This document shows positions 1 through 41,942 of a stretch of DNA of 41,942 bases, in pieces. The notes below the pieces were generated by a model that saw nothing but the letters and a program-made list of their open reading frames with translations, made no database searches and was not told the DNA's origin. The position numbers and the translations under genes were made by a program. Each line of letters starts with the position of its first letter. Within the stretch, counting starts at the first letter, position 1. This DNA comes from Azoarcus sp. (GTDB lineage: Bacteria; Pseudomonadota; Gammaproteobacteria; Burkholderiales; Rhodocyclaceae), in assembly GCA_031258965.1 (NCBI GenBank), contig JAIRMC010000056.1:1-41942 (forward strand), given 5' to 3'.

Positions 1-278
1 GCTACAGCGTCGACGTGGAAATCGTGCTTGCCTCGCGCAACAACGTCCTGCGCATTCCTTCCAATGCATTGCGCGCGGGCAACAAGGTTTTGCTGCTCGA
101 TGGCGGCGTCATCGTCGAGCGCACGGTTACGCCGGGTATCGCCAATTGGGAATACACCGAGGTCGTCGCCGGACTCGATGCCGGGGAGCGCATTGTCACC
201 TCGCTGACACAAACGGGACTCGAACCCGGCGTTCGGGCGCGGGCGGGCACGGCGAAAAACGTCGGCGGCCAAAGCTGA
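1..278 (+). CDS. RND/MacA-type periplasmic adaptor subunit, C-terminal part (partial)
   Basis: This reading frame is open from the window edge (first full codon at base 3) to a TGA at 276-278, giving about 91 residues. The text fits the C-terminal beta-barrel and membrane-proximal domains of a membrane fusion protein: a segment like 'LRIPSNALR', a short 'VLLLDGGVIVERTVTPGI' strand pair, then 'EVVAGLDAGERIVTS'. That last pattern is typical of HlyD/MacA/AcrA adaptors. Such proteins link an inner-membrane transporter to an outer-membrane TolC-like channel. An ABC ATPase and two MacB-type permeases follow directly, so a MacA-like role is inferred. The N-terminus and signal or anchor lie outside the window. 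Confidence 0.8.
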   Translation, partial: YSVDVEIVLASRNNVLRIPSNALRAGNKVLLLDGGVIVERTVTPGIANWEYTEVVAGLDAGERIVTSLTQTGLEPGVRARAGTAKNVGGQS

Positions 279-311
279 ACGCTTTTGTCATGTCCGTCGC
301 GGATTCTCGCA

Positions 312-1061
<750 letters not shown>

Positions 1062-1100
1062 GGCGGCCCGCACAATGCAACGAACGCCGCCCGCGCCAAT

Positions 1101-2309
1101 ATGACCACTGCCGATGTCTTGCGCTTCGCCACCCGCGCCGCGCTCGGTTATCCCTTGCGTACCGTACTGCTGGTGCTGGCGATGTCGATTGGCGTGGCGG
1201 CGGTCGTGACCCTCACCGCGGTCGGCGACGGTATGCGGCGCTACATCGCCGGTCAATTCGCCTCGCTGGGCGCCAATCTCGTCATCATCCTGCCGGGGCG
1301 CACCGAAACCGGCGGACTCCAACCCGACAGCTTCGCCGCCAGCACGCCGCGCGACCTCACCATCGAGGATGCCGTCGCGCTTTCCAACGCGCCGCTCGTG
1401 CAGCGCGTCACGCCGGTGTCGGCGGGCAACGCAGAAGCGGCGGCCAACGGGCGGCTGCGTGAAGTCATGGTGCTCGGCGCCACGTCGGACTTTATCCTCA
1501 TCCGGGATCTCTCTCTCGCCCAGGGGCGCTTCCTTCCCGTCATGGACTGGCGGCGCGGCGATGCCGTGGCGGTTCTCGGCGCGACCATCCATGATGAGCT
1601 GTTCGGCAACGAGTCCTCCATCGGGCAGACGATCCGCATCGGCGATCGCCGCCTGCGGATCATCGGCGTCATGGAACCCTCGGGCCAGGGTCTGGACATG
1701 AACACCGACGAGTTGGTCATCGTGCCCGTCGCCACCGCGCAGGCGATCTTCAATACCACCTCCCTGCTCCGCATCCTGATCGAAACCCGCGACCGCGACG
1801 CCATCGACGCCGTGAAAGCCGGGCTGGAACGCATCATGCGCGAGCGCCACGAAGGCGAACTCGACGTTACCCTGGTTACGCAGGATGCCGTGCTCACCAC
1901 CCTCGACGACATCCTCGGCTCGCTCACGCTGGCAATCGCCGGGATCGCCGCCATCAGCCTGATCGTGGCCGGCATCCTGGTCATGAACGTCATGCTGGTG
2001 GCCGTCACGCAGCGCACGGCCGAAATCGGGCTTCTCAAGGCGTCCGGCGCGCGCGGGCGCGACATCGTTCGCATCTTCCTCACCGAAGCGGCGCTGCTCT
2101 CGTTCGCGGGCGCGCTGGCTGGCTACCTGTTCGGCCTGACCGGCGCATGGCTTGTCCGGCTGTACTGGCCGGAACTTCCGGCCTGGCCGCCCACCTGGGC
2201 CGTGGCGGCGGCGCTGAGCGTCGCGCTGGGCAGCGGGCTGGCCTTCGGCGTCATGCCCGCGCGCCGGGCGGCGGCGCTCGACCCGGTATTCGCCCTGGCG
2301 CGGCGCTGA
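1101..2309 (+). CDS. ABC transporter permease, MacB/FtsX type (first)
   Basis: This 402-residue inner-membrane protein has the MacB permease layout. A first transmembrane helix at about 20-42 ('LLVLAMSIGVAAVVTLTAV') is followed by a large periplasmic domain containing a 'VLGATIHDELFG' motif (about 50-270). Three more helices lie near 275-300, 330-355 and 365-390. The end 'GVMPARRAAALDPVFAL' is the usual FtsX-family C-terminus. It starts at ATG 1101, 39 bases after the ATPase. It forms one operon with the adaptor, the ATPase and a second permease. In canonical MacB the ATPase and permease are one polypeptide; here they are separate. A heterodimer with the next gene is inferred. Confidence 0.9.
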   Translation: MTTADVLRFATRAALGYPLRTVLLVLAMSIGVAAVVTLTAVGDGMRRYIAGQFASLGANLVIILPGRTETGGLQPDSFAASTPRDLTIEDAVALSNAPLVQRVTPVSAGNAEAAANGRLREVMVLGATSDFILIRDLSLAQGRFLPVMDWRRGDAVAVLGATIHDELFGNESSIGQTIRIGDRRLRIIGVMEPSGQGLDMNTDELVIVPVATAQAIFNTTSLLRILIETRDRDAIDAVKAGLERIMRERHEGELDVTLVTQDAVLTTLDDILGSLTLAIAGIAAISLIVAGILVMNVMLVAVTQRTAEIGLLKASGARGRDIVRIFLTEAALLSFAGALAGYLFGLTGAWLVRLYWPELPAWPPTWAVAAALSVALGSGLAFGVMPARRAAALDPVFALARR

Positions 2310-2316
2310 AAACACC

Positions 2317-3519
2317 ATGCGCTGGCACGACCTTTTCCATTTCGCCCTGCACGCCCTCGCTGTCTACCGCCTGCGCAGCTTCCTCACCCTGCTTGGCATT
2401 GCCGTTGGCATCGCGGCGGTGATCCTGCTCACCTCGATCGGCGAAGGCGTCCACAATTACGTACTCAACGAATTTTCCAAATTCGGCAGCAACATCATCA
2501 AAATCTCGCCGGGCCGCCAAAGCGCGCGCGGCGGCATGCCCGCCCTGCCTTCGACAGCCCGCGACCTGACCCTGGACGACGCGGCGGCGCTTGCCCGTCT
2601 GCCTTACGTTTCCAACATCAGCCCCGTCGTACTGGGTAATGCCGAAATCCGCGCCAACGGACGGATACGCCGCAGTTCGGTCATGGGCATCGGCCCAATG
2701 ATGCATCTTCTCTATTCCGTCGAGATTGCCATGGGCGACTTCCTGTCCGAAGAAGACGGCGGCAGGGACGCGCGCGCGCTGGCCGTGCTCGGCGCGACCC
2801 TCAAGGACGAGCTGTTCGGCACGGCCAACGCCGTCGGCGCGCGCATCGAAATCGGCGGCGAACGCTATCGCATCATCGGTGTCCTGCAACAGAAAGGGCA
2901 GCTTCTTCACGTAAATATCGACGACGCCATCTACATTCCGAGCGCGCGGGCGATGTCCCTCTACAATCGCAGCGGCACAGACCACATCAAGCTCTCCTAC
3001 GACGTTCACGTCGACGTCGGGCAAGTCCTGTCCCTGATACGCCAGACCCTGATCTCCCGCCATGGCCGCGAGGATTTCACCCTCACGACGCAGGAAGAAA
3101 TGATTTCCGCCCTCACGGACATCCTGCGCATCGTCACCTCCGCCATCAGCGCGCTCGGCGGCATCTCGCTCATCGTCGGCGCGGTGGGCATTGCCACCAT
3201 CATGACCATCGCCGTCGCCGAACATACCGCTGAAATCGGCCTCATGGTTGCGCTGGGCGCCCGCCGCCGCACCATCCTCGGCCTTTTCCTCTCCGAAGCG
3301 GTGGCGCTGGCCGCGCTCGGCGGGCTGTTGGGGCTATTTGTTGGCGTCATACTTTCCTGGCTAGTGGGTGTATTCGTTCCGGCCTTGCCGGTCAGCACGC
3401 CGTGGCTATTCGTCCTGGCCGCCGAGTTCGTCGCCATCCTGATCGGACTGGCCTCCGGCGTGCTGCCCGCGCGCCGCGCCGCGCGGCTCAACGTTATCGA
3501 GGCCCTGCGCACGGAGTGA
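2317..3519 (+). CDS. ABC transporter permease, MacB/FtsX type (second)
   Basis: This 400-residue protein is a paralogue of the preceding permease, only seven bases downstream. It has an N-terminal helix ('FLTLLGIAVGIAAVILLTSI', about 23-42), a periplasmic domain with 'VLGATLKDELFG' nearly identical to the partner's motif, and three C-terminal helices ending in 'GVLPARRAARLNVIEALR'. Two related but distinct permeases with one ATPase suggest a heteromeric MacB-like transporter. Peptide, lipoprotein or toxic-compound export are possible. No gene for the outer-membrane channel is seen here; it may precede the window. Confidence 0.9.
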   Translation: MRWHDLFHFALHALAVYRLRSFLTLLGIAVGIAAVILLTSIGEGVHNYVLNEFSKFGSNIIKISPGRQSARGGMPALPSTARDLTLDDAAALARLPYVSNISPVVLGNAEIRANGRIRRSSVMGIGPMMHLLYSVEIAMGDFLSEEDGGRDARALAVLGATLKDELFGTANAVGARIEIGGERYRIIGVLQQKGQLLHVNIDDAIYIPSARAMSLYNRSGTDHIKLSYDVHVDVGQVLSLIRQTLISRHGREDFTLTTQEEMISALTDILRIVTSAISALGGISLIVGAVGIATIMTIAVAEHTAEIGLMVALGARRRTILGLFLSEAVALAALGGLLGLFVGVILSWLVGVFVPALPVSTPWLFVLAAEFVAILIGLASGVLPARRAARLNVIEALRTE

Positions 3520-3552
3520 GTACAAGCACGGAAAATGCCGATCAGGTCGATC

Positions 3553-3624
3553 CTCATTGCGGGCGAAGCGCGGCGATCCACGAACCGTATGACATACAAC
3601 GACCCATCGGGCCTCGCAATGACG
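3553..3624. repeat. Dispersed palindromic repeat (CATTGCGRG...CCTCGCAATGA), copy 1
   Basis: About 72 bases start with TCATTGCGGGCGAAGCG and end with GGGCCTCGCAATGACG. The outer ends are inverted repeats (CATTGCG / CGCAATG). A closely similar element occurs at 11233-11307, and a half element near 11170-11195. Such elements sit between genes and look like REP/MITE-type repeats. They have no coding capacity. Confidence 0.6.
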
Positions 3625-3686
3625 CTTGCCCAGTGCCTCCCCCGGGCCGCCCGGCTTCTTTTCTTTGAGAGATCGGGAGTTATTGC

Positions 3687-3715
3687 TTGAACCGCGCCGC
3701 GCGCGCCCTCATAAT
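3687..3715 (+). promoter_or_regulatory. Sigma-70 type promoter of the permuted tmRNA gene
   Basis: TTGAAC (3687-3692) and CATAAT (3710-3715) are separated by exactly 17 bases. A start near 3722 would place the RNA 5' end at the beginning of the acceptor piece. This fits the gene order and is inference from the match. Confidence 0.6.
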
Positions 3716-3721
3716 TCGCCC

Positions 3722-3785
3722 ATGGTTGTAATTCCGGCAATCTGGAGGCGTTCTGGACAGGGGTTCGACTCCCCTCATCTCCACC
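3722..3785 (+). ncRNA. ssrA: tmRNA acceptor piece (3' half of tmRNA, encoded first)
   Basis: This holds the tRNA-like 3' end of tmRNA. The T arm reads AGGGG-TTCGACT-CCCCT (about 3759-3775), followed by the acceptor strand CATCTCC (3776-3782) and discriminator A (3783). The acceptor strand pairs with GGGGATG at 3822-3828, which lies downstream; this is the hallmark of a circularly permuted ssrA gene. The genome reads ACCC rather than ACCA after the stem, so part of the CCA tail would have to be added by nucleotidyltransferase after trimming. No anticodon arm is present, which rules out an ordinary tRNA. The 5' end is set from the predicted promoter and is approximate. Confidence 0.85.
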
Positions 3786-3821
3786 CAAGCGTACAGGCGT
3801 TGCATGGTTGTGCGTTTGGGT

Positions 3822-4060
3822 GGGGATGTACCGGTTTCGACAGGGCGGGCAAAGGTGCGCAGGCAACCCGAGAGGCGACGGACGTAATCCGCGCAAATCC
3901 ATAAACGCCAACGATGAGCGTTTCGCAATCGCTGCATAAGCTGATTGCCGGGGCCGCTGAAGCCTTGTAACCCAAGACAGCCGGCGGGGGCCTCGGCCCC
4001 CGCCGTCACGTCTACCGGTTTAGGCCACTGTGGGCGGGCGCGCCCAGCGCCCGGTTCGAC
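3822..4060 (+). ncRNA. ssrA: tmRNA coding piece (5' half of tmRNA, encoded second)
   Basis: The piece begins GGGGATGTACCGGTTTCGAC, the conserved tmRNA 5' acceptor strand and D-loop text. The resume codon GCC is at 3907. The tag frame 3907-3939 reads ANDERFAIAA then TAA, close to the betaproteobacterial tag ANDERFALAA. Downstream are two strong hairpins, at 3983-4004 (GGCGGGGGCC/GGCCCCCGCC) and 4031-4046 (TGGGCG/CGCCCA), probably structural helices of the coding piece. The RNA rescues stalled ribosomes in trans-translation with SmpB. The roughly 36-base spacer at 3786-3821 would be removed to leave two RNAs. The 3' end is uncertain. Confidence 0.85.
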
Positions 4061-4205
4061 TGCCGCATTCGACGCCGATAAAGCCGCGCGGACAACATCG
4101 AACATGGCAGAGGCACGATTGGCCGCGCCATCCACATCACCGGGTTTGAGATCCGTGAGATTTTTCACAGCAAGGCATTTTTGGAATACACTTGCGCATC
4201 GTGTT

Positions 4206-4224
4206 GAGAATTGTTATTGTTATC
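4206..4224 (+). promoter_or_regulatory. Fur-box-like operator
   Basis: GAGAATTGTTATTGTTATC matches 13 of 19 positions of the classical Fur consensus, in an AT-rich stretch 67 bases before a DUF4198 gene and a TonB siderophore receptor gene. Iron repression of this pair is inferred. Confidence 0.5.
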
Positions 4225-4290
4225 TGTATCAATACTTATGCGACATCATGATCCTTGATTTTCCCCTCCACCTCCCCGAAAGGACACCAC

Positions 4291-5028
4291 ATGAAGTACA
4301 AGGCACTCTCACGAATTTTCTGCGCGGGCGTCGCGCTTCTTGGCCTGTGCACCGCCGCGCAGGCACATCAGGTTTGGTTGGAACAGGCGGAGGACGAGAA
4401 CATGGTTATTCGCTTCGGCGAATTCGGCTACAACCTGCGGGAAACCTCCCCCGGCCTGCTGGACAACTTCGGCGCACTCGCGGCAAGGCTGCTCACCAAA
4501 AGCGGGGCCAAACCGCTAACGCCCGCCAAGGCCGCGACGGGCTTTACGTTGCCCGTGAAGCTTGCGCCCGGAGAGAGCCTGACCGCCGAAGACCCCGCCT
4601 TCCCCATCCGCGCCTTCAAGCGGGAGGGACGGGAAGTCCGTAACTGGTATTGGCCCGCCGCGCGTTTCATCACGGACTTTGCCATCCGATCGCCCAGCCT
4701 TGCGCTCGACATCGTTCCGGTCGGTAAACCCGGCGCGTTCAGGGTCATATTCAGGGAAAAACCGCTCGACAGGACGGAAGTCCAGATTCTCGTGCAATCC
4801 GGCTGGAGCAAAAGGGCATACACCAATGCCGAAGGCGAGGTGAGCTTCGATTTGCCCTGGCAGGGCCAATACGTGGTCGAGGTAAGCCACATCGACCGCA
4901 CGCCAGGCGAGCGCAAGGGCGAAAAATACGACGGCATCAACCATGTGACGACGCTTACGCTGATGCAGCCCGCCGGCCTTGCGCCGCTGCCCGCTGGCCC
5001 GGCTGCGGCGCCGAATCCGGGGAAATGA
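4291..5028 (+). CDS. DUF4198 family periplasmic protein
   Basis: The protein is 245 residues from the ATG at 4291, with an AAAGGA ribosome site at 4279-4284. A Sec signal peptide ('FCAGVALLGLCTAAQA') ends at about residue 24. The mature protein begins HQVWLEQ, the typical opening of DUF4198 proteins. Their C-terminal half is a beta-sandwich; here it carries 'SGWSKRAYTNAEGEVSFDLP', a pattern of carboxypeptidase-regulatory-like folds. Family members occur beside metal or siderophore uptake genes and are thought to help periplasmic metal handling, but the biochemical role is not established. It is followed after 54 bases by a siderophore receptor and preceded by a Fur-like box, so it probably belongs to an iron-responsive operon. 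Confidence 0.8.
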   Translation: MKYKALSRIFCAGVALLGLCTAAQAHQVWLEQAEDENMVIRFGEFGYNLRETSPGLLDNFGALAARLLTKSGAKPLTPAKAATGFTLPVKLAPGESLTAEDPAFPIRAFKREGREVRNWYWPAARFITDFAIRSPSLALDIVPVGKPGAFRVIFREKPLDRTEVQILVQSGWSKRAYTNAEGEVSFDLPWQGQYVVEVSHIDRTPGERKGEKYDGINHVTTLTLMQPAGLAPLPAGPAAAPNPGK

Positions 5029-5082
5029 TCCCGCCCGGAAACGTTTTCTTTGCCAATCTTGACTGCCAGAGAGGAAAGCCTC

Positions 5083-7272
5083 ATGAACCCGATCCCCGCC
5101 CGCCCGGCAATCCCGTCCGCGTTTGTTCTGGCGACCTTCCTGGGTATTTTCAGCAGTGGGACAGCCTTGGCCCAGGATGCCGACTCCCCGTCGGCGGGGG
5201 CGTCCGGGGCATCCGGCGAAGAAGTCGTGCTACCGGAAGTCACTGTCCAGGCAAAGGAAGAAAAAACCGCTGTCACCGAAGGCGGCGGCGCCTACACCAC
5301 CCCGCAGATGGGCACCGCCGCCAAGCTGCCGCTCTCCATCCGCGAAACGCCGCAATCCGTCACCGTCATTACCCGGCAACGCATCGAAGACCAGAACATG
5401 GTCACGATCAGCGACGCGATGCAGAACACGCCCGGCATTGCCATCACCGCGACAGGGCCGCAACGCGACCGCTTCAATGCACGCGGATTCGCCATCGACA
5501 ACATTCTTTACGACGGGTTGCCGATCAGCCTCGGGCAATACGGCGGGGATTCACTCATTGCGGACATGGCGATCTACGACCGCATCGAGATCGTGCGCGG
5601 CGCAACGGGCCTGACCCAGGGCGCGGGCAACCCCTCGGCAGCCATCAATCTGGTGCGCAAGCGCCCGACGCACGCGCCTTATGCGAGTGTGGGCGCTCAT
5701 GCGGGCAACTGGGATCGTTACGGTCTCAATGCCGACCTCTCCGGCCCGCTCAACGCGGCGGGCACCTTGCGCGCGCGCACCGTCGCTGCCTGGCAGGACA
5801 ACAAAAGTTTTCAGGATGTGGTCGATAACCAGCGCAAAACCCTGTATCTGATCGCCGAAGCCGATATTGCCCGCGATACGCTGCTGACCGCCAGTGTCTC
5901 AAGACAGAACAGCGATAACACCTCCACTTGGGGCGGCCTACCGGTCGCCTGGGACGGCAGCGACCTGAAGCTTTCTCGCTCGACCTTTCTCGGCAACGAC
6001 TGGGAATACTGGGACAAACAGGACACCTCTGCCTTTGCCAGCCTGGAGCATCGCTTCGGGAGCGGCTGGAAACTGGATTTCTCCATCAACCACATCCAGA
6101 CCAGGACGAACATGTTCGGAACCTACCCCACGCAGACCTCTCCCGGCTATTACACGCAAGAAGCGGGGAAATACAAGACGGATACCGATCTCACGAGTTA
6201 CGACTTCCATGCCAGCGGCCCTTTCCAGCTTCTCGGGCGCAAACACGAGATAGCCGTCGGCGCAAGCCACCGCACGAGCGACTTCTACCAGCGCGGCGGC
6301 TGGGAAACTACTTTTTCCGGCATGGATATCTACAACTGGAACCACGACGCGCCCAAACCTGTCATTAATCCCCGCCGTTATGTGCTGCGTACCGACGAAC
6401 GGCAAAGCGGTCTCTACGCCACGGCCCGCTTCAGCTTGGCCGACCCGCTGAAACTCATTCTCGGCGCGCGGCTCGACTGGTATGACTTTGAAAACGAAAC
6501 GCTCACCGCCAAAACCGATTACCAGATCAATCGCAATCTGACCCAATATGCGGGCCTAATCTACGATCTGGACAAATCGCACAGCATCTACGCAAGCTAT
6601 ACCGACATTTTCAAGCCGCAGAACAATTACGACATCTCCGGCAATCTGCTTAAACCCGTTATCGGCAAGAATTACGAAATCGGCGTCAAGGGCGAATACT
6701 TTGGCGGCGCGCTCAACGCCAGCGCCGCCGTTTTCCGGATCGATCAGGAAAAACTCGCCATGCGTCTGCTCGATCAAAGCATTTGCCCAAGTTATCCAGC
6801 CACTCAGTGCTACCAAGCGGCTGGCCTCGTCAAAAGCGAGGGCGTCGATCTGGAAATCCAGGGCGAAATCACTTCCAACTGGCAACTCGGCGCAGGCTAT
6901 ACCTTCACTTTCAAGAAAATCCGGAAGGATGCCAACCCGGCCAACCTCGGGCGCACCAGCACCGAACTGCCGCGCCACCAGTTCAAACTTTTCACCGCCT
7001 ACCGTCATGGCCCGTGGCGCGTGGGCGGCGGCGTCAACTGGCAAAGCGACATCTACTACAAGCGCACCGGCTTCCACTCCCAACAGGACGCCTACGCGGT
7101 CGCCAACCTGATGGCGGGCTACCGTTTCGGCAAGGAACTGGACATTCAGTTGAACATCAACAATCTGTTCGACAAGACCTACTACCGAAGCATCAGCTCC
7201 TCCACGAACGGCGCCAGCGTTTACGGCGAGCCGCGCAGCATCATGCTGACAGCGAAATACAACTTTTTCTGA
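5083..7272 (+). CDS. TonB-dependent siderophore receptor
   Basis: The protein is about 729 residues from the ATG at 5083, preceded by GAGGAAAG (5071-5078). The upstream TTG at 5050 has no such site. A signal peptide ends near 'GTALAQD'. The plug domain follows, with 'RETPQSVTVITRQRIEDQ', 'DAMQNTPGI' and 'FNARGFAIDNILYDG', text typical of FhuE/FpvA/FoxA-type ferric-siderophore receptors. The rest is a 22-strand outer-membrane barrel ending in 'LTAKYNFF' with a C-terminal phenylalanine, as needed for outer-membrane assembly. It imports a ferric siderophore with TonB-ExbB-ExbD energy. The ligand cannot be told from the sequence. The gene is in an apparent operon with the DUF4198 gene under a Fur-like box. 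Confidence 0.92.
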   Translation: MNPIPARPAIPSAFVLATFLGIFSSGTALAQDADSPSAGASGASGEEVVLPEVTVQAKEEKTAVTEGGGAYTTPQMGTAAKLPLSIRETPQSVTVITRQRIEDQNMVTISDAMQNTPGIAITATGPQRDRFNARGFAIDNILYDGLPISLGQYGGDSLIADMAIYDRIEIVRGATGLTQGAGNPSAAINLVRKRPTHAPYASVGAHAGNWDRYGLNADLSGPLNAAGTLRARTVAAWQDNKSFQDVVDNQRKTLYLIAEADIARDTLLTASVSRQNSDNTSTWGGLPVAWDGSDLKLSRSTFLGNDWEYWDKQDTSAFASLEHRFGSGWKLDFSINHIQTRTNMFGTYPTQTSPGYYTQEAGKYKTDTDLTSYDFHASGPFQLLGRKHEIAVGASHRTSDFYQRGGWETTFSGMDIYNWNHDAPKPVINPRRYVLRTDERQSGLYATARFSLADPLKLILGARLDWYDFENETLTAKTDYQINRNLTQYAGLIYDLDKSHSIYASYTDIFKPQNNYDISGNLLKPVIGKNYEIGVKGEYFGGALNASAAVFRIDQEKLAMRLLDQSICPSYPATQCYQAAGLVKSEGVDLEIQGEITSNWQLGAGYTFTFKKIRKDANPANLGRTSTELPRHQFKLFTAYRHGPWRVGGGVNWQSDIYYKRTGFHSQQDAYAVANLMAGYRFGKELDIQLNINNLFDKTYYRSISSSTNGASVYGEPRSIMLTAKYNFF

Positions 7273-7312
7273 TCGGGGAGCGCGCCGGACAGCGCAAGGG
7301 GATGCTCTGCCT

Positions 7313-8254
7313 TCAAAGCTGGTAATCCTCCCCTCCCCCGCTTAGCGCCGCCTCCACCATCCTGCGCGCCAGATGCGGCGCAAAGCCTTCGATGAAGGCG
7401 TACACATAGCCGCGCAGCCAGGCGCGGCGGCGCAAGCCGATGCGGGTAGTGCTCGATTCAAACAGGTGGGCGGCCTCGATCATCCCCAGGCCGCGATCCA
7501 CCGCCGGGTCGTAGGCCATGCGCGCGAGAATGCCGATGCCTAGGTCCATCGCTACATAGGTCTTGATGACGTCCGAGTCGATGGCGGTAAGTACGATGCG
7601 GGGCTTGAGGCCGCGCCCGAGGAACGCCTTGTTGATCTGGCCCCGGCCCGTGAAGGCATCGTCGTAGGTGATGACCGGATAACGCGCGATGGCCTCCAAC
7701 GTGAGCGGCTGTTCGCGCAGGATGGGATGGCGCGGCGTCGCCACGACACAGCGGTTCCACTGGCGGCACGGCAAGGTGACGAGTTCCTCGTAGTCGGCGA
7801 TGGATTCGGTGGCGATGGCCAGGTCGGCGCTGCCGTCGAGCACCATTTCGCACACCTGCTTCGGATTGCCCTGATGGAGTTCGAGCCGCACATGCGGATA
7901 GTGCCGCATGAAGTCGCGGATCACCGGCGGCAGGGCGTAGCGCGCCTGCGTGTGCGTGGTGGCAATCGAGAGCCGCCCGGCGTCCTCGGCGGAAAATTCC
8001 GCGCCGACTTGTTGCAGGTTGTCGACTTCGCCCAGGACGCGGCTGGCGATGTCGAGCACGGCGCGGCCCGGTTCGGTCACGGACGCCAGACGCTTGCCGT
8101 GGCGCACGAAAATCTCCACCCCCAGTTCGGCTTCGAGCAGGCGTATCTGCTTGGAGACGCCGGGCTGCGAGGTAAACAGCGCCTCGGCGGCGTCCGAGAC
8201 GTTCAGCCCACGGCGGGCGACCTCATGGACATAGCGCAATTGTTGCAGGTTCAT
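7313..8254 (-). CDS. cysB: LysR-family regulator, CysB-like
   Basis: This 313-residue regulator has an N-terminal winged helix-turn-helix (about 1-60) reading 'MNLQQLRYVHEVARRGLNVS...TSQPGVSKQIRLLE'. The effector domain includes 'ATTHTQARYALP' and 'MLPC/TLPCRQWNR'-type segments. Both regions align by eye with Escherichia coli CysB over the whole length. CysB activates sulfate assimilation and cysteine synthesis genes in response to N-acetylserine. Its usual targets are not adjacent here, although cysE (the source of O-acetylserine) is encoded 9 kb away. The gene is convergent with the siderophore receptor and divergent from the DUF2946 gene. Confidence 0.87.
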   Translation of the reverse strand: MNLQQLRYVHEVARRGLNVSDAAEALFTSQPGVSKQIRLLEAELGVEIFVRHGKRLASVTEPGRAVLDIASRVLGEVDNLQQVGAEFSAEDAGRLSIATTHTQARYALPPVIRDFMRHYPHVRLELHQGNPKQVCEMVLDGSADLAIATESIADYEELVTLPCRQWNRCVVATPRHPILREQPLTLEAIARYPVITYDDAFTGRGQINKAFLGRGLKPRIVLTAIDSDVIKTYVAMDLGIGILARMAYDPAVDRGLGMIEAAHLFESSTTRIGLRRRAWLRGYVYAFIEGFAPHLARRMVEAALSGGGEDYQL

Positions 8255-8429
8255 ATGTCTAGTCTCTTAATAATCAAATCTTCTTAAAGACTAACTCAAA
8301 TTTCGTTTCCCTTCCTAAAATCCTGCTCACGATGCGTCGCAATCCGTCGGAGCGCGCCACCCGGACGTTTCGATCGCACCCCCGCATCAAGCAAGCCGGA
8401 AATCCATCCATCCATGGTAGAATCCGCCG

Positions 8430-8849
8430 ATGCGCCCCGTCCCGCTCAGCGCCGCCCTTGCCCCAGCATGCCGCAATCGGCGGCAAGGCTTTGTTTGGCT
8501 GCTCGTCTTGGCGCTGTGCCTGCAATTACTGGCCACCGGTATTGCCCGCGTTCACACGCTCGCATCGCTGGACGCGGAGGGCGGCATCTTCGCGGCGGAA
8601 ATTTGCCACGGCCTCGCGGACGCCGCGCCCGGCGATAGTGAAGGCCCGGCATCCCAGGCAAACGGCGCGCATTGCCCGTTCTGCCGCCTCGCCCATGCGG
8701 GCATCGCGCTGCTTGCGCCGGTCGCGCTCGCCTTTTCGCTTCCCGAACCCGCCGCGCTCTTTCTCCCGGCGGCGGACGCCCGTCTCCAGCCGGTCGCGCC
8801 GGAGTCGCGCCACGCACCCACGCGCGCGCCGCCTTTCTCCTTCGCCTGA
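8430..8849 (+). CDS. DUF2946 family protein, putative copper-associated
   Basis: The protein has 139 residues. A hydrophobic N-terminal segment ('FVWLLVLALCLQLLATGIA', about 21-40) looks like a signal anchor. The middle carries 'HCPFCRLAHAG' (about 77-87), the His/Cys motif that marks DUF2946 proteins. The C-terminus is rich in Pro, Ala and His. DUF2946 genes commonly precede copper TonB receptors, as here, and the Cys/His motif suggests metal binding; the exact role is not established. A TAGAAT sequence lies at 8418-8423, just before the start, so the promoter or the start codon may need checking. Confidence 0.72.
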   Translation: MRPVPLSAALAPACRNRRQGFVWLLVLALCLQLLATGIARVHTLASLDAEGGIFAAEICHGLADAAPGDSEGPASQANGAHCPFCRLAHAGIALLAPVALAFSLPEPAALFLPAADARLQPVAPESRHAPTRAPPFSFA

Positions 8850-8977
8850 TTTCTCCCGCGCAACGCTGACACATCGCCGCTTCCGCCCGCGCAAGAACGG
8901 GGGATGCGCACGCCAGCGCCTTTCCTTCCCGCCGCGCCCACCGATATCGGCGCGGCCATTTGGCGAAAAGCTTTCTC

Positions 8978-11137
8978 ATGAATACGAACCTGCCCCGCTC
9001 TTCCCCGCGCCCCGGAACATGGCGCCTGCAACTTGCCCTCTTACTGTCCGCCCTCTTTCCCGCCACATTGTCCGCACAAACGCCTTCCACGCGCCACGAC
9101 GCCCACGCGGCGCACGCAAGCCGCCAGGAACCGGAACCCGCGTCCCTTGCGCCCATTGTCATCACCACGCCCGCCATGGACGCGCCGCTGGAAGTCCATC
9201 TCGACCCCAAAGCGCCCCAACAACCCCTGCCCGCCAACGATGGCGCATCCCTGCTGAAAACCATCCCCGGCATGAACCTCATCCGCAAGGGCGGCATCGA
9301 CGGCGATCCGGTATTTCGCGGCATGGCCGCTTCGCGCCTCAACATCTTGCTCGACGGCGAACAAATCCTCGGCGGCTGCGGCGGGCGCATGGACCCGCCC
9401 ACCGCCTATATCTTTCCGGATGCCTACGACCGCGTTACCCTGCTCAAAGGGCCGCAAAACATTGTTCATGGCCCGGCCTCTGCCGGGACGGTGTTGTTCG
9501 AGCGCAAACACAAACGTTTCAGCCAGCCTGGCTGGCGGCTGAACGCGGCGCTGACCGGCGCCAGCGCCGGGCGCACCGACAGCTTCATCGACCTCAAGGG
9601 CGGCAACCGCGCCGTCTACGCGGAAGGCATCCTCACCCACGCCCGCTCGGACGATTACAAAGACGGCAACGGCGACGCCGTACACTCCCGCTACGAGCGC
9701 CAAAGCGCCACCGCCATTCTCGGCCTGACGCCGGACGACGACACCCGGATCGAACTCTCTGCCATTCGCAGCGACGCCGAAGCCGCCTACGCCGACCGGG
9801 GCATGGACGGCAGCCGCTTCCACCGGGAAAACCAAGCGCTCAAATTCGAGAAAGCCCAGATCGGCGGCTTGCTGGACAAGGTCGAAGCCAGCGCCTATTA
9901 CAACTATGTCGACCATGTCATGGACAACGAGCACTTGCGGCGCGGCGCAGCCATGCCGATGGCGAGCAACCCCGACCGCGAGACCCGCGGCGGACGCCTT
10001 GCTTTCACTTTGACGCCCAGGAAAAACACCGTGCTGATCCTCGGCGGCGACCTGCAAGCCAACAAGCACGCCGCGCGCAGTGGTACGCCGCGCGGCGGGG
10101 CGGACTATTACCGCGCCAAAGCGCGCACCGCCGATGCCCGTTTTGAAAATCGCGGCCTGTTTTCCGAACTGACGTGGCAAATCGGCGAAGCCCACCGCCT
10201 GATCGGCGGCTTGCGCGTCGACCGCTGGCAAGCGACGGACAAACGCCAGACGGTTGGCATCGGCAGCGGCATGATGACGAATGACCGCCCCAATCCCAGC
10301 GCCAACCAAACCCGCCGCGAAACCCTGACGAGCGGCTTCATCCGCCTCGAACGGGACTTCACCGGCGGCACGGCCTACATCGGCCTGGGGCGCAGCGAAC
10401 GCGCCCCCGACTTCTGGGAACTCATCGGCAAAGAAGCCGCCGGGCGGGATAACAGCGCCAGTCTTTCCGCCTTTGCGCGCCTCAAGCCGGAAAAAACCAG
10501 CCAGATCGACGCCGGCGCAAACTTCCAGTCCGGCTCCTGGCAAGCGTTCGTCTCGGTTTTCTACAACCGGATCGACGACTACATCCTGATCGAAAGCCAG
10601 TACGCCAAACCCGCCGCGATGGGCACGGGCACGCGCGCCGCGACTATCGCCCGCAACATCGGCGCAACGGCCTGGGGCGGCGAAGCGGGCTTCAATTACC
10701 GCTTTTCGCCAGACTGGAGAAGCGCGGCAAGCCTCGCCTATGTCCATGGCGAAAACAACACCGATCACCACGCGCTCGCACAGATGCCGCCGCTGGAAGG
10801 CCGCCTCGGCCTAGACTGGCAACGCGGCCCATGGTCGACCGGCGCGCTTCTGCGCCTCGTCGCCGCCCAGAACCGCCACGCTGTCAACCAGGGCAACATC
10901 GTCGGCCAGGACTTGGGCAAAAGCGGCGGCTTCGCTGTCTTCTCCCTCAACGGCGCTTACCGTTGGAATAAAGACATCCAGATCAACTTCGGCATCGACA
11001 ACCTGTTCGACAAGACTTACGCGGAATTCATCAGCAGAAGTGGCGAGGCCAGCATGATCCAGGGCTATGAGCAAACCACCCGCGTCAACGAACCGGGCCG
11101 CACGCTGTGGATACGGGCGCGGATCGCGCTGGATTGA
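8978..11137 (+). CDS. TonB-dependent copper receptor, OprC-like
   Basis: The protein is about 719 residues from ATG 8978; an in-frame TTG at 8960 is a weaker start. After a signal peptide comes a His-rich stretch ('RHDAHAAHASRQ'), then a TonB-box-like 'APIVITTPAM'. The plug carries 'GGIDGDPVFRGMAASRLNILLDG' split around 'GGCGGRMDPPTAYIFP'. The CGGRMDPP segment is characteristic of OprC/NosA-type copper receptors. A barrel of about 22 strands follows, ending 'NEPGRTLWIRARIALD'. It is an outer-membrane channel for copper uptake, and it sits directly after the DUF2946 gene, its usual neighbour. Copper specificity is inferred from family resemblance. Confidence 0.88.
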   Translation: MNTNLPRSSPRPGTWRLQLALLLSALFPATLSAQTPSTRHDAHAAHASRQEPEPASLAPIVITTPAMDAPLEVHLDPKAPQQPLPANDGASLLKTIPGMNLIRKGGIDGDPVFRGMAASRLNILLDGEQILGGCGGRMDPPTAYIFPDAYDRVTLLKGPQNIVHGPASAGTVLFERKHKRFSQPGWRLNAALTGASAGRTDSFIDLKGGNRAVYAEGILTHARSDDYKDGNGDAVHSRYERQSATAILGLTPDDDTRIELSAIRSDAEAAYADRGMDGSRFHRENQALKFEKAQIGGLLDKVEASAYYNYVDHVMDNEHLRRGAAMPMASNPDRETRGGRLAFTLTPRKNTVLILGGDLQANKHAARSGTPRGGADYYRAKARTADARFENRGLFSELTWQIGEAHRLIGGLRVDRWQATDKRQTVGIGSGMMTNDRPNPSANQTRRETLTSGFIRLERDFTGGTAYIGLGRSERAPDFWELIGKEAAGRDNSASLSAFARLKPEKTSQIDAGANFQSGSWQAFVSVFYNRIDDYILIESQYAKPAAMGTGTRAATIARNIGATAWGGEAGFNYRFSPDWRSAASLAYVHGENNTDHHALAQMPPLEGRLGLDWQRGPWSTGALLRLVAAQNRHAVNQGNIVGQDLGKSGGFAVFSLNGAYRWNKDIQINFGIDNLFDKTYAEFISRSGEASMIQGYEQTTRVNEPGRTLWIRARIALD

Positions 11138-11149
11138 GGCAGATCGGCA

Positions 11150-11307
11150 AAACACCGCATGGAGTGCCGCGGGCCTTCGGCCCTCGCAATGACGGGACGG
11201 GGATTGGCGCATCGCAGCGAAGGTCTACCTACCCGTCATTGCGAGCAAAGCGCCGCCGCCAGCCCGGCGTGCGGATTGCCACGTCCCTTCGGGCCTCGCA
11301 ATGATGG
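11150..11307. repeat. Dispersed palindromic repeat (CATTGCGRG...CCTCGCAATGA), copies 2 and 3
   Basis: A half element ends in CCCTCGCAATGACGGG (about 11180-11195). A full element at 11233-11307 runs from CGTCATTGCGAGCAAAGCG to CGGGCCTCGCAATGATGG. Both match copy 1 at 3553-3624 at their ends, while the middle differs. The full element lies between the convergent OprC-like and ftsH genes and could fold into a large hairpin. Confidence 0.6.
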
Positions 11308-11370
11308 AAGTCCTCCTTAGGCTTCAATTTGTTGACCTGCTCTAAAATAATCCGGCTTTTTCGCAGGGCC

Positions 11371-11388
11371 GCCACGGAGCCGCGTGGC
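11371..11388 (-). terminator. Hairpin directly after ftsH
   Basis: GCCACG (11371-11376) and CGTGGC (11383-11388) form a six-base stem right behind the ftsH stop on the minus strand. No uridine run follows, so termination is only possible. Confidence 0.35.
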
Positions 11389-13287
<1,899 letters not shown>

Positions 13288-13334
13288 CGCGATAACCCCG
13301 AAAACCCGTGACGGGCAAACAAACCAAAGGGACC

Positions 13335-13363
13335 GATTTTAAAGGCGTTCCCCGCGCCCGGCA
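13335..13363 (-). promoter_or_regulatory. Candidate ftsH promoter
   Basis: On the minus strand TTGCCG (13363-13358) and TAAAAT (13340-13335) are spaced by 17 bases, about 48 bases before the ftsH ATG. This resembles a sigma-70 promoter; no clear heat-shock promoter text was seen. Confidence 0.45.
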
Positions 13364-13426
13364 AACCACAATATTCGCTACTGTCGTTATTGGGCGAACC
13401 GCGCCGTGCGGTATTTGACGCATGCA

Positions 13427-14047
13427 TCAAACGCGCAACTGCCCGCCCAGTAGATACACTTCGGCGCTGCGGTCGCGCGACGCTTTTGGCTTACGCGCCT
13501 GCACGGACAGGAAACACCGCGCCATCTCCCGGCGAAACGCCATGAATCCCTCGCCCTGGAACGCCTTAACCAGGAAGCGCCCGCTGGGACGAAGGTGGTG
13601 GACAGCAAAATCGAGCGCTAGTTCGCACAACATGATCGAACGCGCTTGATCCGCCGCCGCCACGCCAGACAGATTGGGCGACATGTCCGAGAGCACGGCG
13701 TCGACATGGCTGCCGCCCAGGCGGCGCTCGAACTCGGCGAGCGTTCCCCCATCGGAAAAGTCGCCTTGCAGGAAGTCCACCCCGGCAATGGGTTCGACCG
13801 GCAGCAAGTCGACCGCGAACACGCGCCCCTTGCTCTCGCAACGTTGCGCCGCGACCTGGCACCATGAACCTGGCGCGGCCCCGAGATCCACCACTACCGC
13901 GCCAGGGCGCAACAGGTGGTCTCGATCATCGATTTCCATGAGCTTGTAGGCCGCGCGAGCGCGATAACCCTCCGCGTTGGCACGCTGGACGAAAGGATCG
14001 GCAAGATGTTCGCGCATCCATGCCTTGCTGGTCTTGCTGCGTTTCAT
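13427..14047 (-). CDS. rlmE: 23S rRNA (uridine-2'-O)-methyltransferase RlmE
   Basis: The protein is 206 residues from the ATG at 14047, the usual length. The open frame extends upstream to 14182 and includes another ATG at 14128, but the extension has no family resemblance. The SAM-binding motif is '[10 protein letters not shown]' (about 53-62). The K-D-K-E tetrad of RrmJ/FtsJ enzymes is complete: K35, D121 (in 'LSDMSPN'), K161 (in 'LVKAFQGEG') and E196. It methylates U2552 of 23S rRNA during late 50S assembly. It is encoded just before ftsH, as in many proteobacteria; the yhbY gene often found alongside is absent. Confidence 0.95.
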
Positions 14048-14293
14048 ATTTGCGCGTTGCTCGCCTATGGCAACGCGAAAGCCCTTGAAAGATTCTTGCT
14101 TTCGCTCAAAATGAGAGCGTTTTCCCATAGAGTAAACACTCTTCCTTTCTCTATGCGTCACACTGTATTGACATGAAACCATTCATAAGTCAACGCTCTC
14201 AATGTTTCGATCCGCTCGTGACGAAGATGCCCGGCATCTTACTGTCCGTGCATCATTTATGCAATATGCCGGACATCCCTGCGTTTTCCTGAT

Positions 14294-14322
14294 TTGAAGC
14301 GCCGGATAGCGCCAGGTATAAT
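14294..14322 (+). promoter_or_regulatory. Strong sigma-70 promoter for the VanX/L,D-transpeptidase unit
   Basis: TTGAAG (14294-14299) and a perfect TATAAT (14317-14322) are separated by 17 bases. The predicted start near 14329 gives a leader of about 58 bases before the small ORF at 14387. The stretch from 14048 to 14293 holds no gene I can support. Confidence 0.7.
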
Positions 14323-14386
14323 GCCGACGCGATGAGGTTCATATGCGGCAACGGGATTCCACTTTTCTTTAACGCGAAGGAATATC

Positions 14387-14482
14387 ATGAGCGAGAACAT
14401 TCGGGAAGCGGCCCTGGAAACGCAGTACCTCGTCGCGGGCGGGAGGGAACACTATCCCTTTGCCCCGTGCCTGTTCAAATAA
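14387..14482 (+). CDS. Possible 31-residue small protein or leader peptide
   Basis: ATG at 14387 is preceded by GAAGGA (14376-14381) with good spacing and reads 31 codons (starts MSENIREAALET, ends PFAPCLFK) to TAA at 14480. It lies between the promoter at 14294-14322 and the fusion gene at 14523. I recognise no family. The codon use looks coding-like and the ribosome site is better than that of the large gene that follows. It could be a true small protein, a regulatory leader, or the decayed start of a larger gene. An overlapping frame from 14332 has no comparable ribosome site. Confidence 0.4.
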   Translation: MSENIREAALETQYLVAGGREHYPFAPCLFK

Positions 14483-14522
14483 AAAAACAGCCGGTTTGTT
14501 CCAGAAAATCCCCTTCGTGAAA

Positions 14523-15869
14523 ATGCGCATACCGGCGAGCGTATACGCCTGGGTCTTTGCCGTTCTGTCCGCTTGCGGCCTGGCCTGCGCCGCGCGGGCC
14601 GCCGATACGGTATCGCCGATTGCCACGGCGCCCTACCCGCCGAAAGGGTTTGTATACGTGCGCGACATGATGCCGGAGGCGGCGCTGGAAATACGCTATT
14701 TCGGCACAGCCAATTTCATGGGCGCGCGGGTGGACGGATACGAGGCCCCTGAAGCCCTCCTCAGTACCGAGGCCGCCGCCGCGCTCAAGGCGGTGGGCAG
14801 GGATCTGAGCGAAAAGGGTTACGGACTCAAGATTTTCGATGCCTACCGTCCCGAATGGGCCGTCAGGCATTTCGTGCGCTGGGCAAAAGATTTGACGGAT
14901 GCCGGGAACAAAGCGTCGTTCTATCCCGATGTCGACAAGGCGAAATTGTTTGAATTGGGCTATATCGCGGGGAGATCGGCCCATTCGCGCGGCAGTACCG
15001 TCGATTTGACCCTGGTCGACCTGAAAAGTGGTCAGGATATCGATATGGGATCGCATTTCGATTTTTTCGGTGAAATCTCCCACCACGGCTCCAGGCTCGT
15101 CACGGCACGGCAGGCCGCTCATCGCAAACGCCTGCGCAATGCGATGGAAGCGCACGGTTTCAGGCGGCTTGAAACCGAGTGGTGGCATTACACCCTGAAG
15201 AACGAACCCTATCCCGACACGTATTTCGATTTTCCGGTTGCCGCCGCATCCACGCCCGATCCGGCGACGCAGCGGGCGCTGGAAACATACGCCGGAGGCG
15301 CTGGCCGACTGGTCGTCGTGTCCGGAAAACCCGGCGCTGCCACCAACAGGGCGGAAGTGCGCGCGTATGCAAAAGTCGATGACGTGTGGACGCTGCGTTT
15401 TTCCACCGACGCCTGGCTTGGGAAAAACGGTTTCCGCCAGGATAAACGCGAGGGCGACGGCGCGACGCCCACCGGCGTTTTCACGTTTGGCCGCGCGTTC
15501 GGCATTGCTGGCGATCCAGGGTCGGCGACGCCTTATACCAGAGTGACGCGGGCCGACGTATGGGTCGACGATCCCGCCTCGAAGTATTACAACCAGTGGG
15601 CGCGCGCCGATGATCCCGATGCCGACTGGCGATCCGCCGAACGGCTCACGGACTACGGGCAAGCCTACAAATACGCCATTGCGGTGAATTACAACGTATC
15701 GCCCATCGTTCCCGGCAAGGGGTCGGCGATCTTCCTGCATGCCGCGACCGGCAGGCCCACTGCGGGGTGCGTCGCGGTTCCGGAAGCCGCGATGGTGTTT
15801 TTTCTCGGATTCGTCAGGGAAGACAGCAAGATTGTCCTCACGCCCTCACTCGGGGATTTCCGTGATTGA
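14523..15869 (+). CDS. Secreted fusion of VanX-type D-Ala-D-Ala dipeptidase and YkuD-type L,D-transpeptidase
   Basis: The protein is 448 residues from ATG 14523, with a signal peptide ('VFAVLSACGLACAARA', cut near residue 26). Residues about 35-240 form an M15D (VanX/DdpX) dipeptidase: 'SAHSRGSTVDLTLVD' supplies zinc ligands H154 and D161, and 'ETEWWHYTL' supplies the general base E219 and ligand H222. 'DMGSHFDFF' and 'AHRKRLRNAMEAHGF' are also family text. Residues about 260-440 form a YkuD-like domain with 'KREGDGATPTGVFTFG' and the catalytic 'HAATGRPTAGC' (H406, C416). Both active sites look intact. The periplasmic roles inferred are hydrolysis of D-Ala-D-Ala and L,D-crosslinking or exchange on peptidoglycan. 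It has its own promoter and a small ORF upstream. Confidence 0.87.
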   Translation: MRIPASVYAWVFAVLSACGLACAARAADTVSPIATAPYPPKGFVYVRDMMPEAALEIRYFGTANFMGARVDGYEAPEALLSTEAAAALKAVGRDLSEKGYGLKIFDAYRPEWAVRHFVRWAKDLTDAGNKASFYPDVDKAKLFELGYIAGRSAHSRGSTVDLTLVDLKSGQDIDMGSHFDFFGEISHHGSRLVTARQAAHRKRLRNAMEAHGFRRLETEWWHYTLKNEPYPDTYFDFPVAAASTPDPATQRALETYAGGAGRLVVVSGKPGAATNRAEVRAYAKVDDVWTLRFSTDAWLGKNGFRQDKREGDGATPTGVFTFGRAFGIAGDPGSATPYTRVTRADVWVDDPASKYYNQWARADDPDADWRSAERLTDYGQAYKYAIAVNYNVSPIVPGKGSAIFLHAATGRPTAGCVAVPEAAMVFFLGFVREDSKIVLTPSLGDFRD

Positions 15870-15885
15870 GGCGCGTCAGCGCCTC
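15868..15885. terminator. Hairpin between convergent genes
   Basis: GAGGCGC (15868-15874), loop GTCA, GCGCCTC (15879-15885): a perfect seven-base stem overlapping the stop codon of the fusion gene and ten bases from the suhB stop. A bidirectional terminator is likely by position, though no T run follows. Confidence 0.5.
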
Positions 15886-15894
15886 GCTTCGTGT

Positions 15895-16716
15895 CTACGT
15901 TCTGGCGGCGGCCCAGTGCGACTGCACGGTGAGCAGCAATTCGGTGAACACCTTGGGCGCGCCAGCGACGAGATTGCCGCTTTTAAGAAAACCGCCTTCG
16001 CCGTCGAAATCAGCAACAAAACCACCCGCTTCTTGAATCAACAGCACACCGGCAGCCATGTCCCAGGGCGCGAGACCGATTTCCCAGAAACCATCAAGAC
16101 GCCCACTGGCGACGTAGGCCAGATCAAGCGACGCCGCGCCCGGACGCCGCATACCGGCGCTCTTGTGCGTCAGTTCGCGGAATATGGCGAGATAGGCGTC
16201 GATATGATCGAACTGGCGAAAAGGAAAGCCGGTGCCGAGCAGCGCGTCGGCCAGGCGCAGGCGGCGCGATACCCGGATGCGGCGATCGTTCATGTATGCG
16301 CCACGCCCACGCGAGGCGGTAAACAGCTCGTTGGCGACCGGATCGAAAATCACCGCGTGCTCGGGCACGCCCTTGCGGGCGAGCGCAATCGACACTGCAT
16401 ATTGCGGAAACCCGTGGATGAAGTTGGTCGTGCCGTCGAGCGGGTCGATGATCCAGACGAACTCGCCGCCGCGCCCGTCCTCCGGCCCGGAACGCCCGGA
16501 CTCCTCTGCTAGAATCCCGTGCTCCGGGAAAGCTTCGCGCAGGATGTCGATGATGGCGGCTTCGGCGGCGCGGTCGACCTCGGTAACGAAATCGTTGGGC
16601 GCCTTGCTCTCGACGTTCAGAAGATCAAGCTGGTTCGCGGCCTGGTTGATGATCGAAGCCGCGCGACGGGCGGCCTTGACGGCGATATTGATGGCGGGAT
16701 CGAGGTTGGGACGCAT
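15895..16716 (-). CDS. suhB: Inositol-1-monophosphatase family protein SuhB
   Basis: The protein has 273 residues. The metal-binding motif '[12 protein letters not shown]' is at about 91-102, with upstream acidic residues in 'ILAEESG' (about 68-74) and the C-terminal motif 'WDMAAG' (near 224). These are the Mg2+/Li+-sensitive phosphatase signatures. The length matches SuhB, which hydrolyses inositol phosphates and in Escherichia coli also takes part in rRNA transcription antitermination. It is divergent from trmJ with only 46 bases between the starts, so the two share an upstream region, a pairing seen in several proteobacteria. Confidence 0.93.
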
Positions 16717-16762
16717 GCGGGAATCCTGTCTTGTTCAGAGAGCGAAAACGGCTGATTCTAAT

Positions 16763-17500
16763 ATGAACGATCCCTTGCCGCTTGACCGCGTCCGTGTCGT
16801 GCTTGTCCGCGCTAGTCATCCCGGCAACATCGGAGCGGCGGCCCGCGCGATGAAAACCATGGGTCTTGCGCGCCTGTGGCTGGTTTCACCCGCGTCGTTT
16901 CCCAATCCCGTGGCCAGGGCAAGGGCGTCCGGCGCGGGCGATGTACTCGACAGGGCAAAAGTGGTCGATACCCTGCCAGAAGCCCTTGCGGGCACGGTGT
17001 TCGCGGCGGCGCTCACCGCGCGGCGGCGCGATTTGTCCTTGCCGTGCCTCGGGCTGCGCGCCGCCGCTGCCGAACTCCTCGAATGGCGCGCGCGCGGCGA
17101 AGTCGCGCTGGTATTTGGCAACGAAGCGAGCGGCCTGACGAATGAGGAACTGGGCCTGTGCGCGCTGCCGGTCACGATTCCGGCCAGTCCCGATTACGCC
17201 TCACTCAACCTCGGCGCCGCCGTGCAACTGGCATGTTATGAACTGAGAATGGCGGCGATGGAGGAGGATGCCCGCCCCGCCGCCGGGCGCGCGCCCGAAC
17301 CCGCAACCCATGAGGAGGTCGAAGGTTTTTTCGCCCATCTGGAGTCGGCCATTGTCGCCAGCGGTTTTCTTGATCCGGCGAAACCGCGCCGCCTCATGCC
17401 GAAACTGCGCCGCCTGTTTGGCCGCGCGCGGCTGGAAAAGGGAGAAGTCGCCATTCTGCGCGGCATCCTGGCAAGTTTCAGCGCCGGTGAGAATAAGTAA
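16763..17500 (+). CDS. trmJ: tRNA (cytidine/uridine-32-2'-O)-methyltransferase TrmJ
   Basis: The protein is 245 residues from ATG 16763 and belongs to the SPOUT class. N-terminal 'VVLVRASHPGNIGAAARAMKTMG' begins the family, the middle 'VALVFGNEASGLTNEEL' forms the trefoil-knot SAM site (about 113-129), and 'ASPDYASLNLGAAVQLACYE' is the third motif. It methylates the ribose at position 32 of tRNA anticodon loops. The frame is open upstream to 16232, but that region overlaps suhB antisense and is not part of the gene. cysE follows after 89 bases. Confidence 0.93.
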   Translation: MNDPLPLDRVRVVLVRASHPGNIGAAARAMKTMGLARLWLVSPASFPNPVARARASGAGDVLDRAKVVDTLPEALAGTVFAAALTARRRDLSLPCLGLRAAAAELLEWRARGEVALVFGNEASGLTNEELGLCALPVTIPASPDYASLNLGAAVQLACYELRMAAMEEDARPAAGRAPEPATHEEVEGFFAHLESAIVASGFLDPAKPRRLMPKLRRLFGRARLEKGEVAILRGILASFSAGENK

Positions 17501-17589
17501 AAAACTGAAAGTAGAATAGCCCGTTTCCGGCGGGTTGCCACGCCGCCGGGCCATTGTCGGGATTCGTCACATTTCAGGAAGGTTTTTCC

Positions 17590-18348
17590 ATGTTCGAGCA
17601 TTTGCGTGAAGACTTGGCCAGCGTGCGCGAGCGCGATCCGGCAGCGCGTTCGCCCTGGGAAGTGTTGACCTGTTATCCCGGCGTGCATGCGTTGCTCTTT
17701 CACCGGCTCGCGCATGCGGCATGGCGGCGGCGTCTGTATTGGTTCGGGCGTTTCATCAGCTATGTCGGGCGGTTTTTCACCGGCATCGACATCCATCCCG
17801 CGGCGGTGATCGGACGGCGGGTGTTCATCGACCACGGTACGGGCGTGGTGATCGGCGAAACCGCCGTTGTGGGCGATGACTGCACCATCTACCAGGGCGT
17901 GACGCTTGGCGGCACCTCGCTTTACCGGAACACCAAGCGTCATCCGACGCTAGGCCGGGGCGTGGTTGTCGGGGCGGGGGCCAAGGTGCTGGGCGGTTTC
18001 GAGGTTGGCGACGGCGCGAAGATCGGCTCGAACGCCGTGGTCGTCAAGCCCGTGCCCGCAGGCGCGACGGTGGTCGGCAACCCTGGCCGCGTCCTCGGCG
18101 GCGCGCACGCCGACAAGTCCGCGCCGTCCGCCGATGCGCACGACGGTTTTCCGGCCTATGGCGTCACCCGTGACATGAGCGATCCGCTCGCCCGCGCCAT
18201 TCATGGTCTTCTCGATCACGCCGCCGAAACCGACCGGCGTTTTCAGGCGCTTGTCGATCGCCTCGCCGCCACGGGCATCGCGCCCGACCCGGAAACAGAA
18301 ACCAGGGACGGTTTCGATGCGGGCGAACTTTCGAAGATCGTGGATTGA
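17590..18348 (+). CDS. cysE: Serine O-acetyltransferase
   Basis: The protein is 252 residues from ATG 17590. The N-terminal helical domain contains '[23 protein letters not shown]'-type text (here in two parts), as in CysE. The C-terminal left-handed beta-helix carries hexapeptide repeats and '[20 protein letters not shown]' followed by 'YQGVTLGGT', with the catalytic His/Asp in this stretch. The enzyme makes O-acetylserine, the precursor of cysteine and the source of the CysB inducer. The tail after 'GRVLGG' is longer than minimal CysE. Its position after trmJ matches the common betaproteobacterial order; iscR, which may follow, is absent. Confidence 0.92.
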
Positions 18349-18516
18349 CTTTCCCGCCCTCCGCATATCTTGGACAAGACCAACAAAAAGCCAGCGGCAA
18401 CCCTTCAGAGTTTCGACCTTCGCACCTTTCTTACAGGCGAAGTTTCAAACCGGAGTTGGTTTTACGATGAATCAGGTATTGCCGAATGTTGCCTGGGCGC
18501 TTTGTGCGAAATGTTC

Positions 18517-19128
18517 CTATTGCAGCTGGGTGGTTTGCGACAATTCGCGTAATGCCCTGGAGAATTCCATATGATCGAACGGTTCTGTGCCGAAATGACG
18601 ATCCATGTAGGCTTTGATCTTCGCAGGTAATCGCTGTTCGTATTGCAGTGCGGCTTTATGGCCCTGTACGCTGATGGGCAACAGTACCGAACGCCATATC
18701 TCGGCAGAGGTAAGTTCGCTTTTTTCTGTTTTGATCGTCGATCCGTCCGGCCGCCTCATATCCGGCATGAATTTTTCCAGTTCCATTGCACGAAACAACA
18801 GTTCCGCTCTCGCCTCATGGGAGCAAAGATCAGCATTGCGTATGCCTACGTAAAAGACTGCGCTCATTGCGTCACTGGCGGTCAGTCCCGAGGACATGAA
18901 ACGTTGGATAGCTTTCCGTGGAGTGACTTTGACTTTTCTTGAGTTACAAACTTTATCGCAATGATCGATGACTTGTCCGACTTTGTCGAATTGGAAGACG
19001 ACCCGCGAGTTTAAATAGGCCGCAATATCGGCGTCCGTGATTTCATTCGGTTCGGCAGCGGCACACGGCACCGAGATCAGTGCCAAAATCAACATGAGCA
19101 GTCCGAACAAACGATTATTGGCAACCAT
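18517..19128 (-). CDS. Secreted protein of unknown function
   Basis: The protein is 203 residues if it starts at ATG 19128. An upstream ATG at 19206 adds 26 residues ahead of an otherwise standard signal peptide, so 19128 is preferred. The signal peptide 'LFGLLMLILALISVPCAAAEP' ends near residue 25. The mature part is mostly helical, with three cysteines ('DHCDKVCNSRK' and 'ADLCSHEA'). I recognise no family. Base composition is clearly less GC-rich than the neighbours, as is the non-coding stretch 19207-19418 beside it, which hints at later acquisition. It is on the same strand as hom but 290 bases away. Confidence 0.6.
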   Translation of the reverse strand: MVANNRLFGLLMLILALISVPCAAAEPNEITDADIAAYLNSRVVFQFDKVGQVIDHCDKVCNSRKVKVTPRKAIQRFMSSGLTASDAMSAVFYVGIRNADLCSHEARAELLFRAMELEKFMPDMRRPDGSTIKTEKSELTSAEIWRSVLLPISVQGHKAALQYEQRLPAKIKAYMDRHFGTEPFDHMEFSRALRELSQTTQLQ

Positions 19129-19418
19129 CTGCAATCCCTTGCCAAAACTGTTCCAATTTTCTGTTCTGACCAGCATGGGGGCCACCGCCTCCCGTAGCGT
19201 AGTCATACTACATGAGTTCCGCGAATCTTTTTACTTCGACCTGATAATATTTCGGGATACACGCCATGCCATCAACATAGCAGTGGCAAGTTGGATTTTG
19301 ATACGAAATTCTTTTATTTTCTTGATGGCAGATAGTCGAAGGCATTTTTATTTTTCAATGGCCGCCGCTCCACCAGGCGGGGGAAATGCAGGCCGCGCAG
19401 TTTCCACAAATAGCCGGA

Positions 19419-20735
19419 TCAAATACCTTGCAAGGTTTCCAACCGTAGCCGCGTCACCTTGCCCTGCACGGTATCGAGCGCCTCGATGCGTGCGATGGCC
19501 GCGTCGGCGTTCTTTTCCACCGTCCGGTGGGTAAGAAGGATGATGTCTGTCTGCGATTCGCCTTCGCCCGCTTCTTTTTGAACCATGGCGTCTATCGAGA
19601 TGCCGCCGTCGGCGAAGATGCGGGCAATGTCGGCGAGCACGCCGGGCTTGTCCAGCACTCGCATGCGCAGGTAATAGGCCGTGATGGTTTCGCCAATCGG
19701 CAGCACCGGCACGTCCCGCACACGTTCGGGCTGGAAGGCGAGGTGCGGTACACGGTGCTCGGGGTCGGCGGTATGGAGCCGGGTGACGTCGATCAGGTCG
19801 GCAATGACCGCGCTGGCGGTCGGCTCGGCGCCCGCGCCCTTGCCGTAGTAAAGCGTCGCGCCCACGGCGTCGCCCTGCACCAGCACCGCGTTCATCGCAC
19901 CCTCGACGTTGGCAAGCAGCCGCTTGGCTGATACCAGCGCTGGATGCACGCGCAGCTCCACTCCCTGCTCGCGGCGGCGGGCAATGCCCAGCAGTTTGAT
20001 GCGGTAGCCCAATTGTTCGGCGTAGGTAATGTCGATGGACTCGAGCCGGGTGATGCCCTCGACGTGCGCCTTGTCGAACTGCATCGGAATGCCAAAGGCG
20101 ATGGCGCTCATGATAGTCGCCTTGTGCGCGGCATCCACGCCTTCGATGTCGAAGGTGGGGTCGGCTTCGGCATAGCCGAGCCGCTGTGCTTCGGCCAGCG
20201 CCGCCGCGAAGGACAGCCCCTTGTCACGCATCTCGGAGAGGATGAAATTGGTGGTGCCGTTGATGATGCCCGCCACCCACTGGATGCGGTTGGCGGAAAG
20301 CCCTTCGCGCAGCGCCTTGATGATGGGAATGCCTCCGGCCACCGCCGCCTCGAAGGCCACCATCACATCGCGGCGGCGCGCGGCGGCGAAGATTTCGTTG
20401 CCATGCACGGCCAGCAACGCCTTGTTGGCGGTAACAACGTGTTTGCCGTTTTCGATGGCGGCCAATACCAGGTCTTTCGCCACGGTGTAGCCGCCGATGA
20501 GTTCGATGACGATGTCGATTTCCGGGTCGCGCGTCACGGAGAAAGCATCGTCGGTTATCTTGATGCGCCCACCCGCGATCTCGCGCGCGCGTTTTGTGTT
20601 TCTGTCCGCCACCGTGGTGATGCGAATCTCGCGTCCGGCCCGGCGGGCGATTTCATCCGCATTGCGTTCGAGCACGGCAAAGGTGCCGCCGCCGACGGTG
20701 CCGATGCCCAAAAGACCCACGTTGATCGGTTTCAT
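19419..20735 (-). CDS. hom: Homoserine dehydrogenase
   Basis: The protein is 438 residues from ATG 20735. The N-terminal NAD(P)-binding site is 'GLLGIGTVGGGT' (about 6-17). The catalytic domain carries 'GIINGTTNFILSEM' and 'EADPTFDIEGVDAAHKA', the signature of the family. The C-terminal ACT domain (about 350-430, 'YYLRMRVLDKPGVLADIARIF' in part) would bind threonine for feedback control. The enzyme converts aspartate semialdehyde to homoserine for threonine and methionine. Its start overlaps the stop of the upstream GNAT gene as ATGA, suggesting translational coupling. thrC, which usually follows, is missing. Confidence 0.95.
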   Translation of the reverse strand: MKPINVGLLGIGTVGGGTFAVLERNADEIARRAGREIRITTVADRNTKRAREIAGGRIKITDDAFSVTRDPEIDIVIELIGGYTVAKDLVLAAIENGKHVVTANKALLAVHGNEIFAAARRRDVMVAFEAAVAGGIPIIKALREGLSANRIQWVAGIINGTTNFILSEMRDKGLSFAAALAEAQRLGYAEADPTFDIEGVDAAHKATIMSAIAFGIPMQFDKAHVEGITRLESIDITYAEQLGYRIKLLGIARRREQGVELRVHPALVSAKRLLANVEGAMNAVLVQGDAVGATLYYGKGAGAEPTASAVIADLIDVTRLHTADPEHRVPHLAFQPERVRDVPVLPIGETITAYYLRMRVLDKPGVLADIARIFADGGISIDAMVQKEAGEGESQTDIILLTHRTVEKNADAAIARIEALDTVQGKVTRLRLETLQGI

Positions 20736-21196
20736 GCAAGTGTTTTCCTGAAACAGAATGAGGGGATGGAGAAGCCTTCCCGAAAATAGAAGCGGTGCGC
20801 CCCGCCACGCTGTACGCCGGAATCCAGTGCTAGCGCCCTGCATGCGCGCGTCCTGGCTTCGCGCTCCAGCCACGCGAGCAACGCACGACCAATGCCGTTC
20901 GAGCGGCGGGCGGCGTCCACAACCAAGTCGTCCACATACAGACGCCGCAGTTCGTAGGTGTTATCGACGATGCGCCAGAGGGCCAGCCCTGCAACCGTTT
21001 CGCCCGCTACCACGAGGCTCAGGTGCGCACCGCCCGCGAATACGTGCGCCAGCACCGCGCGGTAGGCATCGAAACCGGGCGGCAAGCGGTCGCGCAACTG
21101 GCGATGCACTGCTTCCGCCCGAGGCAGCCACAGCGTTGCCGTCTCGCTCTCCGCGCTGGTCAGGGTAATGATGGAAAGCGACGGTTCAGCGTCCAT
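20732..21196 (-). CDS. GNAT-family N-acetyltransferase
   Basis: The protein is 154 residues from ATG 21196. The acetyl-CoA site is 'YVDDLVVDAARRSNGIGRALLAWLE' in two parts: the beta-4 strand 'LRRLYVDDLVV', then the pyrophosphate loop 'RSNGIGRALL'. 'ALDSGVQRGGAHRFYFREGF' near the C-terminus is the usual end of the fold. The substrate is unknown. The gene overlaps the end of alaA by about 11 bases and the start of hom by 4 bases, so the three are translated from one message. This suggests, without proof, a link to amino-acid metabolism. Confidence 0.82.
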   Translation of the reverse strand: MDAEPSLSIITLTSAESETATLWLPRAEAVHRQLRDRLPPGFDAYRAVLAHVFAGGAHLSLVVAGETVAGLALWRIVDNTYELRRLYVDDLVVDAARRSNGIGRALLAWLEREARTRACRALALDSGVQRGGAHRFYFREGFSIPSFCFRKTLA

Positions 21197-22505
21197 GACG
21201 TTTGCGATAATTTTCGAGAAAGCGCGCGATGCGCCCAACGGCTTCGCGCAAATCTTCCTCATATGGCAGAAACACCAGCCGGAAATGATCGGAACGCGGC
21301 CAGTTGAAGCCCGTGCCCTGTACGAGCAGTACTTTTTCGGCTTCCAGCAATTCGGTGATGAATGCCTGGTCGTCGTCAATCGGATACAGGGCGGGATCGA
21401 GTTTTGGAAACATGTAGAGCGTCGCCTGCGGCTTGACGCAGGTAACGCCCGGAATCGCGGTAATCAATTCCCAGGCCAGATCGCGCTGCCGCCGCAGCCG
21501 TCCGCCCTCGCACACGAGGTCGTTGATACTCTGATAGCCGCCGAGCGCGGTCTGGATCGCATATTGGCCGGGCACATTGGCGCACAGGCGCATCGAAGCC
21601 AGCATATCCAGCCCTTCGATGTAGTCCCGCGCGTGGCGCTTGTCACCGCACACCACCATCCACCCGGCGCGGAACCCACAGGCGCGGTAATTTTTCGACA
21701 GACCGTTGAGGACGATTGTCAATACATCCTCCGAGAGCGCCGCGAGCGAGGTGTGCGTGGCGCCTTCGTAGAGCACCTTGTCGTAGACCTCGTCGGCGTA
21801 AAGGATGAGATCGTGTTCGCGCGCGATGGCGACGATCTCCCGCAGGATGTCGTCCGGATACACCGCGCCCGTCGGGTTATTGGGGTTGATAATGACGATG
21901 GCGCGCGTATTGGCAGTGATCTTGCGCCGCATGTCGGCCAGATCGGGCAGCCAGCCCGCACCCTCGTCGCACAGATAATGCACGGGACGTCCGCCCGAGA
22001 GCGACACCGCCGCCGTCCATAGCGGATAATCCGGCGCGGGCGCCAGCACTTCGTCGCCCGCGTTGAGCAAGGCGTTCATCGCCATGACGATAAGTTCCGA
22101 GACGCCGTTGCCAATGTAGATGTCCTCGACATCGACGCCCTTGATGCCCTTTTGCTGCGTATAGTGCATTACCGCCTTACGCGCAGGGAAAATCCCCTTG
22201 GAATCCGAATACCCCGAGGAATACGGCAGATTGCGGATCATGTCCATCTGGATTTCCTCGGGTGCGTCGAACCCGAAGGCGGCCAGGTTGCCGATGTTGA
22301 GCTTGATGATCTTGTGCCCTTCGTCCTCCATCTGGCGGGCGCGCGTCAGCACCGGACCGCGGATGTCGTAGCAGACATCCGCGAGCTTGTCCGACTTGAG
22401 CACTAGACGGCGGGCAGGGTCGACATCGGGCACGGCAATGGCGGCGGCGACTAGCTCAACCAGCCCCGCCGCCGTGTCCGGATTCGCTACCGTCGCCACT
22501 TTCAT
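21186..22505 (-). CDS. alaA: Glutamate-pyruvate aminotransferase AlaA
   Basis: The protein is 439 residues from ATG 22505, chosen because TGAGGAG lies about eight bases upstream. It has a roughly 35-residue N-terminal extension compared with Escherichia coli AlaA, after which 'DVCYDIRGPV' begins the conserved part. 'INPNNPTGAVY', 'YADEVYDKVLYEGA' and the PLP lysine in 'NGLSKNYRACGFRAGW' are class-I aminotransferase motifs. 'EGLDMLASMRLCANVPGQ' and 'ALGGYQSI' match AlaA closely. The enzyme makes alanine from pyruvate using glutamate. It heads an operon with the GNAT gene and hom. Confidence 0.93.
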   Translation of the reverse strand: MKVATVANPDTAAGLVELVAAAIAVPDVDPARRLVLKSDKLADVCYDIRGPVLTRARQMEDEGHKIIKLNIGNLAAFGFDAPEEIQMDMIRNLPYSSGYSDSKGIFPARKAVMHYTQQKGIKGVDVEDIYIGNGVSELIVMAMNALLNAGDEVLAPAPDYPLWTAAVSLSGGRPVHYLCDEGAGWLPDLADMRRKITANTRAIVIINPNNPTGAVYPDDILREIVAIAREHDLILYADEVYDKVLYEGATHTSLAALSEDVLTIVLNGLSKNYRACGFRAGWMVVCGDKRHARDYIEGLDMLASMRLCANVPGQYAIQTALGGYQSINDLVCEGGRLRRQRDLAWELITAIPGVTCVKPQATLYMFPKLDPALYPIDDDQAFITELLEAEKVLLVQGTGFNWPRSDHFRLVFLPYEEDLREAVGRIARFLENYRKRHGR

Positions 22506-22630
22506 AGGCCGCTCCTCAATGCCGCACTGCGAAAAAGCGGCTATCCTAGCCCCCATGGGGCGAAGAAGCAATTCATTCGGGGCAGATGCACGGGGGTTCC
22601 GTCCGTCTTGCCTTGATTCACATGCCGCCA

Positions 22631-22647
22631 GTTACGGACGCCGTAAC
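22631..22647. promoter_or_regulatory. Perfect inverted repeat upstream of ppk1
   Basis: GTTACGG (22631-22637), ACG, CCGTAAC (22641-22647): a perfect seven-base palindrome, directly followed by GATAAT (22648-22653) and CATAAT (22658-22663), both -10-like. The position suggests an operator in the ppk1 promoter. It does not resemble a Pho box. Confidence 0.4.
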
Positions 22648-22694
22648 GATAATGTCTCATAATCGAGCCATCATCCCGGCAGGAGAAAACAGAC

Positions 22695-24776
22695 ATGAAT
22701 ACCCCCGCCTATCCGTCCCCTTACACCGCCGAGCACTTCATCAACCGCGAACTGTCGCTACTGCAATTCCAACGCCGCGTACTCGCCCAGGCGGCAGACG
22801 CGGCCACACCGCTGCTCGAACGGCTGCGCTTTCTGTGTATTGTCTCCAGCAACCTTGATGAATTCTTCGAGATACGAGTCTCCGGCATCCGCGAACAAAT
22901 CCGCCTCGGTCACAATGCCACCAGCACCGACGGCATCATGCCCGCCGAACTGCTGGCGCTCGTGAGCGCCAAAGTCCATCAGATCCTTGCCGAACAATAC
23001 GCCCTGCTCAACGACGACATCCTCCCGGCGCTGGAGCGCGAAGGCGTGGTTTTCCTGCGCCGGGGCGCTTGGGACGGCGAACAGGGCGCGTGGATTCACG
23101 ACTATTTCCGCCGCGAAGTCATTCCCGTCCTCACCCCGATTGGCCTCGACCCCGCGCACCCCTTTCCGCGTGTGCTCAACAAAAGCCTTAACTTCGCCGT
23201 GGAACTCGAAGGCCGCGACGCCTTCGGGCGCGATTCGGGCACCGCCATCGTCCAAGCTCCGCGCGTGCTTCCCCGCGTCATCCGCCTGCCGGACAGACCG
23301 GGGCAGGCTCCTTACACCTTCGTATTCCTCTCCTCGGTGCTGCATGCCCATGTCGATGAACTTTTCAGCGGTATGCATGTGCATGGCTGTTACCAGTTTC
23401 GCGTCACGCGCAACTCCGACCTTTTCGTCGACGAAGAAGAAGTCAAGGATTTACGCGCCCAGCTCAAGGGCGAATTGCAGCAGCGCCACTTCGGCGACGC
23501 CGTGCGGCTGGAAGTCGCCGACAACTGCTCCGGGAAAATGGCGGACTTCCTGCTCCAGCACTTCCGGCTTGGCCGTGCCGATCTGTACAGCACGCCCGGT
23601 ATCGTCAACCTTGTGCGGCTGATGCAGGCGCCCGACTGGGTCGACCGGCCTGATCTCAAATACCCCCCCTTCCGCCCTGGCCTGCCCAAACCGCTGGAAG
23701 AGCGCCGCGACATCTTCGCTGTCCTGCGCGCCCAAGACGTTTTGCTCCACCACCCCTTCCAGAGCTTCGCCCCGGTCATCGAACTGCTGAAAGCCGCCGC
23801 TGATGATCCGAACGTGGTAGCGATCAAAATGACCGTGTATCGCACCGGCACCGATTCCGTGCTGATGGAGCACCTCGTGCGCGCGGCGCAAAAGGGCAAG
23901 GAAGTTACGGTGGTACTCGAACTGATGGCCCGTTTCGACGAGGAAGCCAACATTTCTTGGGCAACCCGCCTCGAAGAAGCCGGAGCGCATGTGATCTATG
24001 GCGTTTTCGGCTACAAGGTGCATGCCAAACTGCTGATGCTGGTGCGCCGCGAGGGCGACAGGCTGCGCCGTTACGTACACCTTGGCACCGGCAACTACCA
24101 CCCGCGCACGACGCGCTTCTACACGGATTTCGGCCTCTTGACCTGCAACGAGCAAATCGGCGAGGACGTGGCCGAAGTATTCAAGCAGATCACCGGACTT
24201 GGCCACGCCTCCACACTCGCGCATCTATGGCAAGCGCCGTTTTCGCTTCAACCCAATGTAGTGGCGGCCATCGGGCGTGAAACGGAAATCGCCCGCGTCG
24301 GGCGGCGGGGACGCATCATCGCCAAGGTCAATGCCCTGCTCGACCCCGAAACTATCGAGGCGCTGTACGAAGCCTCGCAATCCGGCGTGGAAATCGACGT
24401 CATCGTGCGCGGCCCCTGCGCGCTGCGCCCCGGCGTGCCGGGCCTTTCGGAAAACATCCGCGTGCGCTCGATTGTCGGGCGCTTCCTCGAACACCACCGC
24501 ATCATGTACTTCCGCGCCGATGGCGAGGAGCATATCTACCTGTCGAGCGCGGACTGGATGCCACGAAACTTTTTCCGCCGGATTGAAATCGCCTTCCCCG
24601 TGCTCGATTCCCGGCTCAAGCGCCGCATCCTGAAAGAAGGTTTGCGCTTCTACCTCGTCGACAACACGCAAGCCTGGGAAATGCAGCCCGACGGTCAGTA
24701 CCATCGCAAAACCCCGCGCCGTGCGCCGCGCTCTGCCCAGAACCTGCTGCTATTGGGGCTGGCCCTGGACGAGTGA
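22695..24776 (+). CDS. ppk1: Polyphosphate kinase 1
   Basis: The protein is 693 residues from ATG 22695 with AGGAGA just upstream, the standard length. The N-terminal domain begins 'FINRELSLLQFQRRVL' and 'FLCIVSSNLDEFFEIRVSG'. The catalytic histidine is in 'GYKVHAKLLML' (about H443) and a second conserved histidine lies in 'FLEHHRIMYF' (about H601). 'LGTGNYHPRTTRFYTD' and 'SADWMPRNFFRRIE' are further family motifs. PPK1 polymerises the gamma phosphate of ATP into polyphosphate and autophosphorylates on the histidine. No ppx neighbour is seen. An IS630-type transposase fragment begins at the very next base after the stop. Confidence 0.96.
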   Translation: MNTPAYPSPYTAEHFINRELSLLQFQRRVLAQAADAATPLLERLRFLCIVSSNLDEFFEIRVSGIREQIRLGHNATSTDGIMPAELLALVSAKVHQILAEQYALLNDDILPALEREGVVFLRRGAWDGEQGAWIHDYFRREVIPVLTPIGLDPAHPFPRVLNKSLNFAVELEGRDAFGRDSGTAIVQAPRVLPRVIRLPDRPGQAPYTFVFLSSVLHAHVDELFSGMHVHGCYQFRVTRNSDLFVDEEEVKDLRAQLKGELQQRHFGDAVRLEVADNCSGKMADFLLQHFRLGRADLYSTPGIVNLVRLMQAPDWVDRPDLKYPPFRPGLPKPLEERRDIFAVLRAQDVLLHHPFQSFAPVIELLKAAADDPNVVAIKMTVYRTGTDSVLMEHLVRAAQKGKEVTVVLELMARFDEEANISWATRLEEAGAHVIYGVFGYKVHAKLLMLVRREGDRLRRYVHLGTGNYHPRTTRFYTDFGLLTCNEQIGEDVAEVFKQITGLGHASTLAHLWQAPFSLQPNVVAAIGRETEIARVGRRGRIIAKVNALLDPETIEALYEASQSGVEIDVIVRGPCALRPGVPGLSENIRVRSIVGRFLEHHRIMYFRADGEEHIYLSSADWMPRNFFRRIEIAFPVLDSRLKRRILKEGLRFYLVDNTQAWEMQPDGQYHRKTPRRAPRSAQNLLLLGLALDE

Positions 24777-24983
24777 AAGACCAACCTGACGCTGCATTTC
24801 CTGCCCGGTTACGCACCGGAGCCGAATCCCAACGAACTCGTCTGGCGCTACGCCAAGCGTGCCGGTGTTGCGCGAACCCCATTGAGGACGGGTGAAAAAC
24901 TGGCCGACCGCTTCCATGACCAACTTGCTCATATCGCCTCTCGATCCAAACCCGTCCGACCATTCTTCCTTCATGACCCATGA
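24777..24983 (+). pseudogene. IS630-type transposase, C-terminal remnant
   Basis: Sixty-eight codons in the same frame as ppk1, straight after its TGA and ending in TGA at 24981. They read 'LHFLPGYAPEPNPNELVWRY' then 'KRAGVA', the end of the DDE domain of IS630-family transposases with the last catalytic Glu in 'PNPNE'. No start, no first or second Asp and no terminal repeats are visible. It is a truncated relic marking one edge of the CRISPR-Cas island. Bases 24984-25063 hold nothing recognisable. Confidence 0.8.
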
Positions 24984-25063
24984 GCAAGATCACAATGGTT
25001 CATTTGCGGCTCAAGCGCATCGCGTGACATTTTTCGAGACAGCTTCTTATGATTTATTCGTCA

Positions 25064-25693
25064 TCAACCAACCTCCCGCCTGTCACGCTTCAAACTCAAT
25101 AAGCCGCAACCAAAGGCTTTACCTGGGCCGATGCCATTTGGCAGGACTTTTGCCATGGATTCGATGTCAACCACACGCAGCATACCTTCGTAATGCACCC
25201 GTTGCAGATGGATAGGCGCATCGTTCTGGCGGAACCCTTTCAACACATCGCTGGCAGCGACGAAGGCCGCTTCCACCACGAAGCCGTAACGTTCTCCTTG
25301 CCGGGTCAGCCACGCTAGCTGCGCCTGCTCTGCCGCCAGACCGTAGCGTTTGCCGACACGCGTCACCGTAGGATTGGCGTAAAGGCGAAAGTGGTAACGT
25401 GTATCGGGCTGCAACAAGTTTTCCAACTGAAAAGTTTTACTTTCCACAGACTGTTTGAGATAACCGGGCATGGCGTCGAGCTTTGTCCAATCTGCCGCGT
25501 GGGTAGATTGCACCAAAACGGTTGGCGCGCCCCATTCATCGGAAGGCTCGAGACGCCAAAGGAAGCGGGGCGGCGCTTCGCGCTCATCGCGGACGAACGC
25601 CCGCGTCAGCGTGCGATGCATGTCATAAGGGTTGGAAAGGTCGCGTCGGACATGCTTGTTGCGCAGATCAAGCCGCAGCCGTGCGAGATGCAT
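25064..25693 (-). CDS. cas6e: Type I-E crRNA endonuclease Cas6e (CasE/Cse3)
   Basis: The protein has 209 residues. It opens 'MHLARLRLDL', includes 'YDMHRTLTRAF' with the conserved histidine region near residue 26, and ends with the glycine-rich loop 'GIGPGKAFGCGLLSLKR' (about 187-203) that binds the repeat hairpin. Cas6e cuts the pre-crRNA within each repeat and stays bound to the 3' hairpin as a Cascade subunit. It is the last gene of the Cascade operon and overlaps the end of cas5e by 26 bases. The repeat palindrome CCCCGCG/CGCGGGG-like stem in the array is its expected substrate. Confidence 0.95.
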   Translation of the reverse strand: MHLARLRLDLRNKHVRRDLSNPYDMHRTLTRAFVRDEREAPPRFLWRLEPSDEWGAPTVLVQSTHAADWTKLDAMPGYLKQSVESKTFQLENLLQPDTRYHFRLYANPTVTRVGKRYGLAAEQAQLAWLTRQGERYGFVVEAAFVAASDVLKGFRQNDAPIHLQRVHYEGMLRVVDIESMAKVLPNGIGPGKAFGCGLLSLKRDRREVG

Positions 25694-26363
25694 GATCGCC
25701 TCCTGCGGGGAACAGTACCGGTTTTACCAGGCGCGGGCCAAAACGCCGCGCCGCGAAAGGAGCGACAGGTTGATCGAGCCGTGCACTACCCTCACTATCG
25801 TCTTCCAGTAAGCCGCGCATGGGAGCACCGGGTACACGCCTCGACAATAGGGGCCATTGCGACAAGGCTTCCTTCAATGTCTGTTCGACCAAGCCATTGG
25901 GCAAATACACTGGTTGCGAAGGAACAAAACTTTTGCGCCCTAAAAACAATGGCCATACTGGATTTTTCAGCGCGGTGTGAATGCATGCCAACAGATCGTA
26001 ACCGCCTTCCAAACCCACCAGGAAAACCGCATCGGAAAGGTAGTGGCGTGGACTCACAATAGGGTCGGTGTTGAATTTCCCATCGGCGTTGATGACTATT
26101 TTTTTATGACACTTTTTCAAGTCTTTGTCGCCGCCTATTGTCTGGTAATCCTGCATCGGTACGCCTTCGCGGTCGACACGCACGCCCATCCGCAAGTTGG
26201 CGAGGTCATCAACGGGTTCACTTCGGTCGCGCCCCAACGCGGCACAGACAAGACCGAGCACGCCAGATTTCGACGGCTCAAGCTGGGTGTCGCGTTCGTC
26301 GAAACGGCTGGTCGTGCCCCAGGACTGCATCGGCCCTTGCAGAGGCATGAGCAGAGTGCTCAT
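25668..26363 (-). CDS. cas5e: Type I-E Cascade subunit Cas5e (CasD)
   Basis: The protein has 231 residues. It begins 'LLMPLQGPMQSWG', the conserved Cas5 N-terminus of the RAMP fold, followed by 'SRFDERDTQLEPSKSGVLGLVCAALGRDR' in parts, which forms the thumb and helix typical of Cas5e. It binds the crRNA 5' handle in Cascade and helps anchor Cas8e. It starts three bases after the cas7e stop, so the two are probably translationally coupled. Confidence 0.95.
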   Translation of the reverse strand: MSTLLMPLQGPMQSWGTTSRFDERDTQLEPSKSGVLGLVCAALGRDRSEPVDDLANLRMGVRVDREGVPMQDYQTIGGDKDLKKCHKKIVINADGKFNTDPIVSPRHYLSDAVFLVGLEGGYDLLACIHTALKNPVWPLFLGRKSFVPSQPVYLPNGLVEQTLKEALSQWPLLSRRVPGAPMRGLLEDDSEGSARLDQPVAPFAARRFGPRLVKPVLFPAGGDHASRTAAA

Positions 26364-26366
26364 GTT

Positions 26367-27503
26367 TCAGTCTCCTGCTCTGGGCAGAGCGGCGTCAGCC
26401 AACGTTTGCGCCTTCAATGCAAGACCGGCCAGATTGCCGACGGATTCGCCTTTTTTCCATTGACCGGTCAGGTCGATGAAAATCCATTTGTCTTCCGGTG
26501 AACCATAGATGGCATCGAGTTTCATTTCCTGTTCCGCCAGCTTTTCCACGGATTGTTCGCTCAATGCCCTATCCTGACGCGGGAAAACCGGTTTTTCAAA
26601 GGCGTTGGCGAGATTCATTGGCATCGCATGGCGTCGGCATAGTCCGACAAAAGCGGGCGGGTTGTGCGCGGCAAAACTGTTTTGCTTTCCGCTGGGAATG
26701 GCGCGCACCAAGGCTTCGGTAAACGCCTTGACTGCCGACAGCGTCAATTCACGATCTTTTTGCAGATTGCAGAGGAGTTTCTGCAAATCCAGAACCGCGT
26801 AACGGTAAAATGTGGCGAAATTGAATTCGATCTGCCCAATCATGCCTGCGCCGGTTTCGTCTTCGTCGCCTTTGTCGTCTACGGCGGTGAAATAGTCGAA
26901 CTCACGTTCCACGCGGTGAGTACTGATGGCATGTGCTACCTGGCAGGCTGCGTCCCGATTGACGGAGGGCAAATCGGCCAGCATACGGCCAAAGAGCGCG
27001 ACATCCACAGCTTTGCCTCCATCCATAAGCAATTTAGCCTGTTTGACGATTTCGGATGGCAGGCTCGCCTTGGCGTCTTTTTTGCTTTTTTTGTCCTCAT
27101 CAAGAGGCAGGGCGTCCCAATGCTCGTTGATAAGCTCAATAAAAGCATCAATTTCGCTTTCGCCCAAAAACAGCAAATATTCCGTTTTGCCATCGTCCTT
27201 GACTTTCAATCCCGCGGCAGCCAGCGCAACGTCAATTTTGGCGCTGGCTTCCAGTTTATCGCGCTCATTCAGACGTTCAAGCAGCAAGGCTTTCAATTTT
27301 TTTGTGCGTACACCACGATTCTCTGGCGGCAACAAATCGTATTCGCGCGTTGCCAAGCGCACTGCACGTTTGAAACATTGGCTGCTCACCCGCGCCCGAC
27401 GATGGCCGCCAAACAGGGCTTCCTTGGGGGAACCTGTATCATCGCGGTTGAGGTTGGACGGGGCGAAGTTCTGAATCAGATGAAATTCAAGAAAGTGGCT
27501 CAT
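26367..27503 (-). CDS. cas7e: Type I-E Cascade backbone subunit Cas7e (CasC/Cse4)
   Basis: The protein has 378 residues. The N-terminus 'FLEFHLIQNFAPSNLNRDDTG' (split over the first 24 residues) and 'GGHRRARVSSQCFKRAVR' are hallmark text of CasC. Six copies coat the crRNA spacer in Cascade. 'KQNSFAAHNPPAFV' near the C-terminal third is also conserved. The gene starts 11 bases after cse2. All subunit lengths here are normal, which argues for an intact complex. Confidence 0.96.
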   Translation of the reverse strand: MSHFLEFHLIQNFAPSNLNRDDTGSPKEALFGGHRRARVSSQCFKRAVRLATREYDLLPPENRGVRTKKLKALLLERLNERDKLEASAKIDVALAAAGLKVKDDGKTEYLLFLGESEIDAFIELINEHWDALPLDEDKKSKKDAKASLPSEIVKQAKLLMDGGKAVDVALFGRMLADLPSVNRDAACQVAHAISTHRVEREFDYFTAVDDKGDEDETGAGMIGQIEFNFATFYRYAVLDLQKLLCNLQKDRELTLSAVKAFTEALVRAIPSGKQNSFAAHNPPAFVGLCRRHAMPMNLANAFEKPVFPRQDRALSEQSVEKLAEQEMKLDAIYGSPEDKWIFIDLTGQWKKGESVGNLAGLALKAQTLADAALPRAGD

Positions 27504-27514
27504 GAGCGGCTCCT

Positions 27515-28075
27515 TTATTCGGTAGTGGCTTCGGGAGAAATTTTGGATTCGGTGGCTTGGGCGGGCTGCATGGCGCGATAAAAGTCCCGCGCCCAGTGTT
27601 GGCGCAAATTGTCGCGCTTTTCAATCTTGAGGGGATTCATCCAGGACGACAAATCCTCCAGCAAACGCGCGTAGTCACAGCCGATATCTTCAGCAGCAAG
27701 CAGACTGGTAGCCTGACGCAAATAGTCCACAATGTTTTCCGCGTCTGCGCCCAACAGGGCGATAAACCGGCGCTCGATACTGTCGCTTTCACGGCGGCGC
27801 ATCAGTTCGCCAAAGGCGGCGGCAAAACTTTTGTTTTCGGTATGATGCGGGTGTCGGGCGAACAAAGCTGCCACGGCATAAGGCGCCAGGCGGCGGGCGT
27901 CACGTTCATGCGCTGCTTCTCCCGCAAAACGTTCTATATAAGAGAAAGCCTTGGAATACGTTCCTGGCTCGAAGGCCAGACTATGACGCAACACTGCCAA
28001 GGCGCCCTTGTCACGCTCCTTGAGCGTTTGCAGGTAACGAATAAATGATCTGCTGTGCTCATTCATTTCGCTCAC
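27515..28075 (-). CDS. cse2: Type I-E Cascade small subunit Cse2 (CasB)
   Basis: This 186-residue, mostly helical protein carries 'DKGALAVLRHSLAFEPGTYSKAF' (parts near 22-44) and 'RRFIALLGAD' with 'YARLLEDLSSW', as in CasB. Two copies form the belly of Cascade and stabilise the displaced DNA strand. It begins one base after the cas8e stop. The basic 'KIEKRDNLRQHWARDFY' near the C-terminus fits nucleic-acid contact. Confidence 0.94.
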   Translation of the reverse strand: MSEMNEHSRSFIRYLQTLKERDKGALAVLRHSLAFEPGTYSKAFSYIERFAGEAAHERDARRLAPYAVAALFARHPHHTENKSFAAAFGELMRRRESDSIERRFIALLGADAENIVDYLRQATSLLAAEDIGCDYARLLEDLSSWMNPLKIEKRDNLRQHWARDFYRAMQPAQATESKISPEATTE

Positions 28076-28076
28076 A

Positions 28077-29645
28077 TCAAGCCTCCTTTGAAATCATCGA
28101 TTCAGGACTCTCGGGGATATGCTTGTTCAGTGCGCCGTAAAAACGCGGCAGGAACTTTGCGTCGGCTCTGAGCGCACGGGCGGAATATCCCATGTCTTTC
28201 TGGATTTGTTTCCATGTAAAATGTGCGGCCTTGCGCAGAGTGACACGCCAAAGCGTTTCCGCCCGTTCGTTTTCACCTTGGCCAAGCAAGAGCAGAAGTT
28301 CGGGCAATGCGCGCTCGGCAAATGAAAAATAGCTGGCTTCAAAAGCGCTTTTTCCCAACAATCCGCGGGCGCGATTGCGAGTATCCTTGCGGGATGGTTC
28401 GGGCATGATCTCCGCCAACATCGAGACGGCCACACTCTTCAGAGCTTTGAACAGTTCCTCCGCCAATGCCATCAACTCTTGCAGATGCAAAGCTTTTTCG
28501 GAGTCAACCAGTAGCGCACTAGGCAAGGTGATTTGCTCGATACGCCAACGCAACAGCTTTGCCTGATAACTGGCCAGGCCAGCGACCAGCAAAGGCTGAT
28601 ATATTTCATCGAAGCTGCTTTCCTGATGCAGATTGATCGCATGATCCAATACGGCGGCATGTTGTCCTGTGCCCGAAGGATTGGGAACCATTGCGGGCAA
28701 ATCACGCCAAAATGCCCGTCCTTCGGTAAAACCGAGCCGCACCATACCCTTGCTGTCCACGCGAAAACTCGCCATGGGATCAGGAGCGTTCGCGTCTTCG
28801 CCCAGCGCCCAGCCTGCCGCGAAACGCAGCCAGCGAATTGCACCATTTCCTTCGCGCAGCAGCAATACCGCCCGACTTTGCCGGGTATAGCGATCATTGG
28901 GGCCGGTTGCCAACACCGAATCGCCGCGCAACTCCTGGATGGTCAAGGGTTCGCGCTCCCATGCGGGCAAATCGGGTTCCCTGTTTCCGGTAGGGGCAGG
29001 ATGCAGGCACAGGCACAAGGTTTGTGCCAAGGTTTTCCCCACGGGCAGAACTGCAGCGGTATTGACCAAAGCCCCCGCCCTGTCCGATCCCTTGAGCTTT
29101 TTCCCCGGAAAGAACCCACCGGGAACATATTGCATATAGCCCAGCATGGAACGAATAATTGCTGCTGGCTTCCATGCGCATGTCTGGAAAACTTCCTGGT
29201 TGAAAATAGAGGTTCCAAAGCATTGTTCGATTGAGATCGCGCTAAGCGGAAAAGTTTGCTGTGTCTCGTCGCACGTTGCCAGAGCCGCTACCTGCATGAA
29301 CGGATACTGCGGATGAAATAACCAGAACCGTTCGCGCCAGTATTCCAGATAGGCGCAAATCTTGCCCACCGGAAGCCCTTCCCGATACCATAGGGCGCGA
29401 TCACTATTCTCCCACGCGAGGTCTCGGCCCTTTGAATCGCGTTCAAATGCCCGAGCCATGGCACGGTGGACAATCGCCAGCAACAGTCGGTACTCTGCCA
29501 CCAGACTGGTCGGTGTGGTTTCCGCCAATGCGGTAATTTCACCACTGCGCCGGAAGGCCTCCAGCAATCCCAATTCCACGACGCGGCCATCGGCCAGGCG
29601 CACAGGCAACCAGGGTTCATCCAGCAGGCAAAAATCCTTACTCAT
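28077..29645 (-). CDS. cas8e: Type I-E Cascade large subunit Cas8e (CasA/Cse1)
   Basis: The protein is 522 residues from ATG 29645. The frame continues upstream to 29918 but that part overlaps cas3 and is not family-like. It begins 'FCLLDEPWLPVRLADG', the typical Cse1 opening, and contains 'WFHP/LFHPQYPFMQVA' near residue 108 and 'NRDRALW/YTRQSRAVLLLR'-type segments. The large subunit recognises the PAM and recruits Cas3. It starts 11 bases after cas3 and is followed by cse2 with a one-base gap. Confidence 0.94.
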   Translation of the reverse strand: MSKDFCLLDEPWLPVRLADGRVVELGLLEAFRRSGEITALAETTPTSLVAEYRLLLAIVHRAMARAFERDSKGRDLAWENSDRALWYREGLPVGKICAYLEYWRERFWLFHPQYPFMQVAALATCDETQQTFPLSAISIEQCFGTSIFNQEVFQTCAWKPAAIIRSMLGYMQYVPGGFFPGKKLKGSDRAGALVNTAAVLPVGKTLAQTLCLCLHPAPTGNREPDLPAWEREPLTIQELRGDSVLATGPNDRYTRQSRAVLLLREGNGAIRWLRFAAGWALGEDANAPDPMASFRVDSKGMVRLGFTEGRAFWRDLPAMVPNPSGTGQHAAVLDHAINLHQESSFDEIYQPLLVAGLASYQAKLLRWRIEQITLPSALLVDSEKALHLQELMALAEELFKALKSVAVSMLAEIMPEPSRKDTRNRARGLLGKSAFEASYFSFAERALPELLLLLGQGENERAETLWRVTLRKAAHFTWKQIQKDMGYSARALRADAKFLPRFYGALNKHIPESPESMISKEA

Positions 29646-29656
29646 CCGTTCTCCAT

Positions 29657-32314
29657 TTACGCGCCGCTTGCCGTTTCGTAAACCAGTCCAAGCGTCTGGT
29701 CCAGCCGTAGTACGAGACCGCTCATTTCGTAACGCCCATCCCGCAAAGGCAGGGGGTAGGCGTGTTTTAGCAAAGCTGATGCACGAAACGCTTCCGGCAT
29801 GTCTCGCGCCTGGGACTTGAAGTGCCCGACAACTTCTTTCCGGGATGTCTTGAGTTGCCGATTGTAGAGAATTTTGGCAAGCGCGTTGCTTACCATGACG
29901 TCTTTTCGAAATGGCCACGAACCATAGTCCGTTTCAAACGGAATCAAGGTGATCGACTCGCGACCCAGGCGGGTTTTGTTTTCCAGCCCAAGCCCTTCGC
30001 CTTCTTCGTGACCGCGCGGTTTGCCTGCATAGGCGTTTTGTGGTTCTGCGTCAAGGTCGATGGCGATGTTGGTGGCTTCCTGGCGTTCCTTTTTCACCTT
30101 GCCCCGGTACTCGCCATACGACTCGATTTCAATGAACTGGAAAGCGGTCTCGTCCAGCTCATCCGGCAATGGGGCGTCGACGTCATATACAGCCTGCACC
30201 AGCCGGTCGATGTCTTCCGGCAGATGCAACACGCATTCCTGACACAGCAAGGCCCAGGTTCGCCCAAGGATATAGGCGTCATAGACGAATCCCCAGGCTG
30301 TCTCCTTGAGTTCCGGCACACGCCCTGCTTGCAGGCCGGCTACATACAGGCATGCCTTGCCATGCACGGCGGGGCGTTTGCGCGCATGCCGATGCAAACG
30401 GCCCGCGCGTTGCAGCAGTAAATCAATAGGGGCAAGGTCGCTCAGCATGAAATCGAAATCGAGATCGAGCGATTGCTCGACGACTTGCGTTGCCACCAAT
30501 AGCGCGCGCTCGGGTCGTGCGCCATCCGCGCCAAAAGCGTTCAATACCCGCCGCTCGTGTTCGGCGCGTTCATCGGCAGGAAAACGCGCATGGAACAGCA
30601 ACAGATTTTCCGCTTCGCCCAAGCGCTCCCGCAGCATGAGGTATAGCTTTTGCGCCCGGTCGACGGTGTTGACGATTACCGCGCCGCAACCGCCGTCCGT
30701 CAGCAATTCGATGGCTTTGTCGGCCATGCTTTCCAGACTTTCATCCAACCCCGTCAAGTGGATGTCAGCCAATGGACGGGCCTCGAAATGCTCGCCCCGC
30801 ACGCTCGTGTTATCCGCCAGCATCAGCCGCGGATACGGCAGTTCCGGTATGTTTCCTCTCTTCACGCCCCAGGCCGCCAGCAACTCGTCGCGCCGTGCCC
30901 GTGGCAGGGTGGCGCTCATCAACACGACCGAGCAGCCCAAGGCTTTCAGCCAGCGCAACAGCATGGCGATCAGCCCGGAAGTGTAAGTGTCGTAAGCATG
31001 GATCTCATCAAGCACAACTACCCGGTTGCCCAAGCCCCACAGGCGGACAAAATGGTGTTTGACGTTCAGCACTGCCAGCAGCGCCTGATCTACCGTGCCT
31101 ACGCCATAAGACGACAGGAGCGGTCGGCGGCGTTGCGAAAACCAGGCGGACGCCGAAACGTTTTCCGATTCGGATTCCCCAATGCCGCTAAAACAGGGGA
31201 TATCCTCCTTCATCATTGCGCCGCCATGGATCAATTGCACATTTGCCTGGCCCATCCCAAAATTTTCTAAAAAGCACAAGGCACGCTTGAACATCGCGTT
31301 ACTGGTCGCCTGTGTCGGCAAGGCCACGTACAAACCGCGATGCCCATTTATCGCTTGCATCCGCAAATGCGCAAGAAAGGCAAGCTCCGTCTTGCCCTCG
31401 CCCATCGGCGCTTCCACCAAAAGAAGTACAGGACCCTGAATGTTTTGCAACAGTCGATTGCCCGCTACTTGCAAGGGGCGCGCTGCCAGCCCTTTACACC
31501 CAGCAATGCGCGAGATCAGCGCATCCACATTCATTTCAGCAAGCTGCGTACCCAGCGGTCCGGAAGATTTCCAGCCAATCGCGTTCAAGGCGGTTTTCGC
31601 CAAGCAACGGGCGTTGGCGTAATAGTCGGACAAAGCATCCATCCCGCGTGTACCCAGCGGGAACCATTCGGGATTGGACGCGATCCAGTCAGCGGCACTG
31701 GTCAATCCCGCCAGCCAATTGACGATAGGCAGGCTCAACTCTTCTTTTGCGGGTTTACCATGCGGCGCGAGTGCTTGCCAGTACACCGTCAATAACGTTT
31801 GCCGCGCTTTGAGCCATTCCTTCGGCTCGTTTTTGGGTTTGCTGCCATTGACCTCGGCACTCGAGAACGGATAGCCATGATGCGCGCTTACCGCCTGCAC
31901 GATGTGGCGCAGCCAGTCCACCTCCGCGATTTCCATCCGATGCAAGCTTGACCCCAATAGCGCTGCTGTCGCCAAATCATGCCTATCCATGCGGCAGGCC
32001 GAAAGATTGAAGGTCAAGTCCACGGCTTCATCCACCGCTTTTCCCTCCGGCCATTTGGCCTGAAATCCGGGAATCGCCTTGCCAAAATCATGCAGCCCGG
32101 CCAAAGCCGCCACCCAGCGCACAACATGTTCCGATGGCAAACCAAAATGCTTGCTCGCCCAGTGTTTTGTGGATTCCGGTTCGATCTCCAGAAGGCACTC
32201 CACCACGGCGGCAACGTCCAGCCAGTGGGCGAGCAGCGGATGACCCTGCGCAGCGTCACTTTTTGCCCAGATGGCAACCGCAGGGGCGAAAAGGGATGAA
32301 AATGTATTTTTCAT
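29657..32314 (-). CDS. cas3: Type I-E helicase-nuclease Cas3
   Basis: The protein is 885 residues from ATG 32314; an ATG at 32368 would add 18 residues and cannot be excluded. The N-terminal HD nuclease has 'LAGLHDFGKAIPGFQ' (about 72-86), 'DRHDLATAAL' and 'VSAHHGYP'. The superfamily 2 helicase follows: Walker A in 'EAPMGEGKTELAF', 'VVVLDEIHAYD' as motif II, 'VLMSATLPR' as motif III and 'QRAGRLHRH' as motif VI. Both activities look intact, so the system can degrade targets. cas3 leads the minus-strand operon and is divergent from cas1 across about 84 AT-rich bases. Confidence 0.95.
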   Translation of the reverse strand: MKNTFSSLFAPAVAIWAKSDAAQGHPLLAHWLDVAAVVECLLEIEPESTKHWASKHFGLPSEHVVRWVAALAGLHDFGKAIPGFQAKWPEGKAVDEAVDLTFNLSACRMDRHDLATAALLGSSLHRMEIAEVDWLRHIVQAVSAHHGYPFSSAEVNGSKPKNEPKEWLKARQTLLTVYWQALAPHGKPAKEELSLPIVNWLAGLTSAADWIASNPEWFPLGTRGMDALSDYYANARCLAKTALNAIGWKSSGPLGTQLAEMNVDALISRIAGCKGLAARPLQVAGNRLLQNIQGPVLLLVEAPMGEGKTELAFLAHLRMQAINGHRGLYVALPTQATSNAMFKRALCFLENFGMGQANVQLIHGGAMMKEDIPCFSGIGESESENVSASAWFSQRRRPLLSSYGVGTVDQALLAVLNVKHHFVRLWGLGNRVVVLDEIHAYDTYTSGLIAMLLRWLKALGCSVVLMSATLPRARRDELLAAWGVKRGNIPELPYPRLMLADNTSVRGEHFEARPLADIHLTGLDESLESMADKAIELLTDGGCGAVIVNTVDRAQKLYLMLRERLGEAENLLLFHARFPADERAEHERRVLNAFGADGARPERALLVATQVVEQSLDLDFDFMLSDLAPIDLLLQRAGRLHRHARKRPAVHGKACLYVAGLQAGRVPELKETAWGFVYDAYILGRTWALLCQECVLHLPEDIDRLVQAVYDVDAPLPDELDETAFQFIEIESYGEYRGKVKKERQEATNIAIDLDAEPQNAYAGKPRGHEEGEGLGLENKTRLGRESITLIPFETDYGSWPFRKDVMVSNALAKILYNRQLKTSRKEVVGHFKSQARDMPEAFRASALLKHAYPLPLRDGRYEMSGLVLRLDQTLGLVYETASGA

Positions 32315-32398
32315 GCAGACTAAAGTTTCTTTCGGTCTGTGGATGTTGTATTCCTGATATGATTCCATAAATTTTCAACAGATTGGATTGCTGAAAAT
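32315..32398. promoter_or_regulatory. Divergent control region between cas3 and cas1
   Basis: About 84 AT-rich bases lie between the divergent starts of cas3 and cas1. This must hold promoters for both the interference and the adaptation genes. I could not define -35/-10 boxes with confidence. Confidence 0.5.
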
Positions 32399-33602
<1,204 letters not shown>

Positions 33603-33687
33603 CAATTTGATCCGTTTAGCATCATTTTTTATTGGTAGAATTTCCGCACCCAAAGTTCTCATTTCTTTTCATTGAGATAGAGGAAGT
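33603..33687 (+). promoter_or_regulatory. CRISPR leader
   Basis: Eighty-five AT-rich bases separate the cas2 stop from the first repeat. The intact repeats start here and the degenerate repeat is at the far end, so this is the leader side. It would hold the crRNA promoter and a possible IHF site; neither is certain by eye. It is short for an I-E leader, so part may lie in cas2. Confidence 0.75.
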
Positions 33688-35303
33688 GCGTTCCCCGCGT
33701 GAGCGGGGATGATCCGCACGAAATGCCGGCACTGCTCCACCTCCGCGCGCGTTCCCCGCGTGAGCGGGGATGATCCGACCCCAGAGACATCTATGAGATG
33801 GTCGCTAATGCGTTCCCCGCGTGAGCGGGGATGATCCGACCGGCGAACCGGCAATATGGCGGTCGTTTTGGCGTTCCCCGCGTGAGCGGGGATGATCCGG
33901 GCCATAGGCTGCCCGCCGTGGTAGAGGTTGTGCGTTCCCCGCGTGAGCGGGGATGATCCTCACTCATGATCGGTCTCCGTGGTTTTTCCCTTGCGTTCCC
34001 CGCGTGAGCGGGGATGATCCGACGGCAGTTTCGGCCAGGGGCGGACAAAAAACGCGTTCCCCGCGTGAGCGGGGATGATCCGCCGTTTGGCGATTTTTTG
34101 AGCGAATTGCCTGTGCGTTCCCCGCGTGAGCGGGGATGATCCTCTACCGCGCCTGGGCTTTCCTGACAGGGCGCAGCGTTCCCCGCGTGAGCGGGGATGA
34201 TCCGGGGTACTGCTCACTGCGGATGATCCCTGGAACGCGTTCCCCGCGTGAGCGGGGATGATCCGCGAACATCCCGACAGGTCGTCAGTACGACGGCGCG
34301 TTCCCCGCGTGAGCGGGGATGATCCGTAAACACGCCCTTTGTTTCCGTCACGGAGTAGGCGTTCCCCGCGTGAGCGGGGATGATCCGAATTGGTACATCA
34401 TCTCCTGTGTGATGTTGTGGCGTTCCCCGCGTGAGCGGGGATGATCCGTGACCGGAAGCGTCAAGATTTCCTTCGAGATCGCGTTCCCCGCGTGAGCGGG
34501 GATGATCCGTCGGGAACAGACGTCGTTAGACGAAACCACGGGGCGTTCCCCGCGTGAGCGGGGATGATCCGGCAGAGAGTAGTGACCCGCCAGACGCTTG
34601 TCAGCGTTCCCCGCGTGAGCGGGGATGATCCGACCGGAAGGGCATCCGGCGCGGGGCTGAACGGGCGTTCCCCGCGTGAGCGGGGATGATCCGTGCTGCT
34701 TCCGGCTTCGACAGGCGTCGAGACAGCGTTCCCCGCGTGAGCGGGGATGATCCGTCCTGAGTAATCGTAATGTCGATTCGGCCCGAGCGTTCCCCGCGTG
34801 AGCGGGGATGATCCGGCGGTCAACCGTGTGTGGGCAGCAGCGGGGAAGCGTTCCCCGCGTGAGCGGGGATGATCCGCCTTTCGACGGCGGGCAGCATCAG
34901 ATCGCCCCGCGTTCCCCGCGTGAGCGGGGATGATCCGCGCGCGCTTGCTTGAGGCGACCCAACGCAGCGGCGTTCCCCGCGTGAGCGGGGATGATCCGAG
35001 CATCACCCGCGCGCAGAAGCACACGCTCGCGCGTTCCCCGCGTGAGCGGGGATGATCCTGCTCCTTTCGCTGTTCGATGGTCTGACGAAACGCGTTCCCC
35101 GCGTGAGCGGGGATGATCCGCTGGCGCTGATGCGCTCGTTTTCGTCCCATGTGCGTTCCCCGCGTGAGCGGGGATGATCCCGCATCTGTGTGGACATCTC
35201 CATGCCCTCCCAGGCGTTCCCCGCGTGAGCGGGGATGATCCGAAATCTAATGCGGTCATGGATGCTGTACGTATGCGTTCCCATCGTGAGCGGGATACAC
35301 TCC
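33688..35303 (+). CRISPR. Type I-E CRISPR array, 27 repeats and 26 spacers
   Basis: Twenty-six repeats appear identical over 28 bases, each starting GCGTTCCCCGCGTGAGCGGG and ending GATGATCC, at a regular period of 61 bases from 33688 (33749, 33810 and so on to 35214). One interval (34481 to 34543) is 62 bases. A last degenerate repeat is at 35275-35303. Base 29 is G after 22 of the 26 intact repeats and T or C after the other four, as expected if it derives from the PAM side of each protospacer. The repeat forms a CCCCGC/GCGGGG hairpin for Cas6e. Transcription is expected on the plus strand, from the cas2 side. Confidence 0.98.
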
Positions 35304-35387
35304 TAGCCCTCTTTCTTATCATATGATGAGCAAAAAGGCTGGCAGGATGAAAGCATAACCGAAAGTTGCGCGGCAGCGCCCGTCGGC

Positions 35388-36342
35388 GCTGGAATTGCGG
35401 AGATGTTGGGCAATGTCTCGGAAGCGTGCCGTCGGCGGGGGATGTCGCGCCCGCAGTTCTATGAGTACAAGCGGCGCTTCCAGACGCATGGGCTGGAAGG
35501 TTTGAAGGACTTGCCGCCTATTCCGAAAAGCCACGCCGCCGGAGTTGGTCGAGCGCGTGCTGGCCCTGGCGCTAACGCACCCGTCTTATGGGTGCAATCG
35601 GCTTGAGGCGCTGCTGATGGCCGAAGGCAGGCGGCTGTCGAACGTCACCATCCAGAAGATTCTGATCGAGCACCAGATGGGTTCGCGCCATGAACGCTGG
35701 CTGGCACTGGAGCAGAAAAACGCGGCGCGAAGCATCGAACTCAACGCCGAGCAGATCGCCTTCATCGAGAAGAGCAATCCGTGCTTTCGGGAGCGGCATG
35801 TCAAATCGAGCCGCCCCCAGGCGAGTTGCTCCCGCAAAACACCTTCTTTGTGGGCGTCTTCAAAGGGGCCGGCAAAGTCTACATGCATACGGTGATCGAC
35901 ACTTTCCCAGCTACAGCTTTGACTTTCTGCACATCTCCAAGCAGCCGGAGACCGCTGTGGCTGTGTTGCACAACGACGTGTTACCGTTCTACAAGCCCAC
36001 AAACTGCCCATCAGTTCGATCCTAACCGACAACGAGCGGTTGTTCTGCGGTACGGAAAATTATCCTTTCGCGCTTTATCCGGCGTTCAACGACATCGAGC
36101 ATCGCCGCACCAAAGTCCGCCATCCGCAGCCCCATGGCTTCGTCGAGCGTTTCCACCGCACCGTGCTCGACGAGTTCTACCGCGTTGTGTTGCGCCCAGA
36201 AGGTCTATGCCACGGTTCAGGCGCTTCAGGACGACCTCGATGCCTGGCTCATGCACTATTGCAGGTGGACGGGACGGCGAAGAGGGACGGTCTGCTCCTG
36301 GAGATCGGCCCCGCCCTCCAACAGGCCGCCGTCTTTACGTGA
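35388..36342 (+). pseudogene. rve-type (IS481-like) transposase, multiply frameshifted
   Basis: One transposase is spread over several frames. A helix-turn-helix reading 'NVSEACRRRGMSRPQFYEY' (35406-35465) is followed by 'LALALTHPSYGCNRLEALL' (35560-35620) and then 'FIEKSNPCFRERHV'. In another frame comes 'GELLPQNTFFVGVFKGAGKV' (35822-35880) with the first Asp in 'VIDT', in a third frame 'FDFLHISKQPETAVAVLHND', and finally 'NDIEHRRTKVRHPQPHGFVE' (36088-36150) with the last Glu. At least four frameshifts make it inactive. It begins within about 85 bases of the degenerate end of the CRISPR array and marks the other edge of the island. Confidence 0.82.
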
Positions 36343-36371
36343 CACGAAACGCCCTGAAACCGCCCGAAACC

Positions 36372-37238
36372 TCACTCGATATTCTGCACCTGTTCCCGTA
36401 TCTGCTCGATTTGCACTTTCAATTCCATGGCGATGCCAGTGATGTCGGCGGCAGGGGATTTCGAGGCAAGGGTGTTGGCTTCGCGGTTGAGTTCCTGCAT
36501 CAGGAAGTCGAGCCGCTTGCCTGCCGCGCCGTTGGCGGAAAGGATGCGTTCGACTTCGTCGAGATGGGTCGACAGCCGCGACAGTTCTTCGGCAACGTCA
36601 ATGCGGGAAGCGTAGAGAACGGCTTCCTGCGCGATGCGCTCTTCGTCGGCGCTGGCAAGCACTTCGCGCAGGCGTCTGACGAGGCGGGCGCGGTATTCCT
36701 CCACGATGGCGGGCATCCGGGGCGTGGCGATGGCGACCAGTTCGCGCATCCGGGCAATTCTTTCCCGGATCATGGCCGCCAGTTTTTCGCCTTCACGCTG
36801 GCGGGTGGCGACCAAGTCGTCAAGCGCGGCTTCGGCAAGTTCGATGATGGCGGCTTGCAGTTGCGCGGCGTCCGGGCTTTCGTCGACGAGCATCCCCGGC
36901 CAGCGCAGCAAATCGGCGGCGGCCAGCGGACGGGCGGCGGGAAATTGCGCCAACACCTGGGATTCGGCGGCGGACAGGCGGGCAAGCAGGGCGGTGTTGA
37001 GCGTCAGGGCGCGCGGCGCGGTATCGAGCGTTTGCAGATTGAGGCGGCATTCAATCTTGCCGCGCACGAGCCGGGCGCCGATCAGCTCGCGCAATGCCGG
37101 TTCGACAATGCGCAATTCATCGGCAATGCGAAAGCTCAGGTCGAGATAGCGGGCGTTAACGCTGCGCAGCTCGAAATGAAGGCCGATGCCGTTGGATTCG
37201 CGGCTTTGCATGGCAAAGCCGGTCATGCTGTAAATCAT
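36372..37238 (-). CDS. yicC: YicC/YloC family endoribonuclease
   Basis: The protein has 288 residues. It begins 'MIYSMTGFA', the family hallmark, with 'ELRSVNARYLDLSFRI' following, and ends 'MELKVQIEQIREQVQNIE', the conserved YicC C-terminus. 'DFLMQELNREANTLASKS' is the DUF1732 motif. YicC proteins are metal-dependent endoribonucleases that influence sRNA turnover and stationary-phase fitness. gmk, rpoZ and spoT commonly lie downstream of yicC in proteobacteria; here the dead transposase and CRISPR array occupy that place. Confidence 0.93.
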   Translation of the reverse strand: MIYSMTGFAMQSRESNGIGLHFELRSVNARYLDLSFRIADELRIVEPALRELIGARLVRGKIECRLNLQTLDTAPRALTLNTALLARLSAAESQVLAQFPAARPLAAADLLRWPGMLVDESPDAAQLQAAIIELAEAALDDLVATRQREGEKLAAMIRERIARMRELVAIATPRMPAIVEEYRARLVRRLREVLASADEERIAQEAVLYASRIDVAEELSRLSTHLDEVERILSANGAAGKRLDFLMQELNREANTLASKSPAADITGIAMELKVQIEQIREQVQNIE

Positions 37239-37333
37239 GGGGATGTCTCAAAAGTTCCGGCAAGAGGCGATGATCGGCTAAACTTGCGGCTTTCATTCCA
37301 ATGCCTGCAAAGGAAGGCCGATCTTAGCGCCTC

Positions 37334-38290
37334 ATGCCGTCTCAAGCAAATTGCGCACTGCCCGCCGGTTTTCAGCTCGACCGGTACCGGATCGAGCGGC
37401 AACTCTCGCTCGGCGGTTTCTCTATCGTTTATCTCGCTTACGATACCGATGGAACGCCCGTGGCAATCAAAGAATATTTGCCCAATTCGCTCGCCCTGCG
37501 AAAGACGGGCGAAATCGAACCGCAGGTGCCGAACGACAATCTGCCCGCTTTCCGGTATGGCATGAAGTGCTTCTTCGAGGAAGGCCGGGCGCTTGCCCGC
37601 CTGCTGCATCCGAACGTAGTCAGGGTGCTCAATTTTTTCCGCGCCAACAACACGGTGTACATGGTGATGCAGTTCGAGCGCGGACGTACCCTGCACGACT
37701 ACATCCAGCGCCACCGCGGCCAGGTTTCGGAGCGGTTCATCCGCAACGTTTTCATCCGCATGCTCAATGGGCTGCGCGAGGTGCATGCCCACAAGCTGCT
37801 GCATCTCGACATCAAGCCATCGAACATTTATCTGCGCGCCGACGGCAACCCTGTGCTGCTCGATTTCGGGGCCGCACGGCAAACGCTGGCGCAGGAACAG
37901 CCGATGCTCAAGCCGATGTACACCCCCGGCTTCGCCTCGCCCGAACACTATGCCAACCGCGAACGGCTCGGGCCGTGGAGCGATATCTACAGCGTGGGCG
38001 CGAGCATACACGCCTGCATCGCCGGATCGGCCCCGCCGAGATCGGACGAGCGGGTGAAGAAGGATATGCTCACGCCTTTGGGCGATATTTATTCCGGGAA
38101 ATACTCCCTGCAACTGCTCGATCTTGTCGATTGGTGTTTGCAGCTCGATCCCCTGCAACGCCCGCAGAGCGTCTACACCCTGCAAAAAGAACTCGGGCAG
38201 ACTCCCCCGGCAGCGGCTCCCGCGCCAACTTCAACCAACCGGCTTGGCAGCTTTTTGTCGAAGCTGCGGTCGTCGGTCGGCAAAGGCTGA
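37334..38290 (+). CDS. Soluble bacterial serine/threonine protein kinase
   Basis: This 318-residue protein has no transmembrane segment. A glycine-rich loop 'LSLGGFSIVYLAYD' (about 25-37) precedes catalytic Lys46 in 'VAIKEYLP'. The catalytic loop reads 'HLDIKPSNIYL' (157-167), with HLD in place of HRD. 'DFGAAR' begins at Asp177, and 'TPGFASPEHY' stands in for the APE motif. All key residues for activity are present. A PP2C phosphatase gene follows 11 bases later, so the two form a reversible phosphorylation pair. Such pairs lie beside rph and yicC in several betaproteobacteria as far as I recall. The substrates are unknown. Confidence 0.9.
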   Translation: MPSQANCALPAGFQLDRYRIERQLSLGGFSIVYLAYDTDGTPVAIKEYLPNSLALRKTGEIEPQVPNDNLPAFRYGMKCFFEEGRALARLLHPNVVRVLNFFRANNTVYMVMQFERGRTLHDYIQRHRGQVSERFIRNVFIRMLNGLREVHAHKLLHLDIKPSNIYLRADGNPVLLDFGAARQTLAQEQPMLKPMYTPGFASPEHYANRERLGPWSDIYSVGASIHACIAGSAPPRSDERVKKDMLTPLGDIYSGKYSLQLLDLVDWCLQLDPLQRPQSVYTLQKELGQTPPAAAPAPTSTNRLGSFLSKLRSSVGKG

Positions 38291-38301
38291 GAGGATTCGC
38301 C

Positions 38302-39234
38302 GTGAAGTTTACGATTTTCCAGGAAAGCCGCATCGGCAAACGCAAGACCAATCAGGATCGCATCGCCCATTGCTATTCGCGCGATTCGCTCATGATGGTT
38401 CTGGCCGATGGCATGGGCGGGCATCTGCATGGCGAAATCGCCTCTCACATCACCGTGCAATACCTGACGCGCGTTTTCCAGCGAGAGGCACAGCCCAAGC
38501 TCTCGGACCCGGCCATGTTCCTGTCGCGCGAGTTGTCCCTGGCCCATCACGCCATCATCGACTACGCGCTTGGGAAAAGCCTGCGCGAAGCGCCGCGTAC
38601 CACGGTGGTGGCCTGCATCGTCCAGGACGGTCATGCCTGGTGGGCGCACGCGGGCGACTCGCGCCTCTACCTGCTGCGTCATGGGCGCATCCACATCCAA
38701 ACACATGACCATTCCCGCGTACAACTGATGATGGATCAAGGCTTGCTCGACGTGCGCAGCGCAGCCACCCACCCGAACCGCAACCGGGTGTATTCCTGCC
38801 TGGGCGGCACTCATTTGCCGCAAATCGAGTTTTCGCGCCGCACGCCGCTGCAAACCGGCGACGTTCTAGCGCTTTGCACCGATGGCGTATGGGGGCCGAT
38901 GGGCAACGAAGGTATTCTGCATGGCCTGAGCAAGGAAAGTCCGATGATTTCCGTCCCCAGAGTGCTCACGCAAGCCGAAGCCGCCGCCGGCGCGAGCTGC
39001 GACAACCTGTCGCTGATTGCCATGGTCTGGCGCGAAGGAGATGACGACGAGGGCGACGAGAGCGATACCTCCGACATTATCTCGACGCAGACCATGGCGC
39101 TGAGCGACTTCACCACCCGGATAGATTCGATCAGGAATCTGCGCCCCTCGGCGGCCGAAATGCTTTTGTCCGAAGACGAAATCGAGCGCGCCATCCAGGA
39201 AATCAACGCCGCCATCCAGAAATTCAGCAAATAA
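38302..39234 (+). CDS. PP2C-type serine/threonine phosphatase
   Basis: The protein is 310 residues from GTG 38302, preceded by a GAGAGGAT site; the frame is open further upstream only inside the kinase gene. Metal-site motifs are 'RKTNQD' (about 14-19), 'LADGMGGH' (34-41), '[11 protein letters not shown]' (about 118-128), 'CTDGVWG' and '[10 protein letters not shown]' (about 234-243). The fold ends there. A tail of about 65 residues follows, with a very acidic linker ('[10 protein letters not shown]') and a helical end, perhaps for partner binding. It should reverse the action of the adjacent kinase. Confidence 0.9.
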
Positions 39235-39242
39235 CGCCCAAA

Positions 39243-39980
39243 ATGCCAAGTTCACGCCCTAGCCAGCGAAGCCCCGGCGAGCTTCGTCCCGTCCGCCTTG
39301 CCCGTGCTCATACCCGCCATGCCGAAGGTTCGGTGCTGGTCGAATTCGGCGATACGCGGGTACTCGTCACCGCCAGCGTCGAAGAAACCGTGCCCGCCTT
39401 TCTCAAAGGCCGTGGCAAAGGCTGGATTACCGCCGAATACGGCATGCTGCCAAGAGCCACTCATACCCGGAGCGCGCGCGAAGCCGCCAGGGGCAAACAG
39501 AGTGGCCGCACCCAGGAAATCCAGCGCCTGATCGGGCGCAGCCTGCGCGCCGTGGTCGACCTCGCCGCGCTCGGCGAACGCCAGATCATCATTGATTGCG
39601 ACGTACTCCAGGCCGACGGCGGCACCCGTACCGCCGCCATTACCGGCGCCTGCGTCGCGCTGCATGACGCGCTCACCTGGCTGAAAGACAAGGGCAAAAT
39701 CGCCACCCACCCGCAACGCGAACTGATTGCGGCGGTTTCCGCGGGCATCTACCAAGGTGTGCCGGTGCTCGACCTCGACTACGCCGAAGATTCCGCCTGC
39801 GATACCGATATGAATGTTGTCATGACATCCTCCGGCGGCATCGTCGAAGTACAGGGTACCGCCGAAGGTCAGCCGTTCTCCCGCGCCGAACTCAATGCCC
39901 TCATCGACTTGGCCAGTACCGGCATCGAACATCTCTTTGCGCGCCAGCGCGCCGCGCTTGCCGGAGCACTGGCGCAATGA
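39243..39980 (+). CDS. rph: Ribonuclease PH
   Basis: This 245-residue protein has the complete family pattern: '[27 protein letters not shown]' (in parts, 18-44), '[20 protein letters not shown]' and '[25 protein letters not shown]' in pieces. It is a phosphorolytic 3'-5' exoribonuclease that trims tRNA 3' ends and degrades structured RNA. It follows the phosphatase gene by eight bases and overlaps rdgB as ATGA. Co-transcription and coupling are likely. Confidence 0.96.
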
Positions 39981-40582
39981 GCAAAAAACTGGTGCTGGCC
40001 AGCAACAACGTCAAAAAAGCCGCCGAAATGCAAACCCTGCTCGCGCCATTGGGGCTGGAGATCGTTCCCCAATCCCGGCTTGGCGTCGGAGAAGCCGAAG
40101 AGCCGCATTTCACTTTTATTGAAAATGCGCTCGCCAAGGCCCGCCACGCCGCCGCCATCACGGGGCTGCCCGCCATCGCCGACGACTCTGGCCTCTGCGT
40201 CGCGGCGCTTGGCGGCGCACCCGGCGTACATTCAGCGCGTTTTGCTGGCGGCGAACCAAAATCCGATGAACGCAACAACACGTTTCTTCTCGAAAAACTG
40301 GCCGCCACACCCGACGGCGAGCGGAACGCTTGGTATTACTGCTGTCTGGCGCTCGTCCGTCACGCGGGCGACCCCTGTCCGCTGATTGCCGACGGCGAAT
40401 GGCACGGCAACATCCTCACTGCCCCGCGCGGCCATGGCGGCTTCGGCTACGATCCGTTTTTCTGGCTGCCGGAGCGGCAACTGAGCGCCGCCGAACTCGA
40501 ACCCGCGCAAAAGAACGCCATCAGTCATCGCGGCATTGCCATGCGGCAGCTCCTCGGACGCCTGCGCGCTCGGCCCTTGTGA
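39977..40582 (+). CDS. rdgB: XTP/dITP diphosphatase (RdgB/HAM1)
   Basis: The protein has 201 residues. It begins '[19 protein letters not shown]' and contains '[14 protein letters not shown]' and '[26 protein letters not shown]' (in parts), then '[12 protein letters not shown]' and '[10 protein letters not shown]', the standard motifs of the HAM1 family. It hydrolyses non-canonical purine triphosphates to keep them out of DNA. Its start overlaps the rph stop by four bases. hemW, a frequent next gene, is absent. Confidence 0.95.
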
Positions 40583-40587
40583 TGCAC

Positions 40588-40603
40588 ACCGGGCCATCCC
40601 GGT
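40588..40603. terminator. Hairpin after rdgB
   Basis: ACCGGG (40588-40593), loop CCAT, CCCGGT (40598-40603): a perfect six-base stem six bases after the rdgB stop, without a T run. Possible terminator. The rest of 40604-40755 holds nothing I recognise. Confidence 0.35.
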
Positions 40604-40755
40604 ACGCTGGCAGATGAAGCATTGCGCACTGGAAAAGCATCCGTCATTTCCATTTATAACGGGGTATCGCTCTCGTGTTGCTGTACAACGATCTCGTTCC
40701 CGTTGCCTCTGGGCGATAACTTGCGTCTGCCGGGTTCCGGTCATGCCGCCTTTCC

Positions 40756-41739
40756 CTAAACCACATAGGGCCGGTGCAACCAATGCCGAACGATTTCCAT
40801 ATCCCGTTGCGGTAGGTAAGCAAAGCCGTTCAGGCTGTCTTCCACGGCGGTTTGTGCGACCCAATGTGGCACAGCCCTGGTAATCAGCAAATGGAAGAAC
40901 CAGGCAAACGGGTAGCCCATCTGCCGGTCGAAGCCCTGCAAGGCGGCGTGCAGTTTGAGGCCGTTCGCACCCGCCGCGGGCGCGAACTCCGGAAGTTTGC
41001 CGGGAAATACCGCGATGATCTGGGCGCGATACTGGGTTTGCCGGTAACGATCCAGATATTCCCGAAAGGCGATGAGCCAATGGCGGCTGAATTCGGCAGT
41101 CATCCCGGCGCTGCTGTTTTGCCAGTCCAAGAGCAGCCGCTGGATGGGCGGGGCCTCCGGCAGCCAGGCGGCCATGCGTTCCAACGTCGCACCAACGTGT
41201 GCAAGGCGGCGAAAGTGGTAGCGCGGCTCGTTTCTTACCCGTAATACGGGCCGGGGCCTGACGGGGATTTCCAGCGGGTCGATCAGTTCGGCGAGGGAAT
41301 TGGGCTCGCCCTCACCTAGACGGTGACTCACGGTCTCCTGTAATTGCTCGATTTCCAGTTGCAAGAATTCCGCTGGCGCATCGCCTGTCCGGGCAACCAG
41401 ATAATGTGTGCTGCCGACAAGGCGGGTTGCATGGCGGGGCGTGGCCGCGAGTTCATCCAGCAGCGCGGCGAAGTCGCCGCCAACGGCGTCCAGTTCGGCT
41501 TCAGCCCAGACTTCCAGATTGCCGGAGAGCGGATTACCCGCAGCGTCGAGAACGCCACCCGGACGATACCAGCCGCCCCGTTCGAGGCGATATTGAAACG
41601 GCCATTCGGGTTGGTCGGCTTCCAGTTGCCGGAGCAAGGCGCCGATGCCGCCGGAAACCACCGCCTGTTTGCAGGCGGTTTGCAGGCCAGGAGCAAGTGT
41701 TTTGCAGTATTCCTGCCAGGCGGGCGCGCCGTTTTTCAT
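40756..41739 (-). CDS. Protein of unknown function, 327 residues
   Basis: I do not recognise the family. The protein has no signal peptide or membrane helix. It is rich in Trp, Arg and Leu and contains 'QYRLERGGWYRPGGVLD' (near 49-65), 'RVRNEPRYHFRRLAH' and 'YPFAWFFHLLI'. Base composition and codon use match the neighbours, and the antisense frames are shorter, so coding is well supported. The ATG at 41739 lies 39 bases after the end of another minus-strand frame, so the two may form an operon. It is convergent with rdgB. Confidence 0.65.
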   Translation of the reverse strand: MKNGAPAWQEYCKTLAPGLQTACKQAVVSGGIGALLRQLEADQPEWPFQYRLERGGWYRPGGVLDAAGNPLSGNLEVWAEAELDAVGGDFAALLDELAATPRHATRLVGSTHYLVARTGDAPAEFLQLEIEQLQETVSHRLGEGEPNSLAELIDPLEIPVRPRPVLRVRNEPRYHFRRLAHVGATLERMAAWLPEAPPIQRLLLDWQNSSAGMTAEFSRHWLIAFREYLDRYRQTQYRAQIIAVFPGKLPEFAPAAGANGLKLHAALQGFDRQMGYPFAWFFHLLITRAVPHWVAQTAVEDSLNGFAYLPQRDMEIVRHWLHRPYVV

Positions 41740-41778
41740 TGCAGGCCAACTCCGGTCCGAAACCCCGACGCCATCGGC

Positions 41779-41942
41779 CTATCCTTCTGTCCGCGCCGCC
41801 AGTTCCTGCGCGTAACGGGCGAGCGAAGCGGCGGGCGCGCCCATGACGCGAGCAAGCCAGGGCGGCGGCGAGGCAAGGCTGTCCTGGAGTCTGGCCAGGC
41901 TCTCGCGGGCGGGGCCGCCTCGGGGTTGCTTGATGGGATGGA
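41779..41942 (-). CDS. 3' end of an unidentified minus-strand gene (partial)
   Basis: The minus-strand frame is open from the window edge to a stop at 41781-41779, about 54 residues ending 'ARYAQELAARTEG'. It lies 39 bases upstream of the 327-residue gene on the same strand. The fragment is too short to assign. It is included because its spacing and composition fit a real gene end. Confidence 0.45.
   Translation of the reverse strand, partial: HPIKQPRGGPARESLARLQDSLASPPPWLARVMGAPAASLARYAQELAARTEG

Follow-up and report, generated by a model that had tools for sequence, protein, structure and literature searches.

A circularly permuted ssrA gene lies on the forward strand of an Azoarcus sp. 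contig, at positions 3687–4008 of the window (the whole stretch of 41,942 nucleotides that was analyzed), as identified with the covariance model RF01850 and ARAGORN. RF01850 (beta_tmRNA) aligned over its full length, model positions 1–331, to 3673–4008 and scored 273.5 bits (gathering score 84; E = 6e-88), far above chance. RF04321 (tmRNA_permuted) also matched the locus (164.8 bits, E = 2.7e-33), and ARAGORN called a permuted tmRNA with the tag ANDERFAIAA. The one-piece model RF00023 reached 25.6 bits at the permuted locus, below its cut-off of 47, and RF01849 (alpha_tmRNA) reached 59.7 bits on the window, above its cut-off of 50. An earlier note on this DNA, made from the letters alone, had proposed a permuted two-piece tmRNA of the betaproteobacterial lineage and had named a search with the permuted beta-tmRNA models as a check; the full-length RF01850 match and the permuted ARAGORN call bear this proposal out. 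The features of the locus are as follows.

3687..3715, + strand: promoter-like TTGAAC-17-CATAAT (TTGAAC 3687–3692; CATAAT 3710–3715), about 6 nt ahead of the acceptor piece
3722..3786, + strand: acceptor piece (3′ part, tRNA-like domain), from the RF01850 and RF04321 alignments, with its 5′ end inferred from promoter and model
3759–3763/3771–3775, + strand: T-arm stem
3776–3782, + strand: 3′ acceptor strand CATCTCC
3783, + strand: discriminator A3783 (A73)
3784–3786, + strand: genomic CCC at the CCA position
3783..3821, + strand: tail positions and intervening segment, from folds and from covariation in relatives
3822..4008, + strand: coding piece (5′ part of the tRNA-like domain, tag region, 3′ hairpin), from RF01850
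3822–3828, + strand: 5′ acceptor strand GGGGATG
3907..3939, + strand: tag frame ANDERFAIAA and stop TAA, from ARAGORN
3983..4004, + strand: 3′-terminal G+C-rich hairpin GGCGGGGGCC-TC-GGCCCCCGCC, the last helix of RF01850

The acceptor piece is encoded upstream of the coding piece, and the acceptor stem GGGGATG/CATCTCC forms across both pieces with 7/7 pairs, one of them a G-U at 3-70, the alanine identity position. Every feature that the earlier note had named was found in the sequence, with coordinates shifted by 1–2 bases at most. The 3′ end that it had placed at 4060 is unsupported, since the models stop at 4008 (RF01850) or 4030 (ARAGORN), and the 3′ limit of the coding piece is uncertain between these two positions. 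No T run stands behind the hairpin at 3983..4004, which is absent from the terminator-like sites predicted.

The acceptor piece had also been credited with a promoter of its own, and this layout recurs in relatives. A TTGnnn-(15 to 19)-nAT[AG]nT pattern precedes 102/132 distinct permuted genes vs 2/132 shuffled stretches, and 100 of those 102 genes have a 17-nt promoter spacer. These comparisons show that a promoter-like site ahead of one predicted unit, with the acceptor piece before the coding piece, is conserved.

By its sequence, the Azoarcus sp. gene is a further case of an already described class of two-piece tmRNA; the betaproteobacterial form was reportedly described by Sharkady and Williams in 2004. 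From the promoter region through the acceptor stem and tag region to the 3′ hairpin, and in gene order, the locus aligns with RF01850 and nothing essential differs, although a helix in the spacer, described below, is missing from that model's consensus structure, which draws the stretch as a loop. RF01849, the Caulobacter type, shares the permuted order, and spacer hairpins are common there, but the window matches it far more weakly than RF01850. Unlike the window's gene, alphaproteobacterial loci encode CCA in 24/29 parsed cases and pair A73 in 13/25 distinct spacers; these 29 come from the 30 best-scoring loci (87 genomes with a match), and their parser differs from the betaproteobacterial one and does not fit the window. 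The one-piece tmRNA of Rhodocyclaceae (RF00023) has the same tRNA-like domain and, in the printed genes, ANDERFALAA-type tags, but it is unpermuted, encodes CCA in 32/32 genes examined (those of G012 and G400 and the 30 of 57 that scored best), and lacks a helix between leader and trailer.

Distribution and neighborhoods of the two gene forms

The permuted form was found in 162/395 genomes. A sample of the order gave 16/399, nine of the 16 being from Rhodocyclaceae, the window's genome included. Among 101 Rhodocyclaceae genomes, 39 carry a permuted gene over the cut-off, 57 a one-piece gene, 1 both (G012), and 6 neither. In the genomes examined as a whole, both forms occur inside genera g21, g28, g30, g32, g45, g62, and g67. 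An rpoB tree was built for 80 of the 84 genomes in which rpoB was matched (32 labeled permuted, 44 one-piece, 3 neither, and 1 both; the window's row is only 35% filled). At least 16 form changes are needed on it, and the starred branches force 15 with the permuted label and 16 with the one-piece label. The labels are clustered: shuffles average 25 to 26 changes with 0/500 as low, and the permuted label takes 17 changes vs a shuffle mean of 25.2. Permuted G020 and one-piece G081 are sisters on a starred branch of 100, and further starred sister pairs with differing forms are G088/G029 (100), G100/G044 (99), and G017/G027 (95). Permuted and one-piece forms alternate within Rhodocyclaceae. Since close sister genomes hold different forms, two-piece and one-piece tmRNA can be compared directly, and the use of a two-piece tmRNA could be tested in sisters such as G020 and G081.

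Seven of the permuted genomes in the order sample lie outside Rhodocyclaceae, and one of them, G343, also has a one-piece gene; the permuted match (104.1 bits) and the one-piece gene (225.6 bits), together L048 and L116, share a contig. G239, also from another family, has two one-piece matches, L117 and L120 (203.5 and 201.5 bits), ~3 kb apart on one contig.

Neighboring genes were compared in 30 of the 39 permuted and 30 of the 57 one-piece Rhodocyclaceae genomes; we take the neighbors to be ubiG-like, gph, and ompA from the look of their proteins. The one-piece gene lies downstream of a ubiG-like gene in 24/30 loci, and the permuted gene adjoins the same ubiG-like gene in 9/30, with its orientation kept at three loci and inverted at six. 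At the window's locus, a MacB-like permease lies upstream, and a DUF4198-like protein, which scores just under that family's cut-off, and a TonB receptor lie downstream. Within the window's genus, 14 of 18 genomes were parsed (G054, G497, G604, and G638 left out): in nine the gene lies at the ubiG-like locus, with the orientation kept in eight and inverted in one; G000, G623, and G722 carry it at a MacB-like locus, and the remaining two have it elsewhere. The 30-locus synteny sample also places the permuted gene of G054 at the ubiG-like locus.

Permuted genes also occur on a Cupriavidus plasmid typed as non-mobilizable (231.7 bits) and on the Pandoraea plasmid pPO70-1, typed as conjugative (L387 5968–6302; 131.6 bits). 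A Pseudomonas indica assembly, possibly contaminated, holds a 280.6-bit permuted copy of betaproteobacterial type (L156 63–391), which adjoins ParB/DNA-methyltransferase and RuvC-like genes of phage families; the same assembly holds a one-piece ssrA. One IMG/VR contig was matched by exact pattern. No whole permuted gene turned up in annotated phage records, where the hits were 37-nt stretches in three records of Synechococcus phages. Given the copies on plasmids and beside phage-type genes, transfer of the permuted gene between lineages is plausible.

If transfer did not produce the patchy distribution, what did? Ancestors may instead have carried both forms and repeatedly lost one of them, as might be expected from the coexistence of the two in G012 (Rhodocyclaceae) and G343 (another family of the order), from the 9/30 permuted loci that adjoin the usual one-piece neighbor, and from the clustering of forms on the rpoB tree, where the permuted label takes fewer changes (17) than shuffles do on average (25.2). 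However, coexistence is rare (1/101 Rhodocyclaceae genomes), at least 16 changes are required, copies sit on plasmids and in phage regions, and the gene's location varies among members of a single genus. We consider repeated loss less likely than not, while allowing it real weight.

Several smaller observations concern individual copies. ARAGORN gives the tmRNA of pPO70-1 an odd tag, GKNDAFYYEAA. A third plasmid record was dismissed as a carrier of the permuted gene, the match being 32 nt long. In G313, a weak second hit was rejected as a second tmRNA: it duplicates the promoter but only a portion of the acceptor piece, ending just past the T arm. This partial copy (L229, about 1490–1620, reverse complement) lies ~8.5 kb from the intact gene and, where the two align (74 nt), agrees with it at 94.6%. 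By eye, the sequence past the break looks like the start of an integrase, and the locus's protein listing contains no such protein; perhaps an element was inserted in a permuted ssrA. A MAG contig that holds both L132 and L137 has two pattern matches but a single whole gene and may resemble the G313 case.

A predicted spacer helix over the tail positions

When the window's unit is folded, 3783–3796 pair with 3808–3821, and the resulting 14-bp helix stacks on the 7-bp acceptor stem to give 21 continuous pairs, with 3 more beyond one mismatch. The predicted helix covers the discriminator and all three CCA positions. Relatives were compared through 171 loci parsed of 253 (many of the 253 not being permuted genes), by a parse that relies on conserved motifs and misses divergent members; these gave 115 distinct spacers, 111 long and 4 short. 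Position 73 is paired in 110 of the 111 long spacers, position 74 in 73, position 75 in 110, position 76 in 89, position 77 in 100, and position 78 in 110. The pair at position 75 is C-G in 107 and A-U in 3, and position 76 shows C-G in 50, U-A in 29, A-U in 7, and G-C in 3, with 22 unpaired.

This pairing exceeds that of several controls. Positions 76–80 are paired in 494/555 cells vs 403 ± 7 when leaders are re-dealt among genomes (maximum 426 in 2000), and the fold of the units compared with that of shuffled spacers gives z < -2 in 110/111. For 25 units hand-picked for diversity out of the 115 distinct ones, an alignment has 93.7% of cells paired and 9 pairs changed on both sides; among 500 shuffles none reaches four of five measures, and 12/500 reach the fifth (further pair types), while slid controls leave 41 to 65% of cells paired. 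RNAalifold, unaided, predicts the helix, with positions 74 and 75 unpaired in the consensus. As a further control, leaders and trailers of the 32 one-piece Rhodocyclaceae genes introduced above pair at 3.8/12 positions vs 10.7/12 in permuted genes.

To take shared ancestry into account, 132 permuted genes, 124 of them with long spacers, were placed on a tree built with the spacer left out. At position 76, the two sides changed jointly in 5.8/7 supported independent pairs for C/G (0.0 against, median p 0.03) and in 6.6/8 for U/A (0.0 against, median p 0.016). Position 77 changed jointly in 5.8/7 (median p 0.03), and at positions 79, 81, and 82 the covariation on this tree fell short of significance. 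As far as comparison of sequences can establish it, these results show that the spacer is able to extend the acceptor stem over the discriminator and CCA positions and that compensatory changes keep the predicted helix in relatives.

The helix is not universal. Fewer than 8/12 pairs form in 7/111 units, and position 74 is unpaired in 38/111 long spacers. The four short spacers (7 loci) are 8 nt long, encode CCA, and have no helix, so the helix would be dispensable in some members. These 8-nt spacers (ACCACTGG and alike), at L030, L036, L037, L038, L231, L232, and L252, run ~4 nt beyond the encoded CCA.

Could the pairing be a by-product, arising from a mirrored origin of leader and trailer or from the ready folding of G+C-rich sequence, and not because selection acts on pairing? 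The spacers are often G+C rich, related sequences inherit the same pairs, and some members lack the helix or are mismatched at position 74. However, position 76 shows all four Watson-Crick pairs with joint changes on independent branches, pairing is clearly poorer when leaders are re-dealt, shuffled spacers fold worse (z < -2 in 110/111), and one-piece leaders and trailers have no comparable pairing. We therefore regard a by-product as improbable and a helix under selection as the better account of the covariation.

Tail, tag, and proposed maturation

The earlier note had treated a missing genomic CCA as peculiar to the Azoarcus sp. copy and the Ile in its tag as unusual; relatives overturn both points. 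Across the 111 distinct long spacers, the CCA position reads CCC in 64, CCT in 30, CCA in 11, CCG in 3, and CAG in 3, so that CCC is the commonest state, and the RF01850 consensus also has CCC there (the last c weak). A passage in a 2025 tmRNA database paper likewise describes the CCA position as "not always encoding CCA" (PMC11915505). The tags of 103 distinct permuted coding pieces include ANDERFALAA (44), ANDERFAVAA (20), ANDERFAIAA (16, identical to the window's), and ANDEQFAIAA (15), and FAIAA-type tags make up 35/103, one of them an odd parse. Since both traits are common in relatives, they are ordinary features of the Azoarcus sp. copy.

A one-piece ssrA elsewhere in the genome had been named in the earlier note as the finding that would speak against a two-piece tmRNA. 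The assembly comprises 2.71 Mb in 145 contigs and is 93.7% complete; within it, RF01850 matches the locus itself and nothing else, and no RF00023 match exceeds the cut-off of 47. The best RF00023 match away from the locus (32.5 bits) was rejected as a one-piece ssrA, as it falls below 47 and ARAGORN gives a tRNA-Ser there. SmpB is encoded in an open frame (192.6 bits), as are two proteins of the PolyA_pol family, which comprises CCA-adding enzymes and poly(A) polymerases; one or both may be a CCA-adding enzyme.

In the maturation that we propose, the spacer helix would join the two acceptor strands in the precursor. Cleavage by an endonuclease in the loop or helix, together with RNase P and 3′ trimming, would open and clear this helix, after which a nucleotidyltransferase would add CCA to the acceptor piece. 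The two stable pieces would remain joined through base pairing, and the two-piece tmRNA, charged with alanine and acting with SmpB, would carry out trans-translation and tag the peptides of stalled ribosomes for proteolysis. Taking the evidence together, the sole ssrA detected in this genome is very probably a circularly permuted betaproteobacterial two-piece tmRNA that would mature and act in this way. That the locus is instead a decayed or chance tmRNA-like remnant, with a working ssrA elsewhere, is scarcely credible: the genome is fragmented (145 contigs, 93.7% complete) and one relative holds a partial copy of the permuted gene, but the model match is full length, the acceptor stem intact, the tag frame open, and the promoter-like site conserved, the genome has no second tmRNA over cut-off, and the permuted gene is present in 19/21 listed genomes of the same genus, the remaining two being 82% and 66% complete.

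Beyond a two-piece tmRNA of this kind, a broader joint proposal can be put forward tentatively, as one that we hold to be slightly short of evenly balanced. It is that the precursor has been selected to hide its 3′ tail, with the helix pairing the discriminator and CCA positions, so that CCA is usually untemplated and maturation would start by opening of the helix, not by the usual RNase P-first route, and that the gene form is horizontally mobile and has been swapped with the one-piece form many times in one family. The covarying helix predicts which bases would be paired before processing and that a tail would have to be added, which makes cutting of the precursor testable. Two points deserve specialist attention: the predicted helix that covers the tail position and how often the gene form has changed. 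Either may already be in print; among the titles and abstract openings listed by our literature searches, none mentions that permuted tmRNA has a covarying spacer helix or that Rhodocyclaceae switch between the two forms.

CCA is encoded in 10/10 other tRNA genes of the genome, in a sample drawn from weak RF00023 hits. Within the window, ARAGORN places a tRNA-Arg(tcg) at 34852–34931 whose 3′ end, ...GCGGGGAT, is without CCA; this gene is perhaps a pseudogene or marks an island boundary.
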